Source: Brevundimonas diminuta 3F5N
GTDB lineage: Bacteria; Pseudomonadota; Alphaproteobacteria; Caulobacterales; Caulobacteraceae
DNA: 64,000 nt
Direction of reading: 5' to 3'
Assembly: GCF_900163625.1 (NCBI RefSeq)
Contig: NZ_FUIE01000045.1
Coordinates: 1 to 64,000 of the forward strand
Shown: positions 1 through 64,000 of the stretch, piece by piece
Numbering within the stretch: the stretch's first letter is position 1
Layout: every line of letters starts with the position of its first letter
Translations under genes and position numbers: made by a program
Notes under the pieces: generated by a model
The model's database searches: none
What the model was told of the DNA's origin: nothing
Seen by the model: only the letters and a program-made list of their open reading frames with translations

Positions 1-1090
1 CGCGCGGGAAGACGCGGCTCAGGCTCGTCAGCGGATCGATGGCCGGATAGTGGTTCGCCTGCGCCAGCTTGCGCGACAGATAGACGTGGCCGTCCAGGAT
101 GGAACGGACCTCCTCGCCGATGGGGTCGCCGCCTTCCTCGTCCTCGATCAGCACGGTGTAGAAGGCGGTGATGGAGCCGCCCTCGATCGCGCCCGCCCGT
201 TCGAACAGTCGAGGAAGTTCGGCGAAGACCGACGGCGGAAAGCCGCGCCGCACGGCCGGTTCGCCGACCGACAGGCCGATCTCGCGCAGCGCGCGGGCGA
301 AGCGGGTGACGGAGTCCATCTGCAGCATGACGCGCAGGCCCTGGGCGCGGAAGCCTTCGGCGATGGCGGTGGCGGCGTGGGCGGCGCGGACGCGCTCCAT
401 CGCCGGGCGGTCGGAGGTGGCGACCACCACGACCGAGCGGGCCAGACCTTCCGGCCCCAGGCTGTCGTCGAGAAACTCGCGCACCTCGCGCCCGCGCTCG
501 CCGATCAGGGCGATAACGTTGACGTCGGCGGCGCAGTGGCGGGCGAACATTCCCATCAGGGTCGACTTGCCGCCGCCGGCCATGGCGAAGACGCCGACCC
601 TTTGCCCCACGCCGACGCTCAGCAGCGTATCGACCGCGCGCACGCCGGTCGGGAACAGGGCGCTGATCGGCGGCCGGGCCAGCGGATTGGGCGCGTCGGC
701 ATAGACGTCGCGCATGGCGACCGGCCCCGCGATGGGGCCGAGGCCGTCCAGCGGGCGGCCGAAGGCGTCGATGACCCGGCCCAGCAGGCCGGGGCCGCTG
801 GGGACTTCGGTCCGGTCGTCGGCGGCGATGACCTCGGCTTCGGGGCCGAGGCCGTTCAGGCTGGTCAGGGGCGTCAGTATGGCCGCGCCGTCGCTCAGGC
901 CCACGACCTCGGCCTTGACCACGGGGCCGCCGGCGGGATCGCGGATCTCGACCTGCTGGCCGATGCGGGCGTTCAGCCCGGTGGCGCGCACCGTGGTGCC
1001 GAAAGCCTGAACCACCCGCCCGCGCCGGTCCAGGGTGCGGGCGCGGCGCAGGGCGTCGTGCAGGCGCAGTTCGACGGCGTCGTTGCTCAT
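1..1090 (-). CDS. sctN: Type III secretion ATPase SctN (3' end cut by window edge)
   Basis: Cytoplasmic hexameric ATPase that unfolds and feeds substrates into the type III export gate. About 363 codons are present; the C-terminus lies beyond the left edge. The reading shows an F1-ATPase-like beta-barrel N-terminus, a Walker A motif AGGGKST with the lysine near residue 175, an [10 protein letters not shown] block and the [18 protein letters not shown] block typical of SctN/FliI ATPases. The start overlaps the stop of sctL (ATGA), so the two are translationally coupled. The type III neighbours, not flagellar genes, favour SctN over FliI. The long open frame on the other strand here is a shadow. 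Confidence 0.93.
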
Positions 1091-1698
1091 GCGGCGCGCC
1101 CTCGCTCAAAGGCGCGCTCCAGGGCGGCGAGCTGGACTTCAAGCCCGGCGTGGCTGCGTCCGGCTGCGGTTTCGATGACGCAGTCGCCGGGGGCCAGGGC
1201 GTCGTCGGGCCGCACCTCGATCGCCGCGCCGATGGGCCACAGCCGGGTCGAGACGGCGCCGACGCCGTCGGGCGCGACGTGAACCACGACCGGCGCCTCG
1301 GGCAGGACGTCCTTCACCGCGCGCTCGGCCAGGGCCGCCAGCACGGCCTCGGGCGCCAGTTCGGCGGCGATGCGGCGCACCACGTCCAGCGCGAGGCGTC
1401 CGGCGGTCTCGCGCAGACGCTCGCGTTCGGCCTCCATCTCGCGGTGCAGACGGGCGGCGCGTTCGGCGACGTCGCGGGCGGCGGCGGTCAGCCCGGCCTC
1501 ATAGCCGGCGGCGTAGCCGTCGGCGCGGCCCGCTTCGCCCTCAGAAGCGCGATGGGCTTCGACTTCGGCCAGCCGCGTCTGGGCCTGGGCCAGAAGGTCG
1601 AGGGCCGTCTCGACGACGGCGCGCTCCTCGCGGCGAATAACGGGGCGGTCGGTCAGCAGGGCCGCGTCGGGCGCGGCGGCGATCAGGTGAAAGCTCAT
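1087..1698 (-). CDS. sctL: Type III secretion stator protein SctL
   Basis: HrpE/YscL/FliH-family peripheral stalk protein that links the ATPase to the cytoplasmic sorting platform. The protein has 203 residues, close to the family norm. It has a long Ala/Glu/Arg-rich helical stretch at about residues 40-110, expected of the SctL coiled coil, followed by a compact alpha/beta C-terminal domain. It overlaps sctN by four bases and the upstream sctK by four bases. The family call rests on length, helical character and position just before sctN. Confidence 0.8.
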
Positions 1699-2231
1699 GC
1701 GGCGACCCCGCAGATTGTCAGGGCCTGACGGCGCGCGGCCTGGGCCTGGTCTGCGTCGAGGCGCAGCAGGGACGGGGCCAGGCCGTCAGCCAGCCGTCGG
1801 GCCGTCTCGCCCGTCAGACCGGCCAGCAGGGCGGCGGTGCCCAGACCTTCCAGCGCGTCGGCGTCCAGCGCGCTGACCGGCGGCGTCTCGAGCCGCTGGG
1901 CAGGGGGCAGTGCCAGAACGGCGTCCAGCGCGTCTTCGCCGATGCTGCGCCCGACGACGCCGAGCATCCGTCCGTCGATGCTGGCCGCCAGCCGTTCGGC
2001 CAGCAGCACGGCGCCGCAGGTCGCGGCCAGACGGCGGCGCTCGTTCAGGGGCAGGGCGGACCAGGCGGGCGCCTTGAGGATGGCGGCGTAGTCCATCGGC
2101 GCGCGCGGCGGCGTCAGGCGGTGCGCCAAGGCACGAGCGCGCGGCGAACGCGCAGCATCATCCGCGCCGTCCAGGGCGCGGGCCCGGCGCCACAGGGCGG
2201 CGCGTTCGGTCCTGGCGGCGCCCGACGTCAA
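1695..2231 (-). CDS. sctK: Probable type III secretion protein SctK
   Basis: A 178-residue protein between sctJ and sctL, the usual position of SctK (YscK/PscK), an accessory part of the cytoplasmic sorting platform. The sequence is poorly conserved: Ala/Arg-rich, with a central segment around WSALPLNERRRLA and GRMLGVVGRSIGEDALD that recalls the SctK/OrgA core. It overlaps both neighbours by four bases, so the block sctJ-sctK-sctL-sctN is tightly coupled. The call is mostly by position. Confidence 0.6.
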   Translation of the reverse strand: MTSGAARTERAALWRRARALDGADDAARSPRARALAHRLTPPRAPMDYAAILKAPAWSALPLNERRRLAATCGAVLLAERLAASIDGRMLGVVGRSIGEDALDAVLALPPAQRLETPPVSALDADALEGLGTAALLAGLTGETARRLADGLAPSLLRLDADQAQAARRQALTICGVAA

Positions 2232-2950
2232 GCCTCGCCTCGCTTGACGTCTGCCTTGGCGCGCGGTTTGGGCCGCCGATAGAGGCCGTAGATGCCCAGC
2301 CCCGCCGCGCCCAGGATCAGAACGCCCAGCGGCAGGCTGAGCTGGGTGACGGCCGGCGCCTGCGGCTGGGTCAGGACTTCGGACGCCGGGAAGGCGACGA
2401 CCGTGACTTTGTCGTAGGGCAGCCCCTCGATCGAGTTGACCACCAGGGCCTTGATCGAGCCGGTCTGGGCCGAGATGTCGTAGTCGGGCCGGTGCTTGAT
2501 GAAGACCGAAGCGGAGGAGGGCGGCTTCTCCTGCGCCAGCGGGTCGCTTTCCGGCACGGCGATATGGACGCGCGCCTGCACCACCCCATCGATGGAGGAG
2601 ATGGTCTGACCCAACTCCTGCTGCAGCGCGTACATCATGCGCATGCGCTGCTCCATCGGCGAGGAGACGAAGCCTTCCTTCTGGAAGACCTCGCCCATGC
2701 TGGCGAAGTTCTGGCGCGGATAGCCGCGATCATGCAGCAGGGCGACCGCGCGGGAGAAGTCGCCGCGGTCCGCCTTCAGCACCCAGTTGTCGCCGTCGCG
2801 GGTCTTGGAGGCGTCCAGCCCCTGAGCCTTGAGCACGGCGACCATTTCATTGGCGTCGCGTTCCGTCAGGCCGCCGTAAAGCTCCTGCTGGCCGCAGGCG
2901 GCGAGCAGGAGGGCCGCGCCCGCGAGGGCGGCGAGCGATCGGATTCGCAT
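2228..2950 (-). CDS. sctJ: Type III secretion inner-ring lipoprotein SctJ
   Basis: YscJ/HrcJ/PrgK-family lipoprotein that forms the inner-membrane MS-like ring of the injectisome. The 240-residue protein has a signal peptide with lipobox LLAAC and the lipidated Cys at residue 19. It then has the ring-building motifs ELYGGLTERDANEMVAVL and a second ring domain around residues 85-185 with VQARVHIAVPESDP. A C-terminal membrane helix at about residues 205-222 is followed by a basic tail. These features are diagnostic for the family. Confidence 0.93.
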   Translation of the reverse strand: MRIRSLAALAGAALLLAACGQQELYGGLTERDANEMVAVLKAQGLDASKTRDGDNWVLKADRGDFSRAVALLHDRGYPRQNFASMGEVFQKEGFVSSPMEQRMRMMYALQQELGQTISSIDGVVQARVHIAVPESDPLAQEKPPSSASVFIKHRPDYDISAQTGSIKALVVNSIEGLPYDKVTVVAFPASEVLTQPQAPAVTQLSLPLGVLILGAAGLGIYGLYRRPKPRAKADVKRGEA

Positions 2951-2961
2951 GACCGCCTCCC

Positions 2962-3360
2962 TCAGGACTGTTGCCGGAACAGCTGCTGCAGGCCGTCCGA
3001 GGTGCGGTTGGCCATGTTGGAGGTGAGCTGGCAGTTGAACATGAACTCGTGCGCGCGGACGGTCATCATGACCATCTCGCCCGGCGTCATGCCGCCGGCC
3101 TTGCCCTCGGCGGCCTGGGCCAGGGCGGCGAGGTCCGAAGCCTGGCCGTTCACCTGTTCCAGGGCGCCCATCATGGTCTTCATGACGCCGTTGGGCTCGG
3201 TCGGGGCCGCCGGGGCTGACAGGGGCGTGACGTGCAGCAGGTTCTGAAACTGCACCGCCTGGCTGAGGGTGGCGTTGTAACCGACGTCGATCTGCTGCGT
3301 CTGGGGTTGCAGCATCTCGGGCGGCATGACCGCTGCGGCGGCCGAAGCTTCGAAGGACAT
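2962..3360 (-). CDS. sctI: Type III secretion inner rod protein SctI
   Basis: The 132-residue protein starts at the ATG at 3360; the same frame stays open far upstream, but that part is only a shadow of sctD. The C-terminal half carries MTPGEMVMMTVRAHEF followed by QLTSNMANRTSDGLQQLF and a final RQQS. This matches the YscI/HrpB inner-rod pattern (a helix ending in a Thr/Ser/Gln-rich amphipathic segment). SctI forms the periplasmic rod or adaptor below the needle. Position between the needle-like gene and sctJ supports this. Confidence 0.78.
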   Translation of the reverse strand: MSFEASAAAAVMPPEMLQPQTQQIDVGYNATLSQAVQFQNLLHVTPLSAPAAPTEPNGVMKTMMGALEQVNGQASDLAALAQAAEGKAGGMTPGEMVMMTVRAHEFMFNCQLTSNMANRTSDGLQQLFRQQS

Positions 3361-3386
3361 GAGCCCCTCCTGTTGAAATGAAGGGC

Positions 3387-3695
3387 TCAGTTCTTGCGAG
3401 CCATGGTCTCCAGCGCCTTGCCGACGGAGTCGGTCGAGGTGGAGGAGGAGTTGGCCATGAAGTTCATGCGCATCGACTCGGCGGTCAGCATGGCCATGGT
3501 CGAGGGCTTGTCCTCGCCGCCCGGCCCGATCTGTTCGGACAGTTCGACGATGCGGCCGGCCTGGGCGTCCAGGGTCTGGCCCCAGGAATGGGCCATGGCC
3601 TCGAACCATGAGCCGGGACGAGCCTTGTCGCGTTCGCTGTTCAGGCCGGGCGAGACGGCCAGCATGCCGAGGCCGTTCAGACTTTGGGATGACAT
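3387..3695 (-). CDS. Needle-like type III secretion protein (SctF candidate)
   Basis: A 102-residue protein just upstream of sctI. The C-terminal 40 residues form an amphipathic helix region with MRMNFMANSSSTSTDSVGKA and a terminal ETMARKN, resembling the C-terminal helix of needle subunits. It is longer than usual needle proteins (about 80 residues) and has a Trp-containing N-terminal half. Gene order (sctD, this gene, sctI, sctJ) fits SctF. A second protein of the locus at 11578-12240 ends in a similar way, so which one is the needle is open. Confidence 0.6.
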   Translation of the reverse strand: MSSQSLNGLGMLAVSPGLNSERDKARPGSWFEAMAHSWGQTLDAQAGRIVELSEQIGPGGEDKPSTMAMLTAESMRMNFMANSSSTSTDSVGKALETMARKN

Positions 3696-3719
3696 GAGTA
3701 TTCTCCTTTTGGGCTGGGG

Positions 3720-4877
3720 TTAGAAGTTGAGTTCGGAACGGGAGCCGTTGCGCTCGACCAGGACGCGGGTGTCCTCGATCGAGACGATGCGGTGGCCGGT
3801 GGGCAGGACGGCGCCGGGGAAGTAGCGGGCGCCGTCGGCGGTGGTGACGTGGCCGCGCTCGCCGCCGATCACCGACACCACCCGCTTGCCGCCGCCCTGC
3901 TGAATGTCTTCGAAGCGGCCGCCCTCGTCGGCGCCGGGCAACATGCTGACGTCGATGCGGCTCAGGCCCTTGATCTCGCCCATGGCCAGCCGCTCCAGGC
4001 GGGCGGCCTCGTCGGGGTCGCTGCCGGTGACGTCCAGGCGCACCATGCCCGCGCCGACCGAGCGCGCGGCCGCCTTCACCCCGTTTGCGAGGTAGAGCTC
4101 CTCGACCTGACGGGCGATGCCGTCGTGGGTCTGAAGCTCCAGGCGGGGTCGCCATTCGCGGGCGGCCAGGATGCGTTGCAGACGCACGCGTTCGGCGTCC
4201 GAGGCCAGCATCCCCTCGATGCGCAGGTCGCCGGCTTCAGTCTTGGTGACGACCAGCTTGTCGAAGCCTTCCTCTGACAGGACGGCCTGGACCTTGGCGG
4301 GCTTGGGCTGCGACTTGGGCCAGGCGGGGACGCCTGAGCTGATAGCGAACAGGGCCGAGATGGTGACGACGGCGATCAGCAAAATCGGAACGAACTTGGC
4401 CGAGCGCGACACCAGGGCGTTGGTGTTGTTCAGCAGGTATTGCCAGTTGCGGCCGTCGTTGACCGAGTCTGCGTCCTCATCACCGTCATCATCCGGCAAG
4501 GGGCGGGCGGCGGCCAGGATGCGTTCGGCTTCGCTCCAGCGCGGGCTTTCGGCCTCGCCGATGGCGACGGCGTTGTCGCCGATCAGCAGCGGCAGATAGA
4601 GGGGCAGGATGGCCTGGGCCGGGGCGGTCAGCTCATGCCCCAGCAAGGTCACGGACCCGGACGTCAGGTCCAGGTCGGCGGCGTCCGCCCGCGCCTTCAG
4701 CGTCAGCCGCACCCCCTCGGCGCTGGCGTCGCGCAGCACGATGTCGGCGTCCAGGTCATGGCCCACGGCGATGACGCGGCCCCGTTCCAACGGCGCCGAG
4801 GCGCCGCGCACGCGCCCGGCCATGACGCGAAGGACCAGGCTTTCGATCTCGGGTGCGGCGACGGCGTCGGCGGGCAT
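3720..4877 (-). CDS. sctD: Type III secretion outer inner-membrane-ring protein SctD
   Basis: YscD/PrgH-family bitopic protein that forms the outer ring in the inner membrane and contacts the secretin. The 385-residue protein has an FHA-like cytoplasmic N-terminal domain (about residues 10-125) and an acidic linker with DDDGDEDAD. One membrane helix lies at about 163-182 (KFVPILLIAVVTISALFA), followed by a periplasmic part with repeated ring-building modules. Seven bases separate it from sctC. Length and layout fit the family. Confidence 0.87.
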   Translation of the reverse strand: MPADAVAAPEIESLVLRVMAGRVRGASAPLERGRVIAVGHDLDADIVLRDASAEGVRLTLKARADAADLDLTSGSVTLLGHELTAPAQAILPLYLPLLIGDNAVAIGEAESPRWSEAERILAAARPLPDDDGDEDADSVNDGRNWQYLLNNTNALVSRSAKFVPILLIAVVTISALFAISSGVPAWPKSQPKPAKVQAVLSEEGFDKLVVTKTEAGDLRIEGMLASDAERVRLQRILAAREWRPRLELQTHDGIARQVEELYLANGVKAAARSVGAGMVRLDVTGSDPDEAARLERLAMGEIKGLSRIDVSMLPGADEGGRFEDIQQGGGKRVVSVIGGERGHVTTADGARYFPGAVLPTGHRIVSIEDTRVLVERNGSRSELNF

Positions 4878-4883
4878 GGCGGA

Positions 4884-6803
4884 TCAGTCCTTGGCCGGTT
4901 CATAGGGGGTGAAACCGGGCGGCGGCGCTTCACGCACGGCGACGACCGGCGTGGCGGCCGGGGCGGGCAGGGGATCGTTCGGCGCCGAGCCCTGGTTGAA
5001 GCCCATGCGTGGCCCGCCCTTGGGCAGGGCCGGGGCGGCGGGCAGGGGCTGGGCTTCCGGCGAGCCGGGGTCGGCGCCGAAGTCCAGGCGCGGCGCGGGC
5101 GTCTCCTCGCCGATGGACGCCAGGCGCGGGGTGATCAGGAACAGGCGCTCGATCCGTCCGGTTGACCGTTCCGAGCGCCGGAACAGCAGGCCCAGCGCCG
5201 GGATATCGCCCAGCACCGGCACCTTGGTCACGGCGTTGACGTCCTGCTGCACCACCATGCCGCCCAGCAGCAGGCTCTGGCCTTCAAGGATCATGGCCTG
5301 GGTGTTCAGGGCCGCGCGCTGCACGACCGGAATATCATCGACGTCGGCGTCGGTCAGGGATCCGTCCTCGATCTGGATCTGCATCCGGATGCGGGTCTGG
5401 TTCTGGTCGCGCAGGACGTGGGGCGTGACCTTCAGCGTGGTCCCGGCGGTGACGTTGTAGAGGTCGACGTCTCGCTCGCCCTCCAGGCCGACGTAGAAGC
5501 TGCGGGTGTTCTCGAACAGGGCCTGGACGTTCGACAGGGTGACGATCTGCGGCCGCGAGACGATGCGGGCGACGCCCTCGTCCTCCATCGCCGTGATGCG
5601 CGAAACGAAGTAGTCGCCGTTGCCGATGATGGTCGAGATGGCCAATCCGTTGTTGCGCGGGGTGATGTCCTGACCCCGGCGCAGGCGGTCGTCGTTGCGG
5701 GTGCCGTCGCCGAACAACACCCCGCCGCGTCCGTCGTCAAAGCGCCAGGTGATGCCCAGCTGGCGGGCGCGGGTGGTGTCGATGTCGATGATGGTGGCCT
5801 GGATTTCGAGAAGCTGCGGCTCCTTGTCCAGGGCGGCGATCAGCGCCTCATAGGCCCCCATGCGCTCGGCCGTGTCGCGCACGATGACGGCGTTCAGCCG
5901 CGTGTCGGCCTGGATGCGCGCATGCTGGACCGGCGCGCCGCCCGCCATCTGTTCGTCGGCCAGCGCCAGACCGAGCGTGTCCGGCGTCGGAGTGAAACCG
6001 CCTTCGGCGTAGCTGGCGTCCATCAGGCCATTTTGCGCCGCGCCTTGCGAGGCCAGACCCTGACCGCGCAGGCCGCCGACGCGCGGCGAGCGGCGCGTCT
6101 CGATGCGGCGAGCGACGGCGCCGTTCGGGTCGTTGCTGACCATGGCGCGCAGGATGGAGGCGACGCCTGGAATGGTGACTTCGCTCTGGGCCGTCTCGAA
6201 GGTCACGTCGTCAGCCCAGGCGTAGCGCAGGGTGAAGACGCGGTATTCATAGGTCGGCTGGGCGGCTTCGGCGCGGGCGCCGGGGCCGGCGCGGGCGATC
6301 TCGTCGATCTGCTGGATGAAGCGGCGGGTGCCGTTGGCGACCAGCATCTGTCCGGCGGGCTGCAGGGTGTTGCGGCTGTCCAGCAGGCCCATTTCCTGGG
6401 CCGTGGCGCGCACGCGGCGCAGCATCTGCGGCGAGGCGGGGATCGACTGGCTGGTCAGCTCGGAGGTCTGATAGATGTAGACCGCCCCCCCGTCGTAATA
6501 GGCCACCAGATCGAAGGCGTCCGCCACCTGGCTGAAGATGGTCGAGGCCGGACCGCTGAAGGCGCCGTTCACCGTGCCGCGCAGATTGGGGCTGATGATC
6601 ACCGGCATGCCTAGCTGGCCGAAGAAGCTTTGCAGGAACTGACCCACCGGCTGTTCGCGCGGGGCGATCTGCAGGGTCTGGTTGCCGATCGGCGGGTCGC
6701 CCGCCGCAGCGGGCGCGGACAGTCCGAGCAGCGTGGCCAGGGAGGCCATGGCCAGGAGGGCGGTCTTGAAGCTCTTGCGGGCGGTCGGCGTCTTGATCGT
6801 CAT
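4884..6803 (-). CDS. sctC: Type III secretion secretin SctC
   Basis: Outer-membrane secretin that forms the exit channel. The 639-residue protein has a Sec signal peptide (cleavage near SAPAAAG, residues 28-35). Periplasmic N domains follow at about 40-200 (QFLQSFFGQLGMPVIISPN, MLVANGTRRFIQQIDEI) and again near 290-340, then the secretin barrel domain with VSRPQIVTLSNVQALFEN and VPVLGDIPALGLLFR. The C-terminal tail is proline-rich. It directly follows sctV (15-base gap) and precedes sctD. Confidence 0.95.
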   Translation of the reverse strand: MTIKTPTARKSFKTALLAMASLATLLGLSAPAAAGDPPIGNQTLQIAPREQPVGQFLQSFFGQLGMPVIISPNLRGTVNGAFSGPASTIFSQVADAFDLVAYYDGGAVYIYQTSELTSQSIPASPQMLRRVRATAQEMGLLDSRNTLQPAGQMLVANGTRRFIQQIDEIARAGPGARAEAAQPTYEYRVFTLRYAWADDVTFETAQSEVTIPGVASILRAMVSNDPNGAVARRIETRRSPRVGGLRGQGLASQGAAQNGLMDASYAEGGFTPTPDTLGLALADEQMAGGAPVQHARIQADTRLNAVIVRDTAERMGAYEALIAALDKEPQLLEIQATIIDIDTTRARQLGITWRFDDGRGGVLFGDGTRNDDRLRRGQDITPRNNGLAISTIIGNGDYFVSRITAMEDEGVARIVSRPQIVTLSNVQALFENTRSFYVGLEGERDVDLYNVTAGTTLKVTPHVLRDQNQTRIRMQIQIEDGSLTDADVDDIPVVQRAALNTQAMILEGQSLLLGGMVVQQDVNAVTKVPVLGDIPALGLLFRRSERSTGRIERLFLITPRLASIGEETPAPRLDFGADPGSPEAQPLPAAPALPKGGPRMGFNQGSAPNDPLPAPAATPVVAVREAPPPGFTPYEPAKD

Positions 6804-6818
6804 GCAGGGTCCGTCGTT

Positions 6819-8843
6819 TCAGGCCGCAGCGGCCGTGGAGGCGGGGGGAGCGGAAGGGGCGGTCGGCGTCGCGGCGGCGGGCGCATCGACGTCAGGCAGG
6901 GCGACCCGACCGACGATCTCGAGCTTCAGGCTGGGCAGCAGCTCGTGGAACGACAGGGCGGGCGTATCGAACAACTCGGGCTCGACCAGCTTGCGGATGT
7001 GACGGCGCAGGTCGATGGCGGCCAGCACGGCGTCGGCGTCCGTGTCGCGCACGGTCTTCTGCACCGCCTCGATGATCTGGCGGGCCATGTCCGGCTCCAG
7101 CGCCAGTTGCTGACCGGCGCCGCCGACGCGGATGGATTCGCGCAGGTGCTTTTCCAGCGCGGGCTCCAGCACGGCGGCCTTCAGCACGCCGTCAGGGGCG
7201 TAGCGGTGGCTGATCTGGCGACGCAGGGCCACGCGGGCGAACTCGGTCAGGGCCAGAGGATCCTTCTCGCGCTGACCGGCGTCGGCCAGGGATTCCAGGA
7301 TGTCGCGCAGGTTGCGCAGCGGCACCTCTTCCTCGGCCAGGCGGCGCATGATCTCGGCGATGCGGGCCAGGGGCAGGGCGCGGGCGACCTCCTTGACCAC
7401 TTCGGGATAGCTCTCGCCCGCGCGGTTCAGCAGGATCGAAGCTTCCTGAATGCCGATGAACATCCCCGCGTTGCGGCGCAGCAGTCCGCGCACCCCGGCC
7501 AGGGTCGCATCCAGAGCGTCCTCGACCGGGCCGGGATCGCCCGCGCCCAAGGGCGCCTCGAACGCCATCAGCCGCCAGCGGTCCGCCGCCTCAGCCGGGC
7601 CGTAGCGCACCGTCACGCGCGGCAGGGCCACGCCCAGCGAGGCTTCGAACTCGTCCAGCAGGGTCTCCAGGACGGCGGTCAGTCGCTCGGGATCGGTCGC
7701 ACGCAGGGCGCGGCCGTCGATCTCCAGCAGCAGAGGCGTCATGGCGGCGCCTTCGGTCGGCCGTGTCTGGGTCGAGGCGATCGGCCCTTCGGTCTCTGCG
7801 GACGAGCGGCCGGTCAGAGCCCTCATCTTGCGCCCGGCGGACTTGCGCCAGCGCGGCTCGATCATGATGGAGGCGGTCATGGCCGCCGCGCCCAGCAGCA
7901 GGAACACAATGGTCGGAAAGCCGGGCACCAGGGCCAGCAGCCAGCACATGCCGCCCGCGACCAGGAAGACCTTGGGCTGGGCCGACAGCTGACGGTGCAT
8001 CGAGGCGCCCAGGTGGGCGTCGGTCTCGGAATCGCCGCCGCGCGTCACCAGCAGACCCGCCGACATGGCCGCCAGCAGGGCCGGGATCTGCATCACCATG
8101 CCGTCGCCGATGGTCAGGATGGAGTATTTCTGGACCGCCGCGCCGAAATCCATGCCGTTCTGCAACATGCCCACGGCCAGGCCGCCCAGCAGGTTGATCA
8201 CCACGATGATGATCCCGGCGATGGCGTCGCCCTTCACGAACTTCATCGCGCCGTCGAGATTGCCGTTCAGCTTGCTCTCCATCTCGAGCAGGCGGCGACG
8301 GCGCTTGGCCTCGTCCTTGTCGATCAGGCCCGAGCGCAGGTCGGAATCGATCGACAGCTGCTTGCCCGGCATGGCGTCCAGGCTGAAGCGGGCGGCGACC
8401 TCGGCCACGCGCTCGGCGCCCTTGGCGATGACGATGAACTGCACGACGGTGATGATCAGGAAGACCACCAGGCCGACGACCAGATTGCCGCCCGCCACCA
8501 TGTTGCCGAAGGTGTTGATGATCGCCCCGGCGTGGCCTTCCAGCAGGATCATCCGCGTCGTCGCGATCGACAGGGCCAGCCGGAACAGGGTCGTGATCAG
8601 CAGCAGGCTAGGGAAGACCGAGATGTCGACGATCGAGGCGATGTAGATCGACACCAGCAGCATCACCACGCCCGCGCTGATGTTGATGGCCACCAGGGCG
8701 TCGATCGCCAGCGACGGCAGGGGCATGATCATCATGGCGATGATCGCCGCCACGCCCGCCACCAGGAACAGGTCCGAGTAGCGGCCGACTCCTCCGCCGT
8801 TGTGGCGCAGACTCAGCAGTTTCAGCGGGCTGGCGAAGGACAT
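6819..8843 (-). CDS. sctV: Type III secretion export gate protein SctV
   Basis: FHIPEP-family major export gate component in the inner membrane (LcrD/HrcV/FlhA homologue). The 674-residue protein has about eight membrane helices in residues 20-330. A conserved cytoplasmic loop includes SIDSDLRSGLIDKDEAKRRR, and a large soluble C-terminal domain (about 365-660) forms the nonameric ring that binds chaperones and substrates. The C-terminus is Ala/Pro-rich. It lies between the transglycosylase gene and sctC, and the injectisome neighbours distinguish it from FlhA. Confidence 0.94.
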   Translation of the reverse strand: MSFASPLKLLSLRHNGGGVGRYSDLFLVAGVAAIIAMMIMPLPSLAIDALVAINISAGVVMLLVSIYIASIVDISVFPSLLLITTLFRLALSIATTRMILLEGHAGAIINTFGNMVAGGNLVVGLVVFLIITVVQFIVIAKGAERVAEVAARFSLDAMPGKQLSIDSDLRSGLIDKDEAKRRRRLLEMESKLNGNLDGAMKFVKGDAIAGIIIVVINLLGGLAVGMLQNGMDFGAAVQKYSILTIGDGMVMQIPALLAAMSAGLLVTRGGDSETDAHLGASMHRQLSAQPKVFLVAGGMCWLLALVPGFPTIVFLLLGAAAMTASIMIEPRWRKSAGRKMRALTGRSSAETEGPIASTQTRPTEGAAMTPLLLEIDGRALRATDPERLTAVLETLLDEFEASLGVALPRVTVRYGPAEAADRWRLMAFEAPLGAGDPGPVEDALDATLAGVRGLLRRNAGMFIGIQEASILLNRAGESYPEVVKEVARALPLARIAEIMRRLAEEEVPLRNLRDILESLADAGQREKDPLALTEFARVALRRQISHRYAPDGVLKAAVLEPALEKHLRESIRVGGAGQQLALEPDMARQIIEAVQKTVRDTDADAVLAAIDLRRHIRKLVEPELFDTPALSFHELLPSLKLEIVGRVALPDVDAPAAATPTAPSAPPASTAAAA

Positions 8844-8896
8844 GGACGCGCTTTGAGGCTGCCGGCGGATCAGGCCGAACGGGAGATCGGTGAGAA

Positions 8897-9637
8897 CTAT
8901 CGGAAGGAGGAACGGCGGGCGGTGAGGAGCTGGTCGTAGCGAGCCATGACCTTGCGGACGTAGTCCTGGGTCTCGCGGTAGGGCGGGATATTGCGGCCGT
9001 AACGCTGCACGGCGCCTTCGCCGGCGTTGTAGGCGGCCAGCACCAGGCGCAGGTCGTTGCCGAACATGCCCTGCAGGGTTTTCAGGTAGCGCGAGGCGGC
9101 GCGGATGTTGGTCTCCGGCTCGTGCAGCCGCATCTCGTCGGCGACGCCGAAACGGCGGCCGGTGGCGGGCATCACCTGCATCAGACCGCGCGCGCCGACG
9201 GGTGATCGGGCGTTGGGATTGTCGGCGGATTCCACGCTGATGATCGCCTGCAACAGGGCGGGGTCGATGTCGTGTTCGCGCGCCGCTGCTGTGATCAGAT
9301 CGCCGTGCGGCGGCCTGCTGCGATGCGGTCCCGCGTCGGCCGTGAAACTTCCCGACCTGTAAAAAACAACGGTTTCCGAGGAACCGATCACCTCGGTCGG
9401 CGACTCATTGTCGTAGATCAGTAGTTGCTGGGCCGCCCGCGCCTCTCGCTGGGCGTGTGTCGAACAAGGCCCTGATCCGAGCGCTCCGCTTCCCAGCGCC
9501 AGGGAAAACTGGCTGACGGAAGCCGCTGAAGCGACCAGCTGCGACGAGGTAGCGCTACAGTCTTCCGCAATTGCGGAATGATTCCATGCAGTAATTATAA
9601 GTATTACTGTGCTTGTTACCGAGCAAAATTGTCTCAC
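8897..9637 (-). CDS. Secreted lytic transglycosylase (type III-associated)
   Basis: Soluble lytic transglycosylase (SLT, lysozyme-like fold) expected to open peptidoglycan for assembly of the secretion machine, as IagB/HpaH-type proteins do. The catalytic domain is at about residues 115-235 with the catalytic Glu in AIISVESADN, then GLMQVMPATGRRFGV and LAAYNAGEGAVQRYG. The N-terminal 25 residues form a signal peptide. It is the first gene of the leftward operon. The first 100 or so residues are encoded by DNA visibly richer in AT and in uncommon codons than the rest, so the start could lie further in. Confidence 0.88.
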   Translation of the reverse strand: MRQFCSVTSTVILIITAWNHSAIAEDCSATSSQLVASAASVSQFSLALGSGALGSGPCSTHAQREARAAQQLLIYDNESPTEVIGSSETVVFYRSGSFTADAGPHRSRPPHGDLITAAAREHDIDPALLQAIISVESADNPNARSPVGARGLMQVMPATGRRFGVADEMRLHEPETNIRAASRYLKTLQGMFGNDLRLVLAAYNAGEGAVQRYGRNIPPYRETQDYVRKVMARYDQLLTARRSSFR

Positions 9638-9882
9638 TTCGCATTTCGCCCGAAGCTATGTGAATTTCGATCTTGTGTGACAGCGATATTATTGCTCATG
9701 AATGTTGTCAACGAGATCGGGAATGAAAATTTCTGCCAGTAGGGTTAATCCTAGCTTGTTTTTATTCTGAAGTGGTCAGGGTGCGGATAAGGAATAAGCT
9801 TGACCATAAGCTGTGCCGTTTCTGTATTCGGCAAAGCTTGTTTCTGATGTTTTTCATACCTGTTCGATGAGGCGGAGCGCGC
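9638..9882. promoter_or_regulatory. Divergent AT-rich promoter region between the two type III operons
   Basis: This 245-base stretch separates the leftward transglycosylase-sctV operon from the rightward sctU operon and is clearly AT-richer than its flanks (for example around 9670-9780). No gene is visible in it. It must hold the promoters of both operons. No recognisable HrpL-type or other activator box was found by eye. Confidence 0.5.
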
Positions 9883-11094
9883 GTGGCGGAGAAGAACGAC
9901 GGCGGCGACAAGACAGAACGGCCGACACCGAAACGGCTTCAGGACGCGCGCAAGAAAGGTGATGTCGCCAAGAGCAAGGACGTCGGCTCCACGGCCGTGC
10001 TGCTGGCCTGGCTGCTGGTCGGCCTGATGCTGGCGGGGGCGGTGTTCGAGAACTTCGCCGCTCTGTTCGACGACGTATTCCGCGTGATGGATCAGCCGTT
10101 CGGCGACGCCTTCGAACAGGTCGCCTGGTCGGCGGCGCGGCGGTTCGTCTATCTGACGGCGCTGTTGCTGCTGCCGGTGGCCCTGTTCGCGTCGCTGATG
10201 GAGTTTTTGCAGACGGGGCCGGTCTTCACCCTCGAAAAGATGACGCCCAAGCTGGATCATCTGAACCCCGGCGAGGGGCTGAAGCGGATGTTCAACACCG
10301 ACAACCTGTTCGAGGTGGCCAAGTCGCTGGTGAAGACGGCTCTGCTGCTGGGGCTGGCGGGGCTGATCCTGTTCGGTCAGTTCGACCGCATCCTGCGTCT
10401 GCCCGCCGCCCAGCCGGGCGAGGTGCTGGGCGCGTTCGGCGCAGCGGGATTTCATCTGCTGGGCTGGACGCTGGTGGTGTTCGTCTTCGTCGCGATCCTG
10501 GATTCGGCCTATCAGCGCTTCAGCTTCATGAAGCGGCTGCGGATGAGCCGACGCGACATCCGCCAGGAAGCCAAGGACATGGAGGGCGACCCTACGGTCA
10601 AGGCGCGGCGCCGTGAGCTGGCTCAGGAGTGGGCGCAGTCCAGCGCCGTCGGATCGGTGCGTGGCGCCGCCGCCCTGGTGGTCAACCCGACCCACATCGC
10701 CGTGTCCCTGGCCTATGATCCCGGCGAACATGTCGTGCCCGTGGTGGCAGGCAAGGGCGACGGCCTGATCGCCCGCGCCATGCGCGGCATGGCCGAGCGC
10801 GAAGGGGTGCCGATCATCCGCAACGTTCCCCTGGCCCGCGCCCTGCACGAACAGGTGCCGGTCGAGGCTGTGGTGCCCGAAGACATGTTCGCCGCCGTCG
10901 CCGAAGTGATCCTGACGGCGCGGCGCCTGCGCGACGAAGCGGCGCGCGGCGAGGCGCTCAGCCCAGTCGACCTGACGGACGAAGGCGAAGGGCAGGGCGA
11001 CGACGCCGAGTCCGAATCCGCTTCCGCCCGCTGCGCCCCCCTCTTTCCCGCCATGCCGGACGACGGCGTGGCTTCCGCCTCGGAGACCCGATGA
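9883..11094 (+). CDS. sctU: Type III secretion autoprotease / switch protein SctU
   Basis: FlhB/YscU-family inner-membrane protein that controls substrate switching by self-cleavage. The start is GTG at 9883 with a purine-rich ribosome site (ATGAGGCGGAG) just before it. The 403-residue protein opens with KTERPTPKRLQDARKKGDVAKSKD, has four membrane helices at about residues 30-215, and carries the cleavage motif NPTH at residues 268-271. The C-terminal tail after residue 350 is longer than usual and rich in Asp/Ser/Glu. It overlaps the next gene by four bases (ATGA). Confidence 0.94.
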   Translation: MAEKNDGGDKTERPTPKRLQDARKKGDVAKSKDVGSTAVLLAWLLVGLMLAGAVFENFAALFDDVFRVMDQPFGDAFEQVAWSAARRFVYLTALLLLPVALFASLMEFLQTGPVFTLEKMTPKLDHLNPGEGLKRMFNTDNLFEVAKSLVKTALLLGLAGLILFGQFDRILRLPAAQPGEVLGAFGAAGFHLLGWTLVVFVFVAILDSAYQRFSFMKRLRMSRRDIRQEAKDMEGDPTVKARRRELAQEWAQSSAVGSVRGAAALVVNPTHIAVSLAYDPGEHVVPVVAGKGDGLIARAMRGMAEREGVPIIRNVPLARALHEQVPVEAVVPEDMFAAVAEVILTARRLRDEAARGEALSPVDLTDEGEGQGDDAESESASARCAPLFPAMPDDGVASASETR

Positions 11095-11489
11095 CGCCGT
11101 TCGCCTTGCTGATGGACTTCCTGACCGTTCTGGTCGCCCTGGCCCTGGTGCTGGGTTTGGCCTTCTTCTCGATCCGCATGTTGAAGAAGGTCCAGAGCGG
11201 CGCGCCCAGCGGCGATGAGATCCGCTTCATCCGCTCGCTGCCGCTGGGAACGCGCGAGCGGGCGACGGTGGTGGTCTGGCGCGACGAGGTGCTGCTGCTG
11301 GGCGTAACGGCGGGCGGGATCAGCGTCCTGGACCGGCGCGCTCGCACGGCGGAGGAAATCGCCGAGGACGCCGCCCGCGCCGAAGCCGCGCGGGCCCAGA
11401 CGGCGGCTGTCGCCTCCCGTGTTCCGCCGCGCCTGCGCCGCTGGCTAGGGAAGTCCCTAGCTGGGGAACGGCCTGACTACCGAGGATAG
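11091..11489 (+). CDS. FliO-like membrane protein
   Basis: A 132-residue protein with an N-terminal membrane helix (residues 4-28) followed by a small basic/beta domain containing IRFIRSLPLGTRERATVVVW and LLLGVTAGGISVL. This matches the FliO/MopB pattern, in which a membrane anchor precedes a short cytoplasmic domain with the RSLPLGxRE core. FliO helps assemble the flagellar export gate (FliP). A FliO-like protein coupled to sctU in an injectisome locus is unusual. The C-terminal 40 residues are Ala/Arg-rich. Confidence 0.75.
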   Translation: MTPFALLMDFLTVLVALALVLGLAFFSIRMLKKVQSGAPSGDEIRFIRSLPLGTRERATVVVWRDEVLLLGVTAGGISVLDRRARTAEEIAEDAARAEAARAQTAAVASRVPPRLRRWLGKSLAGERPDYRG

Positions 11490-11577
11490 GGGACGGGTGG
11501 TTTCGTGAGGTCGTCGGGTTTTCGGGCGAGGCGCCTGGCCGGCGAACCGGAAACGCACACTTATTCGGAGAAAGATC

Positions 11578-12240
11578 ATGTTCGGCATCGGCGGCGGCGG
11601 CTTCAACATCGGCAGCCTCATCAGCCAGGCGGCCCTGGCGGTTGCGACCGGCGGCACCTCGGCGCTGGTCCAGGCGGCTCTGACTCAGGTCGTGTCGTCC
11701 ATCGGCCAGCAGGTTCTGCAGCAGGTCGGTCAGGCTCTGGGTCTGCCGCAGTCGGTGATCGATCTGTCGATCGGCGCTTTCGCGGCGGCGACGGGCAATA
11801 CGGGCGGCGCCTTCCAGAGCATCGGCGAATCTGCAGCCGGTCTGGCTCAGGCCACCGGCGGCGGCGCCTTCGAGGCCGGCGGCATCGAGCGTCAGATGAA
11901 CGACATCGTTCAGGATCTGGTCGACAAGACCCTGGAGAAGGCCCGCACCGGCGGCCGCGATGAAGAAGGCAACGCCGTTCCCGGCGGTCTGAACGGCAAG
12001 AGCTTCATGCTGCGTCTGGCCCTGGCTCTGGGCAGCGTCCTGGACGCCAAGATGGAGCGCATGGCCGAGATCGGCGAGAAGATCGACGCCGAAAGCCAGA
12101 AGAAGAAGCCCAAGATGGGCAGCCTGTCCGCCGAAATGACGGCTGTCGGCAAGGAGTTGGACTTCGTGTCCCAGGCCCTGAACAACGCCCTGAAGTCGAT
12201 CGGCGAATCCGCTTCGACCCTGGCTCGCAAGCAGGGCTAA
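11578..12240 (+). CDS. Candidate type III secreted filament or needle subunit
   Basis: A 220-residue protein with no signal peptide. Residues 1-105 are Gly/Ala/Gln/Ser-rich and hydrophobic (GIGGGGFNIGSLISQAALA), residues 125-180 are charged and helical, and the last 40 residues form an amphipathic helix ending STLARKQG. The C-terminal end resembles needle and EspA-type filament subunits and the end of the 102-residue protein at 3387-3695 (MARKN). A good ribosome site (GGAGAAAG) precedes the ATG. It follows the FliO-like gene by 88 bases and is followed by a strong terminator, fitting an abundant secreted component. Function is inferred from shape and position. Confidence 0.5.
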   Translation: MFGIGGGGFNIGSLISQAALAVATGGTSALVQAALTQVVSSIGQQVLQQVGQALGLPQSVIDLSIGAFAAATGNTGGAFQSIGESAAGLAQATGGGAFEAGGIERQMNDIVQDLVDKTLEKARTGGRDEEGNAVPGGLNGKSFMLRLALALGSVLDAKMERMAEIGEKIDAESQKKKPKMGSLSAEMTAVGKELDFVSQALNNALKSIGESASTLARKQG

Positions 12241-12263
12241 GGCCGAAAAGGCTGATTTGTGGG

Positions 12264-12298
12264 ACGGCGGGCGAAACTTTCGCCCGCCGTTGTGCTTT
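12264..12298 (+). terminator. Intrinsic terminator after the filament candidate
   Basis: A near-perfect GC-rich hairpin with arms of up to 13 bases (12264-12290, ACGGCGGGCGAAA and its complement) is followed by TGTGCTTTT. It separates the 220-residue gene from the next gene. Confidence 0.8.
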
Positions 12299-12337
12299 TG
12301 AGGAATGAGCGTTTTTCAGAGTGATGGAGAGGCGGAG

Positions 12338-13096
12338 ATGAGCGGCAAGCAGGTGTTTCTGGCGGGAGCGGTCGCAGCGGTTCTGCTCTGTGCGTCTCAG
12401 ACTCAGGCTCAGGACTACGCCTTCCAGGGCTTCGCGACGGCGGACGCGATGAACCAGATGCACGCCGCCATGCGCGACAACATGATGGAGTCGTCGTCTG
12501 ATGCACGCCCCTCGTCGCGAGGCGGGGTCGCTGCGGGCGCGGCGGCATCGGAACGTCGCGCCGCCGCGTCCGGCCGCACGACCTATCAGTCGTCGCCAGC
12601 GGTCACGCAGCGCGTCAAGCGCCAGTTCGCGGACTTCGTGAGTTCGACGGGCGGGGACGGCCCGGGGATTGCGGCGGCGATGGATCAGCAGGACTTCTTC
12701 GCCCGTTGGGGGCGGCACGTCGCACAATACGGCCTGCGTCGCGGCGACGTTGCGGACGCCATGACCGCCTACTGGATGCTGAACTGGCAGATCGCCAACG
12801 ACGTGCGAACCGTGAGCAGGTCTCAGGTTCAGGGCGTGCAGGCTCAGGTTCGAAACATTATGGGCGGCAACCCGACCTTCAGCGGCCTAAACAACGCCCA
12901 GAAGCAGGAAATGGCTGAAGTCCTGATCCTGAATTTCATCGTTCAGAGCGTCGCCTATGAAGACGCCATGCGGGACAATGACGCGACGATGCAGCGTCGT
13001 TTGCAGAGCGCGGCGACGACGCGGTTTCGCAATGAGATGAACGTGGATCTGCGCCAATTGCGTTTGGGCGGCAGCGGGTTCACAGCCGCTTCTTGA
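12338..13096 (+). CDS. Secreted protein of unknown function beside the type III locus
   Basis: A 252-residue exported protein. The ATG at 12338 is preferred to the in-frame ATG at 12305 because it follows GGAGAGGCGGAG and opens directly onto a signal peptide (cleavage near SQTQAQ, residue 25). Residues 40-85 are a Ser/Arg/Ala-rich linker. Residues 95-245 form a helical domain with DFFARWGRHVAQYGLRRGDV and DAMTAYWMLNWQIANDV. It resembles a family of uncharacterised proteobacterial secreted proteins (possibly DUF6683; low certainty). The frame stays open beyond its TGA stop (see next entry). Confidence 0.7.
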   Translation: MSGKQVFLAGAVAAVLLCASQTQAQDYAFQGFATADAMNQMHAAMRDNMMESSSDARPSSRGGVAAGAAASERRAAASGRTTYQSSPAVTQRVKRQFADFVSSTGGDGPGIAAAMDQQDFFARWGRHVAQYGLRRGDVADAMTAYWMLNWQIANDVRTVSRSQVQGVQAQVRNIMGGNPTFSGLNNAQKQEMAEVLILNFIVQSVAYEDAMRDNDATMQRRLQSAATTRFRNEMNVDLRQLRLGGSGFTAAS

Positions 13097-13246
13097 AAGG
13101 GGCAGGGCGAGAGCCCGGAGGCCAATCCTTCAACTGAACCGCCGGCGACGCCTATGGGCGCGCTGGTTTTCGGCGCCGCGGGGGCGGGCGCCGGTCTGAC
13201 CGCTTTGGCGCTTTGGGCCATGAGGCGGCGGCGAGGTCGACAATAA
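13097..13246 (+). other. In-frame continuation encoding a membrane-anchor-like tail
   Basis: After the TGA at 13094-13096 the same frame continues for 49 codons to TAA at 13244-13246. It encodes a Pro/Glu/Ser/Thr linker (SPEANPSTEPPATP), then a hydrophobic segment of about 22 residues beginning at the Met codon at 13154, then RRRRGRQ. This layout is a classic C-terminal membrane anchor. It may be the tail of the upstream protein lost by a nonsense change, a readthrough extension, or chance. No ribosome site is clear for the internal ATG. Confidence 0.4.
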
Positions 13247-13341
13247 CATGAGCGAACTCTCCTAGGCGTCGGTCGACGATGTGGAGCGATGAAGCTGATC
13301 TGAACTGATCGGCCTTGATGTTTCTCGCGCATCCCGGCAAC

Positions 13342-13353
13342 ATCGTATACGAT
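13342..13353. promoter_or_regulatory. GntR-type operator ATCGTATACGAT before the Ldh2-family gene
   Basis: A perfect 12-base palindrome 20 bases before the GTG start. Related sites stand at 15924 (DapA-family gene) and 19645 (permease). It is the likely target of the GntR/FCD regulator at 17979-18674. Confidence 0.65.
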
Positions 13354-13372
13354 TCAAGGTCGGGAGAGCGGT

Positions 13373-14401
13373 GTGAGCGTGTTTGAGGCCCAGGAGACGG
13401 TCGCCCTGTCGATTGACGAGGTGTTCGCCCTGTCGCGGCGGGTGCTGACGGGGGCGGGGCTGTCGGTCGCGCACGCCGAGGCGGTGGCCCGCGTCATCAC
13501 GGCGGGCGAGCGGGACGAGTGCGCCTCGCATGGGCTTTACCGGCTGCCGGGCTGCGTCATGACGATCCGCTCGGGCAAGCTGTCGCTGGATGCGGAGCCG
13601 GTGATCGAGGATGCGTCGCCCGCTCTGGTGCGGGCCGATGCGCGTCATGCCTATTCTCTGCTGGCGTTCGAGCGCGCGGCGCCGCTGTTGGCGCAGAAGG
13701 CCAAGGCGGTCGGTGTGGCGGCGCTGGTCATCAACAACTGCTTCCATTTCTCCGCCCTGTGGCCCGAGATTGAGCAGTTGACGGAAATGGGCGTGGCCGC
13801 GCTGGCCATGACGCCCAGCCATTCATGGGTGGCGCCGGCGGGCGGTAACAAGGGGCTGTTGGGCACCAATCCGATCGCCTTCGGCTGGCCGCGTCCGGGG
13901 CCGTATCCTTATGTCTTCGACTTCGCCACCAGCGCGATCGCGCGCGGAGACATGGCGCTGCACGACATCGCTGGAAAGCCGATCCCCGAGGGGTGGGGCG
14001 TGGACGCCGAAGGGCAGCCGACGACGAATGCGCGGGCGGCGCTGGACGGGGCCATGCTGACCTTCGGCGGACATAAAGGCTCGGCCCTGTCGACGATGAT
14101 CGAGCTGATGGCGGGGCCGTTGATCGGCGATCTGACCAGCCGCGAGTCGATGGCCTTTGACGACGGCGCCAAAGCGGCGCCCATGCATGGCGAGCTGATC
14201 CTGGCCTTTGATCCGGCCATCATGGGGGGCGGCGACGTCGAGGCGAACGCCGCGCGGGCTGAGGCCCTGTTCGCGGCCTTCGCCGATCAGGGCGCGCGTC
14301 TGCCGTCGCAGCGGCGCTATGAAGCGCGGACGCGCAGTCTGAAGCATGGGGTGCGCACGCCCAAGGTGCTTTATGATCAGATTCAGGCCCTGGGCTTCTG
14401 A
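13373..14401 (+). CDS. Ldh2/malate dehydrogenase-family NAD(P)H-dependent reductase
   Basis: A 342-residue Ldh2-family oxidoreductase (DpkA/ybiC type), a fold whose members reduce delta-1-pyrroline-2-carboxylate and piperideine-2-carboxylate or oxidise 2-hydroxyacids. Family motifs include HGLYRLPGCV (residues 56-65), VINNCFHFSALWPE, NPIAFGWPR and the GGHKGSALSTMIELMAG block near 234-250. The start is GTG after GGGAGAG. It is the first gene after the GTATAC operator. In a hydroxyproline/proline cluster a delta-1-pyrroline-2-carboxylate reductase role is plausible, but the substrate is inferred. Confidence 0.8.
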   Translation: MSVFEAQETVALSIDEVFALSRRVLTGAGLSVAHAEAVARVITAGERDECASHGLYRLPGCVMTIRSGKLSLDAEPVIEDASPALVRADARHAYSLLAFERAAPLLAQKAKAVGVAALVINNCFHFSALWPEIEQLTEMGVAALAMTPSHSWVAPAGGNKGLLGTNPIAFGWPRPGPYPYVFDFATSAIARGDMALHDIAGKPIPEGWGVDAEGQPTTNARAALDGAMLTFGGHKGSALSTMIELMAGPLIGDLTSRESMAFDDGAKAAPMHGELILAFDPAIMGGGDVEANAARAEALFAAFADQGARLPSQRRYEARTRSLKHGVRTPKVLYDQIQALGF

Positions 14402-14450
14402 CTTCTTTCCTATCTTCTGACGATACCGACGCACGGACGAAAGACACGCT

Positions 14451-15890
14451 ATGACCGCGACCATCGAACTGAGCCACTGGATCAACGGCGAGCGCCGGGG
14501 GGCCGGAACGGTCGAGAGCCTGAACCCGTCCGACACGCGCGAGGTCGTGGCGTTGACGCCCGAGGGCGGCGCGGCCGAGGTCGATGAGGCGGTGGCGGCG
14601 GCCTCGGCGGCGTTCGACGGCTGGGCGGGCGCCTCGCCCGAGGTGCGCTCGGACGTGCTGGACCGGGCCGGGACGCTGCTGATGGAGCGGCGCGAGGCGG
14701 TCGGCCGCCTGCTGTCGCGCGAAGAGGGCAAGACCCTGGCCGAGGGCGTCGGCGAGACGGCGCGCGCCGCCCGCATCCTGAAGTTCTTCGCCGGCGAGGC
14801 CCTGCGCCTGCACGGCCAGAACCTGGCCTCGACCCGGCCTGGCGTCGAAATCCAGACCTATCGCCAGCCGGTCGGCGTGTTCGGACTGATCACGCCGTGG
14901 AACTTCCCCATCGCCATTCCGGCGTGGAAGGCGGCGCCGGCGCTGGCCTTCGGCAATACGGTGGTGATCAAGCCCGCCAGCCATACGCCTGCGACGGCCG
15001 AGGCCCTGGTGGCCATCCTGCATGAGGCGGGGCTGCCCAAGGGCGTGCTGAACCTGGTCATCGGCGGCGGCCGGGTGGGGCAGGCCATCGTCGACCACAA
15101 GGATGTGGCGGGCGTCAGCTTCACCGGCTCGCAAGGGGTCGGCGCGGGCGTCGTCGCCGGGGCCGCGGCGCGTCAGGCGCGGGTGCAACTGGAAATGGGC
15201 GGCAAGAACCCGCTGATCGTGCTGGACGATGCCGATCTGGAGCGGGCGGTGAACATCGCGCTGGACGGCAGCTTCTTCGCCACGGGGCAGCGTTGCACGG
15301 CTTCCAGCCGCCTGATCGTGCAGGATGGCATCCACGACCGCTTCGTGGCGGTTCTGGCCGAAAAGGTCGCCGCCCTGCGCGTCGGCAATGCGCTGGATCC
15401 CAATACGCAGGTCGGCCCGGCCGTCAGCGAGGCCCAGCGTGAGACCTCCTATCGCTACATCGACATCGCTGCGTCCGAGGGCGGGCGCGTCGCCACCGGC
15501 GGCGGTCGTCTGAACCGCGAGGCGCCCGGCTGGTATGTCGAACCGACCCTGATCGTCGACACCGATCCGGCCATGCGCATCAACAATGAAGAGGTGTTCG
15601 GTCCGGTCGCCTCGACCATCCGGGTCAAGGATTATGAAGAGGCGCTGGCCGTCGCCAATGGCGTCGAGTTCGGCCTGTCGGCGGGCATCGTCACCCAGTC
15701 GCTGAAGCACGCGCGTGATTTCCAGCGCCGCGCCAAGGCGGGCATGACCATGGTCAATCTGGCCACCGCGGGGGTCGATTATCATGTGCCGTTCGGCGGC
15801 ACGAAGGCCTCGTCCTACGGCCCGCGCGAGCAGGGCTTTGCGGCGGCCGATTTCTTCACCCTGACCAAGACCAGTTACAGCGCCGGATAG
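14451..15890 (+). CDS. Aldehyde dehydrogenase, probable 2-oxoglutarate semialdehyde dehydrogenase
   Basis: NAD(P)-dependent aldehyde dehydrogenase of 479 residues, the usual length. It has the [20 protein letters not shown] cofactor/substrate segment, the general-base Glu248 in LEMGGKNP and the catalytic Cys282 in GQRCTASS. In the hydroxyproline pathway this enzyme oxidises 2,5-dioxopentanoate (2-oxoglutarate semialdehyde) to 2-oxoglutarate. That substrate is assigned from the neighbours (deaminase and epimerase) and from the family resemblance, not from a unique residue. Confidence 0.85.
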
Positions 15891-15923
15891 GCGAACTTCG
15901 CTTGACTTAACTCCAGATCAGAT

Positions 15924-15935
15924 ATCGTATACGAA
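15924..15935. promoter_or_regulatory. GntR-type operator and promoter before the DapA-family gene
   Basis: ATCGTATACGAA, eleven of twelve bases as in the perfect site at 13342. A TTGACT at 15903 stands about one promoter spacer upstream, so the operator would overlap the -10 region. A strong GGAGGAG ribosome site follows before the ATG at 15964. Confidence 0.6.
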
Positions 15936-15963
15936 AATAAATCTGCTTTAGGAGGAGTAGCGT

Positions 15964-16893
15964 ATGGCTGGGGCGAAGTTGGACTGGACTGGGGTGATCC
16001 CGGCGGCGACCACGCAATTCGATGAGGCGCTGGCGGTCGACCTGGACGCCACCCAGAAGGTGCTGGACGGTCTGATCAAGGACGGCGTCGACGGCATCAT
16101 CGTCATGGGCACGGTCGGCGAGAACAACTCGCTGGAGCCGGAAGAGAAGCGCGCCGTGCTGAAGGCGGCGGTTGAAGTCGCCGACGGCCGCGTGCCGATC
16201 ATCACCGGGGTCAGCGAACTGACCACGGCGCGGGCCGAACGCTACGCCAAGGACGCCGAGAATATCGGCATCGACGCCCTGATGGTGCTGCCCGCCATGG
16301 TCTATGTGCCGACGCAGGCGGAGCTGGAGGCGCACTTCCGCGCCGTGGCGGCGGCCAGCGGCCTGCCCAACATGCTCTACAACAACCCGCTGATGTATCG
16401 GCAGACGCTGAACAACGACGACCTGCGTCGTCTGTCGGACGTGCCGAACATCGTGGCCCTGAAGGAAAGCGCCCCGGATTCGCGGCGCATCACCGACATC
16501 TTCAACGAACTGGGCGACCGCTATTCGGTCATGGTCGGCCTGGACGATGTGGCGCTGGAAGGCCTGATCCTGGGCGCCAAGGGCTGGGTCTCGGGCCTGA
16601 CCAACGCCTTCCCTGAAGAGTCGGTCGCCCTGGTCAAGGCGGTCAAGGACGGCGACATCGCCCGCGCGCTGGAGATCTATCGCTGGTTCATGCCCCTGCT
16701 GCACCTGGATTCGGTTTCGGATCTGGTTCAGTCGATCAAGCTGTCTGAAATGATCATGGGCCGGGGCAGCGAGCGGGTTCGTATGCCGCGCATGCCGCTG
16801 GCGGGCGCCCGTCGGGCCGAGGTCATCGCCATGGTCGAGAAGGCGGCGGAAACGCGCCCGATCGGCTCGGGCAAGGCCGTGAAGATCGTCTGA
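15964..16893 (+). CDS. DapA-family lyase, probable pyrroline-4-hydroxy-2-carboxylate deaminase
   Basis: Dihydrodipicolinate-synthase-family (class I aldolase TIM barrel) enzyme of 309 residues. The Schiff-base lysine is Lys167 in VALKESAP, and the GTVGENNSLEPEEKR block (about residues 47-60) and YNNPLMYRQTL are conserved positions. In 4-hydroxyproline catabolism this family deaminates delta-1-pyrroline-4-hydroxy-2-carboxylate to 2-oxoglutarate semialdehyde. It is 12 bases before the epimerase gene and has its own operator. Confidence 0.85.
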   Translation: MAGAKLDWTGVIPAATTQFDEALAVDLDATQKVLDGLIKDGVDGIIVMGTVGENNSLEPEEKRAVLKAAVEVADGRVPIITGVSELTTARAERYAKDAENIGIDALMVLPAMVYVPTQAELEAHFRAVAAASGLPNMLYNNPLMYRQTLNNDDLRRLSDVPNIVALKESAPDSRRITDIFNELGDRYSVMVGLDDVALEGLILGAKGWVSGLTNAFPEESVALVKAVKDGDIARALEIYRWFMPLLHLDSVSDLVQSIKLSEMIMGRGSERVRMPRMPLAGARRAEVIAMVEKAAETRPIGSGKAVKIV

Positions 16894-16905
16894 TCGGGAA
16901 ACTGA

Positions 16906-17904
16906 ATGCGCGACGTCTTCTTCTGCATTGACGGTCATACCGCCGGCAACCCGGTTCGCCTGGTCGCCGGCGGCGCGCCCCTGTTGTCAGGGGCCAGCAT
17001 GGCCGAGCGGCGGCTGGATTTCCTCAGCCGCTATGACTGGATCCGCACCTCATTGTGCTTCGAGCCTCGCGGCCACGACATGATGAGCGGCGGCTTCCTG
17101 TATCCGCCGACCCTGCCGGACGCGGACGCGGGCATATTGTTTATCGAGACCAGCGGCTGCCTGCCCATGTGCGGCCACGGGACCATCGGCATGATCACCT
17201 TCGGCATCGAGCACGGCCTGATCCGGCCACGCACGCCGGGGCGGCTGAAGGTCGAGGTTCCGGCGGGCGTTCTCGACATCGCCTATGAGACTGAGGGCGA
17301 CAGCGTGACCTCGGTGCGCATCCGCAACGTCCCGGCCTATCTGGCGGCGGAGGGGATTGAGATTGACGTGCCGGGCCTCGGTCCGCTGAGCGTCGATGTC
17401 TCCTACGGCGGCAACTACTACGCCATCGTCGAGCCGCAGGGCGCCTACACCGGATTGGATGATCTGGGCGCCAGCCGCATCATCGAACTGAGCGGCCTGG
17501 TGCGCGAGCGGGTGCGGGCGGCCTTCCATCCGGTCCACCCGGACGAGCCCTCGATCAACGGCGTCAGCCACGTCCTGTGGGCCGACAGGTCGAAGGGGCA
17601 GGGCGCCGACGGCCGCAACGCCGTCTTCTATGGCGACAAGGCTATCGACCGCAGTCCGTGCGGCACCGGCACCTCGGCGCGGCTGGCCCATCTGCACGCC
17701 AAGGGGCGGTTGAAGGTCGGCGACGCCTTCGTCCACGAAAGCTATATCGGCAGCCGCTTTATCGGCCGGGTCGAGGACGAGGCGACGGTTGGCGGCCACA
17801 AGGCGATCGTGCCCTCGATCGAAGGCTCGGCGATCGCCACGGGCTTCAACACCATCTGGGTGGATCGACGCGATCCCTTCTGGGCCGGCTTCCAGGTGGT
17901 GTGA
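16906..17904 (+). CDS. Proline racemase-family 4-hydroxyproline 2-epimerase
   Basis: PLP-independent epimerase of 332 residues. Both catalytic cysteines are present: Cys89 in CLPMCGHGTIG and Cys252 in RSPCGTGTSARLA. The pair defines 4-hydroxyproline epimerase or proline racemase activity, and excludes the trans-3-hydroxyproline dehydratases, where one Cys is replaced. It converts trans-4-hydroxy-L-proline to cis-4-hydroxy-D-proline, the first catabolic step. It closes a unit with the deaminase and ends at a strong terminator. Confidence 0.9.
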   Translation: MRDVFFCIDGHTAGNPVRLVAGGAPLLSGASMAERRLDFLSRYDWIRTSLCFEPRGHDMMSGGFLYPPTLPDADAGILFIETSGCLPMCGHGTIGMITFGIEHGLIRPRTPGRLKVEVPAGVLDIAYETEGDSVTSVRIRNVPAYLAAEGIEIDVPGLGPLSVDVSYGGNYYAIVEPQGAYTGLDDLGASRIIELSGLVRERVRAAFHPVHPDEPSINGVSHVLWADRSKGQGADGRNAVFYGDKAIDRSPCGTGTSARLAHLHAKGRLKVGDAFVHESYIGSRFIGRVEDEATVGGHKAIVPSIEGSAIATGFNTIWVDRRDPFWAGFQVV

Positions 17905-17941
17905 CGTATTCCACATCGTAATTGCGGACATTGCGAGTTAT

Positions 17942-17971
17942 GGCTGGGCCGGGCGACCGGCCCAGCCTTTT
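17942..17971 (+). terminator. Intrinsic terminator after the epimerase gene
   Basis: An 11-base-pair GC hairpin (GGCTGGGCCGG, loop GCGA, CCGGCCCAGCC) is followed by TTTT. It lies before the most likely start of the GntR gene, which argues against the in-frame upstream starts at 17922 and 17940. Confidence 0.85.
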
Positions 17972-17978
17972 CCATTTG

Positions 17979-18674
17979 ATGAACCGCATGGCCGCAGCCC
18001 CGCTTGAAGTCCGTACGCTGTCCGACCGCCTGATGGAGGTGGTGCGCGACATGATCCTGTCCGGTGCGATCGCGCCTGAGGTGCCGATCCGGCAGGACGC
18101 GCTGGCGGCTGATCTGAACGTCTCCAAGATTCCCCTGCGCGAGGCCCTGGTGCGGCTGGAGCAGGACGGCCTGGTGGTGTCGCACGCCAACCGGGGCTTC
18201 TTTGTGCGCGGCATGAGTGCGGCCGAGGCTGAGGAAATCTATGAACTGCGCCTGAAGCTGGAGCCGGAAGCGGCGGCCCAGGCCTGCCTCATTGCTGACG
18301 AGTCTCAGCGCGCCACGGCTCAGCGCGTGCTGGCCGAACTGGACGCGGCGGCTGCGGCCCGCCTGCCCAGCGTCGGGCCGTTGAATCGCGCCTTCCACAT
18401 GGCCCTGGTTCAGCCGGGCCAGCGGGTGCTGACGGCCGAGATCACCGCCCGCCTGCACGTCATGGCGGACCGCTACGTCCGCAAGCACCTGGAGCACAAG
18501 GGCCGTCACGTGACGGCCGAGGCCGAGCACCGCGAGATCCTGCAGGCATGGCTGGACCGGGACGCCGACGCCGTGCGTCGCCTGGCGAACGCGCACCTGG
18601 AACACACCCTGCGCGACCTGCGCGAGGAGTTCGAGCTGGAGGCGGCCGAAGCCGCCGGGCGCAAGGCCTCCTGA
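17979..18674 (+). CDS. GntR-family (FCD) transcriptional regulator of the hydroxyproline cluster
   Basis: A 231-residue DNA-binding protein. The N-terminal winged helix (residues 8-75) has the GntR signature IRQDALAADLNVSKIPLREALVRLE followed by GLVVSHANRGFFV. A helical FCD effector domain follows, with metal-binding residues in LNRAFHMALV and the HREIL segment. The start at ATG 17979 is chosen because a terminator hairpin occupies 17942-17971; ATG 17988 is also possible. It probably represses the GTATAC operators at 13342, 15924 and 19645 and responds to a pathway intermediate; that is inference from context. Confidence 0.88.
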   Translation: MNRMAAAPLEVRTLSDRLMEVVRDMILSGAIAPEVPIRQDALAADLNVSKIPLREALVRLEQDGLVVSHANRGFFVRGMSAAEAEEIYELRLKLEPEAAAQACLIADESQRATAQRVLAELDAAAAARLPSVGPLNRAFHMALVQPGQRVLTAEITARLHVMADRYVRKHLEHKGRHVTAEAEHREILQAWLDRDADAVRRLANAHLEHTLRDLREEFELEAAEAAGRKAS

Positions 18675-18684
18675 GCGAAGAAGC

Positions 18685-19572
18685 TCAGGTTTCCTTGACG
18701 TCTGCAGGTGCGGCGGCGGGCTGCGTCGATTTGAACGCGGTCGTCAGCAGGCTGGCGGCGGCGTAGAGGACCACGACCACCACGCCCCAGCGCAGCACCG
18801 TCAGCGGCAGGGAGGTGATGACGAAGGCGGCCAGCAGCACGGCCGGTATCCCGCCGATCGCCATGCCCAGCACCAGGCGCAGGTCGATGCGCTCGCTTCG
18901 GATGAAGCGCAGGCTCGATACCGGCATCAGGAAGGCGCAGGCGCCCATCATGATGGGAAAGGCCGCCGTCGGGTTCATGCCCATCAGGCTGAGCATGATC
19001 AGGGACGGCGCATAGAGGCCGATGCCGAAGCTCATCAGCGCGCCCATGACCAGATGCGCCAGCACGGCGACGATGAACAGATTTCCCTCCAGAGACACCG
19101 CCTCGCCGCCAGCGGGCATCAGGTTCAGATTGGTCATGGCGTAGAGGGCGGCGGCGATCAGCAGGGCCGCGCCGACCACCGTCTGCACCGCCCGCACAGG
19201 CAGGCGCAGCACGATGGGCGCGCCGATCACCGCGCCCAGGATCGAGGCGCCGATACAGGCGATCAACAGCACCGGATCGACCTGGATCAGCTTCATGAAG
19301 ACCAGGCCCTGCATCACTGTCGGCAGGCAGTGACCCGCGTTCAGCACGGCGGGCAGGAAGCTGTCGGGGACCAGCTTGCGGAACCGCAGCCAGGCCGTCG
19401 TCGGCGCAAATGACCCTATGCCCAGGGCGTCGAAGAAGTTGGCGACGGCACCGATGGCCACGCCCTCGGCCTTGGGTCTGAGCTCACCGCGCGCCCTGGC
19501 CGTGCGGACCAGTTGCACGGCGTAATAGGCGGCCAGCAGCGCCAGCACCGTCAATAGAACGGCTACGATCAT
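18685..19572 (-). CDS. TauE/SafE-family permease
   Basis: A 295-residue membrane protein with about eight helices, of the sulfite-exporter TauE/SafE (DUF81) family. The family core is visible as a duplicated module: VANFFDALGIGSFAPTTA near residue 45 and GIGLYAPSLIMLSLMGMNP near 200. The start at 19572 follows GGGGAGGGAAAC; an earlier in-frame ATG at 19650 gives no sensible signal. A GTATAC-like site lies about 75 bases upstream, so it is probably co-regulated with the catabolic genes and may move an organic acid or amino-acid-derived anion. Confidence 0.82.
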   Translation of the reverse strand: MIVAVLLTVLALLAAYYAVQLVRTARARGELRPKAEGVAIGAVANFFDALGIGSFAPTTAWLRFRKLVPDSFLPAVLNAGHCLPTVMQGLVFMKLIQVDPVLLIACIGASILGAVIGAPIVLRLPVRAVQTVVGAALLIAAALYAMTNLNLMPAGGEAVSLEGNLFIVAVLAHLVMGALMSFGIGLYAPSLIMLSLMGMNPTAAFPIMMGACAFLMPVSSLRFIRSERIDLRLVLGMAIGGIPAVLLAAFVITSLPLTVLRWGVVVVVLYAAASLLTTAFKSTQPAAAPADVKET

Positions 19573-19644
19573 GTTTCCCTCCCCCGAGGTCTCGCCGCTC
19601 TTGCCGGACGGTCCGAGCCTAAGGAAAACATGCCTGTAAATCAG

Positions 19645-19658
19645 ATACAATATACGTT
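19645..19658. promoter_or_regulatory. Imperfect GntR-type operator before the permease gene
   Basis: ATACAATATACGTT, which on the leftward strand reads AACGTATATTGTAT. It resembles the ATCGTATACGAT palindromes of the catabolic genes, with mismatches in one half. Confidence 0.45.
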
Positions 19659-19675
19659 GAAAGCTTTGTCCGTGC

Positions 19676-20485
19676 TCAGGCCTGATCCAGCGGGCGCCGG
19701 TCGGCCTGCGCGATATATCTGGCGGGGGGCTTACCCATGACGGTCTTGAACATGGTGATGAAGGCGCTGGCGGATTCGTAGCCTAGGTCATAGGCGACGC
19801 TCTGGACCGAGGCGCCGGATGACAGTCGCTGCAAGGCCAGGACGATCTGCAATTGTTGGCGCCAGCGGCTGAAGTTCATGGCCGTCTCGCGCACGACCAA
19901 ACGGGTCAGGGTGCGTTCGCTCATGGCGACGCGGCGCGCCCATTCGCCCACGGTGGATCGGTCGCCGGGGTTCTCGATCAGCGCCTCGGCGATGCGGCGC
20001 AAGGCGGGGGAGGCGGGGATCGGCAGATGCAGGGCTGCGATTTCCGTCCGCCGCAGCTCTTCCAGAACGACCTGGGCGATCCGGTCCAGATGGCTGTCGG
20101 GCGCATAGTCGGGCGTGGGCTGGCGGGCGAGGTGGCGGATCAGCTCGATCAGCATGGGGCTGAGCGACAGGGTGCAGCATCGGTCGGGCAGGCCGGGCAC
20201 GTCCGGCTCGACGAACACCATGCAGACGCGGCCGTTGGCGGTGACGCGGTTGCTGTGCGGCGTGCCGCCGGGCGCCCAGACGCCGCCGCCCAGGGGCGCC
20301 ATCCACAGGCCGTCCTGCGTCCGGCACATGACTCCGCCCTGCAGCGCGACGACCAGCTGGGCCTTGCGATGAGTGTGCAGGGGCAGTTCGACGTCATGGG
20401 CCGATCCGCCCAGGCTGACGGCGATGGCGTCCTGAGGAAAGGCGTCGGGATCGAAGCTCTGGAAGCAGGCGTGCAGCGAGGTCAT
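19676..20485 (-). CDS. AraC-family transcriptional regulator
   Basis: A 269-residue regulator with a cupin-like N-terminal sensor domain (LPLHTHRKAQLVVALQGGV, residues 37-55; VWAPGGTPHSNRV) and a C-terminal AraC double helix-turn-helix (about 170-262). The latter includes WARRVAMSERTLTRLVVRE and VAYDLGYESASAFITMFK. The start at ATG 20485 is chosen; the frame is open further upstream but that part runs into the divergent MFS promoter. It is divergent from the MFS exporter at 20601 and is its probable regulator. Confidence 0.88.
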   Translation of the reverse strand: MTSLHACFQSFDPDAFPQDAIAVSLGGSAHDVELPLHTHRKAQLVVALQGGVMCRTQDGLWMAPLGGGVWAPGGTPHSNRVTANGRVCMVFVEPDVPGLPDRCCTLSLSPMLIELIRHLARQPTPDYAPDSHLDRIAQVVLEELRRTEIAALHLPIPASPALRRIAEALIENPGDRSTVGEWARRVAMSERTLTRLVVRETAMNFSRWRQQLQIVLALQRLSSGASVQSVAYDLGYESASAFITMFKTVMGKPPARYIAQADRRPLDQA

Positions 20486-20600
20486 GGCGGTCTGACCGAT
20501 AATCGAAACTTCATGCCTGAATATCCGAAGTTCGCCGATCGCTCCATCGCTAGTGTGGACTGGCCTTTCTCCCCGAGGCGTCTCTCCCTGGCGGCCTGTC

Positions 20601-21782
20601 ATGACTTCGCGTTCCTCACTGCATCCATTCTGGGTCATCGCCGGCGTTCTGTTGGTGGCGGGCACCCTGCGCGGAACTTTCACCGGGGCGGGGCCGCTGC
20701 TCGGCGATATCGGCCAGGCGTTCGGTCTGGGGGCGAGCCAGGCGGGGTTCCTGATCACCCTGCCGCTGCTGGCCTTCTTCGTCGTCTCGCCGTTCGCGGC
20801 GCGGCTGGCCAGGGCTGTAGGGCTGGAACGAGCGATCTTCCTGGCGCTGGCGGCCATGATCGCAGGCGTGGCGATTCGGTCCGCCGGACCGTTGTGGACG
20901 CTCTATCTAGGGTCGTTCGTGCTCGGGGCGGGCATCGCCATCGGCAACACCCTGCTGCCCAGCCTGTTGAAGCGGGACTTTCCCGATCAGATCACCAAGC
21001 TGACGACCCTTTACGCCATCACCATGGGCGTGGCCTCAGCCGGGGCGTCGGCCGTCATGACGCCGCTGGCGCAGGCGTTCGACTGGCGGCTGGCGCTGGC
21101 GGCGTTGGTCGTATTGCCGACGGCGGCGGCTCTGGTCTGGATTCCGCAGTTGCGTCGTCGGTCTGCGCCGGGGGCTGCGCCAGGGGCCGAGGCGGCGGCG
21201 GGCGTAAGCGGCGTTTCGGTGTGGCGGTCGGGCCTGGCGTGGCAGGTGACGCTCTTCTTCGGCGTGAACTCCTTCGTCTACTACGCGGTGGCGGCCTGGC
21301 TGCCGTCGATCCTGACGAGCGCGGGGGCGTCGGCGGAAGCGGCGGGCGGCCTGCACGGGGTGATGCAGCTGGGCACGGCGGCGCCGGGTCTGGTTCTGGT
21401 CCCCCTAGTCCGCCGGTTGAAGGATCAGCGGGCGCTGGCGGCGGGCTTCTCCCTGTTGGGTCTCGTGTCCTTGACGGGCCTGTACGTCGCGCCGGGACTG
21501 GCGATGATCTGGGTCGCCCTGTTCGGGTTCGCCATCGGCGGCGCCTTCATCCTGGCTCTGGCCTTCATCGGTCTGCGGAGCCGTTCGGCCGAGCAGACCG
21601 CGCAGCTTTCAGGCATGACCCAGTCGGTGGGCTATCTGATGTCCGCCTGCGCGCCCGTTTCTATTGGAGCCCTGCATGACGCGGTCGGCGCCTGGGCTCC
21701 GGTCCTGGCGGTATGCGGCGCCCTGTGCATCCTGATGGTCGCGCTGGGGCTGGGCGCCGGGCGTGATCGCCAGCTCGCCTAG
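20601..21782 (+). CDS. MFS transporter of the CynX/NimT type
   Basis: A 393-residue major facilitator with twelve predicted helices. The N-terminus has RGTFTGAGPLLGDIGQAFGLG, and cytoplasmic-loop motifs (ARLARAVGLERAIF) match the cyanate/2-nitroimidazole (CynX/NimT) exporter group. ATG 20601 puts the first helix at residues 8-28; the frame is open upstream but lacks a signal there. The divergent AraC gene is 115 bases away. The substrate is unknown. Confidence 0.85.
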   Translation: MTSRSSLHPFWVIAGVLLVAGTLRGTFTGAGPLLGDIGQAFGLGASQAGFLITLPLLAFFVVSPFAARLARAVGLERAIFLALAAMIAGVAIRSAGPLWTLYLGSFVLGAGIAIGNTLLPSLLKRDFPDQITKLTTLYAITMGVASAGASAVMTPLAQAFDWRLALAALVVLPTAAALVWIPQLRRRSAPGAAPGAEAAAGVSGVSVWRSGLAWQVTLFFGVNSFVYYAVAAWLPSILTSAGASAEAAGGLHGVMQLGTAAPGLVLVPLVRRLKDQRALAAGFSLLGLVSLTGLYVAPGLAMIWVALFGFAIGGAFILALAFIGLRSRSAEQTAQLSGMTQSVGYLMSACAPVSIGALHDAVGAWAPVLAVCGALCILMVALGLGAGRDRQLA

Positions 21783-21788
21783 GCTCGC

Positions 21789-22436
21789 TCAGGGCCGAGC
21801 GGTGAAGACGCGGTAGCCCTTTTCCTCCGCCGCCGCGATCATCTGGGCGTCGCCCGAGGTGTCGCCATAGGCGGCGGCCAGCTGCATGTCGGCGCCGTAG
21901 GCGGCGCGCAGGCGGTGCATCTTCTCCTCGCCCCGGCAATTGCCGCCGACGAAGGTTCCCAGCACGCGGTCCTGGTCGTCGAAGGCCAGGCGGGTGCCGA
22001 TCAGGTTCTCGGCGCCCAGTTTGCGGGCGAAGGGGGCGACCGTGGTTTCAGGCGAGGCGGTGACGATGACGCGGTGGGCGCCGCGACGGCCCCAGTCTTC
22101 CCATGTCGCCAGGGCGTCCGGGCGCATGAAGCGCGGCCAGATGTCTGTGGCGAAGCGTTCGGCTTCGGCTTCCAGCGCCTTGCGGTCGGCGTCCATCAGG
22201 AACTCGCGCACCGAGGCGACCTTGATCCGGCCGCGATCCTTGTCGCTCAGATAGGCGAAGACGGCCGGGATCAGCCGCGCCAGGCCCTGAACCCAGCGCA
22301 GGGGACCGGCCCGCCACTTCAGGAACTCGGTGAAGCTGTCGCGAATCGTCAGGGTGCCGTCGAAATCGAAGGCGACGATGGCCTGGCCGGGGGCAGGGGA
22401 CTGGTGAAAGGCTTTTTCGCTTCCCATGTCAGACAT
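21789..22436 (-). CDS. HAD-IB family phosphatase
   Basis: A 215-residue haloacid-dehalogenase-type phosphatase of subfamily IB (SerB-like). Motif I is DFDGTLTIRDS, motif II is VTASPE, and motif III/IV is AAYGDTSGDAQMI with the lysine in GEEKMHRL. It probably hydrolyses a small phosphomonoester (phosphoserine, phosphoethanolamine or a lipid phosphate head). It ends six bases from the convergent MFS gene. Substrate cannot be decided from the sequence. Confidence 0.85.
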   Translation of the reverse strand: MSDMGSEKAFHQSPAPGQAIVAFDFDGTLTIRDSFTEFLKWRAGPLRWVQGLARLIPAVFAYLSDKDRGRIKVASVREFLMDADRKALEAEAERFATDIWPRFMRPDALATWEDWGRRGAHRVIVTASPETTVAPFARKLGAENLIGTRLAFDDQDRVLGTFVGGNCRGEEKMHRLRAAYGADMQLAAAYGDTSGDAQMIAAAEEKGYRVFTARP

Positions 22437-22632
22437 TAGCCGTGATCCCCATATTATCTGTCCTGTCCGATCCCCGAAGCACGCTGCGGCGCCGCAACGG
22501 GGTTGTGGCGGAACGTGTGATGGGTGATTGTCATTTTTTGAAGACCTTCGATGATAGATTCCTTGGATCGATCGTGAAGGAAGCGCCTTTCGTCCCAATG
22601 TCGGGGCGGATCGCGGATAGTGAGAAGGGTCT

Positions 22633-23901
22633 ATGACCAAAGCCGCCGGCACAGACGCCAAAAGCACGCTCTACTGCTCGTTCTGCGGCAAGAGCCAGCA
22701 CGAAGTCCGCAAACTGATCGCCGGACCGACCGTTTTCATCTGCGATGAATGCGTCGAACTGTGCATGGACATCATCCGCGAAGAGCACAAAATCGCGTTT
22801 AAGACCTCCAAGGACGGCGTACCCACGCCCAAGGAGATCCGCGACGTCCTCGACGATTATGTGATCGGGCAAAGCCACGCCAAGAAGGTGCTGAGCGTCG
22901 CCGTTCATAACCACTACAAGCGCCTGAACCACGCGACGAAGAACAACGACGTCGAGCTGGCCAAGTCGAACATCATGCTGATCGGGCCGACCGGCTCGGG
23001 CAAGACGCTGCTGGCCCAGACGCTGGCGCGGATCATCGACGTGCCGTTCACCATGGCCGACGCCACGACCCTGACCGAAGCCGGTTATGTGGGCGAGGAT
23101 GTCGAGAACATCATCCTGAAGCTGCTTCAGGCGTCGGACTACAACGTCGAGCGGGCCCAGCGCGGCATCGTCTACATCGACGAAATCGACAAGATCTCGC
23201 GCAAGTCGGACAACCCGTCGATCACCCGCGACGTGTCGGGCGAAGGCGTGCAGCAGGCCCTGCTGAAGATCATGGAAGGCACCGTCGCCTCCGTGCCTCC
23301 GCAAGGCGGCCGCAAGCATCCGCAGCAGGAGTTCCTGCAGGTCGACACCGCCAACATCCTGTTCATCGTCGGCGGCGCCTTCGCCGGCCTTGAAAAGGTG
23401 ATCTCGGCGCGTGGGGCGGGGGCTTCCATCGGCTTCGGCGCCAAGGTCAAAGAGATCGACGAGCGCCGCACGGGCGACATCCTCAAGGGCGTCGAGCCGG
23501 ACGATCTGATGCGCTTCGGCCTGATCCCCGAGTTCATCGGCCGTCTGCCTGTCTTGGCGACGCTGGAAGACCTGGACGAAGCGGCGCTGATCACCATCCT
23601 GACCGAGCCGAAGAACGCTCTGGTCAAGCAGTACAAGCGACTGTTTGAGATGGAGAATGTCACCCTGACCTTCACCGACGACGCCCTGTCGGCGGTGGCC
23701 AAGAAGGCGATCACCCGCAAGACCGGCGCCCGCGGCCTGCGCTCCATTCTGGAAGGCGTGCTGCTGGAGACCATGTTCGAACTGCCCACCTTCGAGGGCG
23801 TCGAAGAGGTCGTGGTCAACGCCGAGGTGATTGACGGCAAGGCGCAGCCGCTGCTGATCTATTCGGAAACCAAGAAGAAGACCGCCGACGGCGCCGCCTG
23901 A
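22633..23901 (+). CDS. clpX: ATP-dependent Clp protease ATP-binding subunit ClpX
   Basis: AAA+ unfoldase of the ClpXP protease, 422 residues, normal length. The N-terminal zinc domain has paired cysteines (YCSFCGKS and [10 protein letters not shown]). Walker A is GPTGSGKT, Walker B is [10 protein letters not shown], the pore loop is GYVGEDVEN, and the IGF loop for ClpP docking lies near residue 275 ([10 protein letters not shown]). It precedes lon and an HU gene, an order common in alphaproteobacteria. clpP is not adjacent on either side within this window. Confidence 0.98.
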
Positions 23902-23922
23902 CGCCACGGTCTGATCCAAGCG

Positions 23923-23957
23923 AAAAAGGGGCGGCTCGCCACGGGCCGCCCCTTCAT
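23923..23957 (+). terminator. Intrinsic terminator after clpX
   Basis: Ten-base arms AAGGGGCGGC and GCCGCCCCTT (23926-23935 and 23945-23954) with flanking A and T residues. It separates clpX from lon transcription. Confidence 0.8.
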
Positions 23958-24033
23958 CGTTTCAGGATCGGCTAAACAGCTCGTCTGAAATCACACGCTT
24001 TTTCACGCTTCTGTGGGCCGCCGCCCCGTTACG

Positions 24034-24063
24034 CTTGAACCGCGTCCAGACAGAACCACATAC
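24034..24063 (+). promoter_or_regulatory. Possible heat-shock (sigma-32) promoter of lon
   Basis: CTTGAA at 24034-24039 and CCACATAC at 24056-24063, spaced 16 bases, resemble the sigma-32 elements CTTGAA and CCCCATAT. The site lies 115-145 bases before the lon start. lon is heat-inducible in many proteobacteria. Confidence 0.45.
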
Positions 24064-24177
24064 TCACACGAAAGCCGCTGAAAAATAGCGGGTCGAGTCG
24101 AGACGAGGCGGCAGTAACGCCAAGTCGGATCGGTTCGGCGGGTCTGAGATTCACGAAGGCCCCGGAAAGTACGCATC

Positions 24178-26577
<2,400 letters not shown>

Positions 26578-26601
26578 CGCCCGCTCTCTGACCAGATGAA
26601 G

Positions 26602-26638
26602 GAAGGCGGTTCGGGGCGACCCGGACCGCCTTCTTTTT
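26602..26638 (+). terminator. Intrinsic terminator after lon
   Basis: Hairpin GAAGGCGGT ... ACCGCCTTC (26602-26610 and 26625-26633), extended inside by CCGG pairing, followed by TTTTT. Confidence 0.88.
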
Positions 26639-26696
26639 GACCTTCATGTCGACAGGGCGTTAAGTGCGCGCTTCGTTCGCGCGGGGAGGTGCAGAC

Positions 26697-26972
26697 ATGA
26701 CCAAGACGGAACTGATCGGGCGGATGGCCGAGGCGGCGGGCATAAGCCGCGACCAGGCCAAGCTGGCGCTGGAAGCCTTCACCGATCAGGTGACGGGCTC
26801 TCTGGTTCAGGGGCGCGACGTGCGCCTGGTCGGCTTCGGCAGCTTCGTCGTCGTGGACCGCAAGGCAGGCGTGGCCCGAAACCCCCAGACCGGCCAGGAG
26901 ATCGCCCGCCCGGCCTCGCGCACCGCGCGCTTTCGTCCCGGCGAAGGTTTGAAAAGCGCCTTGAACGGCTGA
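26697..26972 (+). CDS. hupB: HU-family DNA-binding protein
   Basis: Histone-like nucleoid protein of 91 residues, the normal HU length. It opens MTKTELIGRMAEAAGISRDQA, has the beta-arm signature GFGSFVVVDRKAGVARNPQTGQEI (residues 44-67) and a PGEGLKSALNG end. HU dimers bend and compact DNA. The ribosome site GGGGAGGT precedes the ATG. The gene lies immediately after lon, as in many proteobacteria. Confidence 0.95.
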   Translation: MTKTELIGRMAEAAGISRDQAKLALEAFTDQVTGSLVQGRDVRLVGFGSFVVVDRKAGVARNPQTGQEIARPASRTARFRPGEGLKSALNG

Positions 26973-27018
26973 CCGCCACAGGGCATGAAGCCTGTCCCGA
27001 CGATGAGTCGGATGATGT

Positions 27019-27095
27019 GGGCGGCTAGCTCAGCTGGTCAGAGCATCTCGTTTACACCGAGAGGGTCGGCGGTTCGAACCCGTCGCCGCCTACCA
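27019..27095 (+). tRNA. tRNA-Val, anticodon UAC
   Basis: A complete cloverleaf: acceptor GGGCGGC pairs with GCCGCCT, the D-arm is TAGCTCAGCTGGTCAGA, and the anticodon stem TCTCG/CGAGA has loop TTTACAC giving anticodon TAC (reads GUA). The T-arm is GGCGG-TTCGAAC-CCGTC and the encoded end is ACCA. Its 3' end is the probable attachment site of the integrase element that begins just downstream. Confidence 0.97.
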
Positions 27096-27134
27096 AATTT
27101 TCCGAATAAAATCATAATCTTAAAAATGCTCTAC

Positions 27135-27156
27135 GCTCCGTGTGCGGAGCATTTTC
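27135..27156 (+). terminator. Intrinsic terminator after tRNA-Val
   Basis: Hairpin GCTCCG-TGTG-CGGAGC followed by ATTTTCT, 40 bases beyond the tRNA. Confidence 0.7.
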
Positions 27157-27170
27157 TACTTAGTTTTGGC

Positions 27171-27192
27171 GTTCTGGGGCGATTCTGGGGCA
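27171..27192 (+). repeat. Tandem 11-base repeat, candidate integrase arm sites
   Basis: TTCTGGGGC occurs at 27172-27180 and again at 27183-27191, an exact 11-base period (one helical turn). Such short direct repeats between a tRNA attachment site and an integrase gene are typical arm-type binding sites for the N-terminal domain of tyrosine integrases. Confidence 0.5.
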
Positions 27193-27428
27193 GTTTGCGC
27201 GGTGATTGACGGCCGCCATGGCGCGTGCAGCGTCATGAAATGTGCGGATTGCGTCAAAGGGCCGCAATGAGCTTTCCAGGGCTTTTCAGGGCGTTTCACC
27301 TGGCCTGACCGCGTCTGGAAAACCGGTTGTATCGACCGGTCAACCCGGGCTCGGATCCGCGATGCGCTCTGCAGCACGCGGTTATCCGGTGCTAGAATCA
27401 ATGGTCGTTGATTTGCAGCGATGAGCGC

Positions 27429-28997
27429 ATGGAGCGCGACTTGGCGGCGGGCACCCTCACGACGGATCGACAAATCTCGAGTCTGAAGCCGGGATCGACA
27501 GCCTATGAGCGAGCGGTCAGCGGAAGTCAGGGCCTGTTCGTTCGCGTGGCTCCCACCGGGACCAAGCAATTCCAGTACCGGTACATCGCGACAGGGGGCG
27601 CGCGCCGACGCCTGGTCCTGGGATTCTATCCCGGACTATCGCTCGCCAAGGCCAGAGCGGCTGGCGCTGCGGCGAGGATGGCCGTTCTGGAAGGGACCGA
27701 TCCTGTAGGGGAACGGGCCCTGGTTCGGGATCGAATGCGGACGGGCGAGACCCTGGACGAACTTGCCGAGGCCTACTGGGCGGCTGCCGCCGTGGGTCTT
27801 CATGGAGGTCGCCGTCGTCCCAAGCGGGCGATTTCAATCCAAAGGGAAAGACACACCTGGAAGAGGCATGTGAAGGGGCCATTGGGCGGACGCGTCTTTG
27901 CCGACATCCGTCGCGCCGACATCAAGGTCTTTATGCGGGACCTGGTTGTGGATGGCCGCTTTGCGCCCGCGACGATAGCGACCGTGGGCGGGATTCTTCA
28001 TGCCGTCCTAGGCTTTGCGGTTCTGGAGGAGCGGATCGAGGTCAATCCGGCGACCGGCCTCTCACGACCTCTGGCGTTGACCTCGCGAGAGCGGATGTTC
28101 GACGATGGGGCTTTGAAGGCGATATGGGACGTAGCGGTTCTGGCCTCCCAACCCCGAGGGCCGAACGAGAAGACCTCTGGAATTTATGCGCGCCTCGACC
28201 CTGCCATGGGGCTGGCGATTCAGTTCCTGATGCTCACCCTGACGCGGCGTAGCGAAATCGCCGGCGCTCGGAAGGTGGAGGTGGACCGAGCGGCGGGGCT
28301 CTGGATCATCCCCTCGGAGCGAGCCAAGGCGCGACATCCGCATGTGGTCCCCTTGGGCGCACAGTGCTTGGAGGTGCTCGACAAGGCTTGGGCTCTTGAT
28401 CCGGATAGTCCTTTCATCTTCCCATCTCCGCGCTCGCCGGATCAGCATCTTGACCCCCAAGCCATTACTCGGGCGATTGCGAGGACCTGCGCTCGAAAAA
28501 AGCTGCCCTTGGGGTCGCCTCATGACGTCAGGCGGTCCGGGGCGACGACCCTGACGGGGCGTTACGGGGTCACGCGCTTCATTGTCGGCCTTGTCCTTGG
28601 GCATACCCCGAGTGATGGGGCGGCGGTCACAGGGGTTTACGACCGGCACACCTATGTTCCAGAAAAGCGGAAGGCGTTGGAGCTATGGGCGGGCCATCTC
28701 TGCGGAGAGACGGTCTCGGACTCGGTGAAAGCGGTGTCTGTCGATGCCGAGGAGAGACCGACGGCCACTGCGGTTCTGGATGAGCTTGCTGTTTATGTGG
28801 GGGCGGCCAAGTCCCGTGCTCTCGCTTTGTGCGAGGTCGGGGATCTTCATTCGGCGGTGTTAAGCCTGTGCATGGACCTTTCGCGCCGTCCCGAGACGGC
28901 TAGCAGCCATTTGGAAATTCTCGCGCGTGGCGGGCTTGATCTGGCGATTTCCGGCTCGAGAGAAGGCGTGGAGGCTTGGGTGAATGGATTTCGGTGA
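27429..28997 (+). CDS. Tyrosine-type integrase of a tRNA-Val-targeting element
   Basis: A 522-residue site-specific recombinase. The N-terminal arm-binding domain is of the DUF4102 type (KQFQYRYIATGGARRRLVLG, residues about 40-60). A core-binding SAM-like domain and a catalytic domain follow. The catalytic set is Arg273/274 (TLTRRSEI), His365 and Arg368 (HDVRRS), a His in LGHTPSDG, and Tyr404 in YDRHTY. The ATG at 27429 is used; an in-frame TTG at 27408 is possible. A long C-terminal extension of about 100 residues beyond the tyrosine is unusual. It lies 330 bases after the tRNA and reads away from it. Confidence 0.92.
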   Translation: MERDLAAGTLTTDRQISSLKPGSTAYERAVSGSQGLFVRVAPTGTKQFQYRYIATGGARRRLVLGFYPGLSLAKARAAGAAARMAVLEGTDPVGERALVRDRMRTGETLDELAEAYWAAAAVGLHGGRRRPKRAISIQRERHTWKRHVKGPLGGRVFADIRRADIKVFMRDLVVDGRFAPATIATVGGILHAVLGFAVLEERIEVNPATGLSRPLALTSRERMFDDGALKAIWDVAVLASQPRGPNEKTSGIYARLDPAMGLAIQFLMLTLTRRSEIAGARKVEVDRAAGLWIIPSERAKARHPHVVPLGAQCLEVLDKAWALDPDSPFIFPSPRSPDQHLDPQAITRAIARTCARKKLPLGSPHDVRRSGATTLTGRYGVTRFIVGLVLGHTPSDGAAVTGVYDRHTYVPEKRKALELWAGHLCGETVSDSVKAVSVDAEERPTATAVLDELAVYVGAAKSRALALCEVGDLHSAVLSLCMDLSRRPETASSHLEILARGGLDLAISGSREGVEAWVNGFR

Positions 28998-29030
28998 GCC
29001 GAAGGCGGCGGCTCACCGAACCGCCTTGCT

Positions 29031-29852
29031 CTATTGGCCTCGAGCCGGGCGCCAGCCTTGGGGTGTTTCCACCCAGACATCGTCGGCGTTTGCCGATGAC
29101 TGCGTCTGGGGCGCATATCCCTGCTGAGGGGAGTCGATCTGAACCGGCGATATGCGTGGGTAGACCGCCAGGGGCGCCGGTTGCGAAGCGGGTGCGCTCG
29201 TGGCGAAGGTCCGAGTTGGAATCGGAACGACAGGGCGTTGAGCGGCAGGCTCGTAGGAGGCGCGAGGCGCAAGATTGGGGGGAGGGAGCAGGTCGACAGG
29301 CGCGGATGCAACGGCCTGGGGCATGCTTGCGCAGGCCTGTTGGTGAACGACTTGTCGTTTCGACCGGGTGACCCGGGATCCGGTGTAGGTGATGACGTCC
29401 TGCGCGGAAAACAGATCCGGCGACGGACGGTAGCCGGCTGAAGGATTGACCCCCTGGATGTAGAGGTCGACGCCGGGTTGGACGAAGGTGAACTCTTGGC
29501 CTGGGCTATAGACCGTCGACATGGAGCCCGAGCCGCGTCCGCCATTGTAGCTGGAGGACCAGTTCGTCGTGCTTGAACTGGGCGAAATCCAATTGCTCGT
29601 CGTGGTGCGATTGTCTGAATCGACGATTCTGAAGTGGCTGAAGCAAGCCGCTGCAGCAGCTTCTGCGGCCTGCAGGAGGGCGTAGTCCGCCGCCACGGTC
29701 TTGTCGGTGAAATGGTTTGCGCGTGACTTGATGCGGAAGGTATCAGCGCTCATTCGTTCAGCGGCGACCCCGCCTGAAAAACCCATCTCGCCGTAGGCCG
29801 TCGCGCACCCAGACAGGGCGAGTGCGGAAATCGCTGAAATTAGGATACGCAT
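29031..29852 (-). CDS. Lipoprotein of the CC0125/CC1285 type
   Basis: A 273-residue outer-envelope lipoprotein of unknown role. The signal peptide ends in the lipobox LSGC, giving lipidated Cys16. The following part (MSADTFRIKSRANHF, then LLQAAEAAAAACF and FRIVDSD) has the pattern of a small family known mainly from Caulobacter and relatives. The middle is Ser/Gly-rich (residues 88-115) and the C-terminal third is Pro/Ala/Gln-rich and probably unstructured, ending VWVETPQGWRPARGQ. The last gene part comes within 33 bases of the convergent integrase. Confidence 0.75.
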   Translation of the reverse strand: MRILISAISALALSGCATAYGEMGFSGGVAAERMSADTFRIKSRANHFTDKTVAADYALLQAAEAAAAACFSHFRIVDSDNRTTTSNWISPSSSTTNWSSSYNGGRGSGSMSTVYSPGQEFTFVQPGVDLYIQGVNPSAGYRPSPDLFSAQDVITYTGSRVTRSKRQVVHQQACASMPQAVASAPVDLLPPPNLAPRASYEPAAQRPVVPIPTRTFATSAPASQPAPLAVYPRISPVQIDSPQQGYAPQTQSSANADDVWVETPQGWRPARGQ

Positions 29853-29890
29853 CTTGGCTCCCTCCGAGTGACTTTGCAGTCTTCGTAAGC

Positions 29891-29948
29891 TGGACCGTTA
29901 AAGGACGCTCTAAGCGGTACAGTTAACGGACTGGTCCATTCAGCGGTG
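29891..29948. promoter_or_regulatory. Interrupted inverted repeat before the lipoprotein and MFS genes
   Basis: TGGACCGTTAA at 29891-29901 is matched by TTAACGG at 29933-29939 and TGGTCCA at 29942-29948. The repeat lies in the 240-base divergent gap between the lipoprotein gene and the MFS gene and could be an operator or a stem-loop. Nothing else is visible in the gap. Confidence 0.35.
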
Positions 29949-30092
29949 AGAAGAGCGGAAGCCTGAGGCGCGTCGGCGGAGTGTCCGCTTTCGTAGCCGG
30001 CAGGCAGCATCAGTTTGGGTTGTGAAGCCCAATGAGAGATATTGATGCTCTTGGGGTTTGGCCTGGCGTCAGGCTTCTAGCGGAGCGCTGTC

Positions 30093-31589
30093 ATGTCCAT
30101 TCGCGGCCCCTGCGACGCTGGTCAGGTTCAGAGCGCCCTTGCGCCCGTCCAAACTCTTAGCGCCGCACGCAAGCGTTGGGTTCTGATCGCCACGGTTCTG
30201 GGCTCCAGCCTGACCTTCATCGACGGCTCGGCGCTGGGCGTGGCCCTACCGACCATCCAGCACGATCTGGGAGCGGGTCCGGCCGCCGCACAGTGGATCT
30301 CCAACGCCTATCTGCTGATGCTCGGCGCGCTGGTGCTCATCGGTGGCGCGGCGGGCGACAGGTTCGGACGCCGTCGGGTTTTTCTGATCGGCGTGAGCAT
30401 TTTCGCCCTCGCCTCGATTGCCTGCGGTCTGGCGCCGACCGTCGAGATCCTGATCGGCGGTCGAGCCTTGCAGGGCATCGGGGCGGCGTTGCTGACGCCT
30501 GGCGCTCTGGCTCTCATCGGTTCGGCCTTCCCGCCGGAGGAGCGCGGCAAGGCTTTCGGAACCTGGGCGGGGGCCGGAGCGCTTTTTGGGATGGTCGGGC
30601 CGCTTGTCGGCGGCTGGCTGTCAGACCATGCAGGCTGGCGCTTCATCTTCTGGATCAATGTTCCGCTGGCGGCCCTGACGATGGCGGTCGGCGTGCGGGC
30701 CCTGCTCGAGAGCAGGGATGGCGACGCGCGCGGGCTCGACGGGCTGGGGGGGCTTCTGGCCATGACCGGCCTCGCCGCCCTGACGTGGAGCCTGATCTCC
30801 GCGCCGGATCGGGGCTGGGACGATCCAGCCGTCGTCATCGGGCTGATCTGCGGCGGCGGGGCCCTGGCCGCCTTCCTGCGGGCCGAGGCCCGCGAACGCT
30901 ATCCCATGATGCCGCTCGCCCTGTTCCGCTCGCCGGTCTTCAGCGGCATGAACCTGCTGACCCTGTTGCTCTATTTTGCGCTGGGCGGGGCGATGTTCTT
31001 CCTGCCCTTCGACCTGATCCGGGTCCAGGGCTTCAGCGCCACGATGGCGGGGGCGGCCATGTTGCCCTTTGCGGTGATCATGGGGCTGTTCTCGGGACTG
31101 GCGGGACGCCTCGCCGACCGGTTCGGGGCGCGGTTGTCGCTGGCTGTCGGGCCTGGCCTCGCGGGGATCGGCCTGGGCCTGCTCGCCCTGCCCGGGCCAG
31201 GTGCGGGCTATGTGGATGGACCTCTGGCGGGAATGACCGTGCTGGCGATCGGCATGACCCTCGCGGTCGGGCCGCTGACCGCGGCGGTGATGGGGGCGGT
31301 CGAGCCGGCGCGCGCCGGGGTGGCCTCTGGCGTGAACAACGCCATGGCGCGCATAGCGGGCCTGCTGGCCGTCGCCTTGCTGGGCGCGCTGATGTCATCG
31401 GTCTTCGTCGACCGCGTGGGCGGCACCGACGCCCGGATATTGCTCGGAGAGGTGATGGCGGGCGGAACGTCACCTTCAGGCGCCGTCGAAGCCTTCCACG
31501 CGTCTTTCCGCGTCGTGATGCTAACCTGTTCAGCTTGCGCGGTAGCGGCCGGAATAGTCGGAGGCCTGACCGGGCCGAAGCGGCGCTAG
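30093..31589 (+). CDS. MFS drug/solute exporter of the DHA2 (EmrB/QacA) type
   Basis: A 498-residue proton-driven exporter with fourteen predicted membrane helices, as in the DHA2 group. The N-terminus has TVLGSSLTFIDGSALGVALP (motif D1-like) and motif A GGAAGDRFGRRRVF. Motif C follows as LLTPGALALIGSAFPPEERGKAF with GPLVGGWLSDHAGWRFIFW. A substrate cannot be assigned. It is a single-gene unit ended by the terminator at 31732. Confidence 0.9.
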   Translation: MSIRGPCDAGQVQSALAPVQTLSAARKRWVLIATVLGSSLTFIDGSALGVALPTIQHDLGAGPAAAQWISNAYLLMLGALVLIGGAAGDRFGRRRVFLIGVSIFALASIACGLAPTVEILIGGRALQGIGAALLTPGALALIGSAFPPEERGKAFGTWAGAGALFGMVGPLVGGWLSDHAGWRFIFWINVPLAALTMAVGVRALLESRDGDARGLDGLGGLLAMTGLAALTWSLISAPDRGWDDPAVVIGLICGGGALAAFLRAEARERYPMMPLALFRSPVFSGMNLLTLLLYFALGGAMFFLPFDLIRVQGFSATMAGAAMLPFAVIMGLFSGLAGRLADRFGARLSLAVGPGLAGIGLGLLALPGPGAGYVDGPLAGMTVLAIGMTLAVGPLTAAVMGAVEPARAGVASGVNNAMARIAGLLAVALLGALMSSVFVDRVGGTDARILLGEVMAGGTSPSGAVEAFHASFRVVMLTCSACAVAAGIVGGLTGPKRR

Positions 31590-31731
31590 TCGAGGCTGGG
31601 GGGCAGGCGAGGTCAAGTCCTGTGCGCTGCAATAGATAGCGGTCTATCCAAACGCCATCTGGGCAGGTCTTCGGTTTGATGCCGGCGAATATTCCTGCCT
31701 GCGTTAGGGATGGGCGCCTTCCAAACCGTCT

Positions 31732-31774
31732 CTCCACTGACCGCCTGAAGGCGGTGTTTTCAGTGGAGTTTTTT
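31732..31774 (+). terminator. Strong two-tier intrinsic terminator
   Basis: Outer arms CTCCACTGA and TCAGTGGAG pair perfectly, an inner CCGCC-TGAA-GGCGG hairpin sits inside, and six T follow. It ends transcription from the MFS side. It lies within the open frame that continues upstream of the recombinase-like gene, and so argues that this gene starts at GTG 31775 or later. Confidence 0.85.
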
Positions 31775-33670
31775 GTGCCTCGTTCAAACCTTGTAGGTCC
31801 CTCGCCAGTTGGCGCGTCGGTTCAGAGAAAAAGGGGCCGCCCGGCGCTGCCCATCGTCACCCATCCCGTCAGCCTGTGGGAGGTTCATGAAGAGCCACGG
31901 GATTTTCACGCCGCGCTGGATCTGCAGATCCGTCGACATGGCGAAAACTCTCATCGTCTGCACCGGGCGATCATGGCCGCCGGCGGATTGACGGACCGGA
32001 CCACCTTGGCGGCCTGGCGGCGCGGTTTGAAGGTCCCGCAGACGCCCGCGAGCCTGAAGGTCCTCGACATCATCGAGCATCGCTATCGGCTGGAAGTCGG
32101 CTATCTGCGGTCGCGGCTGCAACGGCGGCGCGCGCTCTCAGGTCTGGTTCCGCCGGAGGTGCGACATGCGGAATCGCGTCGTCTGGCCTGGCACCTCCCA
32201 GACGACTTCGATGAGAGGTCAGCGGAGGAACAGGAGGAAATCCTGGCCTGGGTGCGTTCGACCATCCTGTCCGGCGGCACCGCCTATCATCGCTATCATT
32301 CGACCGTGTCGAAGCATCGGTTCGCGCTTCGCTTTGATGGAAGCGGGCCTGCCGAACTGGCGGCCCCCGCGCCTTTGAAGGCTGAGATGAACGCCCTTCT
32401 GCGTTTCAAGTCGGCGACGCTCACGGATATCGGCTACCAGCGCTCAGGCGTCTGGGGCGCGGAGACTGCGGCCCAGCGGGAGGAGCATTTGGCTCTGCTG
32501 TTCGGCGCCCTGGCCGCCCCGCCTGACGACGAGGTCAGCGGGTTGGGCGTGCCCCGGGAGGACCTGACCTTCGGGCTGCTCGTCCTGCCGGCAGTTTGGG
32601 ACTGGTATGTGCAGTGGCGCGAGCGGCGCCGGGGCTTCTTCACCGGCTGGGAGAGCGAGATGCTTCTGCTGGGCGCGGCCTTCTCGCGCGGCCAGACGGG
32701 GTGGCTGAGGCAGAGCCCGTGGCTGGCGGAGCGGCTTCGTCCCGTTCAGGGCATCGTCGCGCAGGAGGAAATCGATCGGATCCGTGAGGATTGGGACAGC
32801 GCCTGCGAGCAGGTCCATCGCCATGCCCTGGCCAGGTCCAAGGAGATCGAGCGGGTCGCACGGGTTCACCGGGATCCGTTCGAGCCCATCCTGCCCATTC
32901 TCGAAGCGGCGAGCCCAGTCGGCGAGTATCGCAAGATCACGGAGGAAATCCTGCGCCGCATGCCGGAAGAGAGGCGCTATCCCCGGGCCGCCGCCGAGGC
33001 GGTCCGGTCCTTCCTTATGTTAAGGCTGGGTCTGCACCTCGGCGTCCGGCAGAAGAACCTGCGGCAACTCCAACTGCGTCCGCGGGGGAGCCCGCCGACG
33101 CCCGAGAGGGAACTGGAGGTCCGGCGGTGCGGCGAACTGCGCTGGAGCGAGAGGGAAGGCGGCTGGGAGGTCTTCATTCCCTGCGTGGCCTTCAAGAACT
33201 CCGGCTCGGCCTACTTTTCCAAACGCCCGTTCCGGCTTCTGTTGCCGGACCTCGGCGGATTGTATCGCTGGATCGACGCCTATGTGGGACGCCATCGACC
33301 GGCCTTGCTGAACGGCTCGCGCGATCCAGGCGCCTTCTTCGTCAAGACCGTGAAGACCTCGAGCCGCGACGCCGCCTACAACCAGCACACCTTTTACAGC
33401 GCCTGGCGTCAGGTGATCCAGCGGTACGGGATCTACAACCCCTACACGGGGAGGGGGGCGATCCCGGGCCTGCTTCCCCACGGGCCGCACAATGTGAGGG
33501 ACGTCCTGGCGACCCACGTGCTGAAGCTGACCGGGTCCTACGAGCAGGCCAGCTACGCCATCCAGGACACGCCGGCCACGGTCGCCGACCACTACGGTCG
33601 CTTTCTCCCGCAGGACAAGGCGGCGCTGGCGGCCCAGGTCCTGAACCGGGTCTGGGAGGCGGCCGCATGA
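31775..33670 (+). CDS. Large tyrosine-recombinase-like protein
   Basis: About 631 residues from GTG 31775, which is preceded by GGAG inside the terminator's 3' arm; a later start is possible. Residues 55-110 look like a DNA-binding helical region (RLHRAIMAAGGLTDRTTLAAW). The C-terminal 220 residues carry recombinase landmarks: Arg425 in LGVRQKNLRQLQL, His572 and Arg575 in PHNVRDVLATHVL, and Tyr607 in VADHYGRF. The middle (150-400) is not recognised. The His/Trp position before the tyrosine reads Gln (YAIQDTP). It may be an element-specific recombinase or a transposition accessory; activity is unproven. It ends 50 bases before dinB. Confidence 0.7.
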   Translation: MPRSNLVGPSPVGASVQRKRGRPALPIVTHPVSLWEVHEEPRDFHAALDLQIRRHGENSHRLHRAIMAAGGLTDRTTLAAWRRGLKVPQTPASLKVLDIIEHRYRLEVGYLRSRLQRRRALSGLVPPEVRHAESRRLAWHLPDDFDERSAEEQEEILAWVRSTILSGGTAYHRYHSTVSKHRFALRFDGSGPAELAAPAPLKAEMNALLRFKSATLTDIGYQRSGVWGAETAAQREEHLALLFGALAAPPDDEVSGLGVPREDLTFGLLVLPAVWDWYVQWRERRRGFFTGWESEMLLLGAAFSRGQTGWLRQSPWLAERLRPVQGIVAQEEIDRIREDWDSACEQVHRHALARSKEIERVARVHRDPFEPILPILEAASPVGEYRKITEEILRRMPEERRYPRAAAEAVRSFLMLRLGLHLGVRQKNLRQLQLRPRGSPPTPERELEVRRCGELRWSEREGGWEVFIPCVAFKNSGSAYFSKRPFRLLLPDLGGLYRWIDAYVGRHRPALLNGSRDPGAFFVKTVKTSSRDAAYNQHTFYSAWRQVIQRYGIYNPYTGRGAIPGLLPHGPHNVRDVLATHVLKLTGSYEQASYAIQDTPATVADHYGRFLPQDKAALAAQVLNRVWEAAA

Positions 33671-33682
33671 CAAAGTAGACGT

Positions 33683-33697
33683 GTTTCTATTTTGTTC
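33683..33697. promoter_or_regulatory. Candidate LexA box before dinB
   Basis: GTTTCTATTTTGTTC matches the alphaproteobacterial LexA site GTTC-N7-GTTC with one mismatch in the first half-site. It stands 23 bases before the dinB ATG, in an AT-rich gap. Confidence 0.6.
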
Positions 33698-33719
33698 TCT
33701 TTTTGCTAGGCGTGGGTCC

Positions 33720-34799
33720 ATGGACATCGCCGCGCCGCGCAAGATCATCCATGTGGATATGGACGCCTTCTTCGCCTCGGTGGAGCAGAGGGATGATCCC
33801 GCCCTGCGCGGCCGCCCCGTCGCCGTAGGCCACGCCGCTTCGCGCGGCGTGGTCGCCGCGGCCAGCTATGAGGCGCGGAGGTTCGGCGTGCGGTCGGCCA
33901 TGCCCTCGAGCACCGCCTTGCGGAAGTGCCCGGAACTGATCTTTACGCCGCCCCGGTTCGAGGTCTATCGCGCCGTCTCGGCGCAGATCCACGCCATCTT
34001 CGCCGACTATACGAACCTGATCGAACCCCTGTCCCTCGACGAAGCCTATCTCGACGTGACCGCCAATATCCGGGGTCTGCCGACGGCCTCGGCGATGGCG
34101 GAGGAGATACGCGCGCGCATCCTCGAGGCGACGGGTCTGACGGCGTCGGCCGGAGTTTCCTACAACAAGTTCCTGGCCAAGCTGGCCTCGGACCAGCGCA
34201 AGCCGAACGGCCAGTTTGTCCTGCCGCCGGGACGAGGAGAGGCCTTTGTCCAGGACCTGCCGGTCAAGCGCTTTCATGGCGTCGGCCCGGTGACGGCGGA
34301 GAAGATGAATCGCCTGGGCATCGAGATCGGCGCTGACCTGAAGCGTCAGTCCCTGGCCTTCCTGCAGCATCACTTCGGCAAGTCCGGCGCCTGGTACCAT
34401 GGCGTGGCGCGGGGAGAGGATCATCGCCCGGTCAATCCAGATCGCGAGCGCAAGTCTAGCGGTTCAGAGACCACCTTTGCCCAGGATCTCGTCGAGCCGG
34501 AGGCGATCGAGGCCGGGGTCGAGGAAATGGCCGACGAGGTCTGGGCCTGGTGCGAGAAGGCCGGCTCGCTGGGCCGGACCGTGACGGTGAAGGTCAAATG
34601 GGCGGACTTCCAGCAATCGACCCGCAGCCGGTCCTTCAATGAGCCGGTCGCCTCGAAGGTCCGCCTCCGGGAGGTCAGCCGCCTGTTGGTGCGTTCGCTC
34701 TATCCGCCGACCAGGGGAGTGCGTCTGGTCGGGGTCACAATCTCCAATCTCGAGAAGGCGACGGCTCAGCCCACCGTCGGCGAACTGGGCCTGTCATGA
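33720..34799 (+). CDS. dinB: DNA polymerase IV (Y family)
   Basis: Translesion polymerase of 359 residues, normal for DinB. The catalytic carboxylates are in IHVDMDAFFASVEQRD and SLDEAYLDVT. The steric and fingers region has AASYEARRFGVRSAM. A helix-hairpin-helix lies near residues 180-215 (RFHGVGPVTAEKMNRLGI), and the little-finger domain follows. The start is ATG 33720, after the LexA-like box. The C-terminus lacks an obvious clamp-binding peptide of the QLSLF kind (it ends ELGLS). Confidence 0.95.
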   Translation: MDIAAPRKIIHVDMDAFFASVEQRDDPALRGRPVAVGHAASRGVVAAASYEARRFGVRSAMPSSTALRKCPELIFTPPRFEVYRAVSAQIHAIFADYTNLIEPLSLDEAYLDVTANIRGLPTASAMAEEIRARILEATGLTASAGVSYNKFLAKLASDQRKPNGQFVLPPGRGEAFVQDLPVKRFHGVGPVTAEKMNRLGIEIGADLKRQSLAFLQHHFGKSGAWYHGVARGEDHRPVNPDRERKSSGSETTFAQDLVEPEAIEAGVEEMADEVWAWCEKAGSLGRTVTVKVKWADFQQSTRSRSFNEPVASKVRLREVSRLLVRSLYPPTRGVRLVGVTISNLEKATAQPTVGELGLS

Positions 34800-35001
34800 C
34801 GGCGGTTCAGACCAACCTTTGCGGTTATGCATGGCGCTGGCGGCTGCAGAGCGAGGTTCTGCCCCTGCTTCTTCGGCGTTTTCCCCTTTCTAGGCGGTCT
34901 ATCGCAAGCGCCGCCCACCCCTTAGGTCCTCGCTTGTCGTCGCAAGCGTGTGGCGAAGAGGGCGAGGTCTCTTCGCTAGATCTTCTCATCTCGGCCCGGT
35001 C

Positions 35002-36270
35002 ATGAAATCCATCAAGCGATCCGAACTGTATGCGCGCGTCTGGTCGACGCCGATGAACCGCTTGGCGCTCGAACTCGGCGTCTCCGCGACCCGATTGGTC
35101 GATGACTGCCGGCGCAACTCTGTTCCGACGCCGCGCGCCGGGTATTGGTCCAAGCTGGCGCATGGCGCAGCAGCGACAACCCCCGCCTTACCTGAGGGGG
35201 AGGACGTCGATATCGCCCTCGAAGGCCCGCGGCCGAGGACCGCCGTCGTCAAGCCGCCGAAGCCCCTCAAGCCTGAGCGTTTGCCCGTTTCGAACTGGAA
35301 GGAGGCGTCGCCGAGCACACCGGAGTCTGAACCCGTTCCGGCTGCTGAGCCTGTCTTGAAGGCTCCATCGGCCGACGCTCACCGGAAGACCATCAAGACC
35401 ATCACGAGTCTGCTGTCGGAGCGCGGTGAGGGCCTGCGACAGGTTTCGGGCGCTGGCCGCTTCAGGGTGACGGCGAGCGCCGCATTAATCGGTCGAGCGG
35501 AGACCATCCTCAGCCAACTGGTTCATGGCGTGGAGGGGATCGGAGGAAAGGTGGTCGAAGGCGAACGGGGATTTTGTCTTTCGCTCGACCATGAGGTTCT
35601 AGGCTTTGAGCTTGTCGAGCAGACTGATCGGTTCGCTTATCGCCTGACCGAGGCGGACTTGGCGAAGAAGGCGGCCTGGCATGTTCGGGTCGCCGCCGCC
35701 CGACGTACGGGCGGGTGGGTGTCATCCTATGACGCGCCCAAGTTTCCCGACTGGGACCATCGGCCCAACGGCAAGATGTCTCTGAAGCTCGACGATGCGG
35801 CGGGCTATCTCGGCGTCCGCAAGACCTTCTCCGACCGCAAGTCCCAGCGGGTCGAAGATCTGCTCCCCCTGATCGTCGAGACGCTCCAGGCCTATGTGGC
35901 GGCGGTGGCGGATCGCAAGGCCGAACAGGAGCGGCGACGGATCGAGGCGGAGGAAGCCGAGCAGGTGAGGCGCAAGGCGCAGAAGCGGGCCGAACTCGAG
36001 GCTAAACGGTTCGAGTTTCTTGACCGCCAATTGGCGCGGATTGAGAAGGCCGACCGCATCGACGCCTTTTTGCGAAGTCTGCCTGATGACATGGAAGACG
36101 ACTCCGTGCGTCGTTTTCGGGATTGGGCTTCCGTGCAGAGCGAGCAGTTGCGGCAGGCCGTCGGTCCAGAAGCCCTGGCTCGAAAAATCGCAGCCACGGA
36201 CCTGATGAACGACGAAGCCGTCATCTCATCCTGGATCGATGTGGAAACCGGGCAGTACGGGCAAGTTTGA
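35002..36270 (+). CDS. Hypothetical protein with N-terminal HTH-like region
   Basis: A 422-residue cytoplasmic protein of unknown function. Residues 4-60 read SIKRSELYARVWSTPMNRLA and LGVSATRLVDDCRRN, then TPRAGYW, a helix-turn-helix-like opening that recurs in hypothetical proteins of mobile regions. Residues 65-120 are a Pro/Glu-rich linker. A coiled coil rich in Arg/Glu/Ala spans about 300-350 (RKAEQERRRIEAEEAEQ). The start is ATG 35002. The 200 bases between dinB and this gene contain no supported gene. Confidence 0.72.
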   Translation: MKSIKRSELYARVWSTPMNRLALELGVSATRLVDDCRRNSVPTPRAGYWSKLAHGAAATTPALPEGEDVDIALEGPRPRTAVVKPPKPLKPERLPVSNWKEASPSTPESEPVPAAEPVLKAPSADAHRKTIKTITSLLSERGEGLRQVSGAGRFRVTASAALIGRAETILSQLVHGVEGIGGKVVEGERGFCLSLDHEVLGFELVEQTDRFAYRLTEADLAKKAAWHVRVAAARRTGGWVSSYDAPKFPDWDHRPNGKMSLKLDDAAGYLGVRKTFSDRKSQRVEDLLPLIVETLQAYVAAVADRKAEQERRRIEAEEAEQVRRKAQKRAELEAKRFEFLDRQLARIEKADRIDAFLRSLPDDMEDDSVRRFRDWASVQSEQLRQAVGPEALARKIAATDLMNDEAVISSWIDVETGQYGQV

Positions 36271-36335
36271 TCCGCGACCGACCGGCTTCAGTTGCGTTTT
36301 GCTCGAGGCAGATGCGGCCAGGGTTCAGACGAGGT

Positions 36336-37664
36336 TCAGAGCGCCTCGAAAGCCGTCTGGAGCCTCTCGATACGGGCGTTGATCGCGCCCATGACCGTCG
36401 TGTGGATGTCGGTGTGGAAGTCAGGCGGCATGGCGGCCAGGGCCGTGTTCGGCGCCGTGGCTGCGCCCGCGAAAATTTCATCGACGGCTTGGCGAATGAT
36501 CGTCGAACCGAGACCTGCGGCCTGGGCGGTTTCCACGAAATGGCGACCGTGGACATCCAGGATTTTGTAGTGGGGCGTGGCCCCTGCCGACATGGCCAGC
36601 TTGTACTGGGCATGGGAGATTTGCTTGGCGTTGAAGGCCTGCTGGACGGTCAGGACATCGTAGAAGGGCGTCAGGACAAAGCGCCCGCCTGGACGCAGGG
36701 CGAGGCTGAAATTCTTGCCGTGGCCGTCGGTCGCGCCGATCAGCCAGAACAGTATTTGGCTCTTCAGGAAGTCGGTTTGGTCGCGCAGCGGATCGTCGGA
36801 GCCTTGCAGGAGTTTTAGGATGTCCACCGCGCCGGGGCCGCCCTGGTTTTGGTATTTCCGACCGGGCGGAATGGACAGGGCCTGGCAGCAGTCTTCCTGC
36901 GGCAGGCGGATCAACTGGTCAGGGCCGCGCCAGAGACGGTCGAAGCGCTCGACAACCAGAACCTTCTTCGCGCCGAAGGTCGCGATCTGGGTGTTCGCCG
37001 TCTTGAGACCGAAGGCCCGGAGAAGTTGGAGGCAATAGTGTTCGTTATCGACGCTGTTGGACATGTCGACGAGGCCGGAGGCCGTCGGGATCTCTCCGAT
37101 CTGCGGCTTGAGGATGTGGGTCGTCGCCGTGGCGCGCAGCGGCCGTTTCCACTGCCCCTCATGGAACAACAGGGCGGTCTTCTCCTGGGCGCCGGCCACC
37201 GAAATGCGGAAGTCGTTGTCCTGGTCCATGCCGAGCGGCGCGCGCGCGAGATTGGCCAGAAGCGCCTCGATATCGGCCTCGCTGATAGGCTCGGCCTCTA
37301 TGGGCGTCATGGCGTCGAGGTCGACGCCCTCGGGGAGGACTTGCAGGGCGCCGACGCAGTCCCTGCCGATCTCGGCCAGCAGGCTGTAGGCGTCGGTTCC
37401 TGCAGCCCCGGTGCGTTCGGCGACCCGTCGGCGGACGTCGGCGTTGTCGGGCAGGAGATTGTCGAACATCGCCGTCACCGTCTCGCCCCTATAGGCGGTC
37501 GGGCGAACGGGCATGGAAAGCGAAATCGGGAAGTGCGGCGGCCAGTCCAGCCAGGCCGGATCATATTGGAAGGTGACGGCGCCGCCGGCTTCCTTATCCA
37601 GTCGCCCGACCCGCCGGTTGTTGATCATGACCGCCAGGGGAGCGTGAGCCTTGCGACGTCCCAT
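36336..37664 (-). CDS. hipA: HipA-family serine/threonine kinase toxin
   Basis: Toxin of a HipBA-type module; HipA kinases phosphorylate glutamate-tRNA ligase or similar targets and cause growth arrest. The 442-residue protein has an N-terminal domain with FPISLSMPVRP and MFDNLLPDNADVR. The phosphate-loop region is RISVAGAQEKTALL, with hinge residues near VVERFDRLW. The catalytic Asp is in IGATDGHGKNFSL and the metal site is YDVLTV. The start overlaps the hipB stop by one base (TAATG), the usual coupling. All core kinase motifs look intact. Confidence 0.92.
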   Translation of the reverse strand: MGRRKAHAPLAVMINNRRVGRLDKEAGGAVTFQYDPAWLDWPPHFPISLSMPVRPTAYRGETVTAMFDNLLPDNADVRRRVAERTGAAGTDAYSLLAEIGRDCVGALQVLPEGVDLDAMTPIEAEPISEADIEALLANLARAPLGMDQDNDFRISVAGAQEKTALLFHEGQWKRPLRATATTHILKPQIGEIPTASGLVDMSNSVDNEHYCLQLLRAFGLKTANTQIATFGAKKVLVVERFDRLWRGPDQLIRLPQEDCCQALSIPPGRKYQNQGGPGAVDILKLLQGSDDPLRDQTDFLKSQILFWLIGATDGHGKNFSLALRPGGRFVLTPFYDVLTVQQAFNAKQISHAQYKLAMSAGATPHYKILDVHGRHFVETAQAAGLGSTIIRQAVDEIFAGAATAPNTALAAMPPDFHTDIHTTVMGAINARIERLQTAFEAL

Positions 37665-37915
37665 TAGAACAGGTCCGCGAGGTCGGCGGCTGAACGGGTC
37701 GATCGCGGCCCGAGGGTCAGTTCCAGGTCGAGGGCGGCCATCAGGGCGCAGATGGCCGCGATCTTGGCGCTCTCATGTCCGGTCTCGATCTTGGAGATCA
37801 TCTCCTGGCGGATGCCCGATAGCTGGGCGAGTTCGGTCTGGCTCAGGCCTTTCTGTTTGCGAAAACGTTGGATCAGGCCGCCGATTTGGCCTGGTGAGCG
37901 GGCGATGGGGTTCAT
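37664..37915 (-). CDS. hipB: HipB-family antitoxin (XRE helix-turn-helix)
   Basis: An 83-residue DNA-binding antitoxin. The helix-turn-helix spans residues 12-65 with FRKQKGLSQTELAQLSGIRQ and MISKIETGHESAKIAAICAL. The C-terminal tail (AADLADLF) may be the part that contacts HipA or is degraded by Lon. It is the first gene of the hipBA operon and most likely represses it through the inverted repeats at 37946-38034. Confidence 0.9.
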   Translation of the reverse strand: MNPIARSPGQIGGLIQRFRKQKGLSQTELAQLSGIRQEMISKIETGHESAKIAAICALMAALDLELTLGPRSTRSAADLADLF

Positions 37916-37945
37916 GGTCGGTCGCCTCTATGTCCGGAGTTGCAT

Positions 37946-38034
37946 AACCTTCTTGTATGCCAAAATGAGCATAAAGTAAAAATATACCGTAAAGCGCATA
38001 AATTCGCTTTATGTTCCTTGCGGCATAGAAGGTT
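37946..38034. promoter_or_regulatory. hipBA promoter and nested operator repeats
   Basis: A strongly AT-rich gap between hipB and the divergent gene at 38092. It holds an inner inverted repeat TAAAGCG/CGCTTTA (37990-37996 and 38005-38011). An outer pair has AACCTTCTTGTATGCC at 37946-37961 facing GGCATAGAAGGTT at 38022-38034. These are the expected kind of sites for HipB autoregulation and may also control the divergent gene. Confidence 0.55.
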
Positions 38035-38091
38035 TCATTCCGAATCGCTGATAAGGTTTGGGATTGCGCGGTTCATTCAAGGACGGAAACC

Positions 38092-38418
38092 ATGGCCAAG
38101 CCTGTGGGGCGTCGAGGCTCTTGGTTCGCCGACTGGAAGGGCGAAAGCCTGCCTTGCGTGCATGAATGCTGGTGTCGGCCCGGCAAGGGGACGCTCTCCT
38201 ATCTGGATCCTCATGTCGGCGACGATCCGAAGTGGTCGCCCTTCATCGCGGCCATCCGGTCAGGCGAGAAGGTCATTCTGACCCGAGATGAACTGGGGGC
38301 CGACGGGCAACCGTTCCGCCGTCTGTCCTATATCGCGACCTATGGAGTGAAGGACGTCCAGGTCGAGGGGACGAACCTCGCCTTCCAGTTCGTCGAGCGT
38401 CTCGACAATTTCACCTGA
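38092..38418 (+). CDS. Hypothetical protein, 108 residues
   Basis: A small soluble protein of unknown function, rich in Trp, Gly and Cys at the N-terminus (WFADWKGESLPCVHECWC, three Cys in residues 22-28). It is followed by a beta-rich half (EKVILTRDELGADGQPFRRL). It is divergent from hipBA across the operator region and starts at ATG after AAGGACGGAAACC. The clustered Cys could bind a metal; this is inference. Confidence 0.6.
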   Translation: MAKPVGRRGSWFADWKGESLPCVHECWCRPGKGTLSYLDPHVGDDPKWSPFIAAIRSGEKVILTRDELGADGQPFRRLSYIATYGVKDVQVEGTNLAFQFVERLDNFT

Positions 38419-38461
38419 TGCGGGCGCAACGGGTGACGCTCGAAGGCGGATGGTTTTGATT

Positions 38462-39124
38462 ATGTCTTTCGACGCCAAGGGCCCGGACACAGGCGACGCC
38501 CCCGGCAGGGAAGAGATCGCCTTGTTCGCCGCAAGCCTGCCTCGCCTACATGATGCGGCTTTGCATTTGATCCAGGGCCGCAAGACCTCGCCCGTCGGCG
38601 TTTGCGTGGCGTTGGCCCGATCCGTGGGGGCCGTCGACCTGACAGCCGAGGCGGGGCAGGACTTTCGGCGACGGTTCAACGGCTTCTACGGCGTCCGCCG
38701 GAACGGGGCCTGGCGGGAGGCCTTCTACAGCGCATTCGAAGCCATGAAGGCCGAAACGGGCTCAGCGGACATCTTCTTTGACGGGATGCTGGCTGCTGTG
38801 TTTGACCGAACGGGGCGGACCGAAGCCTCCTTTGTCAGCAAGGCCGTGGCGGTCCTTCGGCCAGAGAGCCCGATAATCGACAGCGTGGTCCGAGCTCGAT
38901 TGGCGAAGCGAATAAGCGCTCCGCCGTTCGGCGGCGGTCTGGAGAATGCGTCGGCCTACTACCGATGGCTTTCCGACGTATTCGAGAGCCTCGGACGTAC
39001 CGAGGAGGCCGGCGCCTGGTCAGTCGTTTTCGACGAGGCGTTCGCCGATGTCCCGGGAGCCGCGTCCCTGCATATCCATCGAAAGCTGGACTTTCTGATC
39101 TGGGGCGGCACAAGCGTCGATTAG
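38462..39124 (+). CDS. Hypothetical protein with a glycosylase-like helical motif
   Basis: A 220-residue mostly helical protein of unknown function. The segment ASFVSKAVAVLRPESPIIDS at about residues 125-145 resembles the pattern (FxSK, hydrophobic helix, PxxPIxDS) found in a group of uncharacterised proteins distantly related to helix-hairpin-helix glycosylases. The rest, including DVFESLGRTEEAGAWSVVFD, gives no clear family. It lies 98 bases before queE on the same strand. The start is ATG 38462; an earlier GTG at 38450 is possible. Confidence 0.6.
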   Translation: MSFDAKGPDTGDAPGREEIALFAASLPRLHDAALHLIQGRKTSPVGVCVALARSVGAVDLTAEAGQDFRRRFNGFYGVRRNGAWREAFYSAFEAMKAETGSADIFFDGMLAAVFDRTGRTEASFVSKAVAVLRPESPIIDSVVRARLAKRISAPPFGGGLENASAYYRWLSDVFESLGRTEEAGAWSVVFDEAFADVPGAASLHIHRKLDFLIWGGTSVD

Positions 39125-39221
39125 GGAGCCGATGGCGCCTATATCCTGCGGCAAGGCCCTGTCGCCTTGTTGGGCATGACCAAAGGGGCGAAGGCGTGAT
39201 GGAAGGCTGTCGGATGGCGCG

Positions 39222-39857
39222 ATGACATATGCGGTCAAAGAGGCTTTCCTGACGGTGCAGGGCGAGGGCGGGCAAGCAGGCCGCTCTGCCGTGTTTCTGC
39301 GCTTTGCAGGCTGCAACCTATGGAATGGGCTGGAGCGGGACCGGGCGAGCGCGGTCTGTTCCTTTTGCGATACGGATTTCGTCGGCGTTGACGGGGACGG
39401 CGGCGGCAAGTTTAAGGACGCCGAAGCCTTGTCAGACCATGTCGCCTCCTTGTGGAGAGGCCGCGTGGGCGATCCCAAGCTCGTGGTCTGCACCGGCGGG
39501 GAGCCGCTCCTGCAGCTGGATCCCGTCTTGATCGCGGCGCTGAAGAGGCAGGGCTTCGATATCGCGGTGGAGACGAACGGCACGGTGGCGGCGCCCGACG
39601 GCATCGACTGGATCTGCGTCAGTCCCAAGGCCGACGCGCCGGTCGTGCAGAAATCGGGGCAGGAGTTGAAGCTGGTCTTCCCCCAGGCCAAGGCCATGCC
39701 TGATCGGTTCGAGGGGCTCGATTTCGAACGCTTCTGGCTGCAGCCCATGGACGGGCCGGACCAGGTCGCGAATACGGCGGCGGCGATCGAATACTGCCTG
39801 ACGCGCCCCCAGTGGCGGCTCAGTGTCCAGACCCACAAATACATAGGCGTTCGCTGA
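39222..39857 (+). CDS. queE: 7-carboxy-7-deazaguanine synthase QueE
   Basis: Radical-SAM enzyme that converts 6-carboxy-tetrahydropterin to 7-carboxy-7-deazaguanine, the branch point to queuosine in tRNA and to deazaguanine bases in DNA. The 211-residue protein has GEGGQAGRSAVFLRFAGC and the variant cluster motif C-x14-C-x2-C (the last part is CSFCDTDF). The SAM-binding GGEP motif is in VCTGGEPLLQ, then VETNGTVAAP and ICVSPKAD. No queC, queD or queF lies nearby in the window, so it is isolated in accessory DNA. Confidence 0.92.
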   Translation: MTYAVKEAFLTVQGEGGQAGRSAVFLRFAGCNLWNGLERDRASAVCSFCDTDFVGVDGDGGGKFKDAEALSDHVASLWRGRVGDPKLVVCTGGEPLLQLDPVLIAALKRQGFDIAVETNGTVAAPDGIDWICVSPKADAPVVQKSGQELKLVFPQAKAMPDRFEGLDFERFWLQPMDGPDQVANTAAAIEYCLTRPQWRLSVQTHKYIGVR

Positions 39858-39954
39858 GGAACGGCTGGCTGACCGGCGGAAGGCCCTGCCTGTTCGGCGG
39901 AGCATAAAAAGGACAGGAGGGAGTCCCTTGGGGCTCAACCTCCTGCCGAGTTTG

Positions 39955-39983
39955 TGGTCAGGAAAATCATGAAAACCTGACCA
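39955..39983. terminator. Hairpin between convergent queE and UDG-like genes
   Basis: Perfect 8-base arms TGGTCAGG and CCTGACCA with a 13-base A-rich loop. It sits where the two genes converge and may act as a terminator, though no long T run follows on either strand. Confidence 0.4.
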
Positions 39984-40002
39984 GGTGGGGCGGGCTTCTG
40001 GA

Positions 40003-40770
40003 TCAGGCGTCCAGTGCGGCGACCTGGCGCAGAAGCGTCGTTCGCGCCGCGTCGATCTTGTCGGCGTTGGTCTTCACCGAGAGTTGGTCGCGGGATTTAC
40101 GGCCAAGGAAGTAAGCGATGCGCTCGGCGTTGGCGCCGCTGGGATGGGGCAGGCCGCTCAGAACCCGTCGGCTGTCCAGGGCGCCGCGCGCTGCGAGGTG
40201 TTGAAGGCTAGCTTCGGCGTGACCGCCCAGGGGAACCCAGATCGCCTTGGGCAGGGCCGCCGCTTCTTCAGCCAGATGGGTTTCGATCAGGGATCGAAGC
40301 GCCGGTTGGGCGAGGGGGCTAGGCGCGCCGGAGTAGTTGTCGCCATTGGCCAGGTAGACGGGATAGCGCAGGGCCGAGGTGAAGTGGACGAGATCGCTGT
40401 CGGCGATGAAGAAATCCTGGGCCGATCTGCGTCCGAATTTTTGAGGAACGCCCACGGCGTCGAGCATGGCCACGAGGGCGTTTCTCATCGCGCCGCTGAA
40501 GCTCGCCGTTGATTTGGCGATCTTGAGGGCCTCGTCCTGGCTCTTGCCGGACGCCAGGGCCTTTTGAAGCGCTTCGATCGCATTGGCCGCCTGGGTGCGT
40601 CCCGGGGTCAGGCCGACCAGAACCAGTTCCGCGGAGCGATTGATGAAGTCGAACGGCGCATAGGTGATGGAGAAGGCGTCGTGGTTGCTGATGGTCAGGT
40701 CGGGAGGGGGCCCTCCCTGGCGATAGGCGGTCAGGTCGATGGCGCGAGCGGCGTCGATAAGGGTCTGCAC
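40003..40770 (-). CDS. Uracil-DNA-glycosylase-superfamily-like protein
   Basis: A 255-residue protein from GTG 40770 (CGGAGACCC just upstream); a longer frame to ATG 40905 lacks a ribosome site. It shows a motif-1-like VLVGLTPGRTQAANA (residues about 47-61) and a motif-2-like GLPHPSGANAERIAYFLG near 215-232, both as in UDG-superfamily folds (GxxPG and HPS). The usual acidic or Asn catalytic residue of motif 1 is not in its normal place, so glycosylase activity is uncertain. It converges with queE. Substrate unknown. Confidence 0.6.
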   Translation of the reverse strand: MQTLIDAARAIDLTAYRQGGPPPDLTISNHDAFSITYAPFDFINRSAELVLVGLTPGRTQAANAIEALQKALASGKSQDEALKIAKSTASFSGAMRNALVAMLDAVGVPQKFGRRSAQDFFIADSDLVHFTSALRYPVYLANGDNYSGAPSPLAQPALRSLIETHLAEEAAALPKAIWVPLGGHAEASLQHLAARGALDSRRVLSGLPHPSGANAERIAYFLGRKSRDQLSVKTNADKIDAARTTLLRQVAALDA

Positions 40771-40921
40771 GAAAAGGGTCTCCGGGTGGGTGTCGGCGCA
40801 AGGCGGAGCGGGCGTCGAACGAAGCGTAGCGACAGCCAGTTGGGGAAATGCAGGGCAGGGTGGGAGCCTCGTCGCCCGGTGTTCGAGCGGCGCAACGAGG
40901 CTCAAAGGGCTCTGGCGGGTG

Positions 40922-42343
40922 TCAGGAGGCCGTGGTCAGGTGATCCAGGACGTCTTGAAGTTCGCCAAGGCTCGCTGGTCGAAACGCCAGCAGTTCTTCG
41001 TTCTTGAAGGAGGGGATGGAGTTCAGGTTGCTGTTTCGGCCGGAAGGCGCGCTGTCCACGAGACGAGCGCGGGCCACCAGGCTGGGCGAGGTCTCGCCGT
41101 CCTGGCGCGCCACATAGATGACGGGCGGACCCTTCCTGGACTCGACCGCGATCGCCTTGCCGGTCCTCAGGTTATGGAAGCGGAAGAGCTTGCGGCTGTG
41201 GCCGATCGCAAGGGGTCGAAAGCGGGCGTCGCCTTCGATAAGGTTGACCACGTCCGCCGTGGGGCCCTCGACGCTCAGGTCGGACGGCTCCAGGGCTCTG
41301 GCGAGTTGGGCCTCGATCTCGCTGCGGGGAATGCGAACCCAGGCGTCCTCGCACGCCAGGGGGCCCAGGGCGGCGTGGGCCCGCGGGTGCCGGAAGCGGG
41401 GCGTGCGCATCTGGCCCAGTCGCTTCAACGCCTCCCAGTAGTCGCTGACGGATTCGGAACGGGCGCCGATCAAATAGCCGTCCTCAAACCGGACGTCGGG
41501 GCTGAAGGGCTTGCGTTCGGCATGCAGGCTGGCTGCGGCGACGGGCACGAGAACGAAATCCTCGATCTCGTCCTCGAGGCCGGCTTCTCCGACGGGCTCG
41601 GGCAGGGCCCACATCGACGGGAAATAGTCGGGGGCCTGCTCGTGCAGCCAGGCGATGGCAGAGGTTGCCGAAATCAGCCGATCGGGTCCGACCTCGAGGG
41701 ACTTGCCGCCTGACTTGCCGAGCGCTTCCGCAATCAGGTTCTGTACCGTCTTGCGGACCCGCTCATAGGTCCCGGTCGAGGCCGAGCCGGGGGTCTTGGC
41801 AAGGGCGGACAGGGCGGCGAGCTGATCGCCGGTGATGGGGCGATTGTTGTCGAGCGCCCAGCGCGCATTGGCGCTCTTGGTGATGAGGCGGAAGAAGTCG
41901 AGAGGGTGAACCGTGGGAGAGACGCCCTTGTCGATCTGATTGGCGCGTTTCAGCCATCCCTCGATCCAGACCTTCATCGTCTCGGCGGAGGTGTCAGGGC
42001 TTGAGGGCTCCACCATCCCGCTCGACGCATAGCAGTAGAGGAGGTGGGCGAAGGCGCCCAGTTCGAAGTGCAGGTTGTCGATCTGGCTGAGGCTGTTCCT
42101 GAAGAAGACAAGAGGGGCTTGGCCCTGGGTTTGTTCGAGGCGCTCTGCGCCGGTTCCATAGGCCTGTTCCCAGGCGCAGGAATCCAGTTCGCGCAGAGCT
42201 TCGCAGACATGCGCCGCGGCATCGGCCGTCAGCAGGGACGACATGGCCTCATACTGGCTGGCCAGGGCGTCCAGCAGTTCGTGAGTGTGGTCGCTCACGT
42301 CGTGCTGTTCCACCCAGGCGTCGAAGATGTTGTGGTCGATCAT
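40922..42343 (-). CDS. Hypothetical protein, about 473 residues
   Basis: A soluble, mostly helical protein not recognised. The N-terminal 230 residues are helical (NSLSQIDNLHFELGAFAHLL, VHPLDFFRLITKSANARWAL). The C-terminal 200 residues look alpha/beta with AIGHSRKLFRFHNLRTGKAI and GPPVIYVARQDGE. ATG 42343 is taken as the start; an in-frame TTG 12 bases earlier is possible and no strong ribosome site is visible for either. It reads toward the UDG-like gene on the same strand and could be co-transcribed with it (151-base gap). Confidence 0.62.
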   Translation of the reverse strand: MIDHNIFDAWVEQHDVSDHTHELLDALASQYEAMSSLLTADAAAHVCEALRELDSCAWEQAYGTGAERLEQTQGQAPLVFFRNSLSQIDNLHFELGAFAHLLYCYASSGMVEPSSPDTSAETMKVWIEGWLKRANQIDKGVSPTVHPLDFFRLITKSANARWALDNNRPITGDQLAALSALAKTPGSASTGTYERVRKTVQNLIAEALGKSGGKSLEVGPDRLISATSAIAWLHEQAPDYFPSMWALPEPVGEAGLEDEIEDFVLVPVAAASLHAERKPFSPDVRFEDGYLIGARSESVSDYWEALKRLGQMRTPRFRHPRAHAALGPLACEDAWVRIPRSEIEAQLARALEPSDLSVEGPTADVVNLIEGDARFRPLAIGHSRKLFRFHNLRTGKAIAVESRKGPPVIYVARQDGETSPSLVARARLVDSAPSGRNSNLNSIPSFKNEELLAFRPASLGELQDVLDHLTTAS

Positions 42344-42800
42344 GTCCAAACTCAAAACTTGTGGGAGAGATGCGCTCCCTGATGTGGACTCTTATGTCGA
42401 TTGTCCATTTTTCTTTCAATAAGGAATATCGCTTTCCTTGGTTTGGATATTTTGTGCTTCGCGCCATTCCTGGTTAGCGTAATCCATATAAAACAAAGGG
42501 TTGAATGGACGTTTGGACGCTGTGCGGGTGAGGCGCCATCGCTGGTGGTGAGGGATAAGAGGAGATTTGATGGGGCTTTGACCGTCGGTATCGGTCGAGC
42601 GCCCCATGCGAGGGAATGGGAGGCTTTGAGGAACCTTGGTTTTTAAGTCTCGCCCAGGCCGCAGGATTGTGTCCCTATGCGGGGGCTGGTTCTCTCATGG
42701 ATCAGCAAGCAGCCCGGCGAGCGGACCGCGCCCACGCCCCCCGTACGGCCAGTTCCCTGCCGGGCTGTTCTTTCTTCGTCAGGCTCGACCAGGACGGCGG
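42344..42800. other. 457-base gap without a convincing gene
   Basis: The part from 42360 to 42500 is AT-rich and probably carries the promoter of the leftward gene. A long-range pair CAGCCCGGC (42710-42718) and GCCGGGCTG (42759-42767), followed by TTCTTTCTTC, could be a terminator or leader structure before the small gene at 42801. Open frames across the region lack ribosome sites and protein-like composition. Confidence 0.4.
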
Positions 42801-42995
42801 ATGGACGGATACACCTTCTACACCCTGCCCGTGTCGGCGAGCGGGCGCGCTTTCAGCCCGGCGACCCTGCCTTCCGACGAGATCGCCATTGCGCGCGCGA
42901 CAGCGGCCTTGCGCGACTGTCCGGCGACAAGGGAGGTGGCGATCTGGAGGGGCTGGCGGTTCGTGGCCAAGGTCAGCAAGGATCCGGCGGACTGA
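42801..42995 (+). CDS. Small hypothetical protein, 64 residues
   Basis: Starts at ATG 42801 after GGACGGCGG. The product has no signal peptide; it reads as a compact alpha/beta miniprotein with SPATLPSDEIAIARATAALRD and EVAIWRGWRFVAKVSKDP. The pattern of a Trp-containing strand pair after a helix suggests a folded domain, but no family is recognised. It converges with the TerB-like gene. Confidence 0.5.
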   Translation: MDGYTFYTLPVSASGRAFSPATLPSDEIAIARATAALRDCPATREVAIWRGWRFVAKVSKDPAD

Positions 42996-43013
42996 TCGTG
43001 AGCCCGCCTGGGG

Positions 43014-43922
43014 CTAGGCGTCGACCTCGTCCGTCGATTGTCCGCCAAAGCGTTTGCGCAGGCTGCTGACGGCCGATCCGGTCTTTTCTCCAAGGCCCGA
43101 AAACGTTCGGCCGACCTTGGCCAGGGTGAGCGCTCTTTCCTTTTGAAAGACGTCGGCGACGGCGTCGATCGCGAGTTCTTCGCGTTCATCAAGCACGCCG
43201 TCGGCCTCCATCACTTCGCGAAGGAAGATCAGAAGTTCGGCTTGCATGGCTTCGGCATTGCAATCCGGGCTGGCGGCCTGGAACTGGGCAAGGGCCGTGG
43301 CGACGGCCTTGACGCGCGTCTGGTCGGAGGCGGCTTCGAGGATGTCGAGAGCCGCGGCGACATAGTCGTGGCTGTAGCCCCATTCCTCGGTGAAGTGACG
43401 CTGGATCGTTGCACGTTCCTCCGCCGCAACAGCGCCGTCGATCCTCGCCACCCGCAGCGCCAGCGCGCCGAGGAGGTCGAGTAGCTGCATGCCGAGGAGG
43501 TCGATGGGGGTGTTGATGAAACGAGGAATGGTGTCGACAAACGCCGCCTGCTGGCGCCGAACCAGGCGGTTGACGCCGTAGTAGACGCCTCCGGAGGCCG
43601 CCGCGGCGGCAAGCACCCACCCCACCGGCGTGGCTGCTGCGGCTCCGATGCCGAGCGCCGACAAGACGCCGCCCGAGGCGGTCGAAGCGAAAAAGGTCGT
43701 CGCCACGACCTTTGAGGCGGCCACCGTCGCGCCGGTGGCCGCGACCCCGCCCGTGTCCCAAAGCGATTGAAGGCCATTCTTCAGGCGCAACACGGCATAG
43801 GCGTCTTCGCCAATCCGCAGCCTGCGTTTGAACTTGAGAGGATCCGCGATGACGCCGTCCACTTCGGCGAGGCGCGCGAGTTCGTCGCGATCCTTGGTCT
43901 TGTCGTCCAGCCTGTCGCTCAT
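43014..43922 (-). CDS. Membrane-associated TerB-like domain protein
   Basis: A 302-residue protein. A Gly/Ala-rich hydrophobic stretch (about residues 58-115, GVAATGATVAASKVVATTFF and a second segment) suggests a hairpin in the membrane. Residues 145-265 form a TerB/DjlA-like helical domain with two acidic metal-binding-type repeats: RVARIDGAVAAEERATIQRH and VMEADGVLDEREELAIDAV. TerB-like domains occur in tellurite-resistance and phage-defence contexts. Its ATG overlaps the stop of the next upstream gene by four bases, so the two proteins are probably made and act together. Confidence 0.78.
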   Translation of the reverse strand: MSDRLDDKTKDRDELARLAEVDGVIADPLKFKRRLRIGEDAYAVLRLKNGLQSLWDTGGVAATGATVAASKVVATTFFASTASGGVLSALGIGAAAATPVGWVLAAAAASGGVYYGVNRLVRRQQAAFVDTIPRFINTPIDLLGMQLLDLLGALALRVARIDGAVAAEERATIQRHFTEEWGYSHDYVAAALDILEAASDQTRVKAVATALAQFQAASPDCNAEAMQAELLIFLREVMEADGVLDEREELAIDAVADVFQKERALTLAKVGRTFSGLGEKTGSAVSSLRKRFGGQSTDEVDA

Positions 43923-44326
43923 CGCATGCCGAAGCTGCGAAACTGGGCTTCCACGCCCGCCATCTTCACCTTCATGGAAACATCCATCATCTCGTTGAGG
44001 GCGCCGAGGCCGATGCCGAGGATGAGAAGGATGGGCGTCAGGAAGGGCGACAGAATAGGCCCGAGGCCGGGAATGGAGTGGACGAGGAATGACATGACGA
44101 GGGCCGCCGCCACGCCAAGGGCTATGCTGGGGTAGGCTTTCGCGAAGTCGAAGACGACCTCCAGGATTTTTGACCCCACCTGGATGATCTTGTCGCCGAC
44201 GACCAGGGTCGCCTCGAGCAGTTTCTCTAGCAGAACCTTGATGTCGGCAGGCGCATCCAGACGCTCGATGCGCCGCCTTAGGACGGCCTTGTCGACCAAG
44301 GGTGTCGGGTCTTGCGGGGGTAGCAT
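43919..44326 (-). CDS. Membrane protein paired with the TerB-like protein
   Basis: A 135-residue protein with ATG 44326 as likely start; the frame is open further upstream without support. Residues 1-55 are soluble and helical (RRRIERLDAPADIKVLLEKL), and two hydrophobic helices lie at about 68-90 and 95-113 (LSPFLTPILLILGIGLGALN). The C-terminus is short and soluble. It is coupled by ATGA overlap with the TerB-like gene. Function unknown; a small membrane partner is the natural reading. Confidence 0.65.
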   Translation of the reverse strand: MLPPQDPTPLVDKAVLRRRIERLDAPADIKVLLEKLLEATLVVGDKIIQVGSKILEVVFDFAKAYPSIALGVAAALVMSFLVHSIPGLGPILSPFLTPILLILGIGLGALNEMMDVSMKVKMAGVEAQFRSFGMR

Positions 44327-44493
44327 GGCGAGTTCCTGGATATCGGCGCTCAGCGAGTTTAGCCTTGTCCGACTTCCAAGCGCTACTGTGCGGTTGAGCC
44401 ATGCACAACCTGGATCAATCGGCATGACGGCGTCAGGTCCGCTGGGCGAAAAGAGAGGCATGTCATGGATGAGAGTTCTGTACGGGGGAGGAT

Positions 44494-44952
44494 GTGAGGC
44501 GAACCTATACGTTCGAAGAGCGCTATGAGCGGGCCTGCCTTCGCGCCGCGATGAACATCCGCGGGCTCTGGGAGGAGAAGGGGAGTTCGGACACGCGTTT
44601 AATCGAGGGGTTGCTTCTTCCTGATGAGTTCACGGTCGTTGGTCGTTCGCTCGCCTTCAGCGAGCGGGGGCGGCGCGAGCACGTCATTCCCAGGCTGATT
44701 GTGATCAAGGCGGTTCACGACATGTTGGAGCGCGGCGCGACAGATGCTCAGATCGCCGGCTTCATCCGTGATCACGTCAAGATCGTCATGATCTCCGACG
44801 AGGAATGTTCACGGCTCGATCGAAAGGACCAACTCGGCTTGCGTCAGCGCATGCCGGCGGGGTGGGTTTTCGGCGACGACATATTCGCCCGGCTGACAGC
44901 CGCCGAAATCGCATGGGCGTCGACGACCGAGGTTGACGTCTTGGTCGGTTAA
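44494..44952 (+). CDS. Hypothetical protein, 152 residues
   Basis: Soluble protein of unknown function. It starts at GTG 44494 directly after GGGGGAGGAT. It has RTYTFEERYERACLRAAMN at the N-terminus, a helical middle (HVIPRLIVIKAVHDMLERGA) and ends EIAWASTTEVDVLVG. It lies 35 bases before the next rightward gene, so the two probably form a unit. Confidence 0.58.
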   Translation: MRRTYTFEERYERACLRAAMNIRGLWEEKGSSDTRLIEGLLLPDEFTVVGRSLAFSERGRREHVIPRLIVIKAVHDMLERGATDAQIAGFIRDHVKIVMISDEECSRLDRKDQLGLRQRMPAGWVFGDDIFARLTAAEIAWASTTEVDVLVG

Positions 44953-44987
44953 AGGGCGAGGTTGAAGACGTGGAAGGGAAGTCGGTG

Positions 44988-45449
44988 ATGGGGGAGCGAA
45001 TGCTCGCGGGCGGATGGACCTATGAGCGCTTGGCGGCCAAGACCGCCGAGGAGCGCTTTAATGTGTGGCTGAACGCCAAGGCGAAGGACGCCTTTGACGC
45101 TCAAGAACTGGCCCGATTCATAGAGGATTCGGGCTTGGACTATGCGCCGACGGGCGGGATCAGCATGTCTGATCCGCGTGTTCTGGAAATGCGCGACGTC
45201 ATTGAATCGCCGGAGGGCGTCGCCGCCTGCCTCAGGGCGACCGCTGACGGTCTGCCCGCCCTGGCTGGCGTCGAGCCGATGATCGTCGCGCGGATGAAGA
45301 CGCGCTATGGTTCATTCAGCCAGATGACGGTTACGGCGGGATCGATCGTCGGCGAACTCATGCTCGGCAAGGGCTACAGGATCGCTTCGCAGAAGAAGAT
45401 GCCGGTCGGGTCCGTGGCCAAGACGGCAGCCTTTTGGGAGATCCGCTAG
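44988..45449 (+). CDS. Hypothetical protein, about 153 residues
   Basis: Soluble protein of unknown function, from ATG 44988; GTG 44970 and ATG 45000 are alternatives. The N-terminal part (WTYERLAAKTAEERFNVW) and the middle (ARFIEDSGLDYAPTGGISMS) are helical. The end ASQKKMPVGSVAKTAAFW is basic. It is the second gene of a pair with 44494-44952 and ends 47 bases from the convergent gene. Confidence 0.58.
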   Translation: MGERMLAGGWTYERLAAKTAEERFNVWLNAKAKDAFDAQELARFIEDSGLDYAPTGGISMSDPRVLEMRDVIESPEGVAACLRATADGLPALAGVEPMIVARMKTRYGSFSQMTVTAGSIVGELMLGKGYRIASQKKMPVGSVAKTAAFWEIR

Positions 45450-45495
45450 GGAGTTTCGGCGAACTCGGCGCGAATCTGGTTCACGTCGTATTGCT

Positions 45496-46320
45496 CTATG
45501 GCCACTGGAAGCGTGCGATCGCTCGAGCGACCGTTGCGCAGTCGTCGGGCGATCGGCCCGACGCTTGTTGTTGAGCATGGTATTGGCCCTGTTGCGTCAA
45601 CATCGGCAGCAGCGTCCGCTGCGCAGCGGAACCGGGGGGCGCCACGCGGTCGAGCCAAACGCCGACGCGTCGTGCGGGCTCAGAGACATCGACGCCGCAA
45701 GCCGCGCCTCGGCCAATCAGCACGGCGTAGGTGCTGACACGATCAATGTGATCATACATCGGATCAGAGGCGGAGGCGGGCGCCGCCATATTCGAGAGGG
45801 GCTGGGCTTCGTGGCTGGCAGGAAGGCGAGTGTCCCGTTCCGTGCGCGCGATTTCCCAAGGCACCGCCTGACCATTCCGCACCAGCGTGAGACCTTCGGC
45901 GCAGTCGGCAGGACCGTTAGAAATTGTATGCTCAATTGGAGCGTTTGACCAAACCACGATTGAGAAGGAACGAGCGGGGCCTCCAGTCTTTGGTTGCGCC
46001 GTGCCGCAGTACTCGGTTCGCTGGCTCCCAGACGTATCGACGGCGTCGATGACGGTGAGGGGGGATCCGTTGCGCGCCGAAAGAAAGGCTTCGATCTGGC
46101 GCTGAATATAGGCGCTGTCAGCTTCCACCCCTGCAGGCGGTTCGCTTCCGATCTCAACGAGGTCAGGCACCCCATCTGAAGCGTGGATGGGTTGAACGAT
46201 GGGCGCTGCCGTGGCGGCCGGGGACGGCTCGGCGGGTTTCGGCAGGACTAGCAGGGCCGCCACGCCGACCACGGCAAAAACGCCTCCACCATAAATCGCG
46301 AGTTCCTTGAACGAAATCAT
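45496..46320 (-). CDS. Membrane-anchored periplasmic hypothetical protein
   Basis: A 274-residue protein with one N-terminal membrane helix (residues 8-28, IYGGGVFAVVGVAALLVLP) and a periplasmic remainder. Four cysteines in the periplasmic part (YCGTAQ, DCAEGL, ACGVDV, DCATVA) could form two disulfides. The start at 46320 follows CGGAGGGGGCTC. No family is recognised. The 253 bases upstream to the nuclease gene at 46574 form a divergent promoter region without other visible features. Confidence 0.62.
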   Translation of the reverse strand: MISFKELAIYGGGVFAVVGVAALLVLPKPAEPSPAATAAPIVQPIHASDGVPDLVEIGSEPPAGVEADSAYIQRQIEAFLSARNGSPLTVIDAVDTSGSQRTEYCGTAQPKTGGPARSFSIVVWSNAPIEHTISNGPADCAEGLTLVRNGQAVPWEIARTERDTRLPASHEAQPLSNMAAPASASDPMYDHIDRVSTYAVLIGRGAACGVDVSEPARRVGVWLDRVAPPGSAAQRTLLPMLTQQGQYHAQQQASGRSPDDCATVARAIARFQWP

Positions 46321-46573
46321 GAGCCCCCTCCGTTATTCGTGCAGGTTGCGCGGCATCCGGTAAGGCGGCGTCAATGGCCGTGGTTAATCCCCGGCTGGTT
46401 GGAGCAAACTCCCAAGCGTGGTTCACCCGGGTGGCTGCTTGATTCAGGATCTTGCTCGGCATGCGTCCGAAGGTGACGCAGTTATGTCGGACTAGGAATG
46501 CTTGGTTGAGCCGCCGGGTCTCTCAAGCATCGTTGAGCGACTTGGTCCGGGTCGGGGGAGGGAAGCTGGGAGC

Positions 46574-48103
46574 ATGGATCAAGTTACGGATGCTGTAGGC
46601 GGGTGTGGTGCAGTTCAGTCGAACGAGCGCCGGCGTTACGGGCTGTCGAAGTCAAAGATCGCGGCCTTTGAGCAGTGCCCGCGGAAGCTTTGGCTGGCTA
46701 GGCACAGGCCGGACCTGGCTATCGCCGATGACGGGGCTGAAGCCCGCTTCGCCACCGGCCATGAGGTCGGCGAACTCGCCTGCGGCCTGCTGCCGACAGG
46801 GGTGATGGTCGAGGCCGAGCCTGACCTGGCCGCCGCTGTCGCGCGGACGCGCGAGCTCATCGACGGCGGTTGGTCCGAGCCCATCTTCGAGGCGACCTTC
46901 GAGCACGACGGCGTGCTGGTGCGGGTGGACGTGCTGTCGCCTGGTTCGGACGGTTGGGCCATCGCCGAGGTGAAGAGTTCGGCGGGGGTGAAGGATTATC
47001 ATCTTGGCGACTTGGCGACCCAGGTGTGGGTCGTAACCCAGGCCGGGACGCCGGTGTCGTCAGCCTGCATCCGTCATATCGACAGCCACTTCCGGCTGGA
47101 ACGCGAGGGCGAATACGAAGGCCTGTTTCGGGACGCCGATTGTCTCGCGGCTCTGGGGGATCGCATCGCTGATCGCTCGAGGATCGTCGCTGAAGCGAGG
47201 GCCGTGCTGGCGGGCGACGAACCTGACGTCGGCACGGGCGAACACTGCAGCCGCCCGTTCGTCTGCGAGTTTTCGAGCTACTGCACCCGGAACGACCCGC
47301 CTGGACCTGAGTGGCCGATCAGCCTCTTGCCGCGTACGGGCAGGGCGGCGGCCGCGGAGTGGGCCCAGGAGGGCCTGTATGATCTTCGAGACCTGCCGTC
47401 GGGCGCCTTGACCAATGCAGTGCATGAGCGCGTGCGTCAGGCCACGGTGACGGGGGAGGTCTATCATGATCGCCAGGGTGCGATTGAAGCGACGCGCGGT
47501 TGGGCCTGGCCGCGGGCCTATCTCGACTTCGAGACCATAGGACCGGCCGTGCCGCGCTGGATCGGCGCCAGGCCCTTCCAGCAGATCCCGTTTCAGTTTT
47601 CGTGTCACATCGAGTCCGAAGCCGGCGAACTCGCCCATTCGGGCTTCCTGTCCATCGACGGCGGCGATCCGCGGCGGGCGTGCGCCGAGGCTCTGGTCGC
47701 GCTTCTGAGCGGCGAACGCTGCGGTTCGATCATCGCCTATAACGCCTCGTTCGAGAAACGCTGCGTCCGAGACCTGGCGGAGGTCTTTCCCGACCTGGCC
47801 GAGGCCCTGCTCGAGATCGAAGCCAAGATCGTCGATCTCCTGCCGGTGACGCGCAACTTCTATTATCACCGTGATCAGCGCGGGAGTTGGTCGATCAAGG
47901 CGGTGTTGCCCACGGTCGCGCCTGAACTCGCCTATGGCGATCTCGAGGTGAAGGACGGCGGCGCGGCGCAGCAGGCCTGGTTCGAGGCGGCCGGGCCCGA
48001 GACCAGCGAGGCGCGCCGGGAGCAGTGGAGGGCGGGCTTGGAAGCCTATTGTGAGCGCGACACCCAGGCGATGATCGTCTTGCTGACGCGGCTGACGGCC
48101 TAG
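46574..48103 (+). CDS. DUF2779-type fusion of Cas4-like Fe-S nuclease and DnaQ-like exonuclease
   Basis: A 509-residue protein. The N-terminal half resembles Cas4/RecB Fe-S nucleases: Cys35 in FEQCPRKLWL pairs with Cys225, Cys231 and Cys237 (HCSRPFVCEFSSYC) as likely cluster ligands. The PD-(D/E)XK core is visible as VLVRVDVL ... IAEVKSS. The C-terminal half has DEDD exonuclease motifs: LDFETIGP, IIAYNASFEKR and YCERDTQAM. The ATG 46574 follows GGGAGC. Such proteins are predicted to process DNA, but the role is unknown. It stands alone in accessory DNA. Confidence 0.8.
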   Translation: MDQVTDAVGGCGAVQSNERRRYGLSKSKIAAFEQCPRKLWLARHRPDLAIADDGAEARFATGHEVGELACGLLPTGVMVEAEPDLAAAVARTRELIDGGWSEPIFEATFEHDGVLVRVDVLSPGSDGWAIAEVKSSAGVKDYHLGDLATQVWVVTQAGTPVSSACIRHIDSHFRLEREGEYEGLFRDADCLAALGDRIADRSRIVAEARAVLAGDEPDVGTGEHCSRPFVCEFSSYCTRNDPPGPEWPISLLPRTGRAAAAEWAQEGLYDLRDLPSGALTNAVHERVRQATVTGEVYHDRQGAIEATRGWAWPRAYLDFETIGPAVPRWIGARPFQQIPFQFSCHIESEAGELAHSGFLSIDGGDPRRACAEALVALLSGERCGSIIAYNASFEKRCVRDLAEVFPDLAEALLEIEAKIVDLLPVTRNFYYHRDQRGSWSIKAVLPTVAPELAYGDLEVKDGGAAQQAWFEAAGPETSEARREQWRAGLEAYCERDTQAMIVLLTRLTA

Positions 48104-48195
48104 GCCGCGATCGACGGACTAGGAGAAATACTTACAGACTTGCCACTTGCAGCTGCGCTGTGGCACATCGAGCGTTGCTATTTCGGGGTGCAATA

Positions 48196-49134
48196 ATGAC
48201 AATTTTTCAAAAGGTTTGCGCCGCATCCGCGGCGCTGGCCTTGGCGACGGGCGCAGGCCTGGCCACGCCTGTTTGGGCGACGGATGCGGCCGCCGTTCAG
48301 GCCGAGACGGTTCAGCGAGCAGGACTCAAGCGGCGGGTCGCCGTGGGGCGCTTCACCAACAGCACCCCCTATGGGCGGCTGCTGCAGTCACCGGGCCAAG
48401 CGGATCCGATCGCGACCCAGGCCGGCGACATGCTGGTCAACGCCTTGACGGCGTCGCAGCACTTCTTCGTCTTCGAGCGGGCCGATCTGACGGCCTTGAA
48501 CGCCGAGCGGGTGATCTCCGACGCGACCGCGCAGAACCTGGTGGGCGTCGACGCCCTGCTGCTGGGGTCGGTCACCCAGCTGGGGCGTCGCAACGAGGGC
48601 AAGGACGGGTTCCTGAACTCACAGCGACGCCAGGCGGTCAACGCCACCGTCGAGATCCGACTGGTCGACGTGAGGACCGGACGCGTCTTCTTCTCCACCT
48701 CCGGGTCGGGGGAAGCCACGACCGAGACCGGCGAGGTCGCCGGCTTCGGCACGCGCGCGGGCTACGACTCCACGCTGAACGACCGCGCCATCGCCGCGGC
48801 GATCGCCGACACCATGACCAATGTGATCAACCAACTGCAGCAACGCGCCTGGTTTACCGACGTCCTGCGGGTATCGGGCGACACGGTCTTCGTCAGCGGC
48901 GGGCCCAGCCAGGGCCTTCGTGCGGGTGATCGGTTCCGCGTCGAAACGCCGGGCGAAATCGTGGTCAGCGGGCAGTCGGGCCTGCCCATCACCCTGCCGG
49001 GCGCCGTGGTGGCCGAGATCGAACTGACCGGATTCTTCGGCGACAGCCCCGATACGGAAGGCGCTACGGCACGCGTGGTCAGCGGCGCCCTGCCTCAAAA
49101 CATCACCGGCCTGCGGGTCACGGAGTTCAAATAA
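48196..49134 (+). CDS. CsgG-family outer-membrane/periplasmic protein
   Basis: A 312-residue exported protein with signal peptide (cleavage near PVWATDA). The CsgG domain shows RVAVGRFTNSTPYGRLL, FFVFERADLTALN and LLLGSVTQLG. A C-terminal beta module (DTVFVSGGPSQGLRAGDRFRV, about residues 233-253) resembles the C-terminal domain of FlgT. ATG 48196 is the start. It is first of a four-gene run with one-base to four-base overlaps (CsgG, small lipoprotein, DUF4810, DUF799), an operon known from many proteobacteria and thought to serve envelope secretion or lipoprotein transport. Confidence 0.88.
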   Translation: MTIFQKVCAASAALALATGAGLATPVWATDAAAVQAETVQRAGLKRRVAVGRFTNSTPYGRLLQSPGQADPIATQAGDMLVNALTASQHFFVFERADLTALNAERVISDATAQNLVGVDALLLGSVTQLGRRNEGKDGFLNSQRRQAVNATVEIRLVDVRTGRVFFSTSGSGEATTETGEVAGFGTRAGYDSTLNDRAIAAAIADTMTNVINQLQQRAWFTDVLRVSGDTVFVSGGPSQGLRAGDRFRVETPGEIVVSGQSGLPITLPGAVVAEIELTGFFGDSPDTEGATARVVSGALPQNITGLRVTEFK

Positions 49135-49439
49135 TGATGATGAAGAATGCAGCCATCGTCGCGCTCTGCGCGGCGATGTTGAGCGGCTGCGTGCAGAACT
49201 ACGCTACACGCGAGGTGGCCCAGGGCGCAGCGGCCGGCAGCCTGACGGTCGCCAACGCCCCTCAGGATGCACGCCTCTTGGTCGATGGGCGCGATCTCGG
49301 ATCCCTGGCGGAGCTCAAGGGGGGAGCCGCGCTGACGCCGGGCCGCCATGAAGTCGTCATTCAACAGGCGGGCCGACGCCTGCACGCCCAGGTCGTGATG
49401 GTGGCGGCCGGCGCCCGGGTGGAGGTCGTAGTCCCATGA
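49134..49439 (+). CDS. Small lipoprotein of the CsgG operon
   Basis: A 101-residue lipoprotein; the lipobox LSGC gives lipidated Cys19. The mature part (SLTVANAPQDARLLVDGRDL, LTPGRHEVVIQQAGRRL) resembles a PEGA-like beta domain. Its ATG overlaps the csgG-like stop by one base (TAATG), and its end overlaps the DUF4810 start by four bases. Confidence 0.78.
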   Translation: MMMKNAAIVALCAAMLSGCVQNYATREVAQGAAAGSLTVANAPQDARLLVDGRDLGSLAELKGGAALTPGRHEVVIQQAGRRLHAQVVMVAAGARVEVVVP

Positions 49440-49801
49440 GGAAGCTTGCAGGCATTGCGGCTCTGGCCGCGCTCATGGCCGTGGCGGCGTGCGCGCCGAC
49501 GACTCGGTTCGAATGGGGCGCCTATGAGCCGGCGCTCTACGCCTATGCTCAAAACCCTGAGCGCCGGGACGTCTACAAGACGGCCCTGGAGCAGGCGATC
49601 GAACGCGGCCGTGCGCGGGACGCGGTAGCGCCCGGGCTTCTGGCTGAGTTGGGCCACCTGCGCCTGGAAGAGGGCGACACGGCTGAAGCCGTCAAGCTGT
49701 TTCAGGAGGAGCGCACGCGCTTCCCTGAATCGGCGCAGTTCATGGACCGGATCATCGCCCAGGTCGGCGATGGAACCGCAGCGGCCGGGGGGCGAAACTG
49801 A
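49436..49801 (+). CDS. DUF4810 family lipoprotein
   Basis: A 121-residue lipoprotein with lipobox VAAC near residue 19. The family core FEWGAYEPALYAYAQNPE is present at residues 24-43, followed by a TPR-like helical pair (GLLAELGHLRLEEGDTAEAV). In other genomes it sits between a CsgG-like and a DUF799 gene exactly as here. Function is unknown; the envelope location follows from the lipobox. Confidence 0.85.
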   Translation: MRKLAGIAALAALMAVAACAPTTRFEWGAYEPALYAYAQNPERRDVYKTALEQAIERGRARDAVAPGLLAELGHLRLEEGDTAEAVKLFQEERTRFPESAQFMDRIIAQVGDGTAAAGGRN

Positions 49802-50481
49802 TGCGACTTCGCAAGATGATCACGGTCGCCGCCGTGGCGACCGGCGCCGCCCTGCTGACGGCTTGCGTCACGGCCCCGACGCCCAAGAGCTATGCGAGCT
49901 TCAGGGCCGCCAATCCGCGCAGCGTGCTGGTTGTTCCGGCGCTGAACTCGACGGTCAATGTGGACGCGGCGGACTACTTCGTCTCGACCATTTCCCGCCC
50001 GGTGGCGGAGCGCGGCTACTACGTCTTCCCCGCCCATATGGTGAAGCGTTTGCTGGATGACGAGGGCCTGTCGGACGCGGGCCTGGTGCACCAGGCGGAC
50101 GCCTCTCAGTTCGGGGCCCTGTTCGGTTGCGACACGGTGATGTTCGTCGAGATCCAGAAGTGGGAGTCGCAGTACGTCGTCATTTCGACCTCCACCAATG
50201 TGGAGTTCGCCTACACCCTGAAGAGCTGCCGTACCGGAGAGGTCCTGTGGTCGAACAACCAGGCCCTGTCCTACAGCCCGCAAGCTTCGAGTTCGGGAAA
50301 TCCGCTCGCTGATCTGCTGGTCCAAGCCATTGTTTCGGCGATCGAGAAGGCCAAGCCTAATTATATTCCCTTGACCCAGCAGGCCAACCTCCTGGCCACC
50401 CATGTGGTCGGGCAGGGCTTGCCAGCGGGACCCTATCTGCCGGCTCAACACCAGACTGACCAAAAGTCTTTCCCCAACTAG
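49801..50481 (+). CDS. DUF799 (GNA1162-like) lipoprotein
   Basis: A 226-residue lipoprotein with lipobox LTAC near residue 22. The DUF799 core includes SVLVVPALNSTVNVDAADYF, VAERGYYVFPAHMVKRLLDD and the TGEVLWSNNQ strand. The fold is related to TolB/CsgG N-terminal domains. It is the last gene of the CsgG operon and is followed by a clear terminator at 50491. Confidence 0.88.
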   Translation: MRLRKMITVAAVATGAALLTACVTAPTPKSYASFRAANPRSVLVVPALNSTVNVDAADYFVSTISRPVAERGYYVFPAHMVKRLLDDEGLSDAGLVHQADASQFGALFGCDTVMFVEIQKWESQYVVISTSTNVEFAYTLKSCRTGEVLWSNNQALSYSPQASSSGNPLADLLVQAIVSAIEKAKPNYIPLTQQANLLATHVVGQGLPAGPYLPAQHQTDQKSFPN

Positions 50482-50490
50482 GGGAGGACG

Positions 50491-50519
50491 GGGCCGATCC
50501 CTTGAGGATCGGCCCTCTT
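50491..50519 (+). terminator. Intrinsic terminator of the CsgG operon
   Basis: Ten-base arms GGGCCGATCC and GGATCGGCCC with loop CTTGA, followed by TCTTG. Confidence 0.8.
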
Positions 50520-50603
50520 GGTTCAATCTCGATTTTGATGGCTTGAGGCCGCTCCGGGCGGCTGGCCTTTGGCGCTGTCTGGGCCGAGTAGGAAGAGGAT
50601 GCT

Positions 50604-51791
50604 ATGAAGCTCCAGCTTCTTGAAGAAGTCAGTACGCGCCTGGTTGCGCTTCGCCATGCCAGGGCGGCCTTCAGCCGTCGCCTAGCGCCGGACTTCAGCG
50701 TGTTCGACTTCATTCAGAAGAACGAACTCATGCTGTCGCGGATGCTCGCTTGGCTTCTCGATCCGCGGGGCTCTCACGCCCAAGGCCCGGTGTTTCTCAA
50801 CGAGTTCGTGCGGCTCGTTGCACCCGATCTCGAGGTCGATCCGGTCGCGTCCGGCTCGGTGCTCTTGGAGGCCCAATGCGGCGATCGCAGGCGTATCGAC
50901 ATCTTGGTGGAATACGGCCGCTCGGCGATAGCGATCGAGAACAAGCCATACGCGTCCGATCAGGACGGTCAGTTACAACATTACCTGACCTACCTCCGGG
51001 GCTATGACGACGGCAGGTTGATCTATCTTACGGGCTCCGCCGAGCGTCTGCCGGGTGAGCATAGCCTCGGAGCTAAGGCGCGAACGGCCTCCGTCGAGGA
51101 CGGCCGACTCATCATCATGAGCTACGCGGACCTACATCCCTGGCTCGCAGCTTGCCGCGGCCTTTCAGAATCGGAGCGCGTGCGAAGTTTTATCGATGAT
51201 TTTCAACGATTTATTCTGACTCAATTTGAAGGTGTGACAGATATGACTGAGCAGGCGATGTTGATTGAACAGATGACCTGTGACGCTCAGCGTGTCGCCG
51301 CCGCCGCTAAAATCGCCATCAGTTGGCGTGAAGCCCAGCGCGTTCTGGTCGATAAGTTGCGAGATCAGGTGGCGCATGCCGTTCCTGAGGGCTGGACCGT
51401 TTCTGGCGAATGGTCTCGAGCAAAGAACTCCCATGTCGATATCATGAACCCCGAATGGGCGCCGCTTGCCTTCCGGGTCGTGTTCGACGCGGGAAACTTC
51501 AACGAGTTCGCCTACGGGCTCATCAGGCCGAAATCTCGTAAGCCCGTCTTGGAGGCGCTTAAAGGAGTTCTGGACGCCCAGGTGGGCGAGGGAAGCCGGC
51601 ATGCGCCAGTCGATGAGTGGGCTTGGTGGCGCTACACATCGACGGATGATCCGATGCTGCCCGTCGCATGCAACTGGGATACGGCCAGCGAACCGTGGCA
51701 GGGCGTCGCCGATGGCAGTCTGGCTGGCAAGATCGTTGCAGCCGGCAAGCGCGTGCTTGATGTCGCGAGAGCAGCGCCGTTGGGCGGTTAG
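50604..51791 (+). CDS. PD-(D/E)XK-type nuclease family protein
   Basis: A 395-residue protein with the PDDEXK_4-type core in its N-terminal half: a helical opening (FDFIQKNELMLSRMLAWLLDP), then RRIDILVEYGRSAIAIENKP giving D...(D/E)xK as IDI and IENK, followed by the conserved QLQHYLTYL. The C-terminal half (about 215-395) is a separate domain with AFRVVFDAGNFNEFAYGLIR. This architecture is widespread in accessory and phage-defence regions, usually as a stand-alone gene. Its own terminator-flanked position suggests independent expression. Confidence 0.82.
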   Translation: MKLQLLEEVSTRLVALRHARAAFSRRLAPDFSVFDFIQKNELMLSRMLAWLLDPRGSHAQGPVFLNEFVRLVAPDLEVDPVASGSVLLEAQCGDRRRIDILVEYGRSAIAIENKPYASDQDGQLQHYLTYLRGYDDGRLIYLTGSAERLPGEHSLGAKARTASVEDGRLIIMSYADLHPWLAACRGLSESERVRSFIDDFQRFILTQFEGVTDMTEQAMLIEQMTCDAQRVAAAAKIAISWREAQRVLVDKLRDQVAHAVPEGWTVSGEWSRAKNSHVDIMNPEWAPLAFRVVFDAGNFNEFAYGLIRPKSRKPVLEALKGVLDAQVGEGSRHAPVDEWAWWRYTSTDDPMLPVACNWDTASEPWQGVADGSLAGKIVAAGKRVLDVARAAPLGG

Positions 51792-51860
51792 CAGCGAGAA
51801 ACGGTCCACACGTGCGGCGGTTCTTTTCGCCGCCAGAACAGAAATCAAAGAGTAGAAAGT

Positions 51861-52499
51861 ATGATTGTGTTGCGACGAGCCGTTTTTGTCGCCCTCGTAT
51901 GGTCGCTATTCGGATCTGCCGCCCATGCAGAAGGCTTCGTGGATCTGTTGAGAGGGCGTTTCATTAGTGAAGACCATGACGTTCGTTGGGCCCCGCAAGG
52001 CTGGCTTCATCTAAACGGCAGGAATTCGATCCGGCAGGCTGGAGAGATCGTGACGTTCGCTAATGACGAATGTTCGAAAGCCGGCGGACGGTTTGATCGA
52101 GTTCTCAACGAGACGTCTGAGGCCTATGAGCGAGACGAGTACGTGCGCGATGGGCTGTACAGTTGCGGGTTGGGCGATCATGTTCTGTTTGATCTGTCGG
52201 TATCGCGAATGAACTTGGCTGGAAGCATTGTCTTCTGGATTGCTCCGGAGAATGGTCGGAGCGAGAAACACCGTCAGCGCTGGTCGGATAAGCTTGAAGA
52301 ACCGGAACGGCGAGCCGAAGAGCGTGCAAGGCAAACCATGGCTCTAAGGGAAGGTCTCAAGCCTGGAAGCGAGGTCTGCTATTTCAGCAAGATAGCTTTG
52401 GTGGTCGAGGTGCGGGCGCCGCTCGCCCAACTGCAGATGCCGGGCGCCAACCTCGAGTGGGTGAAGATCGACGATCTTTACCCGAAGACTGGTTGCTAG
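51861..52499 (+). CDS. Secreted hypothetical protein, 212 residues
   Basis: Exported protein of unknown function; the signal peptide is residues 1-23 (cleavage near AAHAEG). The mature part has four or five cysteines (NDECSKAG, YSCGLG, EVCYFS, final C) and a charged helix with EEPERRAEERARQTMALREG. It lies seven codons or so before the thermonuclease-like gene, and both are exported, so they may be co-expressed. Confidence 0.62.
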   Translation: MIVLRRAVFVALVWSLFGSAAHAEGFVDLLRGRFISEDHDVRWAPQGWLHLNGRNSIRQAGEIVTFANDECSKAGGRFDRVLNETSEAYERDEYVRDGLYSCGLGDHVLFDLSVSRMNLAGSIVFWIAPENGRSEKHRQRWSDKLEEPERRAEERARQTMALREGLKPGSEVCYFSKIALVVEVRAPLAQLQMPGANLEWVKIDDLYPKTGC

Positions 52500-52605
52500 G
52501 GGCGTCCTCATGACGGTTCGTCGGCTCTTGGCTGCTGATCGGATGGAGATTATGGGGCAGGTTTGGGCGGCGCGGCCTCTGAGGTTTCAGCAAAGACGCG
52601 CGACG

Positions 52606-53280
52606 ATGGCGAAGGCTGTCATCGCGGCTCTGGCCCTGGGGGCTTGCGGGGCCAGTCCAGTTGTTGAAGCGAGGGCTGGTGCGCCAATCGTTGTCGATGG
52701 CGACACCCTGACGGTTGAAGGGGTTAGAGTCAGGCTTTGGGGCGTGGATGCGCCGGAACAGGACCAGAGCTGCCTACGCGACGGTCAGGCCTATCGCTGC
52801 GGTCAGGTCGCCAGTCAGGCGCTGCGCGAATGGATTGGCCGGAGGCCAGCCGTCTGCGTCGAGGTCGAGAAGGATCAGTACGGACGCAGCGTCGCCAGGT
52901 GCGCGGTTGACGACCAGGACATCGGCGCCTGGTTGGTGTCGCAGGGCCAGGCGTTGGACTATCGGCGTCATAGCGGCGGAGCCTATGCCGGAGAGGAGGC
53001 GTCCGCTCGAGCGGCGGCCAGAGGCATGCATGCCGGGACGTTTGAGCCCGCATGGGATTGGCGAGCGGCGCGAAGGAACAAACGACCGGAGCAGGCGCCG
53101 CCCCGGTCGGCCTGCGCCATCAAGGGCAATATCAACGCCAAGGGCGCGCGCTACTATCATTCGCCGGGCATGAGATCCTACGCAAAAACCCGTATCGTCG
53201 AGGCGGCCGGCGAGCGCTGGTTCTGCTCTGAGGCGGAGGCGAGGGCCGCGGGGTGGGAAGCGCCGCCCGGCAATCCCTGA
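52606..53280 (+). CDS. Secreted thermonuclease-family (SNase-like) protein
   Basis: A 224-residue exported staphylococcal-nuclease-like OB-fold protein. SNase motifs are VDGDTLTVEGVRVRLWGVDAPE and the catalytic-loop KDQYGRSVARC. The C-terminal 60 residues (CAIKGNINAKGARYYHSPGM) form the small domain often added to bacterial thermonucleases. ATG 52606 opens a signal peptide ending near LGACGAS, possibly a lipobox; in-frame ATGs at 52510 and 52543 lack a sensible signal but the first has a better ribosome site. It probably degrades extracellular nucleic acid with Ca2+. Confidence 0.85.
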   Translation: MAKAVIAALALGACGASPVVEARAGAPIVVDGDTLTVEGVRVRLWGVDAPEQDQSCLRDGQAYRCGQVASQALREWIGRRPAVCVEVEKDQYGRSVARCAVDDQDIGAWLVSQGQALDYRRHSGGAYAGEEASARAAARGMHAGTFEPAWDWRAARRNKRPEQAPPRSACAIKGNINAKGARYYHSPGMRSYAKTRIVEAAGERWFCSEAEARAAGWEAPPGNP

Positions 53281-53456
53281 TCGCGTCGCACAAACGATCT
53301 ATCGACGAGGTCTGAAAAGCGGCCTTGGGCTAGGGCGTTTCGCTCGTCGCGCGGAAGCTCGGTGCTCCGAAGAAAAGATGGTGTCGCCTCGATAGTCCAC
53401 GCCGTTTCAACGGCGCTGCCGTGCCGTGAGAAAACGCACGGCGTTCCAGGGGGATC

Positions 53457-53489
53457 AAAAAGAAGCTCCGACGCCGGGGGCGTCGGAGC
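53457..53489 (-). terminator. Terminator of the leftward exported-protein cluster
   Basis: Eleven-base arms GCTCCGACGCC and GGCGTCGGAGC with a three-base loop. On the leftward strand the hairpin is followed by TTCTTTTTG. The rest of the 267-base gap holds no visible gene. Confidence 0.8.
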
Positions 53490-53547
53490 GAGTGTGTCTT
53501 TAAAATTCCACGCCGGATGATCAGGCGATGGATTGGTTCAGGAGAGC

Positions 53548-54222
53548 TCAGAGCTCGATGGGCTTGGCGCTCGACGCCGTGGCGTTGGCGGGGACTTCGA
53601 CGCCGCCGCGGCTGAGCAGGGTGCGCATCGGGCCGACCATGGAGCGGGTGGCCTGGACTTGATCGCCGAGCAGGCCGGCGGCTGCGCGCAGGCTGCCCAG
53701 CTTGGTGGCTTGCATGGGGTTGGACTGCAGGCCGCTGATGAGGGTCGGCGCCTGTTGGCCCAGTTCAACGTTGCGCATCATGCCGATGGTGAAGTTGTAG
53801 GCGGCGTTGAGCATCAGGGTGCGCTGGTTCGCGCTGGCGTTGTCGTACTTCGCCTGCAGGGCTGCCGCGTCCTGCGCATTGGCGTTCACGGTCGCGACAT
53901 TGGCCTCGAAGCTGGCCTTCTGAGCCTGCAATTCACGCAGCGACGACGCGCCCTGGATCGCCGCGAGTTGGGCCCGGGCCTCCTCCTGCTTGCCGTCTTC
54001 ATCAACGGCGTGCGCCAGAAGCGTCGCGGCGCTCCAGACCAGCTTGGTGGTCTCGAGCGTCTCGCTCAGGAAGGCGTCGGGGTCGCCGGCCGTGGCCTGA
54101 GGTTGACCGCCGCCAGGCGCCAGTTTGCGCAGGCCGCCCAATTGGGCGTGTGCGGAAGAAGCATAGCCGGAGGTGGCCAGAGCCGCCGTCAGGGCGACAG
54201 CCAAAAGGGAAGAAGTCTTCAT
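53548..54222 (-). CDS. Exported alpha-helical hypothetical protein
   Basis: A 224-residue exported protein from ATG 54222, with signal peptide cleaved near SSAHAQ (residue 27). The mature part is almost all helix, rich in Ala/Gln/Leu (TLETTKLVWSAATLLAHAVD, LRELQAQKASFEANVATVNA), suggesting a coiled-coil periplasmic component. It is the last gene of a leftward run of exported proteins ending at the terminator at 53457. No family is recognised. Confidence 0.68.
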   Translation of the reverse strand: MKTSSLLAVALTAALATSGYASSAHAQLGGLRKLAPGGGQPQATAGDPDAFLSETLETTKLVWSAATLLAHAVDEDGKQEEARAQLAAIQGASSLRELQAQKASFEANVATVNANAQDAAALQAKYDNASANQRTLMLNAAYNFTIGMMRNVELGQQAPTLISGLQSNPMQATKLGSLRAAAGLLGDQVQATRSMVGPMRTLLSRGGVEVPANATASSAKPIEL

Positions 54223-54246
54223 GTGAAGCTCCAATAGCAGGGTGGG

Positions 54247-56274
54247 TTAAGGGGTGGGGTTCAGGGCCTTGGCCGCGCGCAGGGCGAGGTCCGAGGCGAA
54301 GTCGGCCAGATCAATCTGGATCGACTGGTTCTGATGCGCAGCGTCGGCGTCAGCCGGGACGGCGGTGGCGGTGAGGGTTTGTTGCAGGCCCTGGGCGCTG
54401 ACCCTTTGGTCGTTGCGCTTCAGCACATAGCCTACCGTCAGATCATAGGTGTTCTGGACGAAGCTCCGGCCCGAAGGCTTCTGGCCCGTGTGCGCGAGGT
54501 TGTGGACGGCTTCGAAGCACAGATCGGCGGGGCGCGCCGTCAGCGCCTTCACCTCGCGATAATCCGGCGCGATGGAGGCGAGCCCCAGGGGCGCGGCTTC
54601 GTCAGCGAAACCGGAAGCCTGAACCGCGCCCGGGAAGCCGGCGGCGAAGCGGTTGAAGCTGAGCGCGCGAAACAGCGGCTGTTCCATGCCGCGGAAGGCG
54701 ACCGCCGGGGCGCATGGGGCGTAGCGGAAGCGCGAAGCCGACAGGGAGCCGACCGTATCGTGAGCCACCTGGTCGCCTCGACGGACCCGGGCGATCTCGA
54801 CGCCGGATTGCCGCGCCGTGGCGGCTCCTTCTCCGAAACCGGTCACTTCAAGAGAAGCGACGGGCACCCAGACATCCCCCTGAACGCCGGAGACGCGGCC
54901 GATAGAGCGCACCACATGGGCGTTCTGTCCCATGCCGAGCGCGCCGGTTGGGTCGGTGATCGAAACCTCGCCATCGTCCGCCGAAGCCACGGCCAGCCTC
55001 ACGCGTGCCGGCGTGAAGCCGGCCTTGAGCGCTTGGGCGGCGCGCAGCATGGCGTTGCGGACCGCCACGTCGCGGCGCTGAGCGGTCGAAGGGGCCATGC
55101 CGTTGGCGATCTCATCGACCTGCTGGTCCTTGCCTTCGACGGCGAAGACCACGCGGCCGCCTTGGTCGATGACCTCCAGGAAGACCCGGGCGTCCTGCAC
55201 CCGGCGCTCGACGCCGCGCACATTGGTGACGGCCTGGACGGGCTCCAGCGGGGCGACCGTGGCGCGTAGGAAGTAGTCGGGCAGGGCGGGCGGGCGGCTT
55301 TCAACGCCGGCCGCCGTCAGGAGCGGGGCGCGCAGGGCTGAAGCCGCTGGATTGATCTGAACCAGGGAGAAGCCGCCCGCGGCGGACAAGGCCTCTTCCA
55401 TGATGACGGCGGCGTAGCCGGACGGCACGTCGGACGGGGTCTCGGCCACCACGACGAGCAGGGAGGGCCGGCTTAGGGCGTCGAGGGGTTGGGCCACAAA
55501 GCGTGACAAGGATTGCCCGACGCTGAGCGTGTCGAGGGCCGGTTTGACCACGGCGTAATGGGCGTCAGCGAAAACCACCCGGGCGTCGGCGCCGATCTGG
55601 TCGCCAAGGCGCAGGCCTTTTTGCAGGCCCGCATCGACGACGTAGAGGTCGCCGCTGCGGCTGCGGACCTGGGTCGTGACGGCGCTGGGCTGGAACCGGG
55701 CCCTGGCCTCATCGACCAGACGCACCAGGGCGGCGTCAAAATGGTCGTCGAACTGAGCGGCCGCTTCCGATTGGAAACGGTTGCGATCCATCAGTCCCTG
55801 CACATTGGTCGAGACCGAATGAGCGAACATGACCTCGCCCGTCAGGACATTGGTCATCAACAGGGTGACCGTGATGGGCATGTGAGCCTCGACCACGCTG
55901 GGGCGCGGCACAGTCCACAGGTCGGCGCGCGACACATGCAGAGAGGCGACGAGGGTGCGCGACATCAGGGTCTCGCGCGTCATCCCCGAAGGCGGCGGCG
56001 CCGAGAGGTCGCGCGCCACCTGTTCGGGGCCGAAGCGGTCGGCGATCAGGGCGTCGAAGCGTTGGCCCCAATACTGGCGGCGCTCGATCGGCGCGAGCTT
56101 GTCGCATAGGGCGGGCGAGATCAGGTTGCGGACTTGGCCGGATGCGCCGCAGGCGGAGTCTTCCGGGCCGAACAGACCCGGGATCGGGTGAAGGCGAAGG
56201 CCGTCGTCGCTAGCCGACGCGGTCGTCGGCGCAGCGATCGCCGCGGCCAGCAGCAGGGAGGCGAGGCGAGGCAT
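54247..56274 (-). CDS. Large exported protein with CsgG/FlgT-like modules
   Basis: A 675-residue exported protein. ATG 56274 overlaps the stop of the previous gene (ATGA); a signal peptide spans residues 1-22. Residues 85-165 contain a strand pattern with NVLTGEVMFAHSV like the TGEVLW strand of DUF799/CsgG-type domains. Residues 190-215 read SGDLYVVDAGLQKGLRLGD, matching the FlgT-C-like module of the CsgG protein at 48196; a second such region lies near 435-465 (DPTGALGMGQNAHVV). No single family is recognised. Probably periplasmic or outer-membrane. Confidence 0.65.
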   Translation of the reverse strand: MPRLASLLLAAAIAAPTTASASDDGLRLHPIPGLFGPEDSACGASGQVRNLISPALCDKLAPIERRQYWGQRFDALIADRFGPEQVARDLSAPPPSGMTRETLMSRTLVASLHVSRADLWTVPRPSVVEAHMPITVTLLMTNVLTGEVMFAHSVSTNVQGLMDRNRFQSEAAAQFDDHFDAALVRLVDEARARFQPSAVTTQVRSRSGDLYVVDAGLQKGLRLGDQIGADARVVFADAHYAVVKPALDTLSVGQSLSRFVAQPLDALSRPSLLVVVAETPSDVPSGYAAVIMEEALSAAGGFSLVQINPAASALRAPLLTAAGVESRPPALPDYFLRATVAPLEPVQAVTNVRGVERRVQDARVFLEVIDQGGRVVFAVEGKDQQVDEIANGMAPSTAQRRDVAVRNAMLRAAQALKAGFTPARVRLAVASADDGEVSITDPTGALGMGQNAHVVRSIGRVSGVQGDVWVPVASLEVTGFGEGAATARQSGVEIARVRRGDQVAHDTVGSLSASRFRYAPCAPAVAFRGMEQPLFRALSFNRFAAGFPGAVQASGFADEAAPLGLASIAPDYREVKALTARPADLCFEAVHNLAHTGQKPSGRSFVQNTYDLTVGYVLKRNDQRVSAQGLQQTLTATAVPADADAAHQNQSIQIDLADFASDLALRAAKALNPTP

Positions 56275-57809
56275 CAGCAACCGTTCAGGCAGAGGATCAC
56301 TTGCTGCGGCGCCGTCTGCGACTGCATGGCGGCGAAGGCGGGGTTGCTCCGCAGGCGCTGGAACAGCGCCAGGTGCAGGGGCGTGGACCCGGAGTATTTG
56401 ACGTGGATGTTGATCTGGCGGGCGTCCTGCCCGAGGAAGGCGTGCTGATCCACGCCTTGGATGGCGCCGAGGGCGTCCAGGAGATCGGCTTGAACCCCCA
56501 TGTTCAGGTCATTGCCGCGCACGGTCAGGGTGTATTCGGCCGGGGCCGAGGCGGATTGGACGGCCGAGGTCTGGGCGCGGCTGACGTTGCGCCATTCGCG
56601 CTGGATTTGCGGGCCGAGGGCAGCGGCGACCTGGCCGGCTAGAACCGTGGTCAGGCGGTTCTCGCAGTCGGAACTGTTGCGGCCGGTGCCTGTGGCCTCG
56701 CGGAAGGCGGAGCCGACGTTCTGGCCGGTGGCGGTGCTATAGGCGTCGGCGTTGAAGGCGCCGGTGCATTCCACCTCGCCGGTGGCGGGGTGGCGGCCGC
56801 CGTGATTGATCTCCAGGGCCCCCGACATGAAGAAGGGCGCTGACTGGCTCTGAGCATATTGGAAGAAGGCGTTCAGCTTGCCGCTGGCTTGAAGCTCGGT
56901 GAACAGAGGCGTCGGTCCGGGCTGGAAAGCCGCCATCAGCGGCGTGACGCTGGAGGTCCCGATGTCATAATTGACCAGGCCTTCCGTCAGGGCCGACACG
57001 GCCGCGCGGCCCGTGGCGCTGTCAGCGGCGGACTGGAAGGTGATCCGTTGGCGGAAGCGGACGTCGTCGTGGGTGCTGGCCTCGATGTTGGTGCGGTCGA
57101 TCAGCGAGGTGTCGCTGGAGGATGCGGACGACGAACGCGAGCGCTGGGCGCTGGAGCTTCTGGCCGATCCGCTGACGGCGACCGAGCCGCCCCGACCGCT
57201 TGCGGCGCCGGCGTAGCGGCCTTGCGAGGACTGGCCCGAGGCGGAGGAGGACGAGGAGCCCGAGCGTTCGCGGTTGCTGTAGGCCAAAGCCGATTTGTCG
57301 CTGTAGGAGGAGCCGCTGTCGCGGTCATATTCGGTGACGATCTCGGCCGGTTGGCTGAAGTCGGGCGCGACGCCGATGGCTTCGTCGATCATGACGACGA
57401 TGCGCTGCTGTTGCCCGCCGCCGCGGCGCGAGGAGGAAGCGACGCCCAGGTCATCCAGAGCGCTTTGGAACCACTGACGATCGATGCTGGCCGACAGGGT
57501 GACGTTGAAGGCGTTTCCGACCCGTTCGGAGGAGCGATCCACGATCATGTCGTTGCGGATCTGGACGGCCAACTGGTCGACGATTTCCGGGGTTAGTTCG
57601 CCCATGCGTTCAGCGCCGATGACCTGACGGGCGAAGGCGCGGACCAGATCGGCCTTGGCCAGGGCCTCGGCCTGGGCGCGCACCGCATTCGCATCGCGGG
57701 TGACGGGAGCGGAGCCGCTGCCGGAGACGACATTGCTCGATTGGGCGAAGGCGACGGAACTGATCGCCGCCATGGCGACAGCGGCGACGCAGGAAGACTT
57801 GAAGGTCAT
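56274..57809 (-). CDS. Exported Ser-rich protein, possible FlgT/LPP20-like N-terminal domain
   Basis: A 511-residue exported protein, signal peptide 1-22 (cleavage near VAFAQS). Residues 40-120 (AEALAKADLVRAFARQVIGA, then DQLAVQIRNDMIV and FNVTLSASIDRQWF) have the helix-strand pattern of FlgT-N/LPP20-type domains. Residues 165-240 are low-complexity Ser/Arg/Gly, probably disordered and outside the folded core. The C-terminal domain has CTGAFNADAYSTATGQNVGS and ends in two cysteines (LCLNGC-like). It is coupled by ATGA to the 675-residue gene downstream. Confidence 0.65.
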   Translation of the reverse strand: MTFKSSCVAAVAMAAISSVAFAQSSNVVSGSGSAPVTRDANAVRAQAEALAKADLVRAFARQVIGAERMGELTPEIVDQLAVQIRNDMIVDRSSERVGNAFNVTLSASIDRQWFQSALDDLGVASSSRRGGGQQQRIVVMIDEAIGVAPDFSQPAEIVTEYDRDSGSSYSDKSALAYSNRERSGSSSSSASGQSSQGRYAGAASGRGGSVAVSGSARSSSAQRSRSSSASSSDTSLIDRTNIEASTHDDVRFRQRITFQSAADSATGRAAVSALTEGLVNYDIGTSSVTPLMAAFQPGPTPLFTELQASGKLNAFFQYAQSQSAPFFMSGALEINHGGRHPATGEVECTGAFNADAYSTATGQNVGSAFREATGTGRNSSDCENRLTTVLAGQVAAALGPQIQREWRNVSRAQTSAVQSASAPAEYTLTVRGNDLNMGVQADLLDALGAIQGVDQHAFLGQDARQINIHVKYSGSTPLHLALFQRLRSNPAFAAMQSQTAPQQVILCLNGC

Positions 57810-57818
57810 GGGAAGCTC

Positions 57819-58343
57819 TTAGTGACGGGTGTCGAGTACGACGTCGCCGGCGCGGATGACGTCGCCATCGGCGCTTTCGATGATCTCGACGTCGCCGGCG
57901 CGGATGTGGCTCGTAGGCTGCCGGTTCGGCGTCGGTTTGGCGGCGAGGCGGGTGCGATAGGAGGCAAAGGCGCGGTGATCGCGCACGGCGTCGAAGGCCG
58001 GTTCCGCCAGAACGTCGGCGGCGTTAGGGAGGCCGGCGGCGACGGCGCGCTGCAGGGCCGCGGCCGAGGCTTCGGCGTCGCCCAGACGGGCCTGGGCGCG
58101 GGCGGCGGCGGCGTGCAGGCGGTGATCGCCGGGGAAGCGGGCCTGGGCCTCGGCCGCCAGACGGGCGGCTTCGCCATAGTTCATGCTGGCGAGGCTGTTC
58201 TCGACGGCGCCGAGCAGGGCGTCGGGCGTCGCCTCGGCGGCCTCCGCAACGGGCGGCGTTTCGACCTTTTCGCAGGCTGCGGTCAAGGACGCGGCCAGGG
58301 CCGCAGCGCAGAGGCCAGCGTAGAGGTTGAAACGAGATTTCAT
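57819..58343 (-). CDS. TPR-like lipoprotein
   Basis: A 174-residue lipoprotein; lipobox LTAAC gives lipidated Cys24. Residues 40-110 form two or three tetratricopeptide-like helical pairs (MNYGEAARLAAEAQARFPGD, RLGDAEASAAALQRAVAAGL). The C-terminus ends with two similar short strands, IRAGDVEI and IRAGDVVL, an internal repeat. It is first of the leftward run (57819, 56274, 54247, 53548) with a 9-base gap to the next gene. Confidence 0.75.
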   Translation of the reverse strand: MKSRFNLYAGLCAAALAASLTAACEKVETPPVAEAAEATPDALLGAVENSLASMNYGEAARLAAEAQARFPGDHRLHAAAARAQARLGDAEASAAALQRAVAAGLPNAADVLAEPAFDAVRDHRAFASYRTRLAAKPTPNRQPTSHIRAGDVEIIESADGDVIRAGDVVLDTRH

Positions 58344-58389
58344 GTTGAAAACCAGGCCTTTATATCATTTGAGGCGTCTTCTTGAGACA

Positions 58390-58417
58390 AGCTTGACGGT
58401 AAGGTCTTAGCTTGACG
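58390..58417 (+). repeat. Short direct repeat upstream of the exported-protein cluster
   Basis: AGCTTGACG occurs at 58390-58398 and 58409-58417, followed by GTAA and TTAC respectively. The pair lies about 50 bases before the TPR lipoprotein gene in a 294-base gap without genes and may be an activator site. No other signal is seen in the gap. Confidence 0.3.
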
Positions 58418-58637
58418 TTACGATGAAGACCAATGTTCTTTTGATGTGATCCACAGGGCACTAGGAGCCTTGAGGCGTGGTCGTGATCGGCTGCCGGGAT
58501 CGTGCCGCACAGGCGCAGACGAGGGCTGAGGCGGCGCGAGATAGGGCCTATCGGCGGGCCGACTTCATCGTTCGAGTCCAGGCTGTCGGCGCCAGGCAGA
58601 GAGCCAGGGTCGGCAGGCGGCCCGGGCGCTCGCGTCT

Positions 58638-59495
58638 CTAGTCATACTGCGGCGGCAAACAGCCCGATGAAGGCGTAAGACGCCCCTGCGACCATTGGAC
58701 CCGTCTTTGGCTCTGCGGGTCGTCGCATTCGCCGGTGAAGGTCTGGGCCTGAATGGTCTGGGCATCGACAAGGCGGGCGTAGTTCAGCAACTGGCCTTCG
58801 AAGCTTCCGTCGCTTCGCGACACAAGCAGCTTGGAATAGTTGGCGTTGCCGGCGCACGGCGACATCGTGGTGCGGCCGACGCCGATCAGCCAATCCGGAC
58901 GCGTGTCTCGATTGATGTCCAGGGACTGCATCGTCATGTCCGCTGTGACGTCGACCGCGCATTCACCCAGACCGGCGATGATTTCGCGCGATTCATCGGG
59001 CGACAGGTCGCGAAAGGCGACGGTTCTGACTTGCGGCTTGATCGTGTCGGGAGCGGGCGACGGCTCCTGGTGCAGGAGTTCGGCGGCTTCGCCCGCAAGA
59101 TCGACATTGGGATCAAGGGGGCATCGAACCAGATTGAGATCGCCCAGGCTCATCGCCTCGCCGTCCTTGGAGAGGCGGGCCTGCAAACGATCATCGATGG
59201 TCTTGGCGTCCTCTTCCATCCCGGAAGAGGTGAAATGAACCTGGGCCTGGCCATCGCCAGTGGCGCGCCATGTCCCGGCCATTTCCCAACCGACGGCTGA
59301 TCCGTCTTCCGCAAGAAGCAGGCTGTCAAAGCCGGCGCCGCAGTCTGCCCGGCTTTGCGCCCACATCGCGACAAAGCGGGGCGTGGAATCGCCGGCGGGC
59401 GGCGCGGCGGTCGTGGCTTTGGCCGCAGGTTCGCACGCCGCCAAAAGCGTGAGCGAGGCCATGGCCGCGGCTCGAGAAATCCCAGGCTTGCGCAC
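58638..59495 (-). CDS. Lipoprotein of unknown function
   Basis: A 285-residue lipoprotein starting at GTG 59495 after AAAGGGGGGGCGGCG. The lipobox LLAAC gives lipidated Cys21. Residues 40-125 look like a beta domain (FVAMWAQSRADCGAGFDSLL, GWEMAGTWRATGDGQAQVHF). Residues 190-225 read SLDINRDTRPDWLIGVGRTT, an acidic Asp-rich loop of the dockerin/FG-GAP calcium-binding kind. Several cysteines could form disulfides. It is divergent from the nuclease-helicase pair. Confidence 0.7.
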   Translation of the reverse strand: MRKPGISRAAAMASLTLLAACEPAAKATTAAPPAGDSTPRFVAMWAQSRADCGAGFDSLLLAEDGSAVGWEMAGTWRATGDGQAQVHFTSSGMEEDAKTIDDRLQARLSKDGEAMSLGDLNLVRCPLDPNVDLAGEAAELLHQEPSPAPDTIKPQVRTVAFRDLSPDESREIIAGLGECAVDVTADMTMQSLDINRDTRPDWLIGVGRTTMSPCAGNANYSKLLVSRSDGSFEGQLLNYARLVDAQTIQAQTFTGECDDPQSQRRVQWSQGRLTPSSGCLPPQYD

Positions 59496-59718
59496 CGCCG
59501 CCCCCCCTTTGGTCGCCTCGCCCTAGGGTTGCGCAGGCGGCGGTCGAACGCAAGACGGCGTTCTCTCTTGAGCTATGAGGCTGAGCATGGCGGGGCGCGC
59601 ATAGAGGCGCGAAGATAGGGAGGGGAGGCGCTCGTCCTTCGTGGCGACTTGACCGCTGAAGCGGCGCAGGACAGCCTCCACCTTGGCGCCCGTGGGGGGC
59701 GGAGGAGCCGTCAAGGTC

Positions 59719-62028
59719 TTGAAAAGTTTCAGTGCGTCCACGGTTAAGTCGTGGTTCCAATACGGTTGCGAACGCAAGGTCCGGTACGAATTGTCCAGCG
59801 ACACCGAACTCGCTGCGGTGCCGGTGCTGAAGGATGTCCGAGAAGCCGCTTGGGCCAAACTCGGCAATGAGTTCGAAGATCGGGTTGTACGCCGTCTTGC
59901 GGCCGAGACCTCGGTTTTACAACCGTCGCCGGGCGACAAGGTGCTCTCCGAACGTTTGACCTTGGCGTTTCTGCGGGGCGAACGTGCAGAGACCTATGCC
60001 GCACAAGTGAACCTGAAACCGGCCCGCACGCCGAGTTTTCTTCAAGGGACCGGCCTCGACCTGAACCGCAACATCGCGGACCTAGTGCGCCGGACAATCC
60101 TGCCTGACGGCCGGGTTCAGTTCACGGTCATCGATATCAAGGCCACACGGCGCGCGACGGCTTTCCACAAGAATCAGATCGCTTTCTATGTAAGGGTTCT
60201 CGAGGAGCGTCTGGCTGAAATCGACCTTACCCGGCACGTCGTATTGGACCGGGAGGGGGAGGTATGGCGCATCCCTAATGACGGCACGGCGGACGGGGAC
60301 CGCGCTCAGGCGGAGGTCTTCGCTCTGCGTCCCTATCTGCGGCAGGTCGACGACTTTTGCCGTCTGAAATTGCCTGGGATCGCGAAAAAGGGGATCGGAG
60401 CGGGCGGCTTCGACCAGACCTTCTTCCACCTCTATTTCAAATGCGAACAGTGCGCGTTTCTTGAGCACTGCGAACAAGCGATAGCCCCCGTGCTTGGCGC
60501 CGCGCGTGACGTGTCCGCCGTCCCCGGCGTGACCCATGAATCGAAACGCGTTCTGGCCCAGCTCGGCGTTACGACTGTCGGCGGCCTGGCCAAGGCTCAC
60601 GGCTTGGCGAAGGCGCCGGGCGCGGGATGGTCGCTGACGCGTAACGCCCCTCGTCTGACCGCCCGCGCACAAGCCCTGGCCCAAGGCGCCATTCTGCGGA
60701 CTGATGAAGAGCATAGCTTTCTCATGCCGCCACGCGCTGACGTGAGGTTGTTCCTCTCGCTCGACTACGATCCCGTCGATGATCGGATCGCCGCCGTGGG
60801 CTACCGTCGCGTCGAGGACGGACAAACCTTAAGCGCCGCCGTCAGCGTGCCGCAGAGCGCCTCACTGCAGGATGAGGCGGACGCCCTCATCTTCGTGATG
60901 GGGCGGTTGATCAGCGATCTGGCGGGGGTGGACCAGGACAATCGCAAGGCTCAGGAGGTTGAAGACGAGGCGGCGCTGAAGTACGCCCACATCTTCTTCT
61001 ATGAGCCGTCTGAAGCGCTCAATCTTCAGAAGGCGCTGGGGCGCCACCTGGATGACCCGCGGGTCCGCAGCGGGCTGCTGCATCTCGTGCGCCTCTTCCC
61101 GCCGGACGACGTGGTTCCCGAGCCCGAGTTCAAGGGGGCTCACCATCTGCCCGCCACCGCATTGCGCAGCGTGATTGAACAGCTCTACGCCCTGCCGGTC
61201 GCTGTGGCCTATGATCTGCGTCAGGTCAGCCAAGCCTTGGCCGACCAGGGCGCTGCGACGCCCTATCATCCTAGTCGGGGCTTTGAACGACCCTTCTCAT
61301 CGCTCTTGTCGATCGACGTCATTCGCGGGCTTCGCGATGGTGCGGCGGGCGCTCCCTCAGCGCACGACATCGAGACCGACGTGTCGGCGCGATTGGACGC
61401 TTTGCAGGGGGCTACCGCCTGGCTGTACGCCCAACACGCGGCGGCGGCGGATAGGGGCGCGCCGCTCTTGCGGCTGACCAAACGACCGTTCCGCTTCCAT
61501 GAGACTTTTGATCCACTTGATGCGGCGGACCTGGACGTCCTGCTTGCTTGCGAACTGCTGGAGAACCGCGCGAGCCTCTTGGAAACCCTGGTTGGACTGG
61601 CCCAGCCCGCTGCCCGCCGCCGTGATGCTGGGCGTTGTATGGCGGGATTGGAGCTGATGAGAGTGTCGAACTACGGGCCGCGCAAAAAGCTGCTTGTGTT
61701 CCGGGCGCCGCCAGCCAGCCAAGAGACAGATCTCGGGCCAGGCGACTTCAAATTGATTCTGACTGACGACAATCCGGACCTACGGCTGGATGCGACCCAG
61801 TGGGCTCTGGTGAATTGCAGGATCAAGACGCCCGACGAAGACGATCTGTCCCAGCCTCACATCGTGAAGGTCGTGATGGACAAAGACATCTTTGAAGGTT
61901 CAGTGATGCAGGCGTTGCTCAAATCCACCCCCAGGGACGGATGGCACCTCGATCGGCCCTTCTTCGATGTGAACACGGACAAGGCTGAGCGCTTCCTGCG
62001 TCACCTTTCGGCAGGGCAGGCGGCATGA
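59719..62028 (+). CDS. Cas4/RecB-like Fe-S nuclease with HhH and DnaQ-like regions (TM0106 type)
   Basis: About 769 residues from TTG 59719, which follows GGAGGA and gives the family-like opening KSFSASTVKSWFQYGCERK; TTG 59683 or GTG 59692 would add 9-12 residues. Likely Fe-S ligands are Cys17 and Cys242, Cys245, Cys251 (KCEQCAFLEHCEQ). The nuclease core is DLVRRTIL ... VIDIKATRR (Asp139, Lys141). A helix-hairpin-helix lies near 265-290 (VPGVTHESKRVLAQLGV). Residues 330-450 resemble the RNase H-like exonuclease of TM0106 proteins, but its first motif reads LDYD, not DxE. The rest is not recognised. It overlaps the helicase gene by four bases. Confidence 0.75.
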   Translation: MKSFSASTVKSWFQYGCERKVRYELSSDTELAAVPVLKDVREAAWAKLGNEFEDRVVRRLAAETSVLQPSPGDKVLSERLTLAFLRGERAETYAAQVNLKPARTPSFLQGTGLDLNRNIADLVRRTILPDGRVQFTVIDIKATRRATAFHKNQIAFYVRVLEERLAEIDLTRHVVLDREGEVWRIPNDGTADGDRAQAEVFALRPYLRQVDDFCRLKLPGIAKKGIGAGGFDQTFFHLYFKCEQCAFLEHCEQAIAPVLGAARDVSAVPGVTHESKRVLAQLGVTTVGGLAKAHGLAKAPGAGWSLTRNAPRLTARAQALAQGAILRTDEEHSFLMPPRADVRLFLSLDYDPVDDRIAAVGYRRVEDGQTLSAAVSVPQSASLQDEADALIFVMGRLISDLAGVDQDNRKAQEVEDEAALKYAHIFFYEPSEALNLQKALGRHLDDPRVRSGLLHLVRLFPPDDVVPEPEFKGAHHLPATALRSVIEQLYALPVAVAYDLRQVSQALADQGAATPYHPSRGFERPFSSLLSIDVIRGLRDGAAGAPSAHDIETDVSARLDALQGATAWLYAQHAAAADRGAPLLRLTKRPFRFHETFDPLDAADLDVLLACELLENRASLLETLVGLAQPAARRRDAGRCMAGLELMRVSNYGPRKKLLVFRAPPASQETDLGPGDFKLILTDDNPDLRLDATQWALVNCRIKTPDEDDLSQPHIVKVVMDKDIFEGSVMQALLKSTPRDGWHLDRPFFDVNTDKAERFLRHLSAGQAA

Positions 62029-64000
62029 GCGTGCGTGAACACATCCTTCGTTTCCTCACGGAACCTGGCGTCTTTGCGCGGGACGCGAGCGATCCTGACG
62101 TCTGGCTGGAAGCGATGACCGAGTTCACCGCCCCCCTCCTGGAGGCGGGTGGCGGTTCAGCTTTAAGGGAAGCCCAAGAGGCGGCCTGGCGAGGCCTCGC
62201 CCCGGCGAGGGCTGGCCTCATTCTAGGCCCCCCCGGCACCGGCAAGACCCATCTGCTGGCCTGGTTGATTGTCGGCTACATTCTAGCGCGGCGCCGCGCA
62301 GGCTTGCCGGCTCGTGTTTTCGTCAGCGCGTTCACGCGCAACGCCATCGGAAACCTCCTGGACGGGGTGGCGTCTCGCGTCGCCCAATTCGCGCCGGAGG
62401 CGTTCGAAACCCATTATCTCGGCGCTGCGCCGCCAGCCGGTCTTTCGGATCGCGTCAAGCATCGCGTCTCCGTGACCAAGGAGGAAGGCGAAGCGGCTTT
62501 TGCTGACCTGTCGGCCGAGGCGGTGGTGGTCGGCGCCTCTGTTTGGCAACTTCACCGTCTGATGAGCCATAGGAAGGCGCCGGGCGACGGGGTGGTCGCG
62601 CCCGTCTTTGATCTCGTCTGCATAGATGAGGCTTCTCAGTTGGTCCTGAGCCAAGGTTTGATGGCTCTGGCGGGATTGAGGCCTGGAGGGCGCGTGGTCG
62701 TGGCCGGCGATGATCGCCAGCTTCCGCCGATCCGCTCGGGGCGAGACGTGGACGTCGAAGGCCGTCAACTCGGAGGCTCCCTTTACGCCTTCCTGAAATC
62801 GGCGGGCGTGCCTGAGTTTCCGCTCGAAGAAACCTTCCGGCTGAATGGGCCGTTGACGGTGTTTCCAGAGAAATCCTTCTATCCAGGCCAGTATCGATCT
62901 GCGGATCCGGTGAAGGACGCGCGCTTGGCGTTGAAGTCCGAATGGCGTGAAGGGCTTGAGGCGTGGGAGGCCTTCGCGCTCGATCCGGACTGGCCGATCG
63001 CCGTCCTCGTGCATGACGGGCCGTCCGCCGCCAGCAGCAATCCGTTCGAGGCCTGGGTAGGCGCGCGTTTGATCCAGCGATTGGCGGAGCGCATGGAGGA
63101 CGTGCATCTGCATGACGGCGCCTATGCGCCGGAGCTCTGGCGCGAACGTTTGGCGGCCGTCAGCCCCCACCGCGCCCAGAACGCAGCGATTAGAAGCGCC
63201 CTGTCCACGGCGTTGAAGCCGAACGCCTTCGTTGAAACGGTCGATCGGATCCAGGGCAAGGAGCGCGACGCCATTGTCTTCTCCTACTGCGTGGCCGATC
63301 CGGAATTCGCTCTAGCTGAAGCAGACTTCATTTTCGCGCCGGAGCGTCTGAACGTTGCCGTGACCCGGGCGCGTCATAAGCTGATCATGTTGGTCAGTCG
63401 CCGTCTGCTGGAAGCGGCGCCTGCCGACCAAGAACAGATGGACAAGGCAGAACTGGTTCGAGAATTCGTTTTCAACGCCGACCTGAAGCGTGAACTCGAG
63501 ATCGTCGACGGCGCCGGACAGCGGGTGAAGGTCCAGGTTCGTCTGGCCGGCTTCGCCGATGCTCCCGAACTGGTCGATCCGCCGGTCAAGGAAGCGCCGT
63601 CTGCTGGACCAGCGGACGCCCTTTTGGATGAGGACGCGCATCTGCTTCAGGCCGTCCGGGATATCGCGCTCTCCAACGCCTTTGGCACGGCCGCCAGTTT
63701 CGCCCTGGAGGCCCGGATCGGACGCAAGCCAGTCCTACCGGGACTGGCGCGACTGCAGTCTCGAGGCTTGATCGATCTACGTCAGCAGCAAGGGCCACGA
63801 GAAGCCTTCTGGGTCGCTCGACCGTTGGATCCGCAGCGAAGAGTCTATCAACCTGACTATGAAACGGTTCGAGCGCGCGCTGAGGAAGTCGTAAGCCAGG
63901 CTCGTCGTGGGCGAAAGGCGCCCCTGTATGATGACGTACGCCGCCAGTTCGCCTGGGTTGACGCTCAAGGCAACGACGTGGTCCGCGTCAGTTTCGACAG
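62025..64000 (+). CDS. SF1 (UPF1/Dna2-like) helicase, 3' end cut by window edge
   Basis: About 658 codons are present. Walker A is GPPGTGKTHLL (Gly68 to Lys74), motif Ia is FVSAFTRNAIGNLLDG, and Walker B/II is DLVCIDEASQL (Asp201, Glu202). Motif III is VVVAGDDRQLPPI, motif V is ETVDRIQGKERDAIV and motif VI is LNVAVTRARHKLIML. These are the AAA_11/AAA_12 helicase motifs shared with Dna2 and UPF1. The region after residue 530 looks like a winged-helix-containing C-terminal domain. It is coupled by ATGA to the nuclease, so both proteins likely form one DNA- or RNA-processing complex. Confidence 0.88.
   Translation, partial: MSVREHILRFLTEPGVFARDASDPDVWLEAMTEFTAPLLEAGGGSALREAQEAAWRGLAPARAGLILGPPGTGKTHLLAWLIVGYILARRRAGLPARVFVSAFTRNAIGNLLDGVASRVAQFAPEAFETHYLGAAPPAGLSDRVKHRVSVTKEEGEAAFADLSAEAVVVGASVWQLHRLMSHRKAPGDGVVAPVFDLVCIDEASQLVLSQGLMALAGLRPGGRVVVAGDDRQLPPIRSGRDVDVEGRQLGGSLYAFLKSAGVPEFPLEETFRLNGPLTVFPEKSFYPGQYRSADPVKDARLALKSEWREGLEAWEAFALDPDWPIAVLVHDGPSAASSNPFEAWVGARLIQRLAERMEDVHLHDGAYAPELWRERLAAVSPHRAQNAAIRSALSTALKPNAFVETVDRIQGKERDAIVFSYCVADPEFALAEADFIFAPERLNVAVTRARHKLIMLVSRRLLEAAPADQEQMDKAELVREFVFNADLKRELEIVDGAGQRVKVQVRLAGFADAPELVDPPVKEAPSAGPADALLDEDAHLLQAVRDIALSNAFGTAASFALEARIGRKPVLPGLARLQSRGLIDLRQQQGPREAFWVARPLDPQRRVYQPDYETVRARAEEVVSQARRGRKAPLYDDVRRQFAWVDAQGNDVVRVSFD

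Follow-up and report, generated by a model that had tools for sequence, protein, structure and literature searches.

A Cas4-like nuclease gene next to a fused dpdJ: candidate restriction machinery of a Dpd island variant in Brevundimonas diminuta

The window, i.e., the whole 64,000-nucleotide stretch of Brevundimonas diminuta 3F5N analysed here (contig NZ_FUIE01000045.1), ends within a pair of genes. The first (gene 1) encodes a predicted Fe-S nuclease and the second is the beginning of dpdJ. We propose that in this variant of the Dpd island the restriction arm draws its nuclease from gene 1 and its motor from DpdJ, the two working as one machine in place of the nuclease DpdK, and give this reading a probability of about 0.78. 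Judged by its genes the locus is a Dpd island, and would specify restriction-modification based on 7-deazaguanine in DNA (Table 1).

Table 1. Features of the gene pair and the island. Window and contig numbering coincide; residues are those of gene 1.
Feature	Position	Strand or orientation	Basis or remark
queE copy (preQ0 pathway)	39222..39857	+	20 kb left of gene 1
Gene 1 (769 aa, TTG start; proposed Dpd nuclease replacing DpdK)	59719..62028	+	ORF, homology, fold
Cas4/Dna2/EXO5-like nuclease domain (predicted)	59719..60615, residues 1-299	+	C17/C242/C245/C251, D121, D139-x-K141, Q153, Y157
DnaQ-like (DEDD) exonuclease fold (predicted)	60733..61593, residues 339-625	+	Fold match, invariant acidic residues
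Stalk helix and beta-barrel, domain 1B-like	61519..62025, residues 601-769	+	Predicted structure only
dpdJ, first 658 codons (gene 2 of the initial annotation)	62025..64000	+	PADLOC DpdJ PDLC02895, E 6e-202 (window part)
DpdI (weak)	contig 68375-69070	convergent with dpdJ	PADLOC E 0.0097
DpdH	contig 69067-72318	convergent with dpdJ	PADLOC E 4e-218
DpdG	contig 72311-73192	convergent with dpdJ	PADLOC E 2e-7
DpdF	contig 73189-75702	convergent with dpdJ	PADLOC E 2.7e-188
queC	contig 75849-76652		Pfam QueC 237 bits
queD	after queC		166 bits with purpose-built profile
DpdB-like gene	contig 76960-78216		Purpose-built profile
dpdA	contig 78060-79346		PADLOC E 2.7e-164
dpdB	contig 79343-80512		PADLOC E 6.1e-128; DndB-type in Pfam
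dpdC-like gene	contig 80440-81354		DUF6884 23.7 bits, cut-off 30; also matches the purpose-built profile, which was seeded with this gene

An ORF check bore out both reading frames of the pair and their ATGA overlap (62025-62028), and the reading of the two genes as translationally coupled stands. The TTG from which gene 1 residues are counted also occupies the start position in gene 1 of Brevundimonas L011. The window edge truncates dpdJ, so that the second gene does encode an SF1 motor but covers no more than the opening third of a gene for 2117 aa, which ends at base 68378 of the 89,994-base contig. The whole product matches the PADLOC DpdJ profile with 2110 bits over residues 1-2115. The gene 1 stop and the nearest in-frame dpdJ start share a 4-base NTGA overlap in 28 of 33 intact copies, the exceptions being L008, L028, L030, L032, and L033.

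The sequence to the right of base 64000, which the initial annotation had proposed to obtain, revealed the Dpd island. The pair had been described as a candidate new defence system in accessory DNA. HipA (36336-37664) and an integrase (27408-28997) are indeed present in the window, and the defence context stands; the pair is however not a stand-alone system, as its helicase gene begins the dpdJ of the island, and a stand-alone new system or repair pair was rejected on what lies beyond the window. Dpd as a known system covers the second gene but not the first. In the excerpted text of a published Dpd survey (PMC11888242) dpdA and dpdB are the two required genes, and DpdF, DpdG, DpdH, DpdJ, dpdC, DpdK, DpdE, and DpdD are optional. 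Both required genes are present here with strong PADLOC matches, and one YprA half was found in the island. Profile searches gave no DpdK match in the genome at E 0.001, no DpdE SNF2 helicase in the genome at 1e-10, and no DpdD in the island. The queE copy to the left of gene 1 possibly belongs to the island itself. In Brevundimonas L011 a queE 84% identical to it lies directly upstream of gene 1, and a second queE, elsewhere in the B. diminuta 3F5N genome, is 83% identical to the window copy. For the dpd cluster of Salmonella Montevideo, restriction of unmodified plasmid DNA of more than 1000-fold is reported (as cited in the excerpted text of PMC5567051).

The best named relative of gene 1 is TM0106 (TIGR03491; E 2.4e-12), at 46.6 bits against a cut-off of 97.45. 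All 25 family members in the alignment used for fold prediction match TIGR03491 at E ≤ 0.001 and gene 1 is therefore regarded as a TM0106 relative, as the initial annotation had surmised. The curated Cas4 model gave 12.4 bits (cut-off 65). Of the profiles recommended in the initial annotation, AAA_12 matched DpdJ (75 bits), and TM0106 and Cas4 stayed below their cut-offs on gene 1. Gene 1 matched no PADLOC Dpd profile, only Cas4 weakly (E ~0.03), and nothing in Pfam, and comparison of its profile by sequence with solved structures returned 0 matches at E 0.01. Its domains were assigned from an AlphaFold model with a mean pLDDT of 83.2, built on a 25-sequence alignment, i.e., the 33 intact sequences minus L006-L009, L045, and the near repeats L014, L027, and L029; a second alignment (n=26) keeps L014.

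In this model the N-terminal domain has a Cas4/Dna2-type nuclease fold that would bind an Fe-S cluster. It matches type I-C Cas4 (8d3l_J; Z 11.9, 203 residues aligned, rmsd 6.3), and Dna2, EXO5, and MGME1 are among the first Foldseek rows for the gene 1 model, together with one AdnAB row among its matches. For the whole model only one row (Dna2) has E < 0.001. The four cysteines and the PD-(D/E)XK core pointed out at first reading are present, and C17, E53, D121, D139, K141, H150, Q153, Y157, C242, C245, and C251 are invariant in all 33 sequences, the window included (28 sequences after removing rows more than 90% alike). C17, C242, and C245 sit in the patterns used for scanning, so their invariance in the genome loci is partly built in, and the other residues lie outside the patterns.

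The second domain, where a degenerate DnaQ-like region had been noticed, matches polymerase exonuclease domains with Z up to 13.2 (190 aligned, rmsd 4.0). The resemblance is real and the region is perhaps not degenerate, as D349, D351, E432, and D554 are invariant in 33/33. By their order along the DnaQ fold these residues would be the four metal ligands. The His or Tyr that normally precedes the last Asp is not conserved ahead of D554. The roughly 300 residues initially left unrecognised are, in the model, the rest of this fold and a stalk and barrel resembling helicase domain 1B. Residues 540-769 folded alone reach a pLDDT of 81.0. The C-terminus matches Dna2 5ean (Z 9.3, 112 aligned, rmsd 2.8) and IGHMBP2 4b3f (Z 9.2), and also Senataxin, Sen1, and Upf1; the top ten rows (Z 9.3-6.9) belong without exception to the Dna2/UPF1-like helicases. 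Reductase-type barrels, the best non-helicase rows, follow without a gap at Z 6.8, and Foldseek places such barrels within its first ten. The predicted C-terminus resembles domain 1B of Dna2 and IGHMBP2, a moderate match at Z ~9.

DpdJ opens with about 46 residues followed by motif Q (~47-51) and Walker A (68-75). The SF1 motifs were correctly read as intact (GPPGTGKT, DEAS, GDxxQLPP, VDRIQGKERD, NVAxTRA). A YprA-like SF2 half follows the SF1 motor outside the window, and its motifs TGxGKTEA, DEIH, SAT, and QRxGRxGR are conserved, gaps ignored, across an alignment of 33 sequences. The protein also carries a C-terminal C-x-DGC-x2-C set, which is missing from the last 260 residues of two short DpdJ. 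PADLOC includes a long DpdJ profile of 2112 positions, and its makers had thus already seen the fused protein.

The domain order in Dna2 is nuclease, stalk/barrel and SF1 motor, and in UPF1-like helicases RecA1 comes just after the barrel (domain 1B). As the barrel precedes RecA1 in these helicases and DpdJ starts with RecA1, the gene border would fall inside one helicase, which in the models appears to be split between gene 1 (1B) and DpdJ (RecA1). The initial annotation had contrasted the split pair with single-chain TM0106-type proteins, and single-chain relatives do align in order with gene 1 and the SF1 half of DpdJ. In three single chains (1326-1416 aa; Chlorohelix, Bradyrhizobium, and Rhizobium leguminosarum) the N-halves match gene 1 at 82, 19, and 23 bits, respectively, and the C-halves match the DpdJ SF1 motor at 219, 193, and 168 bits. 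Aligned to single-chain nuclease-helicases with hhalign, the gene 1 profile covers 651 columns in order (probability 99.4%, E 3.5e-21). This full-length alignment stops near residue 690 and leaves the last part of the barrel unreached, and the isolated C-terminus gave no sequence match to the single chains (hhalign probability 0.1%). In a tree of the SF1 motor, which has 20 rows and several long branches, DpdJ groups with the three single chains (93/96), apart from three classical TM0106 chains.

Relatives were collected by tblastn against plasmids, which gave four full-length copies 50-58% identical to gene 1 (Skermanella, Caulobacter, Azospirillum, Methylobacterium), and by scanning 84,980 species genomes with a gene 1 profile, which gave 32 loci. 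A partial tblastn match occurs in Chlorohelix. After dropping L037, L039, and L042 (cut by contig ends), L038 (frameshifted in many places), and the fragment L041, 27 genome loci remained, which with the window, the four plasmids, and one "phage" record make up the 33 intact copies. L041 is a second, partial gene 1 copy in Devosia. As the scan used gene 1 alone, the genes beside it are independent evidence. In the comparison of neighbours that had been called for, all 33 intact copies directly precede a long DpdJ frame that joins an SF1 half to a YprA half; the frame of the window is counted via L003, and the contigs of L024 and L035 end within the YprA half. In the 32 genomes and plasmids with extended flanks the island genes recur as DpdH (31), DpdI (30), DpdG, DpdF, DpdA, and DpdB (29 each), DpdC (28), QueC (27), QueE (25), and QueD (24). 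The purpose-built profiles were seeded with this genome, three plasmids, and canonical loci, and matches in those records are therefore by construction. The three rows lacking dpdA each run into a contig end on one side (Rubritepida just past dpdH, Rhodobacter on an 8-kb contig, Croceicoccus just before gene 1), and their lack of dpdA covers the tabulated flanks.

DpdK, DpdD, and a best match to the short-DpdJ profile each occur beside gene 1 in 0 of these 32 genomes and plasmids by profile search. A DpdE-like SNF2 protein is found in four (Archangium, UBP9, two Sphingomonas), at 128-191 bits compared to ~1900-2000 for the two DpdE seeds. Across 36 genomes and records a four-protein DpdK profile made no convincing match, its hits being four patches inside larger frames (E 1.8e-4 to 5.6e-4). 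On plasmids gene 1 (4 records, at least 80% cover) and DpdK (8 records) share no record. One of the four patches lies in a PLD protein of 420 aa next to the DpdE-like gene of Sphingomonas IC-56, found only there among the frames of all loci, and replacement of PLD activity is therefore not absolute. A kinship of gene 1 to DpdD was rejected at E 0.47, a weak negative as the DpdD alignment held a wrong row (a helicase-like Deinococcus "3-5 exonuclease", L048).

The lack of a convincing DpdK match bears on whether gene 1 is the nuclease of the island or an accessory, which might for instance trim ends, repair self-damage, or control DpdJ while another component cuts. A nuclease could be hidden in DpdH, with only sub-threshold NACHT/AAA matches in Pfam, or in DpdG or DpdI, with none, and the additional PLD protein of Sphingomonas also favours an accessory role. 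Against this, the canonical nuclease is without a convincing match throughout the set, Pfam shows no other nuclease among the island proteins scanned, and the catalytic residues of gene 1 do not vary. An accessory role is for these reasons considered unlikely.

The distribution of gene 1 is sporadic. Of 299 genomes sampled from the family 6 gave a match, B. diminuta 3F5N included, and of 385 sampled from the class this genome alone, with at most 2-3 candidates scored per genome in both samples. Altererythrobacter, Erythrobacter, Croceicoccus, and Ponticaulis carry almost the same island, their DNA being 96.9-99.6% identical over 9-22 kb, which points to recent transfer. A phage origin was considered and rejected: the sole match in phage collections, the unverified record MT835580, is 99.9% identical over 18 kb to Sphingomonas parapaucimobilis L035 and looks bacterial, and a scan of viral contigs found no close gene 1 relatives. 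L045, which is the same as L035, counts among the 33 copies and is not in the table of 32. It is conceivable that an island of this kind has decayed or become inactive in the present genome, as the distance of 20 kb to queE suggests rearrangement and a second genome of this genus (G580) has a shortened gene 1, with a frame of 540 aa. In this island, however, none of the dpd frames looked broken, DpdJ, H, F, A, and B cover nearly the full length of their PADLOC profiles, and decay is highly improbable. Least probable of all is a general Dna2-like repair or replication factor that sits beside Dpd genes by chance, a role that the initial annotation held equally possible to defence. Kinship to Dna2 and TM0106 folds speaks for such a role, but it is unsupported given that dpdA accompanies the pair in 29 of 32 genomes and plasmids, the other three being the rows cut by contig ends, that the pair is so sporadic and is carried on plasmids in four records, and that its SF1 half belongs to DpdJ itself.

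The reading of gene 1 and DpdJ as one restriction machine suggests the following course of events. DpdA and DpdB, together with the preQ0 enzymes, would mark self DNA by inserting a 7-deazaguanine base. The gene 1 protein and DpdJ would assemble into a Dna2/TM0106-like nuclease-helicase in which the chain is broken between 1B and RecA1, with DpdJ contributing a second, YprA-type motor. This complex may load on unmarked DNA with DpdF, DpdG, DpdH, and DpdI aiding recognition, unwind it while translocating with one or both motors, and degrade it in the Cas4-like and perhaps also the DnaQ-like active site. Most likely DNA without the mark is destroyed by the split nuclease-helicase, which stands in for the PLD nuclease DpdK. 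Gene content, co-occurrence, the lack of a DpdK match, predicted folds, conserved catalytic residues, and collinearity with single chains are what the data show; the physical complex, its nuclease activity, and its choice of target are inferred. It is tempting to go further and to picture a two-motor restriction engine, with an SF1 helicase divided over two proteins (one with domain 1B and two nuclease domains, the other with RecA1/RecA2) and an SF2 YprA motor fused behind the latter, bipolar in the manner of RecBCD, that senses the absence of 7-deazaguanine and shreds the DNA. In its origin a single-chain nuclease-helicase would have been captured, split, and put in the place of DpdK. This fuller picture is tentative, and we would put it at a little short of even odds.

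The variant shares dpdA, dpdB, dpdF-dpdJ, and the YprA-type half of DpdJ with canonical Dpd islands (Salmonella Montevideo, Enterobacter L043, Agrobacterium L044), and preQ0 genes with many of them. It differs in that dpdK (PLD), dpdD, and mostly dpdE were not found, in having gene 1, and in a DpdJ with a whole SF1 motor added N-terminally and a C-terminal cysteine set. Two dpdB genes around dpdA are found also in Agrobacterium L044 and therefore do not distinguish it. TM0106 and UPF1-type single chains have the same order, an Fe-S RecB-type nuclease first and an SF1 helicase last, whereas here there are two genes, the SF1 half is fused to a YprA helicase, and gene 1 falls below the family cut-off. 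Dna2 likewise shares the order of nuclease, stalk/barrel, and SF1 motor, but here the chain is broken after the barrel, a DnaQ-fold domain is added, and the context is bacterial defence. RecBCD and AdnAB also combine two motors with a PD-(D/E)XK nuclease; in the present case SF1 and SF2 motors lie in one chain, with no sign of common descent as a complex.

Among the systems described, BRIGADE, as presented in the excerpted text of a preprint, likewise pairs a YprA helicase with genes for base modification that resemble those of Dpd, sometimes with the PLD swapped for PD-(D/E)XK (Bell et al., 2025; PMC12458937). It usually has two YprA helicases and is reported there only in halophilic archaea, whereas here a single YprA half is fused to SF1, in bacteria. 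The main text of that preprint, in the part available, makes no mention of UPF1 or TM0106. Likewise the available part of a report on a BREX hybrid with a Dpd-type transglycosylase (PMC12839542) does not mention a gene 1-like nuclease, and Cas4-like nucleases close to tgt genes are noted, as "data not shown", in the excerpted text of a 2017 paper. Searches of an open-access library gave no description of the gene 1 component or of the split-helicase architecture.

Defence finders could include gene 1, as PADLOC names DpdJ at this locus and offers only a weak Cas4 match for its neighbour. With a recognisable nuclease-helicase where a small PLD nuclease is usual, the variant provides a concrete and testable candidate effector. 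It separates the common part of the Dpd system, i.e., DpdA/B, DpdF-H, and the YprA half of DpdJ, from an exchangeable part, and it may show a helicase divided at the border of 1B and RecA1, with a second motor joined to it.

The Dpd island, which carries genes for 7-deazaguanine restriction-modification of DNA, appears to have moved recently between genera: in Croceicoccus, Altererythrobacter, Erythrobacter and Ponticaulis (loci L026, L027, L029 and L042) one island is found at a DNA identity of 96.9–99.6%. An unverified 'Bacteriophage sp.' record, MT835580.1 (L045), contains 18 kb of the island at 99.9% identity to Sphingomonas parapaucimobilis, and is probably bacterial DNA within a phage collection. 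Remnant and shortened copies are also found. Devosia sp. ZB163 (L041, L015/L054) has, in addition to a full island in which dpdF occupies two reading frames, second copies of dpdH and of the Fe-S nuclease gene (gene 1) as remnants, and in another Brevundimonas genome (G580) gene 1 is cut down to a shorter frame (see table), possibly through decay.

Coordinates of features in and around the Dpd islands
Feature	Location	Genome or record	Size or score
tRNA-Val, then Arm-DNA-bind/tyrosine integrase	window 27019-28997	B. diminuta 3F5N	
queE copy	window 39222-39857	B. diminuta 3F5N	
DUF2779 protein	window 46502-48103	B. diminuta 3F5N	144 bits
DUF3363 protein	L004:11541-12899	B. diminuta 3F5N, same contig	
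Shortened gene 1	G580:C1:1728235-1729794	Brevundimonas	540 aa
dpdA/dpdB/queCDE module near a PD-(D/E)XK nuclease and UvrD helicase	L047:14082-17679	Bradyrhizobium 41S5 plasmid	
PLD protein	L071:8415-9677	Sphingomonas IC-56	420 aa
Single-chain nuclease-helicase	L084:1205-6564	Bradyrhizobium sp. 27S5 plasmid	1416 aa
Single-chain nuclease-helicase	L085:1217-6567	Rhizobium leguminosarum plasmid	1414 aa

In the window a Lon protease gene lies immediately left of the tRNA-Val, and it is possible that the tRNA-Val and integrase mark the left end of an integrated element bearing the Dpd island. The DUF3363 protein, of a relaxase-like type, is encoded at the opposite end of the contig. The window queE is 84% identical to that of another Brevundimonas locus (L011), where queE directly precedes gene 1; here the two are 20 kb apart (gene 1 starts at 59719), a spacing that resembles the result of an insertion of about 20 kb. 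The same accessory stretch encodes a DUF2779 protein, of a Cas4-like type, for which no connection to the Dpd genes was seen.

At the edge of the Sphingomonas IC-56 island, which has gene 1, a PLD protein adjoins a DpdE-like SNF2 helicase. On the Bradyrhizobium 41S5 plasmid the PD-(D/E)XK nuclease and UvrD helicase lie near a dpdA/dpdB/queCDE module, the 41 kb covered gave no profile match to dpdF-K, and this is perhaps yet another restriction arm. Finally, both genes for single-chain relatives of gene 1 and the DpdJ SF1 half are convergent with a DNA methyltransferase gene, and these pairs may represent another restriction system, based on methylation, that uses the same nuclease-helicase machine.
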